Assembly (NCBI GenBank): GCA_021782205.1
Contig: JAJXVH010000015.1
Coordinates: 1 to 53,109, forward strand
From: a bacterium
GTDB lineage: Bacteria > Elusimicrobiota > Elusimicrobia > UBA1565 > UBA9628
Direction: 5' to 3'
Length of the DNA stretch: 53,109 nt
Position numbers and translations under genes: made by a program. Shown here in pieces: positions 1 through 53,109 of this stretch. The notes under the pieces were generated by a model. It did not search any database. It had not been told where the DNA came from and saw only the letters and a program-made list of their open reading frames with translations. Each line of letters starts with the position of its first letter. Within the stretch, counting starts at the first letter, position 1.

Positions 1-1
1 C

Positions 2-1645
2 GCGGCGCCCGCGGCGGCCGCCGCGCCTGAAGCCGCCCCGGCCGCTGTCGCTTTAGACGCCGCGACTTCCGCGAACACCCCCGAGACCAAGCTCGCTCCC
101 GCCGCGCAGGCCGCGGCCGCGGCTCCTCCCGCCGACGGCGCGACGGCCGAGGCCGGAGCCGCGTTCGACGGCGGTCGCCGGCTCAACATCCTGATGGCCG
201 CGGCCGAATCCGTTCCTTTCATCAAAACCGGAGGCCTGGCCGACGTGGTCAACGACGTGTCGCGCGGCCTGGCCGAGCGCGGCCACCGCGTGACCTTGGT
301 GATGCCCAAATACAAGTCGCTGAAGCTCGACGGCCTGCCGCTGACGAGGGCCGGACACATCTCGGTTCCGATGGACGGCGGACTGCACACCGCGACGCTG
401 TGGACGACGCGGCACGCCGGCGTGGACGTGATCCTCATCGACCGCCCGGAGCTGTTCCAGAACACGAAAGGTCCTTACGACTCGGGCAGCGTCTATGGCG
501 AGGACGCCAACGAACTGCGCTGGGCCTTCTACTCGCGCGCCGCGCTGGAGGCCGCGCGCGCCGTCGGTTTCCGCCCCGACGTCGTGCACGCGCACGACTG
601 GCACGCGGCCCTGATCCCCGCCTACCTGAAGCGCGTCTACCAAGGCGACCCGTTCTTCGCGGACACCCGCTCGGTGGTCACCATCCACAACATCGCCTTT
701 CAGGGGCACTACCCCGAAGACGCGGCGGCGCGCCTGGGCTTCAACCCGCGCGAGGCCGAGACGGGCGGAAGCCTCCGGCACAAAGACGGCATCAACTATC
801 TGAAGGCCGGGCTGGCGAACGCGGACGCGATCACCACGGTCAGCCGGACCTATGCCCGCGAGATTCAGGACAGCCCCGCCTTCGGCATGGGGCTTGAGGA
901 CGTGCTGAAGGCGCGCGCGCGGGACCTCACCGGCATCGTCAACGGCGTGGACCCCGCGCTGTGGGGGCCGCAGGACGACGCGCTCATCGCGCGGCGCTAC
1001 GGCGTCGACGACGCCGCGGCGGGCAAGGCCGCCAACAAGGCCGACCTCCAGCGCCGCATGGGCCTGAACGTCGATCCTGACGCGCCCATCTTCTCGGTCG
1101 CCTCGCGGCTGAGCCATCAAAAGGGCATCGACGTGGTGCTCGACGCGGTGAACCTGATCGTCGGCCGCGGCGGCCAGGTGGTGATCTCCGGGGCCGGCGA
1201 TCCGGAGCTGGAACGGCGCGTGGCCGAGGTCGTGAAGTTCTACTCCTACTACGGCCGCGTGGCGTTCCACACCTTCGACGAGGCCTTCGTGCACGCGGTC
1301 TACGCCGCCTCCGATTTCCTGCTGATGCCCTCGCGCTTCGAGCCGTGCGGCTTGTCCCAGCTCATCGCCCAGCGCTTCGGCACCATCCCCATCGTCGCGC
1401 GCACCGGCGGCCTGGCCGACACGGTGACGGACCTGCGCGAAGATCCGGAGCGCGGCGACGGCCTGTTCATCCGCGAAGCCTGGGACGGCGGCATCTGGGC
1501 GACGATCGACGACGCCTACGCCGGCCACCGCAATCCCGAGGCGCTGGCCGCCGCGCGCCGCACCGCGATGAGCAAGGACTCCTCCTGGGGCCCGGCGCTG
1601 GACGAATACGAGGCGCTGTTCCGGCGCCTGGCCGGCGCGCGCTGA
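2..1645 (+). CDS. glgA: Glycogen synthase (5' truncated) with Ala/Pro-rich N-terminal extension
   Basis: GT5 enzyme that adds ADP-glucose (or UDP-glucose) to growing alpha-1,4-glucan in the cytoplasm. The nucleotide-sugar-binding signature KTGGLADVV follows LNILMAAAESVPFI, and the C-terminal half carries the usual RFEPCGLSQ and ARTGGLADTV motifs. The ATG at 194 lies inside the first beta strand (LNILM), so it is not the true start. The frame stays open back to base 2 and encodes about 60 residues that are nearly all Ala, Pro, Glu and Thr. The real start is therefore outside the window and the protein has a low-complexity extension normal GlgA (about 480 residues) lacks. Whether that is a linker, a signal-bearing region or a fusion to another domain cannot be seen. 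The GH13 gene follows after 52 bases. Confidence 0.93.
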   Translation, partial: AAPAAAAAPEAAPAAVALDAATSANTPETKLAPAAQAAAAAPPADGATAEAGAAFDGGRRLNILMAAAESVPFIKTGGLADVVNDVSRGLAERGHRVTLVMPKYKSLKLDGLPLTRAGHISVPMDGGLHTATLWTTRHAGVDVILIDRPELFQNTKGPYDSGSVYGEDANELRWAFYSRAALEAARAVGFRPDVVHAHDWHAALIPAYLKRVYQGDPFFADTRSVVTIHNIAFQGHYPEDAAARLGFNPREAETGGSLRHKDGINYLKAGLANADAITTVSRTYAREIQDSPAFGMGLEDVLKARARDLTGIVNGVDPALWGPQDDALIARRYGVDDAAAGKAANKADLQRRMGLNVDPDAPIFSVASRLSHQKGIDVVLDAVNLIVGRGGQVVISGAGDPELERRVAEVVKFYSYYGRVAFHTFDEAFVHAVYAASDFLLMPSRFEPCGLSQLIAQRFGTIPIVARTGGLADTVTDLREDPERGDGLFIREAWDGGIWATIDDAYAGHRNPEALAAARRTAMSKDSSWGPALDEYEALFRRLAGAR

Positions 1646-1685
1646 CGCCGGAGCCCTCCGCCGCAAGCCGCCGCGGCGTTCGTGC

Positions 1686-1691
1686 TACAAT
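1686..1691 (+). promoter_or_regulatory. -10 hexamer TACAAT for the GH13 gene, leaderless geometry
   Basis: TACAAT ends six bases before the GTG start at 1698, so transcription would begin at or next to the start codon. No Shine-Dalgarno sequence precedes the GTG and no good -35 box is visible. The same spacing recurs at several other genes here. Confidence 0.45.
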
Positions 1692-1697
1692 CGCGAC

Positions 1698-4115
1698 GTG
1701 AGCCTCCCGTCGTGGCGCGGACGCGTCATCTATTTCGCGATGATCGACCGTTTTCAGAACGGCGACCATGCCAACGACGACCAGGGCCGGGGCGAATATT
1801 CGCCGACCGACGACGATTCCTTCCAAGGCGGCGACCTGGCCGGCGTACGGCGCAAGCTGCCGTATCTCAAGCGCATGGGCTTCGACGCGCTGTGGCTGAC
1901 GCCGCCGGTCTACAACCAGTGGATCAACCCGTACGTGCGCACGCGCGGCTATCACGGCTACTGGGCCTACGACTTCACGAAGATCGACCCGCATTTCGGC
2001 ACGCTGGAGGACTACAAGTCCCTGGTGCGCGACGCTCATGCGCTCGGCATCCGCGTGATCCAAGACATCGTGGTCAACCACACCGGCAATTATTTCACCG
2101 TCTCGCCCGACGGCTACGACCCCGCGCGGCCGGAGCTGAATTGGACGCCCGCCCTCGGCGCCTATCCGCCCGCGCGCGGGCCGAAGGCGCCCAACGACCC
2201 GGTTTTCCGGATGAACGACCCGCGCGACCCCGAGCACAAGCGCGCCGCGGTCTACAACTTCACGCCGAACATCGCCGACTTCCGCGACCGCCGCCAGACG
2301 CTGACCTACGCGATGGGCGACCTCGACGACATCAACCTGGAAAGCCCGCTGGCCGTCGAGCGCATGAAGGAAATCTACCGCTATTGGATCAAGGAGGCCG
2401 GCGTCGACGGCCTGCGCGTGGACACGGTCTACTACACGCCCGAGGCGTTCTACGAGAAGTTTCTTTACGACGAGGACCCGCAAAGCCTCGGCGTCAAGCG
2501 CTTCGCCGAGCGCCGCGGCATCGAGGACTTCCTGGTCTTCGGCGAGGTCTGGAGCTACGACTACAAGGAGATCGGCCGCTACGTGCGCAAAGGCCGCGCC
2601 GAGCGCCTGGACTCCGCCGTGGACCTGCCGCTCAACGAGGCGCTGACCCAGGTCTTCTGCCGCAAGGCGCCGACCGAGCGCCTGCGCGCGGCCCTCGGCG
2701 CGCGCCGGCGCCACCCTGACCTGTGGGTGAACTTCCTGGATAATCACGACGTCGAACGCCTGCGCGCGCGCGCGGGCTGGCCGGCCGCGCGCCAGGCGCT
2801 GGTCGCGCTGTTCACCCTGCCCGGCCTGCCCTGCGTCTACTACGGCACCGAGGCCGAGTTCACGCGCGCGCGGCAAAACATGTTCGATGAACGCAGCTTC
2901 GACGAGAGCTCTCGCGCGTCGCGCCTCCTGCGCCGATTGATCCGCCTGCGCAAGAAATATCCGGCGCTGGCCGTCGGCCGCGTGGAAGTGGAGGCCGCCG
3001 CGCACGGCGCGGGCGTGCTGTCCTACGCGGTCGCGCACGAAGGCGAACGCTACCGCGCGGTCTTCAACACGGCGGATGAACGCGTGGCCTTCGACCTGGG
3101 CCCGGAGGCCCCGCCGCTTCAGACCTTGCTCGCCTCCTCGCGGCCCGAACGCCGCGGCGACGTCCTGTTGCTGCCGCCGGAGTCCTTCTTCGTCTTCCGC
3201 GCCGACGCGCGCGTTCCCGCCGCGTCCCGGCTTCTGCCGTTTTCGGCAGGCGCGCTCAAGGACGACGTGCGCGTCCGCTTCAAGCCCGCGGGCGCGGCGC
3301 GCGACCTCTATCTGATCTGCGACGGAGACTATGACCGCCGCATCCGCGTGCCCGATCCGTCGCGCGGGGAGTTTCGCCTGGGCGCGCGCGAGCTGGGCAA
3401 TGGGCCGCACCGGCTCGCGCTTCTGGAGCGCGCGAAGTCCGGCGCGCTGAGCTTCGCCGGTGAGCGCGAGATCACGGTGCGCAACCCTTATCGCCTGCTC
3501 GTCGACGCGCCCGTGCCCGAGGACGGCAAGGGCGGCCCCGGCGGCGTCATCCGGCCGCCCGCGGAGGCCAGCTACGCGGGCCAGCTCTCGATGCGGCGCG
3601 TGCGCGCGCTGACCAGCGGCCGGGATCTGCGCCTGGAGCTGACGATGGCCAACGTCACCGACGAGTGGAACGCGCCGCACGGCTACGACCACGTCTATTT
3701 CCACGTGTTCTTCGATTTTCCCGGACGGCGCGGCCGAAGCTTTCTGCCCTTACTAGACCGCACGGAACCCGACTTCGAGTTCAACGCGGGCTTCCTGCTC
3801 TACGGCTGGGGCGCGCGCTCATTCAACGCCGCCGACTCCACGCCGACGTCCTACGGCTCGGCGTTGGCCGTCGACGTGGAACAGTCGGCCAGCCCCACAC
3901 GCCGCACCGTGACGTTCACCTTCTCAAGCCGGCTGTTCGACTCCATACGTACGCCGGCGGGAACCAAGATCTTGATCACGACCTGGGACGGCTACCTCGG
4001 CGACCTGCGCCCCATCGAGCCGCGCAAGGCCGATTGGAGCTTCTGGGCCCCGGGCGCCAAGCCCGGGGAACTTTCTAAGATCTATGATCGCGCGCTGATC
4101 GCGCTCGAGCTCTAA
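1698..4115 (+). CDS. GH13 alpha-amylase family enzyme with glucodextranase-like C-terminal domain
   Basis: 805-residue alpha-glucan hydrolase or transferase. The (beta/alpha)8 barrel runs from about residue 8 to 400. It shows DIVVNH (region I), GLRVDTVYY with nucleophile D242, FGEVW with acid/base E283, and FLDNHD with D351. A beta domain follows to about 480, then a starch-binding-like middle section. The last 220 residues resemble the glucodextranase C-terminal module (GYDHVYFHVFFDFPG, FNAGFLLYGWG). No signal peptide is evident at the GTG start, although that C-terminal module is usually found in exported enzymes. Adjacency to glycogen synthase suggests storage-glucan turnover. It ends with a TAATG overlap onto the next gene, so the two are probably co-transcribed. 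The exact substrate cannot be told from sequence alone. Confidence 0.85.
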   Translation: MSLPSWRGRVIYFAMIDRFQNGDHANDDQGRGEYSPTDDDSFQGGDLAGVRRKLPYLKRMGFDALWLTPPVYNQWINPYVRTRGYHGYWAYDFTKIDPHFGTLEDYKSLVRDAHALGIRVIQDIVVNHTGNYFTVSPDGYDPARPELNWTPALGAYPPARGPKAPNDPVFRMNDPRDPEHKRAAVYNFTPNIADFRDRRQTLTYAMGDLDDINLESPLAVERMKEIYRYWIKEAGVDGLRVDTVYYTPEAFYEKFLYDEDPQSLGVKRFAERRGIEDFLVFGEVWSYDYKEIGRYVRKGRAERLDSAVDLPLNEALTQVFCRKAPTERLRAALGARRRHPDLWVNFLDNHDVERLRARAGWPAARQALVALFTLPGLPCVYYGTEAEFTRARQNMFDERSFDESSRASRLLRRLIRLRKKYPALAVGRVEVEAAAHGAGVLSYAVAHEGERYRAVFNTADERVAFDLGPEAPPLQTLLASSRPERRGDVLLLPPESFFVFRADARVPAASRLLPFSAGALKDDVRVRFKPAGAARDLYLICDGDYDRRIRVPDPSRGEFRLGARELGNGPHRLALLERAKSGALSFAGEREITVRNPYRLLVDAPVPEDGKGGPGGVIRPPAEASYAGQLSMRRVRALTSGRDLRLELTMANVTDEWNAPHGYDHVYFHVFFDFPGRRGRSFLPLLDRTEPDFEFNAGFLLYGWGARSFNAADSTPTSYGSALAVDVEQSASPTRRTVTFTFSSRLFDSIRTPAGTKILITTWDGYLGDLRPIEPRKADWSFWAPGAKPGELSKIYDRALIALEL

Positions 4116-5179
4116 TGGAGATCGCCCCCGACGACGTCGTCGTGCTCGCCCTCGACCGCGGCCCCGCGCCCGACCGCGCGTACTTCGCCGCGACCGGCGC
4201 GGAGCTGGCCGCCGGCGCCGCGCCGCGGCGTTTGACGGACGCGGACGCGCTTGCCGCGTCCGGGCGCGTGCTGGTCGCGCTGGCGCCGACGCTCACGTAC
4301 GCCGAGGGCATGCACGGCGGCGCCGCGGAGCGTTCCCCGGAGGATCGCCGCCTGGTGCGCGCGCTACAGCACCGTTTTTCCGGACGCGTGTCCTGCGTGC
4401 GCATCGGCGTGGACGGCGCCGCGCCCGCCGCCGAGGCCGCGCCCCCGCGCGGACTCTTCGAGTTCCGGCCCGCGATGCTGCGCCGCGCGCCGGAGCTTCT
4501 GCGCGAGTGCTGGACCGTCCCCAACCGCCAGGACTACCTCTACCTGGCCACCAAGACCTTCGGCCTGAATCTCATCGTGCGCCTGGCCTTCGCCGGAAAA
4601 GCGGTGATGAAGGGCGAACTGCCGCTGATGCGCGCGGTCATTTCCACCAGTTGGTACCAGATCCAGGACACCGTCTTCACCGTGTTCGGCCAGACCTACA
4701 TGAAGTTCGTGGGCCGCATGACCGGGATGCTCCGCGTCGGTCGCGCCTCTCTGGGCGACTTCGCCTTCGTCTACGTCCAGCTCTGTCTGTTTGAGTTTCT
4801 CAATCGCCTGGCGCTCGGGCCTCTGGGCGAGAACCCGTTGGTCTACACGCGCGTCGGCCTGACCCTCATCTTCGTCAATATATTGCAGGGCATGATCTCC
4901 GGCGGCCCGCTGGTCCCCGCCATCAACAAGATGCGCCGCTGCGGAGCCATCAGCCACCCGACGATGATGCACCTCTATCAACTGTCCAGCCTGACGCTCC
5001 AGTTCGGCCTGTTCGCGAGCTTCGGCTACCAGCGCGTCTACTTCCTGCTCACCTCCGCGACCTTGGCGCTGTCCTGGGGCGCCTACGCGGTTTTCTCCTT
5101 CTTCTACCAGGACGTCCCCGCCCCCGCCGCCGACCCCGCGCTGGCCGCGCGCCTAGGCGCGCTGGCCGCGAAAGCCTAG
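4115..5179 (+). CDS. Conserved membrane protein of unknown function
   Basis: 354 residues, starting with an ATG that overlaps the stop of the GH13 gene by one base. Residues 1-150 are soluble, with a strand-rich start (DDVVVLALD) and an Ala-rich middle. Residues about 150-330 contain several hydrophobic segments broken by charged loops, including VYVQLCLFEFLNRLALG, VGLTLIFVNILQGMISGG and VYFLLTSATLALSWGAYAVF. I do not recognise the family. The two-part layout (cytosolic domain plus four to six membrane helices) and translational coupling to the GH13 gene suggest a role linked to glucan handling or the envelope, but that is inference. Its last four bases overlap the convergent hemerythrin gene. 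Confidence 0.7.
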   Translation: MEIAPDDVVVLALDRGPAPDRAYFAATGAELAAGAAPRRLTDADALAASGRVLVALAPTLTYAEGMHGGAAERSPEDRRLVRALQHRFSGRVSCVRIGVDGAAPAAEAAPPRGLFEFRPAMLRRAPELLRECWTVPNRQDYLYLATKTFGLNLIVRLAFAGKAVMKGELPLMRAVISTSWYQIQDTVFTVFGQTYMKFVGRMTGMLRVGRASLGDFAFVYVQLCLFEFLNRLALGPLGENPLVYTRVGLTLIFVNILQGMISGGPLVPAINKMRRCGAISHPTMMHLYQLSSLTLQFGLFASFGYQRVYFLLTSATLALSWGAYAVFSFFYQDVPAPAADPALAARLGALAAKA

Positions 5180-5619
5180 CCGCGGCTCTTTTCGCGAACG
5201 ACGTCCATCACCCGCGCCGCGTCCGCGCCGGCCAGGACGCGGTCGCACGTCGGGTAAAGAATTCGCTCTTCCTTCATGTTGTGCCCGCCAAGAACTTCCA
5301 GCATCGCGGCGACGCAACGCTTCGCGCCCGGCCCGTCTCCCGCGTGAAGCCGTTCGAGCGCATCCCGCTTCTCCTTGCGGATGAGCGCGTGCTCTTCCAG
5401 CATGACGGCGATAGGTCCATGGGCCAGCGGGGGTGCTAGGCGCGCCGCCGCCGGGAACAAGATCTCTTCTTCCCAGACGATGTGACGCTCAAGCCTCCGG
5501 TCAAACTCCGAAAACAGAGGCAGCGCCTCCTTGGGCCGGTTGAAGTCGACGGCCGCCAGCAGCGCGTCGATCTCATCGTGGTCGTTTTTGAAAAAATCGG
5601 CAATCACTCCGTCGCTCAT
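5176..5619 (-). CDS. Hemerythrin HHE-domain protein
   Basis: 147-residue four-helix bundle that should hold a non-heme di-iron site binding O2 or NO. Candidate ligands fall in the expected order: H14 (NDHDEID), H46 with E50 (RHIVWEEEILFP), H77 (EEHALIRKE) and H113 with E117/E118 (GGHNMKEERILYP). A ribosome site AAAGGAG lies just before the ATG. It is the last gene of a minus-strand run with an Rrf2 regulator, CopD-like protein, DUF542 protein and NnrS-like protein. That context fits an NO- or oxygen-binding and iron-repair role like the RIC/YtfE proteins. In effect the RIC domains are split here: DUF542 is one gene and hemerythrin another. Confidence 0.88.
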   Translation of the reverse strand: MSDGVIADFFKNDHDEIDALLAAVDFNRPKEALPLFSEFDRRLERHIVWEEEILFPAAARLAPPLAHGPIAVMLEEHALIRKEKRDALERLHAGDGPGAKRCVAAMLEVLGGHNMKEERILYPTCDRVLAGADAARVMDVVREKSRG

Positions 5620-5646
5620 CGCTTTTTCTCCTTTGGAACTCGATTC

Positions 5647-6978
5647 TCACGACTCGGTGGCCGGTCTCGTCCAGCGCGCGTCGGGACGCACGACGTGGCG
5701 CAGCGCCAAGCCGAGATTCCAGGCATAGCTCGCGGCCGCCGTAAATAGGCAGCAACCCGCCGCGCGCACCAGGCCGCCGCGCTCCAACCACAAGCCCGCC
5801 GCACCCAACGGCGCGGCGACGGCCAGCGCGAAGACTTCGAACCAGGCCAGACCGCGGCTGGTCAGATCATCAATCTTGGGGACCTGAATGGGCGGCGTCC
5901 AATCGCGCGGGCTGTAGACGTGCAGCCAGACTAAAAATGGCGCGATCTTATGGACTTGGGCCAGGATCATGGGCGTGATACAGCCCACCAGCGCCGCCCA
6001 AACGTAGGCCGCGCGCGCCGGCCCCGCGTCGGTAAAGCGCCCGAACGCCAGCCCCAGGCCGAAAGCCGCCCACAAGACGCCGCCGGCAAAAGAGAGCAAG
6101 GTAAACGCCAAGGACGGTTCGAATGTCGCCCCGCCGCGGAACAGCGGCCCCAGTTGTAGCGCATACAGCACAAAACCCGCCGCGATCAGGCACGCCCAGA
6201 GCGGCATCAGGCGCCGGCCGAAGAACAGCCCGTCCAGGGCCAGCCCTGCCAGGCCCGCCTGCGTCAAAACAAAGCTCGCGCGTCCCGCCCAACGCCCGCG
6301 AATTTGGCTCAAGGCCACCCAGGGGATCAGCCGCTGGCCCGCGCCGTAGATCGCCGTCGCCGTGAAGCCGACCAGCGCCATGTGCACGTGCGCGATCAGA
6401 ACGCCCTGGGGATCATGAAACAAAAGCCCGCGCTCGCGGTCGTAGGCCAGAAGCACGCCGGCCGCCGCCAGCGCGGCCAGCCAGCCCAGCGCCGCGGCGA
6501 AATGCCGCCACGTCGCGTCGCGCTTTCGCGCGCGCGCGTGCGTGACGGCCAAGGCGAAGAGCTCAAGAGAGATTCCGCCCGCGGCGGCCAGCGCCGCAAT
6601 CCAGTAGCGTTCGACTCCGCTCCACAAGGCGCCCACGTACGCCGTCGCGCCGAGCGCGAACAGCCACCAGCCGGCCGCCGCGGCCCTGGGGAACGCCAGC
6701 GGCGTCTCGCCGTGCGTCGGCAGCATCTGGCACCAGGCGCCCAGGATGGTCTGCGCGACCCAGCCCAACGTCAGGACGTGCACGAGTCCGAGGGCCAAGC
6801 GCGCGTCGAAATCGAAGCCGACCAGGTCCGCGCCGCGCCAGGCGACGCCGCCCGCGAAAACCAGCAGCGCCGCGGCCGCCAGCGCGAAGTGACGCAACGG
6901 CAGCCACAGAGGCGGCGCCGTGCGCAAAAACGGCCCGCTGCCGCGAAACGCCGCCGGAGCGGGAGCCTCGCCGCTCAC
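5647..6978 (-). CDS. NnrS / heme-copper oxidase subunit I-like membrane protein
   Basis: 443 residues, with roughly twelve hydrophobic segments. Histidines lie at membrane positions typical of heme-binding proteins related to NnrS and oxidase subunit I: LVHVLTLGWVAQ, MLPTHGE, LIAHVHMALVGF and ILAQVHKIAPFLVWLH. I take the GTG at 6978, which overlaps the stop of the DUF542 gene as GTGA. The open frame extends further upstream, but only across the DUF542 gene in another frame. Proteins of this type are found with NO-response genes and are thought to help cells tolerate nitrosative stress. The exact subfamily is uncertain, and the copper ligands of a true oxidase cannot be assigned with confidence. 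Confidence 0.75.
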   Translation of the reverse strand: MSGEAPAPAAFRGSGPFLRTAPPLWLPLRHFALAAAALLVFAGGVAWRGADLVGFDFDARLALGLVHVLTLGWVAQTILGAWCQMLPTHGETPLAFPRAAAAGWWLFALGATAYVGALWSGVERYWIAALAAAGGISLELFALAVTHARARKRDATWRHFAAALGWLAALAAAGVLLAYDRERGLLFHDPQGVLIAHVHMALVGFTATAIYGAGQRLIPWVALSQIRGRWAGRASFVLTQAGLAGLALDGLFFGRRLMPLWACLIAAGFVLYALQLGPLFRGGATFEPSLAFTLLSFAGGVLWAAFGLGLAFGRFTDAGPARAAYVWAALVGCITPMILAQVHKIAPFLVWLHVYSPRDWTPPIQVPKIDDLTSRGLAWFEVFALAVAAPLGAAGLWLERGGLVRAAGCCLFTAAASYAWNLGLALRHVVRPDARWTRPATES

Positions 6979-7187
6979 CCCGGACCGCCTTGCGCCGCCG
7001 CGCGCAATTCGGTCAACAGCGCCTCTGGGTCCACGCCGTGCGCGCGCGCGGCCATCCCCACCGGATGCACGCCGCCGCAGCACAGGTCCAGGCCGCGCGC
7101 GACCAGCACCGCGCGAGTTTTCGGCCAGCGCTCCAGGGTCTCCAGGACGGTCAACTCCAGCGTCGGCGACTTATTTTCATTTACCAT
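6975..7187 (-). CDS. DUF542 / ScdA N-terminal domain protein (split RIC)
   Basis: 70-residue protein carrying the ScdA_N signature around GLDLCCGGVHPVGMAA, with a Cys pair at 36-37 and a His at 41. In RIC/ScdA/YtfE proteins this domain precedes a hemerythrin domain and takes part in repairing iron-sulfur clusters after NO or oxidative damage. Here it stands alone, with a separate hemerythrin gene two genes downstream. Its ATG overlaps the end of the CopD-like gene by seven bases and its stop overlaps the next start, so it is firmly inside an operon. Confidence 0.85.
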   Translation of the reverse strand: MVNENKSPTLELTVLETLERWPKTRAVLVARGLDLCCGGVHPVGMAARAHGVDPEALLTELRAAAQGGPG

Positions 7188-7660
7188 GGGTTATACCTCA
7201 GCAAAGCGGCGCAAAACACGATGGCGAGCATCACCAGCGCGTTGATCTTGCCCCAGAAGGCCGCGCGCCGCGCCAGCGCCGCGCGCGCCGGCGGCGCCAG
7301 CTTGCCGCGCGTGAGCGCCGGGCCCCAGAACAGCGAATGGATCAGGCTCAGCGCGACCATGAGCGCGACGAGCGCCAGCTTGACGGCCAGAATGCGGCCG
7401 AACGGCCCCCAAAAGACATCGGGCGTGGCGCGCAGCCCCCACAATTTCCAAAGGCCCGTCGACAGCAGAACCGCCCAGGTTCCCCACTGAACCGCGCTCA
7501 ACCGGCGTCCCAGCGCCTCATAAACCGACGCGCGCTCCTCCGCGGACAGCTTCGCGCTCAGGACCGGATGCACGACCACGGACGTGAACAAAGTCCCGCC
7601 GACCCAGAGGATCGCCGCGGTCAGGTGCAGCCAGTGAACCGTCGCGTCGGCCCAGGACAT
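7181..7660 (-). CDS. CopD-like small integral membrane protein
   Basis: 159 residues with four predicted membrane helices. Conserved-looking histidines sit near the start (VHWLHLTAAILWVGG, VVVHPVL) and in helix three (LSLIHSLFWGP). The layout matches the CopD/YphA-type helical bundle often found next to NO- and copper-related genes and possibly heme-binding. One base separates it from the regulator upstream and it overlaps the DUF542 gene downstream. A role in the membrane part of the nitrosative-stress operon is inferred from this position. Confidence 0.7.
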   Translation of the reverse strand: MSWADATVHWLHLTAAILWVGGTLFTSVVVHPVLSAKLSAEERASVYEALGRRLSAVQWGTWAVLLSTGLWKLWGLRATPDVFWGPFGRILAVKLALVALMVALSLIHSLFWGPALTRGKLAPPARAALARRAAFWGKINALVMLAIVFCAALLRYNPW

Positions 7661-7661
7661 C

Positions 7662-8138
7662 TTATTTCACCGCCCGGCCGCCGGGCGCGCGCCGCCGCGG
7701 CGACAAGTCGGCGAGAGTCAGAGACGACATCGCCCCGCGCAGTTCCGCCTCCGCGGCGACTCCCGCCGTGTGCAGCGCGCAGACGGCGCCGCCGCACGGT
7801 CGGTCTTCGATCAGGCAGCGGCCTCTCCGCCGTCCGGTCGGCTCCAGAGCGTCCAGCACGGCCGCCAGGCTCGTCGCTTCCGGCGCGCGCGCCAACCGAT
7901 AGCCGCCGCCGGGTCCGCGCCGGGATTGGAGCACGCCGACCCGGGCCAGACGTTGGAATATTTTGGACAGGGCGGCCTGCGGCAGGCCGTGGCGCCGAGC
8001 GACGTCACCGGCGCGGCGCGTGCGCGTCATCATCTCAGAGAGAGCCTGAAGCGCGTGACGCACAGACGTCGATAGACTCGAAATCCGGATTTTATTATCC
8101 GGAATTCGGCCGCACAAAACCCGCGCTCGCTTCGTCAC
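7662..8138 (-). CDS. Rrf2-family transcriptional regulator (NsrR/IscR-like)
   Basis: 158-residue winged-helix repressor. The Rrf2 core begins at SLSTSVRHALQAL, the recognition helix lies near GLPQAALSKIFQRL, and the wing is RRGPGGGYRLAR. Three cysteines at 108, 115 and 120 fit an iron-sulfur ligand cluster as in NsrR and IscR, so NO or redox sensing is likely. It heads the DUF542/NnrS-like/hemerythrin operon and probably controls it. The ATG at 8138 gives about 20 residues before the usual family start. I keep it because a sigma-54-type promoter at 8152-8165 would begin transcription within a few bases of it. A dyad lies inside codons 11-19. Confidence 0.82.
   Translation of the reverse strand: MTKRARVLCGRIPDNKIRISSLSTSVRHALQALSEMMTRTRRAGDVARRHGLPQAALSKIFQRLARVGVLQSRRGPGGGYRLARAPEATSLAAVLDALEPTGRRRGRCLIEDRPCGGAVCALHTAGVAAEAELRGAMSSLTLADLSPRRRAPGGRAVK
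8081..8106. promoter_or_regulatory. 26-bp dyad at the 5' end of the Rrf2 gene, candidate operator
   Basis: Arms 8081-8090 and 8097-8106 match at nine of ten positions (AAATCCGGAT and ATCCGGAATT) around a 6-base AT-only spacer TTTATT. It lies about 35-60 bases downstream of the predicted transcription start, in locally AT-rich DNA. Rrf2 repressors bind dyads of this size near their own promoters, so autoregulation is plausible. Confidence 0.45.
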
Positions 8139-8151
8139 GCCTAACGGCGTA

Positions 8152-8165
8152 GCAACGTTTCCGCC
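8152..8165 (-). promoter_or_regulatory. Sigma-54-type promoter for the Rrf2/NO-stress operon
   Basis: On the minus strand it reads GGCGGAAACGTTGC: GG at 8165-8164, ten bases, then GC at 8153-8152. The predicted start of transcription near 8140 is just before the ATG at 8138, implying an almost leaderless mRNA. Confidence 0.55.
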
Positions 8166-8171
8166 GCGGCG

Positions 8172-10532
8172 TCAGCGCGTCCAGCGCCAGCCGCTGATCT
8201 CCGGCAGATCCTCGCCGCGCTCGGCGATGTAGGCCTTGTTGGCCGAGAGCTTCTCACCCCACGCGCGGCGGTGCGCGTCGACGCGCGTGGAGAAGCGCGG
8301 GACGCGCTCCAGGGCGTCGATGGCCAGGCGGTAGCGGTCCATGTCGTTGCGCGCGGCCATGTCGAACGGCGTCGTCGTGGAGCCTTCCTCCTTGTAGCCG
8401 CGCACGTGGATATTCGCGCTGTTGGGGCGACGGTAGGTCAGGCGGTGGATCAGCCATGGATAGCCGTGGAAGGCGAAGACCACGGGCTTGTCGCGCGTGA
8501 AGAGATCCAGGAATGCCTCGTCGGACAATCCGTGCGGGTGCTCCTCGCGCGGCTGGAGCTTCATCAGGTCGACGACGTTGACCACGCGCAGCTTGATGTC
8601 CGGCTCGGCGGCGCGCAGCAAGGACGCCGCGGCCAGAATCTCAAGCGTGGGCACGTCGCCGCAGCAGGCCAGGACCACGTCGGGCTCGCCGGGGTCTCCG
8701 GCGAAATCCCAGACGCCGGCCCCGGCCGCGCAGTGCGCGGCGGCCTGGTCCATGGTCAGCCACTGCGGCGCGGGCTGCTTGCCGGCCACCACCACGTTGA
8801 CGTAGCCGCGGCTGCGCAGGCAGTGGTCGGTCACCGACAGCAAGGTGTTCTGGTCCGGCGGCAGATACACGCGCACCACCTCGGCCTTCTTGTTGACGAC
8901 GTGGTCGAGAAAGCCGGGATCCTGGTGCGAGAAACCGTTGTGGTCCTGGCGCCAGACGTGGGAGCTGAGCAGATAATTGAGCGAGGCGATGGGCTTGCGC
9001 CAGGGCAGGCCGCGCGTGACCTTCAGCCACTTCGCGTGCTGGTTGAACATGGAGTCCACGATGTGGATGAACGCCTCGTAGCAGTTGAAGAAGCCGTGGC
9101 GGCCGGTGAGCAGGTAGCCTTCCAGCCAGCCCTGGCACATGTGCTCGCTCAAGACCTCCATGACGCGGCCGTCGTGAGAGACGGCCTCGTCGCCGGGCAG
9201 GATTTCCGCCATCAGGCAGCGCGCGTCGGCCTCGAAAACCGCGTTCCAGCGATTAGAAGCCGTCTCATCGGGTCCGAACACGCGAAAGTTGCGACGGTTG
9301 GCCTTGAGCACGTCGCGCAAAAAGCGGCCCTGCGCGCGCGTGGCCTCGGAGTCCTCGGCTCCCGGACGCGGCACGTCGACCGCGTACGCGCGATAGTCCG
9401 GCAGGCGCAGGTCGCGCAGGCGCAAGCCGCCGTTGGCGCGCGTGCTGGCGCTCATGCGCCGCGCGCCCTTGGGCGCCAGCGCGGCCAATTCCGCGCGCAG
9501 GCGTCCGCGCGCGTCGAAGAGCTCCCCAGGCCGGTAGCCTTTCATCCAGGACTCAAGCATCGTCAGATGCTCGGGCTTGTCCATGTCGCCCATCGGCACC
9601 TGATGGGCGCGAAACGTACCCTCGACCGGACGGCCGTCGACGACCTTCGGCCCCGTCCAGCCCTTCGGCGTGCGCAGGACGATCATCGGCCAGGCCGGGC
9701 GCGTGGAGCGCGCGTGCCGCGCGCGCGCGGCGCGCTGAATATGCGCGATCTTGTCGGCGCACGCGTCCAGCGCGGCGGCCATGCGCTGGTGCACGCGCGC
9801 GGGCACGTCGCCGGAGACGATCACCGGGTCGTAGCCGTAGCCGCGCAGGAGGGAGAGCAGTTCATTCTCGGGGATGCGCGCCAGCACCGTGGGTCCGGCG
9901 ATCTTGTAGCCGTTGAGCGCGAGAATGGGCAGCACCGCGCCGTCGCGCCGCGGGTTGAGAAATTTATTGGAGTGCCAACTCGCCGCCAGCGGGCCCGTCT
10001 CCGCCTCGCCGTCGCCGATCACGCACACCGCCAGCAAGTCGGGATCGTCGAAGACCGCGCCGTAGGCGTGCGCCAGCGCGTAGCCCAGCTCCCCGCCTTC
10101 GTGGATGGAGCCCGGCGTCTCCGGCGCCACGTGGCTGGGAATGCCGCCCGGAAACGAGAACTGCTTGAAGAGCCGCCGCAGGCCGTCCTCGTCGCGCGTG
10201 ATGTGCGGATAGATCTCGCTGTAGGTGCCTTCCAGGTAGGCGTTGGCGACGGCCGCGGGGCCGCCGTGGCCAGGTCCCGCGATAAACAGCGCGTCCAAGC
10301 CGCGCGCGCGGATCAGCCGGTTGACGTGCGCGTAGACCAGGTTCAGGCCCGGCGTCGTGCCCCAGTGGCCCAGCAGGCGCGGCTTGACGTGCGCGCGCTC
10401 CAGCGGAACCTTGAGCAGCGGGTTGTCGAGCAGATAAATCTGACCGACCGACAAATAGTTGGCCGCTCGCCAGTACGCGTCGAGTCGCGATAGTTCCGCG
10501 GCGGACAGGGGCTTGCGCGAGGGGGTTTTCAT
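8172..10532 (-). CDS. xfp: Xylulose-5-phosphate/fructose-6-phosphate phosphoketolase
   Basis: 786-residue thiamine diphosphate enzyme of the cytoplasm. It splits xylulose 5-phosphate or fructose 6-phosphate with phosphate into acetyl phosphate plus glyceraldehyde 3-phosphate or erythrose 4-phosphate. The length is normal for the family. Visible motifs are [10 protein letters not shown] (residues 55-64), GPGHGGPA (86-93), [15 protein letters not shown], and the TPP/Mg site GDGEAETGP (173-181). The start at 10532 has no clear ribosome site. A sigma-54-type element sits 42 bases upstream, back to back with another reading toward a small unknown gene. Neighbouring Usp and hemerythrin genes suggest it makes acetyl phosphate and ATP under oxygen limitation or dormancy rather than serving routine pentose use. 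Confidence 0.95.
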
Positions 10533-10573
10533 AGTGGTTTCAATCTAGCAAAACAGCGGACATCAAACTCCAA

Positions 10574-10587
10574 GCAACACGGCGGCC
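10574..10587 (-). promoter_or_regulatory. Sigma-54-type promoter for phosphoketolase
   Basis: The minus strand reads GGCCGCCGTGTTGC, with GG at 10587-10586 and GC at 10575-10574 separated by ten bases. Expected start near 10562, about 30 bases before the xfp ATG. Confidence 0.6.
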
Positions 10588-10598
10588 GCGGCGCGCGC

Positions 10599-10612
10599 GG
10601 CCGAGACGTTGC
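10599..10612 (+). promoter_or_regulatory. Sigma-54-type promoter for the 108-residue protein
   Basis: GGCCGAGACGTTGC, with GG at 10599-10600 and GC at 10611-10612. Expected start near 10624, upstream of the AAGGAGG ribosome site at 10643-10649. It is back to back with the xfp promoter, eleven bases away. Confidence 0.6.
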
Positions 10613-10657
10613 GAACATCACAAATGCCGTACGCCGGGCTCGAAGGAGGACACGGCC

Positions 10658-10984
10658 ATGACCACCGCGACGCTCGAAAAAACTTCCAAACCGTCCATAC
10701 GCACCCAGCTGTCGGTCGACTTTCCGCGCCAATACCAGACGATTATCGGTTCGGATTACACGTTCCGCATCAGCGCCCCCGAGAACGCCCGCTCCGTCGA
10801 GATCGCCATCGACCAAGGCGCCTGGCGGACCTGCCGCCCGGCCGTCGGCTATTGGTGGAGCGACTGGTCGGGCTACGATGACGGCGAGCACGAGGTCGTC
10901 GCCCGCCTGGTCACCGCCGAAGGCTGCACGGTCAGCGCGGAGCCGCACGAGTTCGTCGTGCGGCGCGACGCGCAGTTCGCGTAG
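10658..10984 (+). CDS. Small conserved protein, possible Ig-like/carbohydrate-binding fold
   Basis: 108 residues with an excellent ribosome site (AAGGAGG, nine bases before the ATG). There is no signal peptide or membrane segment. The middle is rich in Trp and Tyr (GAWRTCRPAVGYWWSDWSGY), followed by a DDGEHEVVARL strand, a pattern seen in small beta-sandwich domains such as CBM48-like modules. I cannot name the family. It is expressed divergently from phosphoketolase with its own sigma-54-type promoter, so it probably belongs to the same stress response. It might bind a glucan or act as a small regulatory partner; both ideas are speculation from composition and position. Confidence 0.75.
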   Translation: MTTATLEKTSKPSIRTQLSVDFPRQYQTIIGSDYTFRISAPENARSVEIAIDQGAWRTCRPAVGYWWSDWSGYDDGEHEVVARLVTAEGCTVSAEPHEFVVRRDAQFA

Positions 10985-11003
10985 CTTGTCCAGGCACGGA
11001 CGC

Positions 11004-11603
11004 CTACGGTGCCTTGCGTATGTTCGCGCGGAGAGCGGCAAGCCTGTCCTGGAAACCGGCGGCGTCGCCGAAATCCAGGAAATCCCGGTAGCGCTCATGC
11101 GCGCCGGCCCGGGAGCGCGCGTTCTTGATCGGACAGAAATACTGCTCGGTGCGCGCGGCGACCTCGCGCGCGTAGGCGACCACCCCGTTGGCGTAGGCGC
11201 AATAGTCGCAATTGAGCCGTTCGATCCAGTTCAGGTAGCGCAGTCCACCGCGATCACAGACGATGAAGAGCGCGCGCTCCGCCTTCGCGATTCCGTAGAT
11301 GGGAAAGCAGACCGCCTGATAGAGCGTCACCCACGCGTCGAGCGCCGCCAGCGGCACGATCAGCGAGTAGATCACCGGCGCGACCAGCAGACTGAGAGGC
11401 GGCGCGCTCCACAAAAAAGCGAGGACTCCCTGTCGCAGCGCGTCGTGCAACGCGGCGGTCTCGCTTTCGAAAGCGATTCGGCCTTTCTCGACGCGGTATC
11501 GGAAGCGACGCCGGCTCCGCGCGACCTCGACTTCCAGTTCGCGCTCCAGTTCCCGTTCAAGTTCGGCGATGCGCGCCGCGATGCCGGCAAGAGTCGAATT
11601 CAT
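11004..11603 (-). CDS. Conserved membrane protein with C-terminal CDYC...CPIK motif
   Basis: 199 residues. I chose the ATG at 11603, preceded by GGAGG, over an in-frame start 111 bases upstream. Residues 1-60 are a charged coiled coil (AELERELERELEVEVARSRR), followed by two hydrophobic stretches (APVIYSLIVPLAALDAWVTL). The C-terminal part carries LNCDYCAYANGVVAY and EQYFCPIKNA, suggesting a metal site or a disulfide. I recall close relatives as conserved hypothetical proteins in Proteobacteria, but no function is known to me. It ends convergently with the 108-residue gene. A sigma-54-type promoter precedes it. Confidence 0.75.
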   Translation of the reverse strand: MNSTLAGIAARIAELERELERELEVEVARSRRRFRYRVEKGRIAFESETAALHDALRQGVLAFLWSAPPLSLLVAPVIYSLIVPLAALDAWVTLYQAVCFPIYGIAKAERALFIVCDRGGLRYLNWIERLNCDYCAYANGVVAYAREVAARTEQYFCPIKNARSRAGAHERYRDFLDFGDAAGFQDRLAALRANIRKAP

Positions 11604-11638
11604 GGGCAGCCTCCGCGCGTCCCGGCGTCCGTTCCCAG

Positions 11639-11652
11639 GCAACGCGCCGGCC
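11639..11652 (-). promoter_or_regulatory. Sigma-54-type promoter for the 199-residue membrane protein
   Basis: The minus strand reads GGCCGGCGCGTTGC, GG at 11652-11651 and GC at 11640-11639. Expected start near 11627, leaving a leader of about 24 bases that holds the GGAGG site. Confidence 0.55.
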
Positions 11653-11737
11653 GCGCGCGGCGCTCGGGTCCGACGCGGGAAAGAATCCTTTCGCGCCGCG
11701 CGGCATCCATACAAAGAGGTCCCCCGGAGGCCACGCC

Positions 11738-12610
11738 ATGACCGAAAAACGCTCTATTGCCCGCGCTTCGCGGCCGTCCGCCGCTGCGCGCTTTCCGCCG
11801 CGGCGCATACTCGCCGCGACCGATCTGGGGCCGTCGTCGGCGGCGGCCCTGCGCGCCGTCAAAATTTGGGCCGCTCTCTTCGGCGCGGAGGTCACGGTGC
11901 TCCACGCCCAGCATTTCGACGCTCCCGCCTACTTCACCTCCGAGCAGACACGCACGCTGGCGCGGGAAATGAAGGCGGCGCGCGCGCGCGCGGCCGCCGC
12001 GCTGGCGGGCGACGCCGCTAAAATATTGGGCGCGCCGCCCCGCGCGCTTGTCGTCGAGAAGCCGCCCGTCGACGCCGTGCTGAGCGCGGCCCAGGATTGG
12101 GACGCGGATCTGATCGCCCTGGGCACGCACGGACGCCGCGGCGCCGCGCGCCTCTGGCTGGGCTCGGTGGCCGAGGGAGTCCTGCGCCGCAGCGACAGGC
12201 CCGTCTTGGCCGTCGGCCCCGCCGCCGAGACGAAGCCGATGCGGCGAATCCTGTGCCCCGTGGGCGAGGGCGCGACCGGGGCCGCAGCCCTCGCGTACGC
12301 CGCGGCCCTGGCGCGGGCGCTGGACGCCAAGCTCCTGCTGCTTCACGCCGCGGGCAAAAAGCCCGACGCGGCCGATTGTCCCTGGGACCGCACGGAGTTG
12401 GGCCGCCTGTGCGAAATCGAGGAGATCGGCGTCGCGGCCGACCCGGCGGGCGCCGTCCTGCGCGCCGCGCGCGACCGGCGCGCGGACCTGGTGGTCATGG
12501 GCGCGCGCCGGTCACAGTCCGCGTTCGGACCCCTGTTCAGTTCCACGACGGAGCGGGTCATGCGCCTGCTCGGCGCTCCGCTCCTCGTCATTCCCGGTCC
12601 CGAGGCATGA
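11738..12610 (+). CDS. Tandem-domain universal stress protein
   Basis: 290 residues with two UspA folds, about 20-155 and 165-288. The first keeps the ATP-binding pattern GTHGRRG followed by GSVAEGVLRRSDRPVL. The second is degenerate at the same place (GARRSQSAFG, SSTTERVMR), so it may not bind nucleotide. Such tandem Usps are cytoplasmic and are usually raised in hypoxia, starvation and other growth-arrest states. A GGAGG ribosome site precedes the ATG. Unlike its neighbours, no GG-N10-GC element was found upstream, so its promoter is unclear. It lies divergent to the 199-residue membrane protein and convergent with the second hemerythrin. Confidence 0.88.
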   Translation: MTEKRSIARASRPSAAARFPPRRILAATDLGPSSAAALRAVKIWAALFGAEVTVLHAQHFDAPAYFTSEQTRTLAREMKAARARAAAALAGDAAKILGAPPRALVVEKPPVDAVLSAAQDWDADLIALGTHGRRGAARLWLGSVAEGVLRRSDRPVLAVGPAAETKPMRRILCPVGEGATGAAALAYAAALARALDAKLLLLHAAGKKPDAADCPWDRTELGRLCEIEEIGVAADPAGAVLRAARDRRADLVVMGARRSQSAFGPLFSSTTERVMRLLGAPLLVIPGPEA

Positions 12611-12652
12611 CGCCGCCTTCGCGCCCGCGCCGAGGCCGCGTCCGGACTTTCG

Positions 12653-13171
12653 TCAGCGCCGGCCGTCCATGTAGTCCGCGGCATCCTCCCGCTCCAGCGC
12701 CAGTTCGCGCTCCAGGCGCTTGACCCGCGCGTCGACGCGCCGCGCGAGCGCCCGCGCCCGGGAACGGCCGGCCGCGTGCGCGTAGCGCGGCCATATGTCC
12801 TGCTCCTCGGTTTCGAAATGCCGCCTCAGCCGCGCGGCCAGTTCCCGCGCCCGCGAAGAAAAATGCTCCCACGATCCGGAAGACTCCTCGAGCATGCCGC
12901 GGACCTCGTCGCGCAGCACGCCGACCTCCGCGTGCTCGCGTCTCAGTTCCGCCGCGGCCTGCGCTGTTGCCGCGTCGGAAGGGTCCGGCGGATCGGCGAA
13001 GGCCTCCGCCTCGATTTCCTCGTGGCGCTCCAGCGCGGTCAGAAGAACCAGGAGGTCGACCCGGGCGTCCGCGCGGCCTTCCTCCTCCACGCGGGACAGC
13101 GCCCGCTCGATGCGATCGATCATGCGCAGAAACACGCGATGCTCCCGCGCCAACGCCGCGACCACGCTCAT
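12653..13171 (-). CDS. Hemerythrin HHE-domain protein (second copy)
   Basis: 172 residues. The helices show the hemerythrin pattern of REHRVFLRMID, ALERHEEIEAEAF, RREHAEVGVLRDEV and RRHFETEEQDIWPRY, so a di-iron site for O2 or NO is expected. The C-terminal 35 residues are a charged coiled-coil-like tail (DARVKRLERELALERED) that the copy at 5176-5619 lacks. Its ATG overlaps the stop of the 136-residue gene upstream as ATGA, so the two form a two-gene operon. The predicted promoter is the minus-strand sigma-54 element at 13613-13626. Confidence 0.87.
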   Translation of the reverse strand: MSVVAALAREHRVFLRMIDRIERALSRVEEEGRADARVDLLVLLTALERHEEIEAEAFADPPDPSDAATAQAAAELRREHAEVGVLRDEVRGMLEESSGSWEHFSSRARELAARLRRHFETEEQDIWPRYAHAAGRSRARALARRVDARVKRLERELALEREDAADYMDGRR

Positions 13172-13578
13172 AACGCCCCCCGCGACCGCAGATTCTCGTG
13201 GAATTCAATATGCTTTTGCACATCTGCGAGCAACCGCGACAAGGCGCCGCGCACCGCATACACATGTCGGCCGTCGCAGAGACCGGCCAGGACGCGCAGC
13301 AAACGTTCTTCGTTTTCGATCATTTCGCTCTGGCGCTCCAGCGCGACCGCATTTTTCGCGTCGCCCGCGGACGCCAGCGTGCGCGCCAGCGCGCCGTCCT
13401 TTTTTCCGTGGCGGCGCAAGGCTTCGCGCAGCCGCCCTTCCCGGGCGCACAGGCTGCGCACGTTCACCCGTGCCTGATCGTCCCAACCCGCGCCTGCAGC
13501 GCGCCCCATAAGCGCGAATAGCCGAACCAGCCGCGCGCGCACCTCCGTCAGTCCATTCGCGTCGACGCGAGTCGCCAT
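13168..13578 (-). CDS. Small helical protein coupled to hemerythrin, unknown function
   Basis: 136 residues starting at the ATG at 13578 (MATRVDANGLTEV), chosen because GGAGGTG lies just before it. Longer in-frame starts would run through the divergent Usp promoter. The sequence is predicted all-helical, with GLCDGRHVYAVRGALSRLL and VQKHIEFHENLRSRG near the end. Those His and Glu residues could bind metal, but the spacing does not match a hemerythrin domain. No family is recognised. Translational coupling to the hemerythrin downstream suggests they act together. Confidence 0.65.
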   Translation of the reverse strand: MATRVDANGLTEVRARLVRLFALMGRAAGAGWDDQARVNVRSLCAREGRLREALRRHGKKDGALARTLASAGDAKNAVALERQSEMIENEERLLRVLAGLCDGRHVYAVRGALSRLLADVQKHIEFHENLRSRGAL

Positions 13579-13612
13579 GGTGCCACCTCCGGACCCGTCA
13601 AGGGACAATGGC

Positions 13613-13626
13613 GCAACGGAAGCGCC
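13613..13626 (-). promoter_or_regulatory. Sigma-54-type promoter for the hemerythrin operon
   Basis: The minus strand reads GGCGCTTCCGTTGC, GG at 13626-13625 and GC at 13614-13613. Expected start near 13601, about 23 bases before the ATG at 13578. Confidence 0.65.
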
Positions 13627-13638
13627 TGGGTTACATTT

Positions 13639-13652
13639 GGCATTTTCATTGC
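13639..13652 (+). promoter_or_regulatory. Sigma-54-type promoter for the Usp/histidine-kinase operon
   Basis: GGCATTTTCATTGC preceded by ATTT. This is the best match in the window to the TTGGCA-N6-TTGC consensus, with GG at 13639-13640 and GC at 13651-13652. Expected start near 13664, about 20 bases before the ATG at 13684. It faces away from 13613-13626 with a 12-base gap. Confidence 0.75.
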
Positions 13653-13683
13653 GTTCATAATCCACGCCATGCGGAGAACGACC

Positions 13684-14514
13684 ATGTTTCACTTTCCCCC
13701 GCGCCGCATTCTCGTCGCCGTCGACTTTTCCAACGCTTCCGCGCACGCCCTGCGGGCGGCTAAATTGCTGGCGAAAAGCTTTCATGCGTCCTTGGAAGCC
13801 GCCTACTGCGAAGCGCCTCTCTCCGCCGAACTTTTCGCCTACGGGCCCTACGCGGAAGACCGCGAGAGCCTGCACCGCACCGTCCGCAGCCTGCGCCTGC
13901 GCGTGACCGGCGACCTGCCGCTACACGCCGGCTACGGCGAGCCCGCGACGCTGATCTCGCGCGTCGCGCGCCGGCGCGGCGCGGACCTCGTCGTCGTGGG
14001 CACGCACGGCCGGCGCGGGCTCATGCGGGCGTTGCTCGGCTCCGTGGCCGAATCCGTCATCCGCGAGTCTCCGGTGCCCGTGCTCGTGGTGCGCAAGGAT
14101 TTCCGTCTTCCGCGCCGCGTACTCGCGCCGATCGCCGAGGACCGCGATGCCGCGCGCGGACTGCTTGCGGCGGGTCTGGTCGCGCGCGCGTTCAAAGCCC
14201 GCCTCGACGTCCTGCACGTCGTCGAGGATCCCATTTTCGGCGCGAACCCGGAACGCCTGCTGTCCGCCCGCCTGCGCCGCTTGCCGCCCGGAGTGCGCCG
14301 CGACACGCGTCCGACGGCGGAGGTCAAGCTCGGACAGCCTGTTCCTGCGATCTTACGGGCGACGCGCGGCCGCGACCTGATGGTTCTGCTCGCGCGCTCG
14401 AAATCGCTGCTCGGCGACATGGTCCTGGGTACCACGGCCGAGCGCTTGGCGCGCTTCTCGCCCATACCGGTCCTCGCGATTGCCGCCGCAGCCGCGGGAG
14501 GCGGCCGTGGGTGA
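13684..14514 (+). CDS. Tandem-domain universal stress protein
   Basis: 276 residues with two UspA folds. The ATG at 13684 (MFHFPPRRILVAVDFS) is preferred over one 15 bases upstream because GGAG sits seven bases before it. The first domain keeps GTHGRRG and GSVAESVIRESPVPVLVV for ATP binding. The second is weaker (LLARSKSLLGDMVLGTTAERLARFS). It resembles the Usp at 11738-12610, so the two may be an old duplication. The histidine kinase start lies inside its last codons, showing translational coupling. A sensor kinase expressed with a Usp suggests a stress-signalling pair. Confidence 0.88.
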   Translation: MFHFPPRRILVAVDFSNASAHALRAAKLLAKSFHASLEAAYCEAPLSAELFAYGPYAEDRESLHRTVRSLRLRVTGDLPLHAGYGEPATLISRVARRRGADLVVVGTHGRRGLMRALLGSVAESVIRESPVPVLVVRKDFRLPRRVLAPIAEDRDAARGLLAAGLVARAFKARLDVLHVVEDPIFGANPERLLSARLRRLPPGVRRDTRPTAEVKLGQPVPAILRATRGRDLMVLLARSKSLLGDMVLGTTAERLARFSPIPVLAIAAAAAGGGRG

Positions 14515-15646
14515 GAACGCGGCGTCGCTCCTGCCTCTCTTCGACCAGCTTGCCGACGGAGTGTGCCTGTCCGACGACAACGGCCGGATACTCTATCTCA
14601 ACCCGCCCGCCGAGCGGCTGCTGGGCGTCGGCCTCGACCAGGTCGGCTCGACGTCGCTCTGCGACCTGCTCTGCGCGCGGCTGATCCGGGAAGACGGATC
14701 CGACTGCGCCAGCGGATGCGCGATGAAGCGGGCCGTCGGCGGCGAGACGGCGGCGACGTTCCGCGGCCGCTACGGCACCAAGCCGTTCTTCTCCTGGCAC
14801 GATGACGCGATCTCCCGCGTCGACGAGCGAAAAAGCCTGCGCGTGCGCTGCCTGAAGACCACGACGGCCTGGCTTGACCGCGCGCACCCGGGCAAGAGGC
14901 TGACCCTTATCGAGGACGCCACGGCTCAGGAAAGGCTGGACATGGAACGCGCGGACTGGCGCCACATGATCGCGCACGACCTGCGCAATCCGCTGACGAG
15001 CATCCAAGCCGTGCTGGCGTCCCTGCAGGACGACGCGCAGGGCGGCGCGCCGGTGACGCTCGATGCCGAGGCCCTGCGCATCGGCGTGTCGAACTGCGGA
15101 CGCATGGCCGAACTCCTCGATCTCTACCTGGACGTCGCCAAGCTCGACGCGGGACTGATGCCGGTCGAGGCTCGGGAGCTCGACGGCGCGCAGGTCGCCG
15201 AGCGTTGCGCGGCGCAGCAGGCGCCGCTGGCGCGCGCGCGCGCAGTGACGCTGGTCGTGCGCACGGAAGACGGTGCGCGCGTGCTGGCCGACGAAGCGCT
15301 GCTGGAGCGCGTCCTGCAGAATCTCCTCGACAACGCCGTCAAATACGCTCCGGAAGGCGGCCGCGTGGAGCTCGCTCTGGACGCGGCGTCGCCGGACTTC
15401 GTCCTTTTTCACGTGACGGACAACGGCCCCGGCATACCGGAAGAAGAGCTTCCGCTTCTCTTCGACCGCTACCACCAGGCGCGGGCGCGGCGGGAAGGGC
15501 GGACCAAGGGCACGGGACTGGGCTTGGCCTTCTGCCGCCGCGCGCTGTCGGCGATGAACGGAGACATCCGCGTGGAGTCCGCGCCGGGCCAGGGTAGCCG
15601 CTTCACCGTTTTTCTCCCCAAGGCCGCCGCGGGGGAGCCCTCATGA
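14507..15646 (+). CDS. PAS-domain sensor histidine kinase (orphan)
   Basis: 379 residues, without membrane segments. The GTG at 14507 is chosen because GGGAGG sits five bases upstream; it overlaps the Usp stop by eight bases. A PAS domain covers about 5-125, with cysteines clustered at CDLLCARL and DCASGCAMK, which could sense redox state or metal. The dimerisation/phosphoacceptor helix is at HMIAHDLRNPLTS with H157. The ATPase domain shows NLLDNAVKYAPEGG, DNGPGI and GTGLGLAF. No response regulator is adjacent. It could phosphorylate the activator at 20586-21800 or an unlinked partner. Confidence 0.88.
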   Translation: MGENAASLLPLFDQLADGVCLSDDNGRILYLNPPAERLLGVGLDQVGSTSLCDLLCARLIREDGSDCASGCAMKRAVGGETAATFRGRYGTKPFFSWHDDAISRVDERKSLRVRCLKTTTAWLDRAHPGKRLTLIEDATAQERLDMERADWRHMIAHDLRNPLTSIQAVLASLQDDAQGGAPVTLDAEALRIGVSNCGRMAELLDLYLDVAKLDAGLMPVEARELDGAQVAERCAAQQAPLARARAVTLVVRTEDGARVLADEALLERVLQNLLDNAVKYAPEGGRVELALDAASPDFVLFHVTDNGPGIPEEELPLLFDRYHQARARREGRTKGTGLGLAFCRRALSAMNGDIRVESAPGQGSRFTVFLPKAAAGEPS

Positions 15647-15720
15647 GCGCCGGCGATATCGTCGCCTCGCTGGACCTGACGGCGGCGACACCCCCTTCAA
15701 AAAATGGGCTGCAGACTTGA
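15643..15720 (+). other. 25-codon open frame coupled to the kinase, possible gene remnant
   Basis: An ATG overlapping the kinase stop as ATGA opens a frame that reads MSAGDIVASLDLTAATPP and stops at 15720. ATGA overlap is how real operons are joined in this window, so this may be the first codons of a lost gene, for example a response regulator, cut by the AT-richer DNA that follows. It may also be chance. Confidence 0.25.
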
Positions 15721-15782
15721 CCCTGTTAGCGTCAAAAGATAAATTCACACGGTCCGGGAGCACGGCACGCTGAAGTATACTC

Positions 15783-15796
15783 GGACGAATCGTTGC
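15783..15796 (+). promoter_or_regulatory. Sigma-54-type promoter for the Cyc2-like gene
   Basis: GGACGAATCGTTGC, with GG at 15783-15784 and GC at 15795-15796. Expected start near 15808, giving a leader of about 50 bases that contains AAAAGGAG before the ATG at 15859. Confidence 0.6.
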
Positions 15797-15858
15797 GTGA
15801 CACGGATCGACCGCTCGCTGTACGCGACGGCAAGCCCGCACCCAAAAGGAGATCATTC

Positions 15859-17274
15859 ATGAGCCTAACTCGTCATAACGCCGCCCGGGGCGCGTTTGTC
15901 GCCGCCGCCCTGGCCGCAGCGTGGATCGCGCCGCCCGCGGTCAGCCGCCTCATGCACCGCTGTCCCGTCCGGCCCGACGGCGTCGATCAAGCCGAGGCCC
16001 TGCCGTCCTTCGCCCGCAAGTACAAGATGTCCTGCAATCAGTGCCACTCCGGCTACCCGGTGCTCAACGCCTACGGCCGCCAGTTCAAGATGAACGGCTT
16101 CGTGCGCGACCGCTCCGGCGACGAGGGCGTGCTCAAGAGCCAGGACGGCAGCCTGTGGACCGAGGCGATGACGCCGTGGGCGGTGATCGTGCGCTCGCGC
16201 CCCATCGATAACGGCCGCGGCAACATGTCCAGCCAGGGCGCGCAGATGGGCGGGACGTCCGCGCCGAACCCGAACGGCTTCCAGATGCAGCCGCTCAATG
16301 ACGTCGACGCCTTCATCGCCGGCGGAGACGTGGCGCGCCACATCTCCTACCTGGGCGAGGTGGACGCCAATCAGTCCAACGGGTTCACCCCCGGCATGGG
16401 CGACATCCGCCTGGGCTGGCACCCGGTCACCTGGATGAACGTGATCATGGCGCGGCGAAACTTCTTCGCCGACGACCCTTATCAGACCATCGCCTCCAAC
16501 GAGTCGCCGACCATCTCCAACCGCGCGACCGACCTGCTGATGCAGGGCCAAAACTCGCTCAGCGACAACACGATGCTGACCATGCAGCAGCTCATCGGCG
16601 TCAACGGCCAGGTCCCGCTGAAGGGAGACTCGTTCCTCTACTACGCCGCGGGCGCCTCCAAGGACAGCGACCACGGCGTGCAGGGAAGCGACCCGACCAA
16701 CGGCAACATCCGCCTGGCGCTCGACAACGGCAACGGCATCATGATCGGAACCTTCGGATCCTATGGATCGGAGCGTACGACCAACGCCGGCGGCTTGGCC
16801 GACAGCAACTTGGTCAGCGGAATTCCCGCCGTGGGCAACGGCACGGAACTCGTGCAGTTCCAGCGCGGCGGCTTCGACGCGTTGTGGGAGTACAACGGCT
16901 TCGCCGCGCGCGGGGCCTTCCTGTACAGCCACGACTACGACAGCGTCTACCAGCTCAACGACACCAACAAGGCGGCGTACGCCGAGCTTGCCTACTACTA
17001 TAAGCGCGGCAACTCGTCCACGCCGTTCCTGGTGCCGCTGGTGCGCGAGAACTGGCTGACGACCTACAACGGCACTCAGCAGTTCAACTACGTGACGGCC
17101 CAGTTGGCGCACTACTTCGCGCCCAACCTCAAGGGCTTCATCGAGTACTCGGTGGACACAAAGCGCGACTACCAGAATAGCAATGTGCTCTACCAGCCGA
17201 CGCTGGCCGCCAACGGAGCGACGCTCGCGCCGCTGGGCGACCGCGTGTCGGTGCAGTTCGAAGTCGGCTTCTAA
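15859..17274 (+). CDS. Cyc2-like fused monoheme cytochrome-porin of the outer membrane
   Basis: 471 residues from the ATG behind AAAAGGAG. A hydrophobic export signal (FVAAALAAAWIAPPA) is followed by EALPSFARKYKMSCNQCHSG, with one CXXCH heme site at residues 59-63, then YPVLNAYGRQFKMNGF. The remaining roughly 390 residues are rich in alternating polar/aromatic strands and Gly/Asn turns, and end in VQFEVGF with the terminal Phe typical of outer-membrane barrels. This order matches Cyc2, the fused cytochrome-porin of iron oxidisers, where the heme plug passes electrons across the outer membrane. Direction of flow and substrate are unknown. A terminator-like hairpin follows at 17293-17325. Confidence 0.75.
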   Translation: MSLTRHNAARGAFVAAALAAAWIAPPAVSRLMHRCPVRPDGVDQAEALPSFARKYKMSCNQCHSGYPVLNAYGRQFKMNGFVRDRSGDEGVLKSQDGSLWTEAMTPWAVIVRSRPIDNGRGNMSSQGAQMGGTSAPNPNGFQMQPLNDVDAFIAGGDVARHISYLGEVDANQSNGFTPGMGDIRLGWHPVTWMNVIMARRNFFADDPYQTIASNESPTISNRATDLLMQGQNSLSDNTMLTMQQLIGVNGQVPLKGDSFLYYAAGASKDSDHGVQGSDPTNGNIRLALDNGNGIMIGTFGSYGSERTTNAGGLADSNLVSGIPAVGNGTELVQFQRGGFDALWEYNGFAARGAFLYSHDYDSVYQLNDTNKAAYAELAYYYKRGNSSTPFLVPLVRENWLTTYNGTQQFNYVTAQLAHYFAPNLKGFIEYSVDTKRDYQNSNVLYQPTLAANGATLAPLGDRVSVQFEVGF

Positions 17275-17292
17275 CTCGTCGTCCGTTCGTCA

Positions 17293-17325
17293 GACGGCCG
17301 GGCGCGTCGTCGGCGCCCGGCCGTC
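17293..17325. terminator. GC-rich hairpin after the Cyc2-like gene
   Basis: Perfect 13-bp arms at 17293-17305 and 17313-17325 enclose the 7-base loop GTCGTCG, 18 bases after the stop codon. There is no T run, so it may act as a pause site or an mRNA-stabilising stem rather than a classical intrinsic terminator. Confidence 0.65.
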
Positions 17326-17365
17326 GTGCGTACCGTGGACCCGATCCACGAGCCTCCAGGACCAC

Positions 17366-17394
17366 TTGCAAGGTCCGTCCGTCCAGGCTACGCT
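17366..17394 (+). promoter_or_regulatory. Sigma-70-type promoter for the zinc-ribbon gene, leaderless
   Basis: TTGCAA at 17366-17371, a 17-base spacer and TACGCT at 17389-17394. Seven bases later comes the ATG at 17402, so the transcript would start about one base before it. Confidence 0.6.
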
Positions 17395-17401
17395 AAGTCG
17401 T

Positions 17402-17896
17402 ATGGCCTACGAACCGATGGTCGGCCTCGCGGCCCTCGCCGCTCTGTTGGCCGCCGCCTGCACGGCGCTTGCCCGGCAGACGTCACGGCTTCGGCACGAA
17501 GTCGAGGCGCTGGGGCGCGCGCTGATCGCGGAGAAGAACCGTCCGCCTCCGGAGCCGCCGCCCCGGCTTTATCAATCCCGCCAAACCGCATTCGCACTGC
17601 TGTGGTTCCCTGAACTCGTCGTGGACGAGAAAAGGAAAATGATCATCTCGGTCGCAGCCGGAGTGCCGCATTGCGCGAAATGTCTGCGCCCGATGAAGCT
17701 CGCCGGCGGCGTCGTCGACGGCCGATCCGCCGAGGAGTGGATTTGCGCGACCTGCGGCGACCGCCGCGCGAACACCGCGGCCGATTTCACCGTCGCCGAA
17801 GCGATCGCGTCGGAAGCCGTGCGCGAGTTCCTCGCGCTGCACGAGGACTACCGGCCGGGGCCGGGACTTAAGTCGGACCAGCCCAAACCAAGCTGA
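17402..17896 (+). CDS. Membrane-anchored zinc-ribbon protein
   Basis: 164 residues. An N-terminal helix (VGLAALAALLAAACTALA) anchors it, followed by a short coiled segment and a Pro-rich linker. A ribbon of two CxxC knuckles (CAKCLRPMK and CATCG, about 28 residues apart) implies one zinc ion. The C-terminal part is Ala/Glu helical. The frame is open upstream of the ATG at 17402, but that stretch overlaps the end of the Cyc2-like gene in another frame. A promoter fits a leaderless start at this ATG. No function is recognised. It is convergent with the CBS gene, 11 bases apart. Confidence 0.72.
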   Translation: MAYEPMVGLAALAALLAAACTALARQTSRLRHEVEALGRALIAEKNRPPPEPPPRLYQSRQTAFALLWFPELVVDEKRKMIISVAAGVPHCAKCLRPMKLAGGVVDGRSAEEWICATCGDRRANTAADFTVAEAIASEAVREFLALHEDYRPGPGLKSDQPKPS

Positions 17897-17907
17897 GCGG
17901 CCGCGGC

Positions 17908-18369
17908 TCAGCGCGAGCGCAGGAGATCGAGGGCGGAGATCACGCCCAACGCGCACCCGTCGCGCGTCACCAGCACGCGCTGGACGCGGCGGCGCAACAT
18001 GTGCCGCTCGACTTCCTCGAGCGACATGTCCTCGGGGACCAGAACGAGGAGGCGCGACATGAGCTGGCCGACGCGCGCGGCCGGACGCGTCTGCCCCGGG
18101 TCGCGGTCCGGCTCGGCGTAGAAGTCCGCGGCGCGTTGGGAACGCTCGCGCAGATAGGCGGCCAGGTCCGCCTGCGACAACACGCCGGTTAGTCGCCCTT
18201 CGGTGTCCACGACCGGAGCGCCCGCCTGCCCGCCGTCGAACAGGCTTTTGGCCGCGGTCCAAGCGTCATCGGACTCGCGCAGGACGAGCGCCAGCGGGCG
18301 CATCGCGTCACGCGCCGTGGCCGTCCGTCGCGGCGCGGATTCAGGATTCAGAAAGCACTCCGGACTCAC
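17908..18369 (-). CDS. CBS-domain pair protein
   Basis: 153 residues made almost entirely of two CBS motifs, about 20-75 and 95-150 (AGAPVVDTEGRLTGVLSQADL and QRVLVTRDGCALGVISALDLL). CBS pairs form a Bateman module that binds adenine nucleotides and reports energy state. Stand-alone pairs occur in hypoxia and dormancy gene sets beside Usps. The GTG start at 18369 lies 29 bases inside the end of the sigma-54 gene, so the two are co-transcribed. An ATG at 18303 is possible but would cut into the first CBS motif. Confidence 0.85.
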   Translation of the reverse strand: MSPECFLNPESAPRRTATARDAMRPLALVLRESDDAWTAAKSLFDGGQAGAPVVDTEGRLTGVLSQADLAAYLRERSQRAADFYAEPDRDPGQTRPAARVGQLMSRLLVLVPEDMSLEEVERHMLRRRVQRVLVTRDGCALGVISALDLLRSR

Positions 18370-19423
18370 GCGTCAACGCATGCCGCACCGCGTTGACCGT
18401 GCGTCGCGAGATGTCGATGCCGCGCTCCACTTTAAAGCGCCGCGCGAAATCCGCGTCGGTATTGTCGGGATTTTCTCGCAGCCAGCCAGAAAGAAGCTCC
18501 TTGAGAACCCGGCGCTGCCCCGGCACGAAAGAAATCATCGGGACTTCCGGCCCCCAAGGCAGACGCAGCGTACGTCGCGCCAGCGCGCGGCTGACGGTGC
18601 TCGGCGCCAGGTCCAGGCGGCGAGCCAGAAGGCGAAGACTGACCGGGCGTAGGTCGGCATAATCGCGGCTACGCAGAAAATCAGACTGGATCGCCGAAAA
18701 CGACTCAAGAATCCGGAATATCGTGCTCTGGCGAAGGTTCAGTGTTTCCAAACGCTTGAGCAGATGGCGCAACCGCCGCCGCTCCGGCCCGGTCAGGTTG
18801 CCGGAGGATTTCCAAGATTCGATGTCATCGTAACGGACTTGGTAGAGTCCGCGCGCCCAATACGGCGAGGCGAACTCGAAGACAATCTTATCGTCCTCAA
18901 GAGCAAGCCGCGCCAGGCACGCCGCGCCGGGCTGAGTCGGAGCGACGCGCGGGGCGCCGGCGAATTCAGCTTGAGCGCCGATCTCCAAAAGCAGATCGTT
19001 GACGCGCGCGACCTCGCTTTCGCTGAGACCCGTGCGCTGAGCAATCTCGGGCAAAGTCGCGGGCTCGTCGCCGTGCAAGAAGTAGCGCTCGAAGGAAGCG
19101 CGACCCATGCGGCGAATCAGGGGCAAGACGTCGCGGCGCGCGTCAAGACTGCCTTCCACGTCCACGCGCTGGCTGGCGCCGATGCGCGATTCGTCGACGC
19201 CGTAAAAGCTCGACGACAGCCGGCCGCCGGGCCAGCGCCGCCGCCGGATGGCCGACGGCAGTCCATCAGCGCCATAGTGAAGGCGCCGAAACAACGGATC
19301 TTTTTCGACGCGTTCGATCTCGCGCGCGAATTCGCGCTCCGGCATCTCGATCCAGTCCGCCATGCGTAGGCGTCCCAAAACCGCCAGCTTCTGCTGTGCG
19401 CGAACGCCCATTTCTTGTCGCAT
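18341..19423 (-). CDS. rpoN: Compact sigma-54 (RpoN) RNA polymerase factor
   Basis: 360 residues against roughly 480 in E. coli. Region I is recognisable at about 10-48 (QQKLAVLGRLRMADWIEMPE to KDPLFRRL), where the Gln/Leu-rich activator-binding helix normally lies. The acidic region II is essentially absent. The core-binding part follows (TLPEIAQRTGLSESEVARVNDLL), then the -12 recognition helix-turn-helix (LRLLARRLDLAPSTVSRAL). The RpoN box near the C-terminus is SRRTVNAVRHAL, against the consensus ARRTVAKYR. Substitutions in the box and the short length make it a divergent member that may read a slightly altered -24 element. It is divergent from the kinase/activator pair and has a sigma-54-type element at 19487-19500. 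Confidence 0.85.
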   Translation of the reverse strand: MRQEMGVRAQQKLAVLGRLRMADWIEMPEREFAREIERVEKDPLFRRLHYGADGLPSAIRRRRWPGGRLSSSFYGVDESRIGASQRVDVEGSLDARRDVLPLIRRMGRASFERYFLHGDEPATLPEIAQRTGLSESEVARVNDLLLEIGAQAEFAGAPRVAPTQPGAACLARLALEDDKIVFEFASPYWARGLYQVRYDDIESWKSSGNLTGPERRRLRHLLKRLETLNLRQSTIFRILESFSAIQSDFLRSRDYADLRPVSLRLLARRLDLAPSTVSRALARRTLRLPWGPEVPMISFVPGQRRVLKELLSGWLRENPDNTDADFARRFKVERGIDISRRTVNAVRHALTRESGVLSES

Positions 19424-19430
19424 TTTATTC

Positions 19431-19459
19431 TTGGTCTTGCTTTCCCGAAGCGCTACAAT
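19431..19459 (+). promoter_or_regulatory. Sigma-70-type promoter for the kinase/activator operon
   Basis: TTGGTC at 19431-19436, a 17-base spacer and TACAAT at 19454-19459. Expected start near 19466, 29 bases before the ATG at 19495. This suggests the sensing pair is made by the housekeeping polymerase. Confidence 0.6.
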
Positions 19460-19486
19460 AATCCTGCGAACCCCACCCTTATCCTA

Positions 19487-19500
19487 GCAACGTTATGACC
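19487..19500 (-). promoter_or_regulatory. Sigma-54-type promoter for the sigma-54 gene
   Basis: The minus strand reads GGTCATAACGTTGC, GG at 19500-19499 and GC at 19488-19487. Expected start near 19475, about 50 bases before the rpoN ATG at 19423. It overlaps the start codon of the divergent kinase gene, so polymerase bound here could also affect kinase expression. Confidence 0.55.
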
Positions 19501-20583
19501 ACCACAGCGACAAGCTCTTCTCCGCAGGATGAGCATGCCCTAGCCCTGACTCTCTACCAGGCATTCCTTCGCTCCAACGATGTCATGTTCTACTGCGACC
19601 GCGACGGCGTCATCCGCGACGTCAATGAAGCCTTCGTGCGTCACTATGGCTGGTCGCGCGAAGAAGCGATCGGGCAGAACCCCCGCCTGATCCGATCCCA
19701 ACGCACCACCGATGAGACGTACAAAGAAATGTGGGGCCGCATCCTCGATCCAAATGCTGGCTTCTGGCGCGGCGAGTTGGTCAACCGCGCGCGCGACGGC
19801 CGCGAAGTACCGATCGTCTTGACGATCACGGCCGTGCGCGACGAGCGCGGCGAGATCGTCGGCTACATCTCCAACGGCGTCGAGGTCGGCGAGTTGCGCC
19901 ACCTCCAGGAGCGCGTCGCGCAGGCGGAAGCGCTTGCGCAGCTCGGACAGATGGCGGCGGTCGTCGCTCACGAAATCCGCAATCCGCTCGGCTCGATTAC
20001 CTTGGCCGCGCGCCAGCTCGCCAACAAGAACCTGCCGCGCGAAGACCGCGCACTCGTGCTCCAGATCCTGCGCGATGAAGGCCGCCGTCTCAATGAGACG
20101 CTGACGAACTTCCTGGCCTACGCCCGCCCCCGCGGACTGCGTCTGGAGCGCGCCGATCTCAACGTTCTGGTCGGCGACGTCGCCCGCGTCGTAGCCGAAG
20201 GGCAGCCGGACGTGCACATCGAAACCGCGCTCGACGCGGGGCTTGCGCCGTTCCAACTCGATTCCGACCAGGTCCGCCAAATCGTCTGGAACCTGGCGCT
20301 CAACGCCGCCCAGGCGGTCGCCGGCCAAGGCCGTGTTCGCCTCTCGACAGGACGCCGCGAGGGCTTCGCCCTCTTGCGCGTCGAAGACGACGGCCCGGGC
20401 ATCGCTGAATCGGCTCGGGAAGAATTGTTCCAACCGTTCAAAACCACGAAGTCGCAAGGCACCGGCCTGGGCCTGGCGATCGCCGACCGTATCGCCCGCG
20501 CGCATGGCGGACGCATCGAGGTCGCTACGTCCGACATGGGCGGCGCCACGTTCGTGCTCCTGTTGCCGACGGCCCAGGCCTGA
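19495..20583 (+). CDS. NtrB-type PAS sensor histidine kinase
   Basis: 362 residues, without membrane segments. A PAS domain spans about 22-145 (DVMFYCDRDGVIRDVNEAFVRHYG), followed by a dimerisation helix with phosphoacceptor H159 in VVAHEIRNPLGS. The ATPase domain shows NLALNAAQAV, DDGPGI and GTGLGLAIADRI. Two bases separate it from the activator gene, so they form a classical NtrB-NtrC-type pair. The PAS domain lacks an obvious Cys or His signature, so ligand and cofactor cannot be told. The pair lies divergent to the sigma-54 gene and very likely controls the sigma-54-type promoters around it. Confidence 0.92.
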   Translation: MTTTATSSSPQDEHALALTLYQAFLRSNDVMFYCDRDGVIRDVNEAFVRHYGWSREEAIGQNPRLIRSQRTTDETYKEMWGRILDPNAGFWRGELVNRARDGREVPIVLTITAVRDERGEIVGYISNGVEVGELRHLQERVAQAEALAQLGQMAAVVAHEIRNPLGSITLAARQLANKNLPREDRALVLQILRDEGRRLNETLTNFLAYARPRGLRLERADLNVLVGDVARVVAEGQPDVHIETALDAGLAPFQLDSDQVRQIVWNLALNAAQAVAGQGRVRLSTGRREGFALLRVEDDGPGIAESAREELFQPFKTTKSQGTGLGLAIADRIARAHGGRIEVATSDMGGATFVLLLPTAQA

Positions 20584-20585
20584 TT

Positions 20586-21800
20586 ATGGATGAAAAAAAG
20601 ATACTTCTCGTCGAGGATGACGGCGCTCAGTCGGCTCTCCTGGCGCTGGAGCTTAAGCGCCTTGGCTTCCGCGTCGAAACGGCGCGAGAAGCGCCGGCCG
20701 CTTGTGCGCGCGTCGAAAAGGAACTCTTCGACGCGGTCGTCACCGATCTGCGCTTGGGTGCCGGAGACGGCCTGACGGTGCTCGCTTCCGTCAAATCCAG
20801 CCAGCCCGAGACCGGCGTGGTGGTGATCACCGGCCACGGCTCCATCGACAACGCCGTGGCCGCGATGAAAGCCGGCGCGTTCGACTACATGACCAAGCCC
20901 GTGGAGCCCGAGGAGCTGGCGCTGACGCTGCGCAAGTCGATCGAACACCGCGACCTGGTCGGAGAGGTGCGCCGCCTGCGCGCCGAAGTTCGCGAACGCC
21001 AGGGTTTCGCGAAGATCATCTCCGCCAGCTCGGCAATGGAGCGCGTGCTGGAGCTTGTCGCGAAGGTGGCGGCGACCGATGCGACCGTTCTGGTGACCGG
21101 AGAATCCGGAACCGGCAAGGAACTGGTCGCTCGCGCCATCCACGAGAACTCTCCGCGCCGCGACGGCTCTTTCGTGGCCATCAACTGCGGCGCACTGCCC
21201 GAGGGCTTGCTCGAAAGCGAGCTATTCGGGCACGTCAAGGGATCCTTCACCGGCGCCGACCGCAACAAGCGCGGGCTCTTCGAGGAAGCCTCCGGCGGCA
21301 CCTTGTTTCTCGATGAAATCACCGAGACGACGCCCGGACTGCAGGTCAAGCTCCTGCGCGCGCTCCAGGAAGGCGAGATCCGCCGCGTTGGCGACAATCA
21401 CCCGGTGAAAATTTCCGCGCGCGTGGTCGCCGCGTCCAACCGCGACCTGCTGAAGCTGGTCGCCGAGGGCAAGTTCCGCGACGATCTCTACTACCGGTTG
21501 AAAGTGTTCCCGATCGCGATCCCCCCGCTGCGCGAGCGCCCCGAAGATGTCCCCCTCCTAGCCGAGTCGTTCCTGAAACGCGCACGCGTGCGCACGGGCT
21601 CCAGCGCGTCGCGCTTCTCCCCCGCGGCGATCAAGGCCCTGGGGGCCTACGCCTGGCCGGGAAATGTCCGCGAGCTGGAGCACGCCGTCGAGCGCTCGCT
21701 GATCATGGCCTCGGGCCCCCTCGTCCAGCTTTCCGACCTGCCACCCGAGATCGCCGCCCCCTCCACGCCCGCGCGTAAAAAGAAATCCAAGACAGCGTAG
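20586..21800 (+). CDS. NtrC-type sigma-54 activator lacking a DNA-binding domain
   Basis: 404 residues. The receiver domain (1-120) keeps phospho-acceptor D54 in VVTDLRLG and the Lys in TKPVEPEE. The AAA+ domain (about 140-375) has Walker A GESGTGKE, Walker B GGTLFLDE and the sigma-54 contact loop as GSFTGA at 219-224 (consensus GAFTGA). After the last AAA+ helix the protein ends in a short Ser/Lys tail (STPARKKKSKTA). The Fis-type helix-turn-helix found in NtrC is missing. Known activators of this form, such as Helicobacter FlgR and chlamydial CtcC, work from solution without an enhancer. That makes this a likely global switch for all sigma-54 promoters in the cell. Confidence 0.92.
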   Translation: MDEKKILLVEDDGAQSALLALELKRLGFRVETAREAPAACARVEKELFDAVVTDLRLGAGDGLTVLASVKSSQPETGVVVITGHGSIDNAVAAMKAGAFDYMTKPVEPEELALTLRKSIEHRDLVGEVRRLRAEVRERQGFAKIISASSAMERVLELVAKVAATDATVLVTGESGTGKELVARAIHENSPRRDGSFVAINCGALPEGLLESELFGHVKGSFTGADRNKRGLFEEASGGTLFLDEITETTPGLQVKLLRALQEGEIRRVGDNHPVKISARVVAASNRDLLKLVAEGKFRDDLYYRLKVFPIAIPPLRERPEDVPLLAESFLKRARVRTGSSASRFSPAAIKALGAYAWPGNVRELEHAVERSLIMASGPLVQLSDLPPEIAAPSTPARKKKSKTA

Positions 21801-21809
21801 GCTCCACGC

Positions 21810-21823
21810 GGTCGTTTCGTTGC
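21810..21823 (+). promoter_or_regulatory. Sigma-54-type promoter for the radical SAM operon
   Basis: GGTCGTTTCGTTGC, GG at 21810-21811 and GC at 21822-21823. Expected start near 21835, only three bases before the ATG at 21838, so the mRNA would be almost leaderless. Confidence 0.5.
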
Positions 21824-21837
21824 TATGGTAAGTCGTC

Positions 21838-22497
21838 ATGGTCTTTTACGAATTCGAGGGCGGCTTATATCTCAACATTACCAACCGCTGCCCGACGGCC
21901 TGCTCCTTCTGCGTGAAGACGCATTGGGATTGGAGCTTCCGGGGACGCGACCTGCTTCTTTCTCGCGAGCCATCGAGGCAAGAGATACTGGACGGCCTCG
22001 AAACCCGATTAACCACAACGGCGAGCTACCGCGAAGTGGTTTTCTGCGGCTACGGCGAACCGACCCAGCGACTCGACGTGATGCTCGCCGCAGCGAAGCA
22101 CGCTCGTCGCCTGCGGCCGGACATTCCCGTGCGACTCAACTCGGTGGGGCTGGGCCGTCTGATCTGTAAACGAGACATCGTCCCCGACCTGCGCGGCGCG
22201 GTCGACCGAGTCTCCGTCAGCGTGAACACAGCCGATCCCGCGCAGTGGCTGACATTGCACCGGCCGCGGCCCGAGTACCGGGCATCGGGCTTCGCCGCGG
22301 CCTGCATCTTCACCGCGGACTGCGCGGCGTCCGGACTACGCACGCGCGTCACCGCGGTGGACCGTCCGGACGTCGACCTCCCTGCCGTCGCCGTGCTCGC
22401 ACGCTCCCTCGGCGCGGAGTTCGTCGTCCGTCCCCGCCTGGAGGACTCCCCTCCCCCACGCGGCCCAATGCGCCGCAGCGGCCGAAGCGTTGCATAA
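21838..22497 (+). CDS. Radical SAM protein resembling the TatD-associated family
   Basis: 219 residues. The [4Fe-4S]-binding cysteines are C18, C22 and C25 in NITNRCPTACSFCVK. FCGYGEPTQRLD supplies the SAM-binding GE motif. Start, spacing and short length are like the family named for its link with TatD nucleases (TIGR04038), but no tatD gene lies in this window. The reaction is unknown. Ten bases separate it from a second radical SAM gene, so they are probably one operon. The tail is Arg/Pro-rich (PPPRGPMRRSGRSVA) and shows no extra cluster motif. Confidence 0.8.
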   Translation: MVFYEFEGGLYLNITNRCPTACSFCVKTHWDWSFRGRDLLLSREPSRQEILDGLETRLTTTASYREVVFCGYGEPTQRLDVMLAAAKHARRLRPDIPVRLNSVGLGRLICKRDIVPDLRGAVDRVSVSVNTADPAQWLTLHRPRPEYRASGFAAACIFTADCAASGLRTRVTAVDRPDVDLPAVAVLARSLGAEFVVRPRLEDSPPPRGPMRRSGRSVA

Positions 22498-22506
22498 ACA
22501 ACAGGC

Positions 22507-23631
22507 GTGCTTGCTCTAAAAGACACCGCCACCCCGCCGAAGCCGTTCGATTACTCATCAGCGCCGCTGCTCGTCATCTGGGAGACCACGCGCTCGTGCG
22601 CCCTTTCCTGCGCTCATTGCCGAGCCGACGCCGACCTGACTCGCGATCCGCGAGAACTCTCCACCGCGGACGGCTTTCGCCTGATCGACCAGGTCGCGGA
22701 CATGGGCACGCCGATCCTGATTCTTTCCGGCGGCGATCCCCTGGTGCGCGAAGACCTGGAGGATCTGGTGCGTTACGCCAAGAGCCGAAAGCTGCGCGTG
22801 GGTACCATCCCGGCGGCGACGCCGAACCTGACGCGCGAACGGCTGGACTCCCTCAAAGACGCCGGTCTGGACCAAGTCGCCTTCAGTCTCGACGGTGACA
22901 CGGCGCAGTCCCATGACGAATTCCGACGCACCCCCGGCGCGTTTGCGCGGGTGATGCAGGGCGTCGAGTGGAGCCGGGAGCTGGGCTTGCCCATGCAGAT
23001 CAACACCTGCCTCGGCGCGTGGAATATCGGCTCTTTCGAGCGCATCGTCGATCTGGTCTCCTCCATGCCGATCGCATTCTGGGAAGTGTTTTTCCTGATT
23101 CCCGTGGGACGCGGCGCGGCCCTGGGCGGCTTGGAGCCGGAGCAGTTCGAAACCGTTTTCGCGCGCCTGCGGCGGCTCTCGCTGGAAAAGGAATTCGTGG
23201 TTAAGCTGACCGAAGCGCCGCACTTCCGCCGCTATCTAAAGGTACTGGAAGCCGCCGCAGGAAGCGGCGCCGCCGAACGCGTGGAGCGCGCCGTCGCGCG
23301 GCCGGCCAGCGTGCGCTCAGGCCTGCGCCTGCCCGACCGCGCCGTTAACGCCGGAGACGGCTTCATGTTCGTCGATCACCTGGGCGGCGTCTGCCCGTCC
23401 GGTTTCCTGCCGGAAGTCCGCGGCAATGTGCGCGACGGCAGCCTGGCGCGCCTCTACCGCGAGGACCCGTTGTTCACGGGCTTGCGCGACCATGAGCGCC
23501 TGGGCGGCAAATGCGGCGTCTGCGAGTACCGCCAATCCTGCGGCGGCTCGCGCGCGCGCGCCTGGGCGACCACCGGCGACGCCTGGGCCGAAGACGCGTC
23601 CTGCGCCTACGTTCCCGCGACGTCGCGGTGA
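22507..23631 (+). CDS. Radical SAM/SPASM protein (TIGR04053-like, related to heme-modifying enzymes)
   Basis: 374 residues from a GTG. The SAM cluster motif is C31, C35 and C38 (TRSCALSCAHCRADA), followed by LILSGGDPLVREDLEDLV. The C-terminal region has further cysteines for auxiliary clusters (GGVCPSGFLPE, KCGVCEYRQSCGGSRARAW, ASCAYVP), a SPASM-like pattern. The opening PFDYSSAPLLVIWETTRSC is typical of the group that includes NirJ/AhbC/AhbD heme-pathway enzymes and TIGR04053. hemA and a cytochrome c gene lie close by, so a role in heme synthesis or modification is plausible but not proved. Hairpins follow the stop codon. Confidence 0.82.
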   Translation: MLALKDTATPPKPFDYSSAPLLVIWETTRSCALSCAHCRADADLTRDPRELSTADGFRLIDQVADMGTPILILSGGDPLVREDLEDLVRYAKSRKLRVGTIPAATPNLTRERLDSLKDAGLDQVAFSLDGDTAQSHDEFRRTPGAFARVMQGVEWSRELGLPMQINTCLGAWNIGSFERIVDLVSSMPIAFWEVFFLIPVGRGAALGGLEPEQFETVFARLRRLSLEKEFVVKLTEAPHFRRYLKVLEAAAGSGAAERVERAVARPASVRSGLRLPDRAVNAGDGFMFVDHLGGVCPSGFLPEVRGNVRDGSLARLYREDPLFTGLRDHERLGGKCGVCEYRQSCGGSRARAWATTGDAWAEDASCAYVPATSR

Positions 23632-23659
23632 ATCCGCTTCTTCTAACGACCGGCACCGT

Positions 23660-23701
23660 AAAAAAATTCCGCCCGCCGTCGAACCGCGACGGCGGGCGGA
23701 A
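23660..23701 (-). terminator. Intrinsic terminator for the cytochrome c gene
   Basis: Perfect 15-bp arms at 23667-23681 and 23687-23701 around the loop AACCG. Read on the minus strand, the stem is followed by seven T residues (23666-23660). It lies about 40 bases past the cytochrome c stop and could also pause transcripts coming from the radical SAM operon. Confidence 0.85.
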
Positions 23702-23708
23702 AACGATT

Positions 23709-23732
23709 CGGCCGGGCCTTAAGACCCGGCCG
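23709..23732. terminator. Second hairpin between convergent genes
   Basis: Arms 23709-23716 and 23725-23732 (CGGCCGGG and CCCGGCCG) with an 8-base loop. No T run on either side. It lies directly after the cytochrome c stop on the minus strand. Confidence 0.55.
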
Positions 23733-23737
23733 TCCCG

Positions 23738-24184
23738 CTAGTTCTTCGCTCCGACACCGGCCTCCGCGGCGGACGCGGACTTCGCGTTCGGCTGCGCCGC
23801 CGAGGTGCTCGCGGCGGCTTTCTGATCGGGCTTCGCGACAGCCGCGGTCTTCTTGCGTGCCGCGGCGTCGTAGACCAAGAAATCCGCGATCTCCTTCTGG
23901 GCGTCGTCACTGATGCCCGAGCGCGGCTTGCGGCGCATCTTCTCGACGGTCGCCTTCCAATCCTCAGGCGAAGCGACGTTCGTGTTGATGGGCCGAGCCA
24001 GCGTATGGCAGCGCGAGCACTTATCGGCGAACACCTGGTAGTTCTGCTGCTGTTCCTTGGGATACTTCGAGACGTCGATCGAATCGGGGCCGTTGTCGGC
24101 CGCATAGGTCGGGTCGTCGGCTCGCGCCGAACCGGTCCAAAGCAAGGCCGTCATGGCGGCCGCGACGATCAGAATTTTATTCAT
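23738..24184 (-). CDS. Exported monoheme cytochrome c
   Basis: 148 residues. The signal peptide is MNKILIVAAAMTALLWTGSARA, and the single heme site CSRCH is at 56-60. A Met in VEKMRRKPRSGIS may be the sixth heme ligand. The heme domain ends near 108, followed by a 40-residue Ala/Lys-rich tail that looks disordered. The size and SRCHTLARP context resemble small periplasmic class I cytochromes that pass electrons between complexes. AGGAGAGG precedes the ATG. A sigma-54-type promoter lies upstream, so it may be expressed together with the Cyc2-like outer-membrane cytochrome, for which it is a natural periplasmic partner. Confidence 0.88.
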   Translation of the reverse strand: MNKILIVAAAMTALLWTGSARADDPTYAADNGPDSIDVSKYPKEQQQNYQVFADKCSRCHTLARPINTNVASPEDWKATVEKMRRKPRSGISDDAQKEIADFLVYDAAARKKTAAVAKPDQKAAASTSAAQPNAKSASAAEAGVGAKN

Positions 24185-24232
24185 GTCCTCTCCTGGGTAT
24201 TGAGCCTACGCTCTCCGTCGACACCTTCTTAC

Positions 24233-24246
24233 GCAACAAAAGAGCC
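24233..24246 (-). promoter_or_regulatory. Sigma-54-type promoter for cytochrome c
   Basis: The minus strand reads GGCTCTTTTGTTGC, GG at 24246-24245 and GC at 24234-24233. Expected start near 24221, with a leader of about 37 bases holding the AGGAGAGG site. Confidence 0.65.
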
Positions 24247-24286
24247 GTGCCGCGGTTCCCCCGCAAATAATCGACGTATGATGTTC

Positions 24287-24292
24287 TAGTAT
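24287..24292 (+). promoter_or_regulatory. -10 hexamer TAGTAT before the VOC-FKBP gene
   Basis: TAGTAT ends six bases before the ATG at 24299, which has no ribosome binding site. This matches the leaderless geometry seen elsewhere. No convincing -35 box. Confidence 0.4.
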
Positions 24293-24298
24293 CTCCGC

Positions 24299-25051
24299 AT
24301 GATAAAACGACACGCCCCGCGTTTTTTCTCGGCCGCGCTCGTTGTGACGGCACTCGCGCGCTGCGTGGCCGCGCTGCCCAGCGCCCCGGACCGCCCCCAA
24401 TTCAACCGCGTCCGCGTCGGGGTACGCGATCTGTCCGCCGCCGTCGACCGCCTGAACCGTCTGATGGGCTGGACGCCCGCCTATCAAGGCAACGACCGCG
24501 TTCTATTTTCCACCGAGACCGCGGCGCTGGAACTCGACGCGACAACCGAGGACTCTACGGCCACCATCGTGCTGTCCGTCGACGACGTCGACGCGCATTA
24601 CCGCAAACTATTGGAGCGTGGTGCCACGTCCAAGGCCGCGCCGGCCGATCTCCCCAGCGGCAACCGGGAGGCTTCCATACAAGGCCCCGGGGCCCTGACC
24701 ATCGCTCTGGAAGGACCCCTGGCCGCCCCGCCCGATTTTGCCTTCACGGAGTTGCGCGCGGGAACCGGCGAATCTCCCGGTCCCGAGGACACGGTCAAAG
24801 TGCGCTACTTCGGCGCCTTGCGCGATGGCACCGTCTTCGATGGCGCTCACCGTACCGGACTGCCCGCGATGATTCCCCTGGCCTCCGCCATCCGCTGTTG
24901 GTCGCAGGCTCTGCCGCGCATGAAAGTGGGCGGACGCGCTCGTTTCGTCTGTCCGCCCGAGATGGCCTATGGCCGCGAAGGCCGCCCTCCGAAGATTCCG
25001 GCGAACGCCGCGCTGACTTTCGACGTCGAGCTATACGGCGTGATGCATTAG
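24299..25051 (+). CDS. Exported VOC-domain/FKBP-type peptidyl-prolyl isomerase fusion
   Basis: 250 residues. An N-terminal signal-like segment (FFSAALVVTALARCVAALPSA) is followed by a glyoxalase/bleomycin-resistance (VOC) domain at about 32-140 (VRVGVRDLSAAVDRLNRLMGW, VLSVDDVDAHYRKLLERG). The FKBP domain runs from about 150 to 248 (EDTVKVRYFGALRDGTVFDGAH, CPPEMAYGREGRPPKIPANAALTFDVELYGV). FKBPs speed proline isomerisation during folding of exported proteins. A VOC domain on the same chain is unusual, and its metal ligands are not obvious, so it may only bind a ligand or protein. The last four bases overlap convergent hemA. Confidence 0.82.
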   Translation: MIKRHAPRFFSAALVVTALARCVAALPSAPDRPQFNRVRVGVRDLSAAVDRLNRLMGWTPAYQGNDRVLFSTETAALELDATTEDSTATIVLSVDDVDAHYRKLLERGATSKAAPADLPSGNREASIQGPGALTIALEGPLAAPPDFAFTELRAGTGESPGPEDTVKVRYFGALRDGTVFDGAHRTGLPAMIPLASAIRCWSQALPRMKVGGRARFVCPPEMAYGREGRPPKIPANAALTFDVELYGVMH

Positions 25052-26091
25052 GCCGCGGGCGCCGCTTCGCGACGCAGTCGAGCCTTATCAAGCTGGAGGG
25101 TGCAGTCGGCCGCGGCCGAAAGAACGACGGCTTCCGCTTCCTTCTTGACCCCGGCCTTGCGCTCCATGCTTCGCGCGACGACACCTTTTAAATCGTCCAG
25201 GCCGTAGAGAAAGACGTCGGGCAGACTCGCGCACTCCGGGTCCACGTTGCGCGGCAGACCCAGATCGATGAGAAAAATCGGCCGACGGCGCCCCACCAAA
25301 CGGCGCTCCAATTCCGCGCGATCCAGCAACGGTCCGGAAGACGAGACGGAAAAGACCGCCGCGTCCGCATCCGCAAGCGCGCCCAGACCCTCCTCGAAAG
25401 AGGCGGCTTGACCGCCGATCAGCCGCGCCAGTTCCTCGGCGCGCGCGCGCGTGCGGTTGGCGATCAGCAGGCGGTTGAAGTCCTTGGCGGCAAGATGTCG
25501 GCAGACGGCCTGTGCGGCCTCGCCCGCGCCGAAGACGACGACGCGGCCGCCCTCTCGCTCGCCGAAAATGCGGCGCGCCAACAGGGCCGCAGCACCTCCG
25601 ATCGAATGGATGCCGTCCTGGATGCCCGTCGCGGCGCGCGCGGCTTTGCCCGCCGCGACGGCGCTTTGGAATATCCGGTGAAATTCCGCGCCCGCCGCGC
25701 CCGCGGCGACGGAGGCTGCGTAGGCCTTGCGCACCTGGCTTAGAATTTCGGTCTCGCCCAGAATCCAGGACTCCAGCCCCGCCGCCACGCGAAACAAATG
25801 CCCGAGCGCGTCGGCCCCCGAGCGCTCGTCGAGGTGGCGTCGCGCCTCAAGGCCCGCGCGCTCGATGAACCAGGCCGCCGTCCGCGTGCGCGCCGCCGTG
25901 GGGTCCGACGACCACCCGTAGACCTCCAGACGACTGCACGTCGACAGCAAAACAGCCTGAGTCAGACCCGCTTCGACGCGGAGGCGTCGAAAAGACTCCT
26001 CCAGCGACGCGTCCGCGCGCACCAAACGCTCGCGGCACTGCACGGAGGTCTCAAGATGATTGAGGCCCGTCACAAAAAAGCGCGCATCCAT
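25048..26091 (-). CDS. hemA: Glutamyl-tRNA reductase, C-terminally short
   Basis: 347 residues. Reduces glutamyl-tRNA to glutamate-1-semialdehyde, the first step of C5 tetrapyrrole synthesis. The catalytic domain starts at FFVTGLNHLETSV, with nucleophile C52 in LLSTCSRLEVYG (Ser replaces the usual Asn after Cys). The NADPH domain shows VVVFGAGEAAQAVCRHLA and LLIANRTRARAEEL. The usual dimerisation domain (about 70-80 more residues) is cut to a short helix. The start at 26091 fits the family start and a sigma-54-type promoter at 26106-26119; an ATG further upstream adds 14 atypical residues. No other hem gene is adjacent. Confidence 0.9.
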   Translation of the reverse strand: MDARFFVTGLNHLETSVQCRERLVRADASLEESFRRLRVEAGLTQAVLLSTCSRLEVYGWSSDPTAARTRTAAWFIERAGLEARRHLDERSGADALGHLFRVAAGLESWILGETEILSQVRKAYAASVAAGAAGAEFHRIFQSAVAAGKAARAATGIQDGIHSIGGAAALLARRIFGEREGGRVVVFGAGEAAQAVCRHLAAKDFNRLLIANRTRARAEELARLIGGQAASFEEGLGALADADAAVFSVSSSGPLLDRAELERRLVGRRRPIFLIDLGLPRNVDPECASLPDVFLYGLDDLKGVVARSMERKAGVKKEAEAVVLSAAADCTLQLDKARLRREAAPAA

Positions 26092-26105
26092 CAAGACATA
26101 CCACT

Positions 26106-26119
26106 GCAACGCATATGCC
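26106..26119 (-). promoter_or_regulatory. Sigma-54-type promoter for hemA
   Basis: The minus strand reads GGCATATGCGTTGC, GG at 26119-26118 and GC at 26107-26106. Expected start near 26094, three bases before the ATG at 26091. Confidence 0.5.
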
Positions 26120-26132
26120 CAACCCCGGCCCA

Positions 26133-27635
26133 CTAGGCGGCAAGCAAGGTGTCAGCGGTCCGCAGAAGTTCAAGAAGGGATTCGTCGTTGCGCACGCGCC
26201 ACAACTTGCGGCGCAAGGTTTCGTTGGTCACCAACGAGGCGATGCGCCGCAGGATTTTAAGCTGAACGACCGGAGACTCCGCGGGGGTCAGGACCAGAAA
26301 GACGAGACGGATCGGCACGCCGTCGGGCGCGGAGGAAGGTTCCGGCTTCGCATAGCGACCCACGGCGATCATCGGCCCGGGAAGGCCGGGCAGGCGCGCG
26401 TGGGGTACCAGCACGCCGCGTCCCACGGCGCTGGGAAAAGCGCGCTCGCGCTCCCAGACGGCCGAAAAAGCCCCCGGCGCGTCCAACTCCGGGCGCGCAG
26501 CCTTCAGGCGCTCGACCAAGCGCGCGATCGCGCCGCCCCGGTCGCCGGCGGGCAGGTTCGCGTCCACCGCCGCGCGCTCGAAGAGCAGTCCGTCGGTCCA
26601 GTCGCGCGGGTGCGTGAATTCGTCGCGGATCTCGCCGACGATCTCCTCGAACACGTCCTCAAGCGTGAGCACTCCGGCCACGCGCCCCCCCGCGTCTCGC
26701 ACCAGCGCCATGTGCGCGCCGCGGTCGGGCATGGTCTTGACCAACCGCTCCAAGGGCTCGGCCTCCACGGTCTCGAACAAATCGCGGCGCAGGCGGCGCA
26801 GATCCGGCTCTCCGGCGCTCTCGCCGAGAATCAAATCCTTGATATGCACGTAGCCGATCGACGTGTCGACGTCCCGCTCGCACAGAGGATAGCGCGTGAA
26901 GCGCTTGTCGCGGATGACGGCGAGATTTTCACCCCAAGGCCGGGCCAGGGACAGGTAGGCGATCTTCTCGCGCGGGCGCATGGCCTCTGCGGCCTTCGCG
27001 GTGCCGAAGTCGAACAAATTCTCGAGCAGGAACAGGCGCTCCAGAGGCAGGCGCCCCTTTTCCTGCGCCTCGCCCAAAAGTACGCGCATCTCGTCGAGGC
27101 CGACGACGCGGTCCGCCTCGGCGGCGGGCTTGAGGCCGAACAGTGCCAGAAGGCCGCGCGAGGCGGCGGTGGCCAGGCGGATGGGCAGACGCAGGGCGCG
27201 CGCGAGAATTTTTAATGGGCGCGCGCCGACCAGCGCCACCGTCTCCGAGAACTGAGCGGCCAGTGCGCGCGGCACCAGTTCGGCCAACAGCAATTGGACG
27301 GAGGCCAACGTCGCGACCGCCGCGGCGAACGACAGTGCGCGGATCGACGTTGGCGGCAGGACAGCAACCCAGCGCGACAGCCAGGACCGCAGGGCCGCCA
27401 TCACGTCCGGCTCGGCGACCGCGCCCAGCGCGATGGAGATCGCGGCGAGGCACACCTGCATGGCCGCGATGTGCTCGTCGAGCCGGGCAAGCACGTCCTG
27501 CACCGCGGCCGCGCGCGGCGAACCTCGCCGCGCCAGCAGTTCGATGCGGGTCGGCCGCACGCGCATCAGCGCAAACTCCATGAGTACGAACGCCGCGTTG
27601 GCGCCGATGAGAATAACCGTGAAGGCCAAAATCAT
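26133..27635 (-). CDS. CNNM (DUF21)-CBS membrane protein fused to a PTS EIIA-like domain
   Basis: 500 residues from the ATG at 27635, which overlaps the upstream stop as ATGA. Residues 1-180 form the CNNM/DUF21 membrane domain (MILAFTVILIGANAAFVLME). A CBS pair follows at about 200-330 (MRPREKIAYLSL, AGVLTLEDVFEEIVGEIRDEF), as in CorB/CorC-type magnesium efflux proteins. Instead of the usual transporter-associated domain, the C-terminus is a PTS EIIA type-2/NtrN-like fold (GRGVLVPHARLPG with the phosphorylatable His, and FLVLTPAESPVVQLKILRRIASLV). The fusion suggests that ion transport is gated by phosphorylation or by nucleotide level. Function is inferred from domains only. Confidence 0.88.
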   Translation of the reverse strand: MILAFTVILIGANAAFVLMEFALMRVRPTRIELLARRGSPRAAAVQDVLARLDEHIAAMQVCLAAISIALGAVAEPDVMAALRSWLSRWVAVLPPTSIRALSFAAAVATLASVQLLLAELVPRALAAQFSETVALVGARPLKILARALRLPIRLATAASRGLLALFGLKPAAEADRVVGLDEMRVLLGEAQEKGRLPLERLFLLENLFDFGTAKAAEAMRPREKIAYLSLARPWGENLAVIRDKRFTRYPLCERDVDTSIGYVHIKDLILGESAGEPDLRRLRRDLFETVEAEPLERLVKTMPDRGAHMALVRDAGGRVAGVLTLEDVFEEIVGEIRDEFTHPRDWTDGLLFERAAVDANLPAGDRGGAIARLVERLKAARPELDAPGAFSAVWERERAFPSAVGRGVLVPHARLPGLPGPMIAVGRYAKPEPSSAPDGVPIRLVFLVLTPAESPVVQLKILRRIASLVTNETLRRKLWRVRNDESLLELLRTADTLLAA

Positions 27636-28060
27636 CGCGCCGGGGCCGCGGAAATGGGAGGAGTCCGTTTCGGCTTGCGCGCTTTGATCAGGACGCGGCG
27701 CGGCGCATCCCAGAAAACGCGCTTGAGCACGAGAAACGGGAAGCCGCCAATGGTGTAAAAAACCTGCGCGCCGCCGTTGGCGCCTGCGGCAACGCAAGCC
27801 TTATAACGCTTCTGGTAGGCCGCTCCCGGAGAAATCTTCTCCCCGGCCAGCTTCACCGGGCAAAATAGCGCGCCCACGGCCGCCGCGGGCAAGACGGTCA
27901 TCACGCCGATGAAGCTGGCCGCGTTGTCGACGACCGGCCCTTCATTCTTGTAGCGCTGGGACGGGTCGGCCTCGGTCTCGCTCTCGGTCGACGACGCGAC
28001 GGCGGGGGCGACCGCGCGCGCCGACGCCGCGGCCAGCAGAAACGCCACCCCCATCGCCAT
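27632..28060 (-). CDS. Small exported or membrane-anchored protein of unknown function
   Basis: 142 residues from the ATG at 28060, six bases after the stop of the large lipid gene and behind TGAGG. A signal peptide (VAFLLAAASARAVAPAVAS) and a hydrophobic stretch (AASFIGVMTVLPAAAVGALF) are visible. An Ala/Gly segment with AGEKISPGAAYQKRYKACVAAGANGG follows, then FYTIGGFPFLVLKRVFWDAP and a basic tail. The family is not recognised. Its place between the phospholipid-remodelling gene and the CNNM gene, with overlap on one side, indicates one operon. Confidence 0.6.
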   Translation of the reverse strand: MAMGVAFLLAAASARAVAPAVASSTESETEADPSQRYKNEGPVVDNAASFIGVMTVLPAAAVGALFCPVKLAGEKISPGAAYQKRYKACVAAGANGGAQVFYTIGGFPFLVLKRVFWDAPRRVLIKARKPKRTPPISAAPAR

Positions 28061-28065
28061 CAGCC

Positions 28066-31000
28066 TCAAGCGACTGCCTCCAGCCGCCGCGCTTCGGCCT
28101 TGAGCCCTTGTAAATCCACCTTGCCCGAGCCAAGCAACGGAAACTCCGCGACCGGGTGAAAGTTCGCCTTGTCCGGAAGCCACAACTTGGGCAGGCCGGA
28201 GTCGAACACTTTCTTGAGCACCGCATCCAAATCGATCTCGCCTTTGTAGAGCACGACCAGCCGCTCGCCGCGCTTGTCGTCGGGCACGGCCGCGACCACG
28301 AACGCGGGATCCACCGATCCCAGCGCGTCCTGCAGGGCTTCCTCGACGCGGATGTGCGGCACCATCTCGCCGCCGATTTTCGAGAAACGCGAGAGGCGGT
28401 CGGTCAACGTCACGAAGCCGTCCTCATCGATCTTGGCGATGTCGCCGGTGACGTAGTAGCCGTCGCGCAGGACCTCGCGCGTGCGCTCGGGATCGTCCAG
28501 ATAGCCCTTCATCACGTTCGGGCCTTTGACCAGAAGGAGGCCGGGCTCGTCGACGCCCAACTCACGGCCGGTGTCCGGATCGACCACCTTCATGAACACG
28601 CCGGGCAGGGGCCGACCCACGGTGCCGGCCTTGGCGCCCACCTGCTTGTTGCCGGGCCAGTCGATGTTCGGGATGTTGACGGAGGCCACGGGCGAGAGCT
28701 CGGTGGCACCGTAGCCTTCGAGCGGGGTCAGGCCATACTTCTCCTGGAAGGCTCGGGAAAGTTCGTCGCGCAGCTTCTCCGCGCCCGCGATCACGTAGCG
28801 CATGCTTTTGAACTGCGCCGGCTCCACGCGCCGCATCCAGGTCAGCAGGAAGGTCGGCGTGCCGATCAAGATGGTGGCGCGGCGCTTCTCGACCAAGGAA
28901 CCGATCACGCGCGCGTCGAGGGGCGTGAAGTGATACGCCGCACTCATCCCCACGCACGGCGGCAGCCACAAAGTCGCGGTGAAGCCGAACGCGTGGAAGA
29001 AGGGCAGCACGCCCAGCATGCAATCGTCCAGCCCCAACGGGTAGACCTGAGCGATGGCGAGTATGTTCGACAGCACGTTGGCGTGCGTCAGCACCACGCC
29101 CTTGGGCACGCCGGTCGAGCCGCTGGTAAACAGGATGGTCGCCGGCCGGTCCAAGGAGCCGCGCGCCCGCGAGAAGACAGTTTGCTCCAGGATCGCGGCC
29201 GGCGTCAGCAGAAACGCCGCCGCGGTCAGCGCCTTGCGTGCGCCGCTGATGGAAGGCGCGACGTCCTCCAGGTAAATTTTGCGCCCGCGCGGCTCCCACC
29301 CCAGCTTTTCTGCGACACGCCGGGAAGTGACCACCGTCTTGACCCCCGCCTTGTCCAAACACGCGTCGACGACGTCCTTGGACGCCGTGTAATTGAGATT
29401 GATCGGGACTTTTCCTTCCAGAGACAGGCCGAAGTTCGCCAGCGCCCCAGGCACGGACGGCGGCATCAGCACGCCGACGCGCTCTTCTCCCGCCAACTGC
29501 GCCGCCAAGGCCCGTCCGAGCAGGTGCGCTCCGACCAAGGTCTTCAGCCCGTTGAGCGCGACACCGGTCGAATCCGAGACGCCACCGCGAAACGGGTGGC
29601 GCTTGGCCTGACGCACGAAGACGAGGGGCAGAGGCGGCGAGTCGGCCAGGCGATGGCCGAAGGCCTCGGCGCCCAGCTCCAAGATCGCCTGACGCACGGC
29701 GAACGCCCCCGACGTGGACGGCAGGGGCTTGCCGAAGCTCACCGTCACCGGATACGGAATGCGCTGCGGCCGCTTGAGAAGGAGCTTGCCTCCGGAAAAG
29801 CTGAACAGGCTACCCCAGACGCGGTCCAGGTGCACGGGCACGATCGGCACCTCCACTCCGTCGACCAGACGCTCGAAACCCTTGCAGAAGCGCTGCATCT
29901 GGCCATGACGGGAGATGCCGCCCTCGGCGAAAATGCACACCGCCTCGCCCGACATCATGTAGTTCTTGGCGCGCTCGAAGGACGCCTTCAGAGCCTTGGG
30001 GCCGTCGCCGCTGGAAACGGGGATGCAGCCCATCGCCTTGAAGAAGCGCCCGACCACCGGGAGTTCGTAGTAGGAGCGCAGCATCATGAAGCGCACCAGG
30101 CGCTGGTTGGACATCGCGATCAGGATGGCGTCCACGAAGGAGACGTGGTTGGCCACAAGCAGGACCGGGCCTTCGATGGGTACGTTCTCGCGCCCGACGA
30201 CTTTAATCCTATAGATGCAGTTGGCGAACGGATACGCGATCAGGCGCAGGAAAAAATCGGGCAGGCGCACCAACAGCTCGAAGGCCACGATGGCCGACAT
30301 CGCGGCCGAGACGAGAAAGACCTGCGCCGGGTCCAGATGGAATTTCGCGTCCAACGCCCAGTAGACGCCCGACGCAATCAGTATGCCGACAAAGGTCAAG
30401 AAGTTGCCGATGGCCAGCACGCGGCCGCGCTCCTTGGCCGGGCTGCGCTGCTGTATAAACGCCTGCAGCGGCACCGCGAAGAAGCCTCCTGACAGGCCTA
30501 GCAGGATCAGGTCCAGCACCACGCGCCGCGGCGAGGCGGACGCGAAACCCAAATCGAAAGCGAACGCGACCAGGCCCAGCGCGCCGAGCGGAACCAGGCC
30601 CAGCTCCACCTGCCCTTTCGACAGCCGCCCCGCCACGAATGAGCCCGCGCCGATGCCTAGAGACAGCACCACCTGCAAGCGTCCGCACGCGGCTTCGTCC
30701 AGGCCCATCAGCCGCGAGCCGTAGACGAGCAGGTTCATAAGGAAGAGCGCCCCGATGAACCAGAAGAACGCCGTCGCATACGTGGCCAGGTTTAGGCTGG
30801 GCAGGCGCGCCAGGTCGCGGAGGTTGGAGTAGGTGCGCGAGACGATGTCGAGCTTGAGCTTGGTTTGCGGACGAAGCGCCGCCGTCTTGGGTACGGCCAG
30901 GGCGGCTAAAAATCCCGCGACGCCCACCAGGACCAAAGCCGCGGCCGCGACGGCGGGATGCCCGCGCAGGCGCTGCTCCAGCGCCGTCGCCGCGGCGGTG

Positions 31001-31515
31001 CCCAACACGATGCCCAGGAACGCCGTCATCTGCAAAAGGCCGTTGGCCTGGGATAAGTCGGCGTCGCCCACAAGCTCCGGCAGGATCGCGAGCTTCAGCG
31101 GGCTGAAGAACGCGGAGTGCACGCCCATCAGGAAGATCAGCGCCAGCAGAGCCTTGATGCTGCCCGTCGCCAGCGCGGGAACGGCCAGCGCCAGGAGGAC
31201 GACCTCCGCCGCCTTGAAGAACACCAGCAGGCTGGATTTCGACCAGCGGTCGGCCGCGTCCCCGGCCACGGTCGAGAAGAGCAGGAACGGCAGAATGAAC
31301 AGTCCGCCCGCGACCGCGATCAACCGCGGCGCGCCCGCGGGATTTTCCACCATCGCCAGCAAGGTAACGAAGGCCTTGAACGCGTTGTCGTTGAACGCCC
31401 CCAAAGCCTGCGCGGCCAAGAAAGCGGAGAACCGCGCGTCCGAGAACGCCGCGCGCAATTCCGGCGCCCGCGGCGCAACGTGGGGCGGTGCTTCGGCTTC
31501 AGCCACAGGACTCAC
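28066..31515 (-). CDS. Lysophospholipid transporter-acyltransferase-acyl-ACP synthetase triple fusion (LplT-PlsC-Aas)
   Basis: 1149 residues. Domain one (about 20-410) is a major facilitator with the LplT pattern FLAAQALGAFNDNAFKAF and some twelve helices. Domain two (about 420-600) is a PlsC acyltransferase with NHVSFVD as the HX4D motif and FAEGGISRHG. Domain three (about 640-1149) is an adenylating acyl-ACP synthetase (TSGSTGVPKGVVLTHAN, YGATELSPV, GYYVTGDIAKIDEDGF). In E. coli these are two genes, lplT and aas, that flip lysophospholipids inward and re-acylate them. A start is taken at the GTG at 31515. The longer TTG frame begins inside the -35 box. Confidence 0.92.
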   Translation of the reverse strand: MSPVAEAEAPPHVAPRAPELRAAFSDARFSAFLAAQALGAFNDNAFKAFVTLLAMVENPAGAPRLIAVAGGLFILPFLLFSTVAGDAADRWSKSSLLVFFKAAEVVLLALAVPALATGSIKALLALIFLMGVHSAFFSPLKLAILPELVGDADLSQANGLLQMTAFLGIVLGTAAATALEQRLRGHPAVAAAALVLVGVAGFLAALAVPKTAALRPQTKLKLDIVSRTYSNLRDLARLPSLNLATYATAFFWFIGALFLMNLLVYGSRLMGLDEAACGRLQVVLSLGIGAGSFVAGRLSKGQVELGLVPLGALGLVAFAFDLGFASASPRRVVLDLILLGLSGGFFAVPLQAFIQQRSPAKERGRVLAIGNFLTFVGILIASGVYWALDAKFHLDPAQVFLVSAAMSAIVAFELLVRLPDFFLRLIAYPFANCIYRIKVVGRENVPIEGPVLLVANHVSFVDAILIAMSNQRLVRFMMLRSYYELPVVGRFFKAMGCIPVSSGDGPKALKASFERAKNYMMSGEAVCIFAEGGISRHGQMQRFCKGFERLVDGVEVPIVPVHLDRVWGSLFSFSGGKLLLKRPQRIPYPVTVSFGKPLPSTSGAFAVRQAILELGAEAFGHRLADSPPLPLVFVRQAKRHPFRGGVSDSTGVALNGLKTLVGAHLLGRALAAQLAGEERVGVLMPPSVPGALANFGLSLEGKVPINLNYTASKDVVDACLDKAGVKTVVTSRRVAEKLGWEPRGRKIYLEDVAPSISGARKALTAAAFLLTPAAILEQTVFSRARGSLDRPATILFTSGSTGVPKGVVLTHANVLSNILAIAQVYPLGLDDCMLGVLPFFHAFGFTATLWLPPCVGMSAAYHFTPLDARVIGSLVEKRRATILIGTPTFLLTWMRRVEPAQFKSMRYVIAGAEKLRDELSRAFQEKYGLTPLEGYGATELSPVASVNIPNIDWPGNKQVGAKAGTVGRPLPGVFMKVVDPDTGRELGVDEPGLLLVKGPNVMKGYLDDPERTREVLRDGYYVTGDIAKIDEDGFVTLTDRLSRFSKIGGEMVPHIRVEEALQDALGSVDPAFVVAAVPDDKRGERLVVLYKGEIDLDAVLKKVFDSGLPKLWLPDKANFHPVAEFPLLGSGKVDLQGLKAEARRLEAVA

Positions 31516-31521
31516 GTCGGG

Positions 31522-31551
31522 AGTATAAGAGGACCGCACCGGCCCGGTCAA
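31522..31551 (-). promoter_or_regulatory. Sigma-70-type promoter for the LplT-PlsC-Aas gene, leaderless
   Basis: Minus strand: TTGACC at 31551-31546, an 18-base spacer and TATACT at 31527-31522. Six bases later is the GTG at 31515, so transcription should start on the start codon. Confidence 0.7.
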
Positions 31552-31570
31552 GACCTGACAAGATTGACAA

Positions 31571-31636
31571 GAGGGTCAGTCCTTGACATGTCCCCGCTGA
31601 GGAGGCGCTGCGTCAGCATGTCAAGGACTGACCCTC
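31571..31636. repeat. 20-bp perfect inverted repeat with 26-base loop, REP/MITE-like
   Basis: Arms 31571-31590 and 31617-31636 are exact reverse complements (core GGGTCAGTCCTTGACATG). The loop is GC-rich. The right arm supplies the last three codons and the TGA stop of the M48 protease gene. Similar GGGTCAGTCCTTGACA hairpins are, as I recall, mobilised by REP-associated tyrosine transposases, but no transposase is present here. Confidence 0.8.
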
Positions 31637-32445
31637 ACGTCACGTTCCAGAGCGGCGCGGCGCTCCCAGGAGCCGGGGTGGGTGCGGAAATAGCCGGAGA
31701 CGGCTTCGGCGGCCACGACGCCGGGGTCGCGCTTGGTGTCGGCGTCGGATTTGAGGCCCAGCGCGTCGAAAACGCGCAGGCCGGCGCGGGGGTCGCGGTG
31801 GAGGGAACGCAGCAGGCGCACCGCGTAGGCGTCGGCCTCCAGCTCTTGCGTGGAACTGAAATGAATCGCGGCAAAAAAGCGGCCAAGCGACAGCGCTCCG
31901 CCTAAAATATCCCGCAGAGGATCGCCGCCGCCGGGACGCAGGCGAAAGGCGTCGGCGCAATGACCCAGTTCGACATGTCCAATCTCATGGGCCAGCACGA
32001 ACAGCACCGCGTCATCATCGCCTCCCAGTTTGACGAGCAGAGGGTCCAGCGCGTAGACAAAGCCTCCCGGCAGGGCGAACGCATTCACTTCAGGGCTTTC
32101 TCGCGCGCGGAACACGTAGCGCCCGCGGAAACGGACGACCAACGGCGACGTCTCCGCCCGTTGCCCCAATCGCCGCCAGCGCTCCGCGCGCGCTGTCGCC
32201 GTCGAACCGCTCACGACGGGCAGTTCCGCGCGAAATTCGGCGTCCAGGCTTTCGCCCACGCGCCGCTCCTCGTCCGCGGACAGCGGAAACGCGACGGCCG
32301 CGGCGCGGTCGACCGCTTTTTCCTGTTCGGCCAGACCGCGCGACAAAGGCAGGAGGCTCTCCCGGCTGGGCCCCGCCCGCCGCGACAACAGCAGCGCCGC
32401 GCCCAGCGCGGCGCTAACCAGGATCCACGGCAGGCTTTTTTTCAT
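31621..32445 (-). CDS. M48-family metalloprotease, exported or membrane-anchored
   Basis: 274 residues from the ATG at 32445. An N-terminal hydrophobic segment (SLPWILVSAALGAALLL) serves as signal or anchor. The zinc site is HEIGH in VLAHEIGHVELGHC, with the third ligand in STQELEADAYAVRLL. Such M48 proteases act in the periplasm on misfolded outer-membrane or lipoprotein substrates (BepA/LoiP type). The chain ends in RDVRVSP, where VSP and the stop come from the inverted repeat at 31571-31636. The native C-terminus may therefore have been replaced, though the catalytic core is intact. The start overlaps the DUF2339 gene by 32 bases. Confidence 0.85.
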   Translation of the reverse strand: MKKSLPWILVSAALGAALLLSRRAGPSRESLLPLSRGLAEQEKAVDRAAAVAFPLSADEERRVGESLDAEFRAELPVVSGSTATARAERWRRLGQRAETSPLVVRFRGRYVFRARESPEVNAFALPGGFVYALDPLLVKLGGDDDAVLFVLAHEIGHVELGHCADAFRLRPGGGDPLRDILGGALSLGRFFAAIHFSSTQELEADAYAVRLLRSLHRDPRAGLRVFDALGLKSDADTKRDPGVVAAEAVSGYFRTHPGSWERRAALERDVRVSP

Positions 32446-34900
32446 CGGAAGCGGGAACGGCGGCGCGCGCGCCGGCGCGCGCATACAGGCTCGACGCGAG
32501 CAGCAGGACCACGCCGAGGCTGACGAAGCTAGCGACGCGGTAGGGCAGGGCCAAGCCGGCCGTGTCCAACACCAGCGCCTTGACCACGCAGAGCGTCAAC
32601 AAAACGAGCGCCGGGTAGCGCAGCTCCGCCCAATCAAGCGCCAGGCCCGCGGTCAGCGCCGCCAGGCCCAGGCCGGTCCAGGCCAAGGTCAGACCGGTCT
32701 GGTCCAACTCCTTGGCCAGAAAGCAGGCGCCCAGCACGACCGCCAAAGCACCCAGCGCGCGCCCGGAGCGCTCATCCATAGCCGTCGGCTCGCCCCAACG
32801 TCGGCTCTTGAGCAGCCCCAGCCCCGCAAGCAGGGCCGCGCACGCCGCCCAATACAGCGCCGCGCTCCACGCCCCCAGCGGCGACAACAGGGGCTTCGGC
32901 GCCAGCAGATAGGTCGCCACGGCCTCCACCGCCGCCGCCCCGGCCAGCACCGCGCCCTGGCGGCGGAAGTCCTCGTTTCCTCGCGCGCGCCCAAGCCAGA
33001 GCAGGCCCAGACAGCCGGCGGCCCAGACCGGCAGGCGCAGGCGCGCGTCGAATTCCTGATAGACGGCAAAAGACACCGCCCCCGCCGCCAGCCATGATAA
33101 AGCGCGCCTCGATTGCGCGCGCGTCCAGCGCGTCCAACGCCCCGCCAAGGCCTCGCTCACCGGGCCGTCGAAATAGAGATAGTACGAGGACGCCGCCACC
33201 ACCCCCGTCGTCCAAAGCCGCGGTGCCAGCCCCGCCACGCTCACACCCGAACCATAATCGACGAAAAAAGAATACGCGCACATCCCGCTTTCCAGCATGG
33301 ACGCCTGCAGCCAAAGATCCGCGCGGTCGAAACGCGCGGCCGCCTGCTCCGCGACGATGGCCAGCGCCGCCAGCACGCACAACAGCGGCCCCGCGTCGAG
33401 CAGGCTCCACAATCCTAGCAGAAGGGCCAGAGAGCCCACGTGCACCCACAGCGAGGTCGCAGGCTTCTCCCATTCCTCCGGCGACTCCAGCCAAAGACGG
33501 TACACGCGCGAGAACAGATAGGCCACCACGGCGAACAGCACCATCGCCAGCCCCGCCGCGCGGCGCTCGGCCGCGCCCTGGGCCGCAGCAAAGAAGAACA
33601 GCGCGAACGTCATCAGCGCCGCACCCAGCCCCGCCGCGCGCCACACCGCCTGTTCCATCAGCAGGCCGACCCAGACCCAAGTACAAGACAGCGTGATCCA
33701 GCCCATCAGCCGCCACATCGGATCGGGCAGCCCCATCATGGCCGCGGCCAGCAACGCCAGCGCCAGCGCGCCCTCAAGCCCCGCCGCCGGCGAACGCCGC
33801 GACAGCAGGCGCGCGTGCATCAGTGAGGCAACCGCCAGCAGCAGCGCCAGCGGCGCCGCGCGCGCCAGCTGCCAGCCGCCGAAATAGCCGCGCACCAACG
33901 CGCTGGCCGTCAGGGCGAACAGCCCCGCGTTCAAGCACAACGCCGCCTCCCCCCAGGAGAATTTCTCCGTCGACGGGAAAAGATTGCGCCTCGCCTTGGG
34001 CAGCAGCGGCAACGCCGCGACCAGCAGGAAAGGTCCGGCCAACCAGCCCAGCGGCAGAGCCAATCCCGACGCCGCGCGCGTGGCCGCGCCCACGGACGGC
34101 GTGGTCGCGACCGTGTTTAAATAGACCGGAACATAGTTCAGGTAGTAGCCGCACAAGGACGCCGCCAACACGTCAGCCTCTCCGGTCTCCGCCGCGACGG
34201 CCACCGAGGCGGCGAACAGGATCATGAAAAAATCGAAGTCGGCCACGTCTCGACCGCACAGGAACATCAACGCATAGGTCAGGCCCACCGCGTAGAGGCG
34301 CAACGGCCGCGAGCGGCGCGACACCGCGTGCGCCGTCAGCCCCGCCGCCGCGGCCAGTAAAAGGCCCATCTCCACGGTGGCGGAGCCGATGATCTTCGTC
34401 GCCTCGAAGTGATAGGCCGCGTACACCGTCACATACAGCACGGTCCACCCGCCGCCGATCAACGTCCCGGCCAGACGGTCGTACGGAGGCCGCGTCGCCG
34501 CGCGCGCGCCCAGCGCCACCAGCGCCGCCCCCGCCCCGGCAGCGATCGCGACACGAACGGCGGGCCCTGCATAGGCCGCGGTCCAAATCAGAAAAAAGAT
34601 CACGCCGAGCGCGAGCACCACCATGCCCGCGTATTGCGTCAGCGTTTCGCCGACGAACTTCTCGTTGAACGCCCAAGAGCGGCGAATGGGCGCCGACTTC
34701 GCGGATATCTGGGGCGTAAAGACGACCTTCGCCGCCGGTCCCACCGGAAGACGAGCGGCCGGCGGCACGTCAGGCGCGGGGACGGGAACTGAACCCGAAC
34801 CGCGCCCCTTGAGTCGCTCCACTTCGGCGCGCAAGCCATACGTCTCGCGCTCCAACGCCAGCAGGCGTCTCTCCAACTCTTCGTTCGAAGGGGCGCTCAT
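32414..34900 (-). CDS. DUF2339 multi-helix membrane protein
   Basis: 828 residues. The first 35 are a coiled coil (NEELERRLLALERETYGLRAEVERLK), followed by a Pro-rich linker. More than twenty hydrophobic helices run from about 85 to the end, beginning at FVGETLTQYAGMVVLALGVIFFL. Length, coiled start and helix count match DUF2339, large membrane proteins of unknown biochemical role often near envelope genes. A strong promoter at 34909-34937 predicts a leaderless transcript starting two bases before the ATG. It overlaps the M48 protease gene, so the two are expressed together. Confidence 0.85.
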   Translation of the reverse strand: MSAPSNEELERRLLALERETYGLRAEVERLKGRGSGSVPVPAPDVPPAARLPVGPAAKVVFTPQISAKSAPIRRSWAFNEKFVGETLTQYAGMVVLALGVIFFLIWTAAYAGPAVRVAIAAGAGAALVALGARAATRPPYDRLAGTLIGGGWTVLYVTVYAAYHFEATKIIGSATVEMGLLLAAAAGLTAHAVSRRSRPLRLYAVGLTYALMFLCGRDVADFDFFMILFAASVAVAAETGEADVLAASLCGYYLNYVPVYLNTVATTPSVGAATRAASGLALPLGWLAGPFLLVAALPLLPKARRNLFPSTEKFSWGEAALCLNAGLFALTASALVRGYFGGWQLARAAPLALLLAVASLMHARLLSRRSPAAGLEGALALALLAAAMMGLPDPMWRLMGWITLSCTWVWVGLLMEQAVWRAAGLGAALMTFALFFFAAAQGAAERRAAGLAMVLFAVVAYLFSRVYRLWLESPEEWEKPATSLWVHVGSLALLLGLWSLLDAGPLLCVLAALAIVAEQAAARFDRADLWLQASMLESGMCAYSFFVDYGSGVSVAGLAPRLWTTGVVAASSYYLYFDGPVSEALAGRWTRWTRAQSRRALSWLAAGAVSFAVYQEFDARLRLPVWAAGCLGLLWLGRARGNEDFRRQGAVLAGAAAVEAVATYLLAPKPLLSPLGAWSAALYWAACAALLAGLGLLKSRRWGEPTAMDERSGRALGALAVVLGACFLAKELDQTGLTLAWTGLGLAALTAGLALDWAELRYPALVLLTLCVVKALVLDTAGLALPYRVASFVSLGVVLLLASSLYARAGARAAVPASDEKKPAVDPG

Positions 34901-34908
34901 CGCCCGCC

Positions 34909-34937
34909 AGTATAGGGCGGCCGCGTAAAACGGTCAA
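34909..34937 (-). promoter_or_regulatory. Sigma-70-type promoter for the DUF2339 gene, leaderless
   Basis: Minus strand: TTGACC at 34937-34932, a 17-base spacer and TATACT at 34914-34909. Eight bases separate it from the ATG at 34900, and no ribosome site fits between. Confidence 0.72.
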
Positions 34938-34964
34938 GGCCTCGGCACCTCGGCGACGGCGCGC

Positions 34965-35579
34965 CTACTTCGTCGCCAAGAATCCCAATATGCCGCCGAA
35001 CACGGCTCCGGCAATGCCGCCGATGGCCGTGCCGACGATCGGGAACATGCTGCCCCAGGCCATGCCCAGCATGGCGCCGGCACCGGCCGCGGTCATCGTC
35101 ATGCCCAGGCGGGAGCCTTTGTCGTCTCCGCCAAAACCCGCGAAAAGTCCCGCGCCGATCACCGCGCCCAGTATGCCGCCGACCACCGGCCCGGCGATCG
35201 GGACGGCGCTACCCAACCCCACGCCAAGCAAAGCTCCGGCGGCCGCGCCGATGGCCAAAGGCTTCCAGTTGTCCTTGATGACTCCGGTGATCGCGTCGAC
35301 TTTATGCATCAGCGGAGAGGGCGACGGAGGCGCGGCAGCGTCGCGGCTGAGATGGGTGGACGAGCCATCTACCGTCAAGACTCCAGGGCCGAGTTGGCCG
35401 CCGGGTCCGCCGGGGACCGCGGAATTTCCGACGGACGCGTTCTGCGTTGCGGTGTTGTCGAACATCGCGCCCGCGGAAACTTGAGCGTCCTCCAAATTCT
35501 GCGCCTGAACGCCGGGCGTCGCGGCGCCGATCAGCGCCAGCGCCGCGCCGCAACAGACCGTCGCTTTCAAACTCTTCAT
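34965..35579 (-). CDS. Exported glycine-zipper protein with duplicated zipper
   Basis: 204 residues from the ATG at 35579, behind GGAG. Signal peptide MKSLKATVCCGAALALIGAA to about residue 25, then a low-complexity Asn/Gly/Pro section. Two similar glycine-zipper units follow (AIGAAAGALLGVGLGSAVPI and TAAGAGAMLGMAWGSMFPIV), each ending in PI(A/V)G...GGI.GAV.G. Glycine zippers pack helices in membranes and occur in outer-membrane lipoproteins and pore-forming proteins. Function here is unknown. The internal duplication suggests it arose by repeat of one zipper unit of about 50 residues. Confidence 0.8.
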   Translation of the reverse strand: MKSLKATVCCGAALALIGAATPGVQAQNLEDAQVSAGAMFDNTATQNASVGNSAVPGGPGGQLGPGVLTVDGSSTHLSRDAAAPPSPSPLMHKVDAITGVIKDNWKPLAIGAAAGALLGVGLGSAVPIAGPVVGGILGAVIGAGLFAGFGGDDKGSRLGMTMTAAGAGAMLGMAWGSMFPIVGTAIGGIAGAVFGGILGFLATK

Positions 35580-35613
35580 CGCGATGACTCCTGGAACACC
35601 ATTATGAAAGTAT

Positions 35614-35709
35614 GCCCCCCGCTGGCGTTCTCCGCCAGGTCCTGGGGACCCAGGCAAGCTTGCCTTTTGTGCCCAGGACGTCCGGGACGGCCCCCTGGCG
35701 CTCTCCGCG
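35614..35709. repeat. Nested intergenic repeat: direct repeats around a palindrome
   Basis: CTGGCGTTCTCCGC (35622-35635) recurs with one change as CTGGCGCTCTCCGC near 35696-35709. Between them lie the inverted pair GTCCTGGG (35640-35647) and CCCAGGAC (35673-35680), and a perfect 14-bp palindrome with core CAAGCTTG at 35653-35666. This can fold into a long stem in the gap between two divergent genes. It may be a small mobile repeat. Confidence 0.5.
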
Positions 35710-35718
35710 GGCCCCTGT

Positions 35719-35724
35719 TATATT
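35719..35724 (+). promoter_or_regulatory. -10 hexamer TATATT for the kinase-like gene, leaderless geometry
   Basis: TATATT ends six bases before the ATG at 35731. No ribosome site, and the -35 region is poor because it falls in the repeat. Confidence 0.45.
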
Positions 35725-35730
35725 CCAGGC

Positions 35731-37629
35731 ATGAGGACGTCCGTGGGAATTTTTTTCCTTATTATGGCGCCGTGTTCACCGGCCTGGCCCGGGTCGGTCG
35801 ATCTCTCCGTCCCGGACGCCGCGCCTTCGGCCTCCGCCGTCGCGCCCGCCGCGGCGCCGGCCGCGGTTTCGCTTTCGCTCTCCGCGCCGACGGTCGCGCC
35901 CTCCGCCGCTCTCCTGGCGCCCGCCTTGCCTTCCGCGGCCGCCGCCGTCTCCGCCGCGGCCGCGGCGCAGGAAGCGACGATCGAGCCTGCGGCGCCTGCC
36001 GCCGCGTCGGCCCCGGCCGCGCGTCCAGCAACAGGAGGGTCCGTCGTTTCCGCCACCGCCGCGACCGACCCCGGCCGCGCCCTGTTCGACGCCCAGGAGA
36101 CGACCCCGTCAGGCCTCTGGCAAAAAACACGCGCGCTGTTTTTTCGCCGCGCGGAAGGCGGCGCTCCGCGCCCGGGCACGACCGTGCGCGTCGGCGGCGA
36201 GCGCTTCGTGCTGGAGCGTTCTTTAGGAAGGCGCGGGGACGCCGAAATTTGGACGACGCGGACCGGGGATTTCACCGCGGCGCTCCGTGCGGCCTCGCCC
36301 GCCGCCGCGCGCCAGGCCGCGCTTTTTCAGGCGTTGAACGCCGCCGTGCCGCCTCTGGAAACGGCCGCGCAGATCACCCCGGACGGCGCCGTCCTGGTTC
36401 GCGCGGGCGGGCGCGATGAGAGCGCCGCGGAGGCCCTGTCCTTGGGTTTTCGCAACTCCCAGAAACAGGGCTGGGCCGAGCTGGCCGCCAAGCTCCTGCG
36501 CGGCGGCGCGACGGCGGACTTGAGCCCGGACAACCTCGCCTTCAACCGCTGGCGCTCGCGCTGGGATCTGCTGTCGCTGGATGGGCTTTCCTTGGGGAAG
36601 CCCGGCGACGTCCTGTCCCAAATGCTGACGCCGGCCGCGCGCGCCGCCGGCGTCGACGACGGGCGATTCCTGGCCGAGGTGCGCGGACGCCTGGGCCCCG
36701 ACTCCGCGGACTGGGCGCGTGTCTCGGCCGCCTTGTCCGAGCCGCGCTTCTCGTCGGCGCACGCGGCGTTGGACGCCTACGACCGCGCCCTGCCGTCGCC
36801 TCCGCGCGTGCTCTACGGCCCCGACCCCGCGCCCGCGGAGTTTCCCGACCGCGCGGTCTCGCCCGCGGAGATCGCGCGCGTCCTGGGTTACAATCCTTTG
36901 ACGGTCAAAGCCCCGCGGCGGCTGCTCCACACCGACGATCCCGGCAAGCTCAACACCCAGGTCTTCTCCGTCGCGCCGCCGGGCCGGACGCCGGTCGTCG
37001 TCAAGATCGCCTCGTGGGACATCGTGCGCCGGGAACTGGCCCTGCGCCGCGTCGTGCGCCGGTTCTTCGGACGCTATTTCGAGACACCCTCGGCCTTCGG
37101 CGTCAAGCGCGGCGGCGAGTCCTATCTGGTGATGGAACTGCAACCGGGCGAGCGCACGTACGCCCGCGCGCCGACGACGCCGGAGCAGCGCGCGGCGCTG
37201 GCCGTGCTGGCGCGCGGCTTGGGGCTTGGCGACATGAACCAAGGCAACGTCCTGTTCGCGGACGGCCGCCGCCCGGCGCTGATCGACTTCGAGCAGTCCC
37301 TGCACTTGATCTCCCCCGTCGCCTCGCGCATCCCCGACGAAGGCATCGCACTGGAGATGCCGTGGCTGACGCGCGAGGCTCCCAACCACATGGAGGATCT
37401 CGCGCCCGCCGTCCATGAGTGGCGCCGCGTCCTGGCCGAGCCCGCGACGCGCTCGGCGCTGAACGCGGACTTTCAAGCGGCCGGATTTTCCCCGGAGGAA
37501 GCCTCCGCCTTGCTCGCCGTCGTCGAACGCAACGCGTCCCGGCTCGACTGGACGCTACAAAACGACGTAGACTTCGTGAACCAATTCGTCCGGACCCCGT
37601 CCCCAAGCACCCCAAGGAGCGCACCATGA
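35731..37629 (+). CDS. Exported protein with two kinase-like lobes
   Basis: 632 residues. Signal peptide (SVGIFFLIMAPCSPAWPG), then about 85 residues of Ala/Pro/Ser low complexity. Residues about 145-310 look like a degenerate kinase: FVLERSLGRRGDAEIWTTRTG as an altered Gly loop, then DLSPDNLAF (D263, N268) and LLSLDGLSLG. Residues about 405-560 are a better kinase-like fold: VVVKIA (K425), YLVMELQPGE, GDMNQGNVLF (D501, N506) and ALIDFEQ (D519). This pattern resembles aminoglycoside/Fam20-type small-molecule or protein kinases. An ATP-dependent kinase outside the cytoplasm would be surprising, so it may be a binding pseudokinase. The stop overlaps the prc start as ATGA. Confidence 0.65.
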   Translation: MRTSVGIFFLIMAPCSPAWPGSVDLSVPDAAPSASAVAPAAAPAAVSLSLSAPTVAPSAALLAPALPSAAAAVSAAAAAQEATIEPAAPAAASAPAARPATGGSVVSATAATDPGRALFDAQETTPSGLWQKTRALFFRRAEGGAPRPGTTVRVGGERFVLERSLGRRGDAEIWTTRTGDFTAALRAASPAAARQAALFQALNAAVPPLETAAQITPDGAVLVRAGGRDESAAEALSLGFRNSQKQGWAELAAKLLRGGATADLSPDNLAFNRWRSRWDLLSLDGLSLGKPGDVLSQMLTPAARAAGVDDGRFLAEVRGRLGPDSADWARVSAALSEPRFSSAHAALDAYDRALPSPPRVLYGPDPAPAEFPDRAVSPAEIARVLGYNPLTVKAPRRLLHTDDPGKLNTQVFSVAPPGRTPVVVKIASWDIVRRELALRRVVRRFFGRYFETPSAFGVKRGGESYLVMELQPGERTYARAPTTPEQRAALAVLARGLGLGDMNQGNVLFADGRRPALIDFEQSLHLISPVASRIPDEGIALEMPWLTREAPNHMEDLAPAVHEWRRVLAEPATRSALNADFQAAGFSPEEASALLAVVERNASRLDWTLQNDVDFVNQFVRTPSPSTPRSAP

Positions 37630-39998
37630 GATCTTTTCTGCGACGTTTCGCCGCCGCCGCCCTGGCCGCCGCCGTCGCCGCCGGACCCGCGACGGCCGAG
37701 GTGGAGCGCTACCACGGCGGCTCGGTGGTCTCGGAACTGGTCACGCGCCTGCTGGAGCAGACGCACTACGCCCACCACCCCATCGACGAGGCCACGTCCC
37801 AGCAGTTCCTCAAGATGTACCTGGATTCCTTCGACTACAACCACATGATCCTGGAGAAATCCGACGTCGACGAGCTCACCGCGAAATACGGCTCGACCTT
37901 GGGCGGCCTGGCCAAAAACGGCGACGTGGAAGCCGCCTACGAGATCTACAACCTGGTGCTCAAGCGCCTGGAGGAGCGCGTGGCCCTGGTCAAGCGCCTG
38001 ACCTCACGGGATTTCGACTTCACCAAGAACGAGAGCGTCGTGCTGGACCGCCACGACGCGCCCTGGCCCGCGACGCACGCCGACCTGGAAAACCTCTGGC
38101 GCCTGCGCATCAAGCACGAGGTCCTGCTGGAGCGTCTGGCGCGCATGAAGGCCGCCGAGGCGAAGGCCGCGGCCTCCGCCGCGAAAGCGCCCGCCGCCGG
38201 CGTCACGGTCGTCAGCACCGCGGCGGTCGCCGCGCCAGCCGCACCGGCCGTGACGGCCATCAGCAGCGCGGCGATCGCCGCCCCCGCGGTCGCGGCCGCC
38301 CCCGCCGTCAGCAGCGCGGCCGCCGCCGCTCCGGAAAAAGAACTCTCCATCAAGGAGACCATCGACACGCGCTACGAACGCCTCCTGCGCAGCTACAAGG
38401 AGTACGACGGCTCCGACATTCTGCAGGACTACCTGTCCGCGCTGGCGCACGTCTACGACCCGCACTCGGACTATCTGGCCGCCGCGCAGAAGGAGAACTT
38501 CGACATCAGCATGAAGCTCTCTTTGGTGGGCATCGGCGCGGTGCTGCGCTCCGAGGACGGCTACGCAAAGATCGTGTCCCTGGTTCCCGGCGGCCCCGCG
38601 GACACCAGCAAGAAGATCAAGCCCAACGACCGGCTGGAGGCGGTCGCCCAGGGCGACGGCCCGTTCGTGGAGGTGGTGGGCATGAAGCTCGACCGCGTGG
38701 TCGCGCTGATCCGCGGCGAGAAGGGCACGGTCGTGCGCCTGCGCATCTTGCCGGCCAACGCGCTGGACCCCGCGGCGCGCGCGACGGTCAGCCTGGTGCG
38801 CGACGAGATCAAGCTCACCGACCAGGAAGCCAAGGCGCGCCTCTACACCGTGCCGGTCAAGGGCTCGCGCCCGGCCAAGATCGGCGTGCTGGACCTGCCC
38901 TCTTTCTACGCGGACATGCGCGGCGGCGACGACGCCAAGAGCCTGACGCGCGACACCGCGCGCCTGCTGGCCGAACTGCGCCGCCGCGGCGCCGACGCGA
39001 TCGTCGTCGACCTGCGCGCCAACGGCGGCGGCGCGCTGTCGGAAGCGGTCTCTCTGAGCGGCCTTTTCATCAAGGAAGGCCCGGTCGTGCAGGTCAAGGA
39101 CGCGCGCGGCACCATCCGCGTGCTGCGCGCCAGCGAGGACGCCGCGGCCTATCCCGGCCCTCTCGTCGTGCTGACCTCGCGCGGCTCGGCTTCGGCCGCG
39201 GAGATCTTCACCGCCGCCATGCAGGACTACGGCCGCGGCGTGATCGTCGGCGACAAGTCCACGTTCGGCAAGGGCACGGTCCAGTCCGTGCTGGAGCTGT
39301 CCGACTACCTGCCGCCCGCCTACCAGTCCATCAAGCCCGGCGCGCTGAAGCTCACCGTGCAGAAGTTCTACCGGGTCTCCGGCGGCTCCACGCAGAATCG
39401 CGGCGTGATTCCCGACATCCACCTGCCCTCGGGCGGCGACGTCTCGGACATGACCGAGTCCGCCCAACCGCATGCGCTGCCCTACGACGAGATCGAACCC
39501 GCCGACTACGCGCGCTCCGGCGCCGTCGACGGGCGCGTGCCCGTGCTGGACAAGGACTCGGCGCGGCGCGTGGCCGCCTCCCAGGAGTTCCGCTGGATCA
39601 AGGAAGACCTGGAGCGCTGGGAGAAGCGCCAGAAGGACAAATCCCTGTCGCTCAACGAAAAAACCCGCATCGCGCAGGCCAAGACCGACGAGGAGCGCGA
39701 GGACGCGCGCAAGAAGGAGCGCGCGGACGCCAAGGTCAAGCCCTTGGCCTTCGAGGAGATCACGCTCGCCTCGCTTGACGGACATAAGCCCGCCGTCGCC
39801 GCCTCCACCGCGACGGCGTCCGTCGCCGCGGCCTCCGCCGCGGACCCGGCCGACGACGAGGACGGCCCCGCCCGCGCCCCGGACGCGCCCGACGCGGTGC
39901 TGGAGGAGACCCTGCGCATCGCCTCCGACCTGGCGGCCCTGCGCGCGAGCGTCCCGTCCACCGCGTCGCGCGGGTCTGGAAGTTCCGTTGCGCAATAA
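37626..39998 (+). CDS. prc: Tail-specific protease, S41 family with PDZ domain
   Basis: 790 residues from the ATG behind AAGGAG. Signal peptide RSFLRRFAAAALAAAVAAGPATA. The tail-specific N-terminal domain (YHGGSVVSELVTRLLEQTHY, DSFDYNHMIL) is interrupted at about 175-245 by an Ala/Val/Pro-rich insert. The PDZ domain is near 300-380 (VGIGAVLRSEDGYAKIVSLVPGG). The S41 core has VVDLRANGGGALSEAV, the catalytic Ser in RGSASAAEIF and the general-base Lys in STFGKGTVQ. Prc trims and degrades periplasmic proteins marked by nonpolar C-termini. A long charged and Ala-rich tail follows. It overlaps the kinase-like gene by four bases. Confidence 0.92.
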   Translation: MRSFLRRFAAAALAAAVAAGPATAEVERYHGGSVVSELVTRLLEQTHYAHHPIDEATSQQFLKMYLDSFDYNHMILEKSDVDELTAKYGSTLGGLAKNGDVEAAYEIYNLVLKRLEERVALVKRLTSRDFDFTKNESVVLDRHDAPWPATHADLENLWRLRIKHEVLLERLARMKAAEAKAAASAAKAPAAGVTVVSTAAVAAPAAPAVTAISSAAIAAPAVAAAPAVSSAAAAAPEKELSIKETIDTRYERLLRSYKEYDGSDILQDYLSALAHVYDPHSDYLAAAQKENFDISMKLSLVGIGAVLRSEDGYAKIVSLVPGGPADTSKKIKPNDRLEAVAQGDGPFVEVVGMKLDRVVALIRGEKGTVVRLRILPANALDPAARATVSLVRDEIKLTDQEAKARLYTVPVKGSRPAKIGVLDLPSFYADMRGGDDAKSLTRDTARLLAELRRRGADAIVVDLRANGGGALSEAVSLSGLFIKEGPVVQVKDARGTIRVLRASEDAAAYPGPLVVLTSRGSASAAEIFTAAMQDYGRGVIVGDKSTFGKGTVQSVLELSDYLPPAYQSIKPGALKLTVQKFYRVSGGSTQNRGVIPDIHLPSGGDVSDMTESAQPHALPYDEIEPADYARSGAVDGRVPVLDKDSARRVAASQEFRWIKEDLERWEKRQKDKSLSLNEKTRIAQAKTDEEREDARKKERADAKVKPLAFEEITLASLDGHKPAVAASTATASVAAASAADPADDEDGPARAPDAPDAVLEETLRIASDLAALRASVPSTASRGSGSSVAQ

Positions 39999-40040
39999 AT
40001 AGGATCAAGGCCGCGCGCGGCGCGGAACGGAGGTCCCCTC

Positions 40041-42583
<2,543 letters not shown>

Positions 42584-42587
<4 letters not shown>

Positions 42588-45373
42588 GGATTTCCCGCGC
42601 TCTCCGCGGCCTGCTGGTCCTCGCCGCGGCGCTGGCCGCGGGCGCGGCCGCGGCCGCGCCCGTGCGCCTGGCGCTGATCGAAGACGAACCCACGCGCCTG
42701 ACCCAGCGCCTGGAGCGTCCGCTGGAGCGCGCGCTGCGCGCGGCCGGGACGGACGCGGCGCTGGAGTCCGTCTCCGAGGTGTCCTGCTCCTTCGCCGGGC
42801 GCGACCACCAGTTCGTCCTGCCCGCCGGTTCCGACTTGCCGCAAGGCGCCGGCGCGGCGCTGGCCCTGGAATCCGAGTCCGAAGTGGCCTTCGTCTATCC
42901 CGCCAATCAGGACCTCGCCGACGCGATCACGGCCGCCGCCGCCGACCCGGCGACGTACCGGCGGCCCGACTCGGCCGTCCTCGCGCCGCACGACGCCCAG
43001 GCCGCGACCGCGCTCTTGGACGGGGGCGGAGAATTGCTGACCGTGCGCGCCCTGCTGGACCAGCCCGCGTCCGGGCGCTGGCGCACGGCGTTGGCCGCGC
43101 ATTATCGCCTGCGCTGGAAAGGCGCGCAAGAAGACGTCTTCGTGCTGAGCCGCACCTACGGCGGCCTGGGCCGCCTGGCCGCGGCGGCCCAGCGCGAGGC
43201 GGAAAACGGGCCGCTGACGGGCGTGGCGCGCGGCGGGACGTTCGGCTCGCCCGCGTCCGACGCGTCGGGGCGCACGGCGCTGGACGCGCTGGAGAAGGCG
43301 GGGCTGAAATACGCGGCGGTGTCGGGTTCCGAATTGGAGCACTGGAAGGACCTGGCCGACTACCGCCGCGAACGCCCGTACGGCGTGAGCTTCCTGTCCG
43401 CGAACTTGTTCTACTCGACGGCCACCGCCGTCGCCGCGTCGAGCGCTCCGGCCGCGTCGACGTCCTCGGCGACCGTCCTGCCGCCGTACGCGGTGTTCGA
43501 GGCGTCGGGCACGCGCGTGGCGCTGGTGGGCCTGACGCCCGCCTGGGCCGGGAAACTGCTGGCGCAAGTCGGCATCTCCGGACTGACCGTGGCCGATCCG
43601 GTCTCCACGCTGGAGAGCCTGATCCCGCGCCTGCGCCGCCAGGCCGACGTGGTGGTGGCCTTGGGCGACCTGGGCGCCGCCGACGAGGCCCGGCTGGCCG
43701 GCTCGGTACGCGGCGTCGACCTGCTGATTGCCGACGACGCGCCGTTTCTCATCACGTCTCCGCCGCCGGCAACGACGATCCGCCAGGACGACCGTCCCGT
43801 CTTCGCCAATCCCCTGCCGCCGCTGCGCGCCTACGCTCCGGCGCTGAACGTCGTCGACGTCGACCGCGCGCCGGACGACGACCGAGCCGACTGGACCGTG
43901 ACCCAGCGCGCCGTCCTGCTCGACGACACGATCAACCCTCTGCCGGACTTTCCGGAACCGGCGCTGGAGCTGTTCGCCGCCGGACGCTCCACCGAGCCCG
44001 CCGTCCTGCCCGCGGCGCGCGCGGTGTTCCCGCCGTCCGAGCGGGGCGGCCAGCCGTCCTACGGCGACCGCGACTTCTGGACGCTGGCCGCGGCCCTGCT
44101 GGCCCAGCGCTCCGGCGCGGAGGCCGGGGTGCTCCTGGACGCGCCCCTGCCGGTGCAGACGGTCGGCCCCGTGCCCGAGAGCCTGGTGCGCGCGTGGCTG
44201 GCCGGCGGCGGCTACGCGGTGCGCGCGCGCGTGCCCGGCGCGCTGCTCAAGAAACTGCAAGACGAGTCCGCGGAACAGCGCCGCCGCGAAGCCGGCGACC
44301 TTCCTGCGACCGGACGTCCCGCGTTCGTCGTCTCCGGCCTGGACGCCAAAGGACGCGTGCGCGGCGCCCCGCTGGATGCGGCGGACACCTATCTGATCGC
44401 GACCTCGCGCGCGGCGGCCGACGCGCTGGGCCTGCCCCAGCCCTACGAGGTGATCGCCGGCACGCCGACGGTCGCGGGCCTGGCGCTCGACGAACTGCGC
44501 GCGCGCGTGGGCGCGTCCACGTCCACCTGGCGGGACTGGATGAGCGGCGGATCTCTGGCCGAGCCCGGCCTGTGGCGCGTCAACTTCCGCGACATCAGCC
44601 TCAACATCCGCGACACGAAGACCTACGCGCGCTCCGATTTCGCCAACGTGATCAACACGCGCGTGCAGGGCGGCGACGAGCTCTACATCGGCGGCGACCT
44701 GAAGACCGACGTGGACTACCTGCGCGACGACTACAAGTGGACGAACACCGTGGAGATGGCCTACTCGCGCGACCGCGTCGCGCCCAACGGCCAGCCGGCC
44801 GCGACAAACGTCACCGACGACCGCATCATGCTGCTGACCTTGGGCACCGAGAAGGTCGGCGCGGTCCCCGTCCATTGGTTGGCGCAGTCGTGGGGCCCCT
44901 CGATCGGCGCGGAATACGACAGCCAGTTCCAGCCTCTGCCGGGGCTGCCGCTCGAAAACGTGGCCAGCGTTTTTCCCGGCCTGGAGTTCTACGACGGCTC
45001 GGTGTTCAAGACCATCGAGCTGTCGGGCGTGGCCAAGCGCGACATGTCGCGCACCCCGCCGGACACGCAGGTGGGAGCCCACGCGCGCGCCGTGCTCTCC
45101 ACGCCCCTGGGCTCCCGCGGCGCACATCTAGACGCCGAGTTCTGGAACAACTATTACGTCCTGACGCGCACGGACAACAGCAGCGACCTGCGCGTCGAAG
45201 GCGACGTCAACGCCAAGCTCTCCATCCCCATCTACAAATACCTGACCGTCGCCCCCTTCGTCGACTTCTCCTGGTTCCAGCTCAAGGTCGAGCCGACCTG
45301 GGGCTACAGCCTGATGACCGGCATCTCCATCGGCTTCTCGCGCCTCTGGAAGCCGCAATACGAAAACTTCTAG
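42584..45373 (+). CDS. Degenerate 5'-nucleotidase-like domain fused to an outer-membrane beta-barrel
   Basis: About 929 residues. The first ordinary start codon (GTG 42662) lies after an obvious signal peptide ([19 protein letters not shown]), so translation probably begins at the CTG overlapping the clpB stop as CTGA; an ATT at 42590 is another option. Residues about 200-650 follow UshA/5'-nucleotidase order ([78 protein letters not shown]). The metal-binding His and Asp of the GNHE and GGHSH motifs are replaced. The last 280 residues are amphipathic strands ending in QYENF, typical of an outer-membrane barrel. Probably a non-catalytic binding domain presented on a barrel. Confidence 0.65.
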
Positions 45374-45463
45374 AACCGGGAGAGATGTGGCTTTAACTCG
45401 GCGTGTTGGACAAGAGGACCAGACGATTGACGCCCTGGCCGCGAGAGGGCGAACTCCTAGGTC

Positions 45464-45492
45464 TTGACCGGAACCGCGTTCCCGGATACAGT
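45464..45492 (+). promoter_or_regulatory. Sigma-70-type promoter for the CxxC-repeat gene, leaderless
   Basis: TTGACC at 45464-45469, a 17-base spacer and TACAGT at 45487-45492. Six bases later is the GTG at 45499, which should be the first transcribed codon. Confidence 0.7.
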
Positions 45493-45498
45493 CACGGC

Positions 45499-47391
45499 GT
45501 GGAAGCCTCCGCCGCCGAGAAGCCCTCTGAAGCCGAGGCGTTCGTCCGCACGGCGCTGGGAGATTGGGCCCGGCGCGCAGCTGGGGACGCCGCGGCCGAA
45601 TTCGACAAAGCGATCTCCATCGTCTCATTGCGCGACCGGACCGCCTACGCGGGCTTTCTGCGTTGCCTGTTCGACGTGCGCGGCGAGCCGGTGGATAAGG
45701 CTCTTGCTTTTAAAGATGGAGCGTCGCCGCCGGCCACCGACCGCGCCGATCCGTGGTCTCTGCCCGTCCGACTCACGCGCGAGTTCGCCGAGCAAGAGGA
45801 ATTGGTCACGGCGGCCGATCCCGGAGAGCCCGTCGCGTGCAACCGCTGCTCCGGCGAAAACGGGGCCGGGGTCTGCGAGACCTGTCGCGGCGCCAAGACC
45901 GCGCCCTGCTCGGCCTGCGCGAACGCCGGACGAAAATCGTGCCCGACCTGCGCCGGACGCGGCCGCATCGCGTGCACGCTGTGCGCGGGGTCTGGCAAGG
46001 TACTGAGTTCGGTGGCCCATGACGGCGCGCTCAACCACGACGTTTGCCCGCAATGCGCGGGAGCCAAGGAGTTCGCCTGCGCGGACTGCGCCGAGGCGGC
46101 GGCGCCGGATTGCACCCGTTGCTCCAACACGCACGTGATGCCATGCCCGGCGTGCGAGGGCCGCGGCGCGCCGCTGTGCGCCCAGTGCGGCGGCACGCGT
46201 CGCATCGTGCGCGGCTTCTCCGTGCAGGTCGCCTACATCCTGGCCTATTACCGCAGCTTGGTGCGCGATCCGGCCGTGCCCGAGCAGGTGTTCCCGGAAA
46301 ATCCACCCACGGGCAAGCTGGGCGAGACGGTGTTCGAGATGGAAGGCGACGACGCGGCGCTGGCCGCCAAGAAGCCCTCGGACGCCGCCGGCGAGGCCTT
46401 CGCGCGCGCGCTGGCGCTGGTGCCGGCCGCGGGCCTGGGCCCGCGCTCGCGGCGCATACTCCAGTCCCTGTCGGTCGAGAAGATTCCGATCTACGAAGTC
46501 GTGTACGATTTTGAGGGCAAGGCGTATCGCGCCTGGGTCGCCCACTACCAGAACCGCGTCGTCGCCCTGGACGACCCTTTCGCCGAGCTCGCCTCGCGTC
46601 GGGCCGCGGAAGCCGCGACGTGCCTTGAGAAGGGAGATCTGGCCGCGTTCGAGGACCACGCCGCCCAGGTCGCCGCGTTGGCCCCGTCCAGCCCCGCCGT
46701 CGCCGCTCTGCGCGCCCAGGCCGGCGCGTTTCAACGCCGCGCCGCAATGCGCCTGGGCCTGAAGCTCTCCGCCTCCGCGGCCGCCGCCGTGCCCGTCGTG
46801 TTGAGCCTGCTCTATCAGAGCCCGAATCGCCGCATCCCTCTCGCGGCGCTGGGGCTGGCCATACTGGCCGCGTCGTCGGGCGCGGTGATGTGGGCCAGCG
46901 CGAGACTTCAAAATCTTCCGCTCTTGAGCGCGCGCCGCCGCGGCGCGCGCGTTGCCGCCGCGGCGGCCGCCGCGGCCGTGCTGATCACCGGGGCATTCGC
47001 CGCCGCCGCGCCCATCCGACGCATCGACACCCGGGAGTTCGAGAAAAGACTCTCGACCTACGTGGCCCTGCCGCTGGAATCCTGGCGGCTGGACGACGAC
47101 ACCGCGGTCGCAAGCCTGATCGACGACTATACCCCGCGCGGCGTGGATACCAGCGCCGCGCAGGACCTGCGCGAGCGCTACGCGTCATTCATCGCCGCCG
47201 CGCGCGCACAGGCTCTGCGCGACGCGCAGGCGCGTCGGGAGCAAGAGCGCCGCGCGCGGGAGGCCGCCCGCCTGCGCGCCGAATGGGAGCACGCGGAATC
47301 CGCCCGGCGCGCGCGCGAGGCGGCCGCCAAAAAGCGCGCGGCCAAGAAACGCCCCGCCAAAAAGAAGAAGCGCAAGAAGTCAAAGCGCTAG
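45499..47391 (+). CDS. Membrane protein with ten CxxC zinc knuckles
   Basis: 630 residues from the leaderless GTG (VEASAAEKPSE). Residues about 110-235 hold ten CxxC pairs (CNRC, CETC, CSAC, CPTC, CTLC, CPQC, CADC, CTRC, CPAC, CAQC), several followed by GxG as in the DnaJ zinc finger. That would bind up to five zinc ions. A soluble region (RGFSVQVAYILAYYRSLVRD, IPIYEVVYDFEGKAYRAWVAHYQNRVVALDDPF) follows. Two hydrophobic segments lie near 420-510, then a helical part and a very basic tail (AAKKRPAKKKKRKKSKR). No J-domain is present. A chaperone-like zinc scaffold at the membrane is a guess from composition. Confidence 0.75.
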   Translation: MEASAAEKPSEAEAFVRTALGDWARRAAGDAAAEFDKAISIVSLRDRTAYAGFLRCLFDVRGEPVDKALAFKDGASPPATDRADPWSLPVRLTREFAEQEELVTAADPGEPVACNRCSGENGAGVCETCRGAKTAPCSACANAGRKSCPTCAGRGRIACTLCAGSGKVLSSVAHDGALNHDVCPQCAGAKEFACADCAEAAAPDCTRCSNTHVMPCPACEGRGAPLCAQCGGTRRIVRGFSVQVAYILAYYRSLVRDPAVPEQVFPENPPTGKLGETVFEMEGDDAALAAKKPSDAAGEAFARALALVPAAGLGPRSRRILQSLSVEKIPIYEVVYDFEGKAYRAWVAHYQNRVVALDDPFAELASRRAAEAATCLEKGDLAAFEDHAAQVAALAPSSPAVAALRAQAGAFQRRAAMRLGLKLSASAAAAVPVVLSLLYQSPNRRIPLAALGLAILAASSGAVMWASARLQNLPLLSARRRGARVAAAAAAAAVLITGAFAAAAPIRRIDTREFEKRLSTYVALPLESWRLDDDTAVASLIDDYTPRGVDTSAAQDLRERYASFIAAARAQALRDAQARREQERRAREAARLRAEWEHAESARRAREAAAKKRAAKKRPAKKKKRKKSKR

Positions 47392-47394
47392 AAT
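47389..47394 (+). promoter_or_regulatory. -10-like hexamer TAGAAT before the small membrane protein gene
   Basis: TAGAAT includes the stop codon of the gene before and ends six bases ahead of the ATG at 47401. No -35 box or ribosome site. It fits the leaderless pattern but may be chance. Confidence 0.3.
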
Positions 47395-47400
47395 GGACGC

Positions 47401-47949
47401 ATGACCGCCGACGCCGCCCAGGCCGCGCGCGAGGGCCTGACATTGTTCGCGCTGTGCTGGCTGTTGGCTCGCGTCGAAATCGAGATCGAGGGTCCAAGGG
47501 GCTGGGCCGTGGGCCTGCCCACCTGGCGCTGGGGCCCGGAGTGGTGGCTGAATCTGACGAATGGAAAGGAAATCACCGGCTACCACATGTGGCTGTCACT
47601 GTTTCTGATCGCCGTGATGCACCTGCCCCTGGTCTACGCCGGATGGTCGCGCTCTCTGCTGGCCAAGTGCCTGTCGTCCTATCTTTTGCTGACGGCGGCG
47701 TGGGACCTGCAATGGTTCGCCTGGAATCCCGCCTGGGGCCTGGCCGCCCTGCGCACCCGCCCGGTGCCGTGGTTTCGCCGTAAGCTGTACGGCTTTCCCG
47801 TCGACTACTACGCCGCCGTCGTCGCCTCGGCCGCCGCCGTGGCGCTGATCTGGCCGGCGGGATTGCCCGCATGGGAAATACGCGCGGGAACGCTCGCGGC
47901 GGCCAGCCTGCTGTCCCTCGTCCTCGCGCCGCGGCGCGCCGCCTCGTGA
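47401..47949 (+). CDS. Small integral membrane protein of unknown function
   Basis: 182 residues with about four membrane helices and a Trp-rich loop (LPTWRWGPEWWLNLTNGKEI). A His lies at the start of helix two (GYHMWLSLFLIAVMHLPLVY). An aromatic segment AAWDLQWFAWNPAWGL follows. Family not recognised. Its stop overlaps the next start as GTGA, so it belongs with the glycosyltransferase-like genes downstream and may be part of the same envelope-glycan pathway. Confidence 0.65.
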   Translation: MTADAAQAAREGLTLFALCWLLARVEIEIEGPRGWAVGLPTWRWGPEWWLNLTNGKEITGYHMWLSLFLIAVMHLPLVYAGWSRSLLAKCLSSYLLLTAAWDLQWFAWNPAWGLAALRTRPVPWFRRKLYGFPVDYYAAVVASAAAVALIWPAGLPAWEIRAGTLAAASLLSLVLAPRRAAS

Positions 47950-49574
47950 GGCCGAAGCAGGCCGCGACGGACAGAGGTGCCGCGGCTTTATCGCTTTTCG
48001 CCCTCGGCGCGTGGCTGATTCTTCTGCGCGCCGCCGCTCCGGCGGGCTCCGATGTTCCCATCGGCGACGACTGGCAATACGCGGGCAGCGTCCACGGCCT
48101 GCTCTCGACCGGACGGTTGAGGCTTTCGGAATTCTCCGCTCCCGCCGGGATCACGCACATCCTTTGGGGCGCGCTATTCTGCCTGCCCGCGGGCTTCAGC
48201 CTGACGGCTTTGCGCCTGGCGACGCTGGCCGCCGCCGCGCTCGCGCTCGCGGCCTTCGAGCGCCTGCTCGCGGAGCTAGAGCATCCGCCCACCGAACGGA
48301 TTCTGGGCGCGGCTTTGCTCGCCTTCAACCCGCTTTTTTTCATCCTAAGCCTCTCGTTCTACACCGACGTTCTATTCTTGGCGCTCTTCCTGCTCTCCTG
48401 CCTAGCGGTACTGAAAGGCCTCGCCGGTTCGCGAGGCTGGCTCTGGGCGGCCGCCATGTTCTCCACGCTTGCCGCGTTGACGCGCCAGATCGGCCTCGCA
48501 CCCGCGCTCGTCGGGGCGTTGCTGCTGTTGCGCATGCGCTCGGCTCGCCGCGCGGGGATTCTGCTCCTCCCGCCGCTGGCGGCCCTCGCGCTGTACGCGC
48601 TTTGGTTCACACGCGCACACGGCGTCACGTATGCGGCCTGGTATCACGCGCGCGAGAGCCTGGTGCGCCTGCGAGACCCGCTCCGGCTCGCCGCCGACAC
48701 GATTTCGCGAGTGGCCGCCACGGCAGTCTACCTGGGCTGGCTGGTCTTTCCGCTGGGCGTCTGCATGACGCTGAGCCTGCGCGCGGGGCCGCGCCCGACA
48801 CGCACGCACCTGCTCCTGGCCGCCGCTGCGACCGGATTGTGGCTCGCCGCGTACACGGCACACGTCGCGCCGCCTTGGCTCGGCGACCAACTCGGCCCCC
48901 ATGGTCTGGGCGTAATCGCCGTGCCCGGCGCCGCGTTCAAGATCGCGGGCTGGTGGAACGCGCGGCCCCTGTGGCTTGCCGGCGGAGCGCTGTCGTTGGC
49001 GACGCTCTCAGCATTCGCGGCCGTCGGCATCGACGGCGTGAAGAGCGGCACTATTATTTTTACGGCCGCCTCCCTGCTGGCCTTCGCCCCAGCCCTGCTT
49101 AGCTATTCGTTTTACGACCGCTACCTGCTGATTTTGGTCCCTGGCGCCATCGCCGTCGGCTTGGGCCGCGCGCGCGGACGACTGCGCGCCGCCTGGGTCG
49201 GCGCGTCTTTGCTCGGCCTACTGTCGGTGATTGGAGCGCGCGACGACCTGAGCTGGAACGCGGCCTTGTGGCGGGCGGGGGCAGCCGCGAAGGACCTCGG
49301 CTACTCAGCCGATGAGATCCGCGGCGGCCTAAGCTGGGACGGCGCGCACATAGGCGATCACAATCTCGCGCTTCTGCGCGCGACGCGGCCGCTGGAGTCG
49401 ATCAGACCCTTTGACTGGCTCGCGCTGCAGAAGCCGCGCGCCCTGCTGAGCTTCAGCCCTGCGGCCCCTCCCGGCACGCGCCGCCTGCGGGAAGTCCGCT
49501 ATACCACTCCCCTGACTTCCGACGGCGGTGCCGTCTACATCTACGGGTTGGCGCCCAGACGAGCCGCGCCGTGA
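47946..49574 (+). CDS. GT-C type membrane glycosyltransferase, PMT/GT39-like
   Basis: 542 residues from the GTG at 47946, which overlaps the preceding stop. About eleven hydrophobic helices. The first external loop carries DVPIGDDWQYAGSVHGLL, where an acidic pair is typical of GT-C enzymes that use lipid-linked sugars. LLAFNPLFFILSLSFYTDVLF resembles the second helix region of PMT_2 proteins. It probably transfers a sugar from a polyprenyl carrier on the outer face of the inner membrane. The acceptor is unknown. The stop overlaps the next gene as GTGA. Confidence 0.72.
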   Translation: MRPKQAATDRGAAALSLFALGAWLILLRAAAPAGSDVPIGDDWQYAGSVHGLLSTGRLRLSEFSAPAGITHILWGALFCLPAGFSLTALRLATLAAAALALAAFERLLAELEHPPTERILGAALLAFNPLFFILSLSFYTDVLFLALFLLSCLAVLKGLAGSRGWLWAAAMFSTLAALTRQIGLAPALVGALLLLRMRSARRAGILLLPPLAALALYALWFTRAHGVTYAAWYHARESLVRLRDPLRLAADTISRVAATAVYLGWLVFPLGVCMTLSLRAGPRPTRTHLLLAAAATGLWLAAYTAHVAPPWLGDQLGPHGLGVIAVPGAAFKIAGWWNARPLWLAGGALSLATLSAFAAVGIDGVKSGTIIFTAASLLAFAPALLSYSFYDRYLLILVPGAIAVGLGRARGRLRAAWVGASLLGLLSVIGARDDLSWNAALWRAGAAAKDLGYSADEIRGGLSWDGAHIGDHNLALLRATRPLESIRPFDWLALQKPRALLSFSPAAPPGTRRLREVRYTTPLTSDGGAVYIYGLAPRRAAP

Positions 49575-51253
49575 AACGCGAACTCCACGACAGCTTCCTA
49601 CGCGCGGCCGCATTACTGACCGTTCTGCCCGCCGCGCTTCTGCCCCTGCGCAACCCGGACCTGTTCTGGCACCTTCACGCCGGGACGTGGATCGCCGCGC
49701 ACCGCGCCTTGCCGCGCGTCGATTCCTTCTCCTTCACCGCCGCCGGAAAGCCTTGGGTCGATTTCGAGTGGCTGTCCCAACTTCTCTTCGTGCTCGCCCG
49801 CGCTCTGGGCGGCCCAACGGGATTATGGGGCTTGAAAGCGTTGCTGGTCGTGGCCATCGCCGCGGCGCTCAACCGCGCGCTGCGCCGCGCGGGCTCGGGC
49901 GCGACGGCGCGCGCGCTTCTGCTCTCTCTCTGGGCCTGCGGCGCGCTCCTGTATGCGGACTTGCGCCCGGACCTATTTTCCGTCCTGGGGCTGGCTCTTC
50001 TGCTGGGTGAGCCCGAGCGGCCCGCCGCGGCCGGGTCCGCGGGGGCCTACTTCGCGGCCTTCGCGCTGTGGGCAAGCCTGCACGCGGGCTTCGCCTTCGG
50101 CCTGCTGGCCCTCGCGGTGCGCGCGTTAGTTTTGGCCGCGCGCGGCCGCCGAGAGACGGTGCGCTCGGCCGCGGCGCTAGCGATCTGCTCGGCCGCCGGC
50201 ACGCTCGCCACGCCTTACGGCACGGGACCCTATCGCGTCCTGCTCGCCCATGGCGCGGCCGCCGCTGAACTCTCCCGCTACATACTCGAATGGCGGCCCA
50301 TCGCCTTGCGCCATCCTCTGGAAGCTTTGTTCTGGCTGAAGCTCCTGATCGTCGTCGTTTCGGTCGCGTCGGCTGCGCGCGCCGCGCCGCGGCGCCAGGC
50401 CGATTTTCCCTGGGAGCTCGCCGTCGTCGCGCTGGCGCTGGCCGCGGCCGCCCAGCGCCACGGCCGCCTGGTCTCCTACTTCGACGCGGCGTTCGTGGTC
50501 TGCGCCGCCGCGCTCTGGCGTTGGGCGCGCCCGCGTCCCCGGATGCTGTGGCGCGCCGCGCCCTGCGCGTGGCTAGCCCTGGACGCCGCGTTTCTGGTCT
50601 GGTTCTGCCGCGGCCTAGCCTGGACCGCGCCCGTGGACGATGCGCTCGTGATTCCGTCGGCCGCGCGCTTTCTCGACGCGCAACAGCCCGTCTTCGCGCC
50701 TCTGCGCGTCTACAATCGCTGGGAATGGGGCGGTTACTTGGGCTGGCGCCTGCGGCCGTGGTACCGGGTCTACGACGATGGTCGCTACCTGTTTCACGAA
50801 TACCTGGTCGCCGCCGAGAACGCGGAGGCCACCCCGGAACTCTGGCAGACATTCCTAGATGACGAACGCCTCGACGGCGCGGTGGTGCGCAGTCTCGACG
50901 CCTGGCGGCCGTCGACCAAAATTTATCCCGACGGCTCGCGCCGCGTGTTCGCGCGTCCGTGGTATAGCGACTATATGCCGCGCCAGCGCTGGGCGCTGGT
51001 CTATTGGGACGACCGCGCGTTGATCTTCGTGCGACGTAACGCCGTGCCGGCCGGCTGGCTGGCCGCGCATGAGTACCGCTGGCTCAAGCCCAAGGACGAA
51101 GCCGCCTTCCGCGAGGGTCTGCGCCTGGGCGAGATTCCGGCGGGACCTCTGGCCACGGAAGCCGCACGCCACCGCCGCGAGACGGGGCCCTCCGCTCCGG
51201 TCTGGCGCGGACCGGATGAACTCGATCGGCGGGACGTCGGCCGCCCGCGCTAA
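49571..51253 (+). CDS. GT-C-like multi-pass membrane protein
   Basis: 560 residues from a GTG overlapping the previous stop. LRNPDLFWHLHAGTWIAAHRA and SFTAAGKPWVDFEWLSQLLF occupy the first loop, as in GT-C enzymes of the kind annotated as membrane glycosyltransferases. About ten helices run to residue 360. A soluble C-terminal domain follows (YNRWEWGGYLGWRLRPWYRVYDDGRYLF, SRRVFARPWYSDYMPRQRW). Conserved Asp/His in the first loop fit a catalytic role but the family is not certain. With the genes on either side it suggests assembly of a surface glycan. Confidence 0.65.
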   Translation: MKRELHDSFLRAAALLTVLPAALLPLRNPDLFWHLHAGTWIAAHRALPRVDSFSFTAAGKPWVDFEWLSQLLFVLARALGGPTGLWGLKALLVVAIAAALNRALRRAGSGATARALLLSLWACGALLYADLRPDLFSVLGLALLLGEPERPAAAGSAGAYFAAFALWASLHAGFAFGLLALAVRALVLAARGRRETVRSAAALAICSAAGTLATPYGTGPYRVLLAHGAAAAELSRYILEWRPIALRHPLEALFWLKLLIVVVSVASAARAAPRRQADFPWELAVVALALAAAAQRHGRLVSYFDAAFVVCAAALWRWARPRPRMLWRAAPCAWLALDAAFLVWFCRGLAWTAPVDDALVIPSAARFLDAQQPVFAPLRVYNRWEWGGYLGWRLRPWYRVYDDGRYLFHEYLVAAENAEATPELWQTFLDDERLDGAVVRSLDAWRPSTKIYPDGSRRVFARPWYSDYMPRQRWALVYWDDRALIFVRRNAVPAGWLAAHEYRWLKPKDEAAFREGLRLGEIPAGPLATEAARHRRETGPSAPVWRGPDELDRRDVGRPR

Positions 51254-51318
51254 ACCAGATCCTGGATCAGGCCGATCTTCTCCGTCAGCGACAACGACGG
51301 CCGGAAATCTGCGACGCG

Positions 51319-52056
51319 CTACTGCGCCGGTCCCTTGGCGACGGGCAGGCCCGCGGCCTTCCATTGGTCGGCGCTCTCGAAGTAGGCCGTCGCGTAGCCC
51401 TGGGCCGCCAGCTTTTTGGCCGCGATCTTGGCGCGGACGCCGGAGGCGCAGTAGAACGCGACGGTCTGGTTCTTGGGCAGGGCTCCGGCGAACGCGGACC
51501 AGGACTTCGCGTCGTCGGCCTTGGACAGAGGCATCCAGCGCGCGCCGGGCACCACCTCGTAGCGCTCCTCGCCCTCGCGCACGTCCACGATCACCGCGCC
51601 GTGGTCGCGCGCCAGAGCCGCCACGGCCTTCGGAGCCAGGGACTCGGCCTGGCCGGGGATCGGCGCGCTGGGCTGGCCCGCCTTTTTCCAGCCGAAGATG
51701 CCGTCGACCATCACGCTCACGTCGGTGTAGCCCGCGTCGATCGCGCGCTCGGCGGCGACGTGGGACGCGGTGCACAGGGTATTGGCGCAGTAGAACACAA
51801 GCGCGCTTTTTTTGTCGGCGGGCAATTCCAGCGCGACGTTGTATTTCTTATACGACGCCAGCAGGCGCGCGCCGGGGATGACGCCCGCGTGCTCGCGCAC
51901 GCTGGCCGCGTTCGCGTCGAAGACATCCGGCGGGGTCGCCGACTGCAGCTCCGCGGCCAGGTCCGCGGCGTGCAGGACCTTGAAGCGCGGCGCCTCCGCG
52001 CGGACGGCGACGGCCAGCGACGAAATCACCAGGCAGACGGCGATTCGAGTCATCAT
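51319..52056 (-). CDS. Exported tandem rhodanese-domain protein
   Basis: 245 residues from the ATG at 52056, six bases after GGAGA; an ATG two codons earlier touches that site. Signal peptide RIAVCLVISSLAVAVRA. Domain one (about 25-125) has FYCANTLCTASHVAAERA. Domain two (about 140-240) has IVDVREGEERYEVVPGARW and FYCASGVRAKIAAKKL with one candidate active-site Cys. Rhodaneses move sulfane sulfur between thiols. In the periplasm they may handle thiosulfate, polysulfide or disulfides. The extra cysteines in domain one may form a disulfide. It is single and opposite in strand to the glycosyltransferase genes. Confidence 0.85.
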   Translation of the reverse strand: MMTRIAVCLVISSLAVAVRAEAPRFKVLHAADLAAELQSATPPDVFDANAASVREHAGVIPGARLLASYKKYNVALELPADKKSALVFYCANTLCTASHVAAERAIDAGYTDVSVMVDGIFGWKKAGQPSAPIPGQAESLAPKAVAALARDHGAVIVDVREGEERYEVVPGARWMPLSKADDAKSWSAFAGALPKNQTVAFYCASGVRAKIAAKKLAAQGYATAYFESADQWKAAGLPVAKGPAQ

Positions 52057-52164
52057 CGGCATTCTCCTTTGCGACCGCGCGGTGCGTTATAAAAACAAAT
52101 ATCGGCCGCCGAAGCCATCGTGCCGGCGCGCGGAGACGGTCTTGTTTTTGTAGTGTGACGGCCG

Positions 52165-53109
52165 ATGCTCCGCCAACCGCCTGCGTCACGCGCCGCGTCT
52201 CGCGGCCTGGCCCGCATGCTGGCCGTCGCGGCGGTGCTTCTGCTCGCCGCGCGATATTGGAGCGCGGACGCCGAGGACTTCGTCTATTACTACTGCGCGG
52301 GCGCCGCCGCGAGTGCCGGCGCGTCGCCCTATGCGCCGGCACCCTACCAAGCCTGCCTGAACGCCGCCTACGGCGCGGCCAATCCGAATCTCTCGCGCGG
52401 CGCGGCGTCCGCCTATCCGCCCGTCGCCATCCCGCTGTTCCGCGCGCTGGCCGCCCGGCCTTACCGAACGTCCTACGCGCTGTGGAACGCGCTTTTGCTG
52501 GCCGTCTCGTTGGCCCTGATCCTGGGTCTCGGCTTCACGCCCGAAGACGCGCTTCTGCTGGCGCTGTGGCCGGGCTTCGCGCTCTGCTGGCGCTACCACA
52601 AGATGACCTTGCCGCTGTTCGCGGCCGCGCTGGCGGGTCTGCGCCTGCTGGAATCCGACCATGAGCTTGCGGGCGGCGCCGCGCTGGGCACGCTGGCTCT
52701 CCAGCCTCAGTGGCTGGCGCCTTTGGCCCTGCGCGCGGCCGCGCGCGGCAAGCGCCGCGCGTTCGTCGCGGCGGCGGCGACGGCGGTTCTGCTGACGGCG
52801 TTGAGCTGGCGCGCGGGCTGGATGACGGCCTGGCTTTCCAGCGCAGCGGCGCACGCTCACTCTTTCGTCGGCTATGACAACCAAAGCCTGTTCGTCGCCG
52901 CGCTCAAAGGCCTTCTGTCGCTGGGGCTGGAACCGCGGCCCTGGCTGGCGCGGCCGCTGCGCGCCGCGCTGACCGTGGCCGCCGCCGCGCTGGCGTGGCC
53001 GTGCGCGCGGCGCGAGAACGCGCTCGGGCCGTTTCTGGGCTTCGTTCTGCTTGCCCAGCCCTATTCGCACGCGTCCGACGCGCTGTGGGCCTTCCCCTTT
53101 TTCCTTTAC
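52165..53109 (+). CDS. GT87-like (DUF2029) membrane glycosyltransferase, 3' truncated
   Basis: 315 codons to the window edge, no stop reached. Begins MLRQPPASRAASRGLARMLA with a first helix AVAAVLLLAARYW. The loop AEDFVYYYCAGAAASAGASP and the later SAYPPVAIPLFRALA are the D-x-Y-Y and YPP patterns of GT87 polyprenyl-phosphate mannosyltransferases. GFALCWRYHKMTLPLFAAAL and LALQPQWLAPLALRAAARG (the usual KPQ-type helix) follow. It likely adds a sugar from a lipid carrier at the periplasmic face. It adds a third GT-C protein to this end of the window. Confidence 0.78.
   Translation, partial: MLRQPPASRAASRGLARMLAVAAVLLLAARYWSADAEDFVYYYCAGAAASAGASPYAPAPYQACLNAAYGAANPNLSRGAASAYPPVAIPLFRALAARPYRTSYALWNALLLAVSLALILGLGFTPEDALLLALWPGFALCWRYHKMTLPLFAAALAGLRLLESDHELAGGAALGTLALQPQWLAPLALRAAARGKRRAFVAAAATAVLLTALSWRAGWMTAWLSSAAAHAHSFVGYDNQSLFVAALKGLLSLGLEPRPWLARPLRAALTVAAAALAWPCARRENALGPFLGFVLLAQPYSHASDALWAFPFFLY

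Follow-up and report, generated by a model that had tools for sequence, protein, structure and literature searches.

A gene for a Cyc2-type fused monoheme cytochrome-porin, located in a 53,109-nt stretch of Elusimicrobiota DNA (the window), probably encodes a Cyc2-family conduit for electron uptake that is not expressed constitutively but is induced through an NtrB/NtrC pair and RpoN. Electron uptake is probably switched by a signal, because the only RpoN detected and the only sigma-54 activator of the genome, together with sigma-54-type sites, adjoin the Cyc2 gene. The link between Cyc2 and sigma-54 is well supported and is unreported in the literature that we searched, which contained no pairing of Cyc2 with sigma-54 control and mentioned the two together only in work on RegB/RegA in A. 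ferrooxidans.

The open reading frame (15859..17274, forward strand) runs from ATG to TAA and encodes a protein of 471 aa with a hydrophobic N-terminus. Keffer et al. (PMC8406198) define Cyc2 proteins by the motif AXPXFAR[Q/K][T/Y], CXXCH, PXL, a minimum length of 365 residues, and a porin resembling OprO/P. The window protein carries ALPSFARKY at residues 47–55 (15997..16023, forward strand), which corresponds to the Cyc2 consensus AXPXFARKY of the same study, followed by the heme-attachment motif CNQCH at residues 59–63 (16033..16047, forward strand), with PXL 4 residues downstream (CNQCH-SGY-PVL); at 471 aa, it is longer than the required minimum. A first-pass annotation, made from the DNA alone, had described a Cyc2-like fused cytochrome-porin with a single CXXCH and a terminal Phe. 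Both features are present (CNQCH is the only CXXCH, and Phe the C-terminal residue), the protein contains EALPSFARKYKMSCNQCHSGYPVLNAYGRQFKMNGF exactly as quoted there, and the overall description is borne out by the motif, the single heme, the length, and the homology to a porin family. The reference proteins of iron oxidisers, namely Cyc2 of Mariprofundus ferrooxydans PV-1 and Acidithiobacillus ferrooxidans and Cyt572 of Leptospirillum (PMC8406198), share with the window protein a signal sequence, AXPXFAR[Q/K][T/Y], one CXXCH, PXL, more than 365 residues, an OprO/P-like barrel, and a C-terminal aromatic residue. The window protein differs from them in an additional leader, constant in length, in which a conserved Cys-Pro precedes the AxA site, and its locus differs in the sigma-54 elements and activators nearby.

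Judged by its sequence, the window gene is a real member of the Cyc2 family. Matches were found in 36 of 341 Elusimicrobiota genomes, the genome of the window included, with identities of 30–89% and with paralogues in some; in the window's own genome, this gene was the sole relative found. Two orthologues, L002 and L003, encode proteins 87% and 89% identical to the window protein, respectively. Differences between the window gene and the two orthologues at codon positions 1/2/3 number 41/31/92 and 47/38/97, and this prevalence of third-position differences points to purifying selection on the reading frame. A tree of 34 sequences, in which the comparison proteins were plasmid-borne proteobacterial homologues (from Caballeronia, Paraburkholderia, Methylocystis, Acidithiobacillus, Ideonella, and Polymorphobacter), united the window protein, L003, and L002 in one group (support 100/100), which falls in an Elusimicrobiota clade of 20 (100/100), separate from the proteobacterial group. 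A search of viral contigs for relatives found none, and a match in Obscuribacterales (L004) was ruled out, as it lies inside an unrelated open reading frame and none was found in that genome.

On a Paraburkholderia plasmid (L036, 1–10000), the Cyc2-like gene has genes for a hemerythrin and for a universal stress protein nearby, and in L035 a gene for a high-potential iron-sulfur protein adjoins it. On Acidithiobacillus ferrooxidans plasmid CP084173 (L059), the Cyc2-like gene is annotated as hypothetical and is followed by a c-type cytochrome gene; a match with identical figures was found on an Acidiphilium cryptum plasmid.

The cytochrome motif is the most conserved part of the Cyc2-like proteins, and the cytochrome module of the window protein matches its counterpart in the plasmid-borne proteobacterial homologues at E 8e-23. 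The barrel region (16273..17271, forward strand), which ends in EVGF, was assigned by a profile match to Porin_O_P (PF07396) proteins. A profile built from the barrels of the 20-sequence group aligned with these proteins over 258–280 columns, collinear to the last residue, at E 6e-10 to 8e-10, while reversed and column-shuffled profiles used as decoys reached only E 0.07–0.85, i.e., no match. The window barrel group thus resembles the OprO/OprP phosphate-selective porins, on which the published Cyc2 barrel was modelled (PMC8406198), by profile-profile match to the C-terminus, whereas OprO/OprP porins lack a heme module and the Pfam model itself gives no detectable match to the window protein. 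A fused porin of OprO/OprP type, as in Cyc2, is therefore supported, and the strand-rich region described in the first pass would be the barrel of such a porin. Sequence searches of Pfam, NCBIfam, and the PDB with the window protein and profiles returned no useful match, a simple beta-amphipathicity test of the barrel region was not significant, and an AlphaFold model from a three-sequence input, sought for a 16-stranded barrel with an N-terminal heme plug, had a pLDDT of 25. Barrel similarity between the window protein and the proteobacterial Cyc2-like proteins compared is low: with an E-value of only 0.005, a common barrel of Elusimicrobiota and Proteobacteria found no support at the sequence level. 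The proteobacterial barrel set reached no better than E 0.1 against Porin_O_P; both values are perhaps this weak because that set comprised six sequences only. With one heme and a cytochrome fused to its barrel, the window protein is not of the Mtr/Mto/Pio porin-cytochrome type, in which a multiheme cytochrome sits inside a large, separate porin.

The leader that precedes the AXPXFAR motif (residues 1–47; 15859..15999, forward strand) consists of a hydrophobic stretch and the segment W-x-x-PP-x6-H-x-CPVRPDGV-x-QAEA, ending in an AxA cleavage motif, with spacing conserved among homologues. Its consensus reads W-[ILV]-x-PP-x6-H-x-C-P-V-R-P-x-G-[VI]-x-x-A-x-A, in which the Cys is nearly invariant. 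Length and spacing are nearly fixed in 26 leader-bearing Elusimicrobiota homologues, despite divergent barrels in other clades, and conservation among six far homologues is 0.69 in the leader against 0.41 in the barrel. A DNA pattern coding for CPVRPDG was confined to Cyc2-like genes in 44 family genomes, and the Cys-Pro leader of fixed length is restricted to Elusimicrobiota among the homologues. The residues at –3/–1 suit signal peptidase I in every case. The signal peptide proposed earlier thus stands as to its hydrophobic stretch and AxA site but is of an unusual kind, as the predicted cut falls about 16–20 residues past the hydrophobic stretch, after the conserved, Cys-bearing segment. 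A heme-binding role for the Cys-Pro is speculation. L027 carries the leader, yet groups with the proteobacterial proteins when the leader is omitted. A further-reaching reading, to which we lend only tentative credence, would take these features to mark a distinct, sigma-54-switched Cyc2 system that evolved in Elusimicrobiota. In it, the single sigma-54/activator pair of the genome would be a dedicated redox switch for a chain of electron uptake made up of the Cyc2-like conduit, the partner cytochrome, heme synthesis, and an oxidase, with the leader as a lineage-specific module for export or heme sensing placed on cytochrome-porins of independent origin, L027 included.

Downstream of the Cyc2 gene lie the components of a sigma-54 system. 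A divergent RpoN (18341..19423, reverse strand) was identified by its Sigma54_DBD domain and by a genome search, in which PF04552 had this one match in the whole genome. At 360 aa the protein is short, and its score of 62 bits, against the TIGR02395 cut-off of 277, comes from the C-terminal DNA-binding domain alone; generic helix-turn-helix models match at the expected site of the core-binding domain. Next to it, Pfam domains identify an NtrB-like PAS histidine kinase (19495..20583, forward strand) and, with a receiver and an AAA+ domain, an NtrC-like activator of sigma-54 (20586..21800, forward strand). The latter is the only match to PF00158 above 200 bits in the genome; the other matches, all below 45 bits, were rejected as activators and are ClpB-like and other AAA+ proteins. 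The sole RpoN detected and the sole true activator are thus both encoded within 5 kb of the Cyc2 gene. In the activator, the receiver, AAA+ domain, and lid are present, and a search for a DNA-binding domain found none even at E 1, as would suit a genome that has no other activator. Sigma-54 activators of the FlgR/CtcC type likewise lack a DNA-binding domain and act on flagellar genes. The window activator resembles them in this respect, and in belonging to a genome with a single activator and one RpoN, and differs in that its proposed targets are redox proteins rather than flagella.

The association extends across the phylum. Of 19 Elusimicrobiota genomes, 9 have an activator gene no more than 10 kb from a Cyc2-like gene, against 0.32 expected (P 3e-12, which assumes independence; close orthologues are not independent, and the excess persists without them). 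In L039, L049, L053, and L054, NtrB/NtrC-type genes stand directly upstream of the Cyc2-like gene, and in G217 and G211 the activator at the Cyc2-like locus differs from the one beside rpoN.

Candidate –24/–12 elements precede several genes of the cluster. That of the Cyc2 gene, CGGACGAATCGTTGCGT (15782..15798, forward strand), lies 76 nt before the ATG. Its –24 box is degenerate (CGGA instead of TGGC), and the position matrix alone gives p 0.3–0.6; a test of the spacing therefore served as a control independent of the matrix. The spaced pattern GG-N8-TTGC precedes the Cyc2 gene of the window and its counterparts in L003 and L002, the three close orthologues. Counted within 130 nt before a gene, it occurs upstream of 8 of 13 cluster genes (XFP, Hr2, USP2, Cyc2, RpoN, rSAM1, cytc, and HemA) and 4 of 60 background open reading frames (Fisher p 4e-5, an optimistic value, since the pattern was picked post hoc, after the first hits had been seen), while GG and TTGC at spacings other than 8 occur at a frequency of about 6%. 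The orthologous clusters carry it before 6 of 8 genes in L003/L097 and 5 of 6 in L002. Further elements lie before the USP2-histidine kinase genes (TGGCATTTTCATTGCG, 13638..13653, forward strand; strong and conserved in L003 and L002), rpoN (TGGTCATAACGTTGCTA, 19485..19501, reverse strand; similar in L003 and L002), the radical-SAM pair (21809..21825, forward strand; similar sites in L003, L096, and L038), the c-type cytochrome gene (CGGCTCTTTTGTTGCGT, 24231..24247, reverse strand; conserved in L097), and hemA (GGGCATATGCGTTGCAG, 26104..26120, reverse strand; conserved in L097). The p-values of individual sites apply to single regions.

The strict pattern TGGCAY-N5-TTGC has 4 sites in the 3.09-Mb genome, against 5 for a reversed-pattern control. 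They lie before the USP2-kinase genes, 74 nt before coxB (TGGCATATTTTTTGC), before a pilin-like gene, and inside a cysK-like gene on contig C92, the last of which was rejected as chance. Conserved control of coxBA is only partially supported, as G195 and G202 have a weaker site before coxB. Strong sites precede Cyc2-like genes of other families, namely TGGCAAAAATGTTGCT at –55 in L039, TGGCATTATTGTTGCT at –93 in L045, and TGGCAAGAATGTTGCG at –74 in L052. G229, a natural negative control without RpoN or a true activator, yielded no site, and in several RpoN-bearing relatives (genus g9) neither a site nor a nearby activator was seen. The sole RpoN, the sole activator, the conserved –24/–12 elements, and the phylum-wide association together lend support to the sigma-54 control claimed in the first-pass annotation and, of its hint at regulated extracellular electron transfer rather than constitutive iron oxidation, to the part on regulation. 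We infer that these promoters are active in the cell.

The gene order runs USP1, hemerythrin, USP2, PAS kinase, Cyc2, a small open reading frame, CBS, RpoN, NtrB, and NtrC, followed by two radical SAM proteins, a monoheme cytochrome, FKBP, and HemA. Among the genes compared, L003/L097 show the same order, as does L002 up to the contig end. The universal stress protein USP2 (13681..14514, forward strand) has weak NCBIfam UspE/UspF/UspG matches and is by inspection homologous to the other USP of the cluster. Its gene overlaps that of a PAS histidine kinase (14480..15646, forward strand; Pfam), whose PAS domain is rich in Cys (CDLLCARLIREDGSDCASGCAMK) and is perhaps a redox or metal sensor. A CBS-domain protein (17908..18309, reverse strand; Pfam) recurs beside Cyc2-like genes. 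The radical SAM pair comprises a TatD-linked protein (21838..22497, forward strand; TIGR04038) and a radical SAM/SPASM protein related to the heme b synthase AhbD (22507..23631, forward strand; TIGR04053); relatives of the latter, akin to the heme enzymes AhbD and NirJ, recur near Cyc2-like genes in several genera. The monoheme periplasmic c-type cytochrome (23738..24184, reverse strand) is the proposed electron partner, and at 15 of 19 other loci a relative of it is encoded no more than about 1 kb from the Cyc2-like gene. Finally, a glutamyl-tRNA reductase, HemA (25048..26091, reverse strand; TIGR01035, above cut-off), belongs to heme synthesis.

Elsewhere in the genome, A-type coxBA lies on contig C53 and a cbb3-like oxidase, assigned by inspection, on C92. 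An ActA-like hexaheme protein (C44, also by inspection) is encoded beside two relatives of the window monoheme cytochrome. The first-pass annotation had asked for a check for multiheme cytochromes, and the genome does hold them on other contigs: a short-gap pattern matched nothing, and a wider one recovered two open reading frames with 7 and 8 CXXCH motifs on C103 (L127 and L128; G000:C103, 43–48 kb). On this basis we favour a route from Fe2+ or another small donor via the Cyc2-like heme and a monoheme cytochrome to an oxidase or Complex III.

The family signature, the single heme, the porin homology, the sole RpoN and activator, the conserved elements, and the neighbours can all be read in the DNA itself, and the mechanism that we propose would run as follows. 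An exported monoheme c-type cytochrome module would plug an OprO/P-type porin barrel in the outer membrane. A small reduced donor, most likely Fe2+, would enter from outside and give an electron to the Cyc2-like heme, which may pass it inward to a periplasmic monoheme cytochrome, e.g., the product of 23738–24184, from which Alternative Complex III and/or the oxidases of aa3 and cbb3 type would receive it. Through the NtrB-like PAS kinase and the NtrC-like activator, the cell would switch on RpoN promoters of the Cyc2 gene, the partner cytochrome, hemA, the radical-SAM pair, rpoN, the USP2-kinase genes, and coxBA. A change of redox state or oxygen would presumably be the inducing signal, leading to joint induction of heme supply, cytochromes, oxidase, and stress proteins.

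Iron is a plausible substrate of the window Cyc2, and one may ask whether the protein is simply an ordinary Cyc2 iron oxidase, supporting lithotrophy whenever Fe2+ is present, with the sigma-54 genes as mere housekeeping neighbours. This is how the gene has been read in "Elusimicrobia bacterium isolate MAG 13", whose locus L003 (JABEUV010000114) holds the 89% identical orthologue in the same gene order. That this genus (GWA2-66-18) has Cyc2 is already known and not new, since a Cyc2-like protein has been published for this isolate. According to the passages on MAG 13 in PMC8357290, this member of Elusimicrobiota genus GWA2-66-18 encodes a Cyc2-like cytochrome, three terminal oxidases, and nitrogen fixation, and was found in abundance in acid mine drainage rich in Fe(II); its oxidases and this habitat also accord with the uptake mechanism proposed above. 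The regulation, leader, barrel family, and neighbours are not mentioned in those passages. The Cyc2 signature and the weak –24/–12 element of the gene itself agree with an ordinary iron oxidase, but activators are associated with Cyc2-like genes across the phylum, spacing-specific elements occur in three close orthologues, and strong sites occur in other families. Moreover, lithoautotrophy appears unlikely in MAG 13, because it is scored without carbon fixation in the same passages. We therefore consider this reading unlikely.

Less likely again is an outward conduit, in which electrons would flow from quinol via Alternative Complex III and a monoheme cytochrome, then exit by way of the heme plug and reduce an acceptor outside the cell, giving a stressed cell a redox safety valve. 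The stress proteins, hemerythrin, and phosphoketolase nearby would suit this role, as would the ActA-like hexaheme protein that adjoins relatives of the same monoheme cytochrome. Precedent exists in Geobacter sulfurreducens, whose RpoN regulon places cytochromes of extracellular electron transfer, e.g., OmcB, which serve Fe(III) reduction, under sigma-54 control (PMC2725144); cytochromes are linked to sigma-54 in both cases, and that of the window is a monoheme cytochrome-porin. However, one heme in a small barrel is ill-suited to solid acceptors, the characterised Cyc2 proteins are oxidases of dissolved Fe2+, and the sigma-54 site of coxBA suits oxygen respiration. A gated porin or heme/redox sensor, in which the heme module would plug an anion-porin-type barrel and open it or signal upon redox change, accords with the grouping of the barrel with phosphate-selective porins and with a regulon resembling a stress response, but is very improbable given that the gene is tightly linked to that of a soluble monoheme cytochrome and to promoters of heme synthesis and oxidase genes, and that no part is better conserved than the cytochrome motif.

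Cyc2 genes extend far beyond the known iron oxidisers, and whether they signify iron oxidation is a question raised in the Cyc2 literature. The leader described here is a possible marker of Elusimicrobiota cytochrome-porins. The sigma-54 wiring proposed for the inducible conduit argues against concluding from cyc2 that lithotrophy is constitutive. Once found, the signal that activates the kinase would tell when, and perhaps for what, this uncultured lineage takes up electrons.
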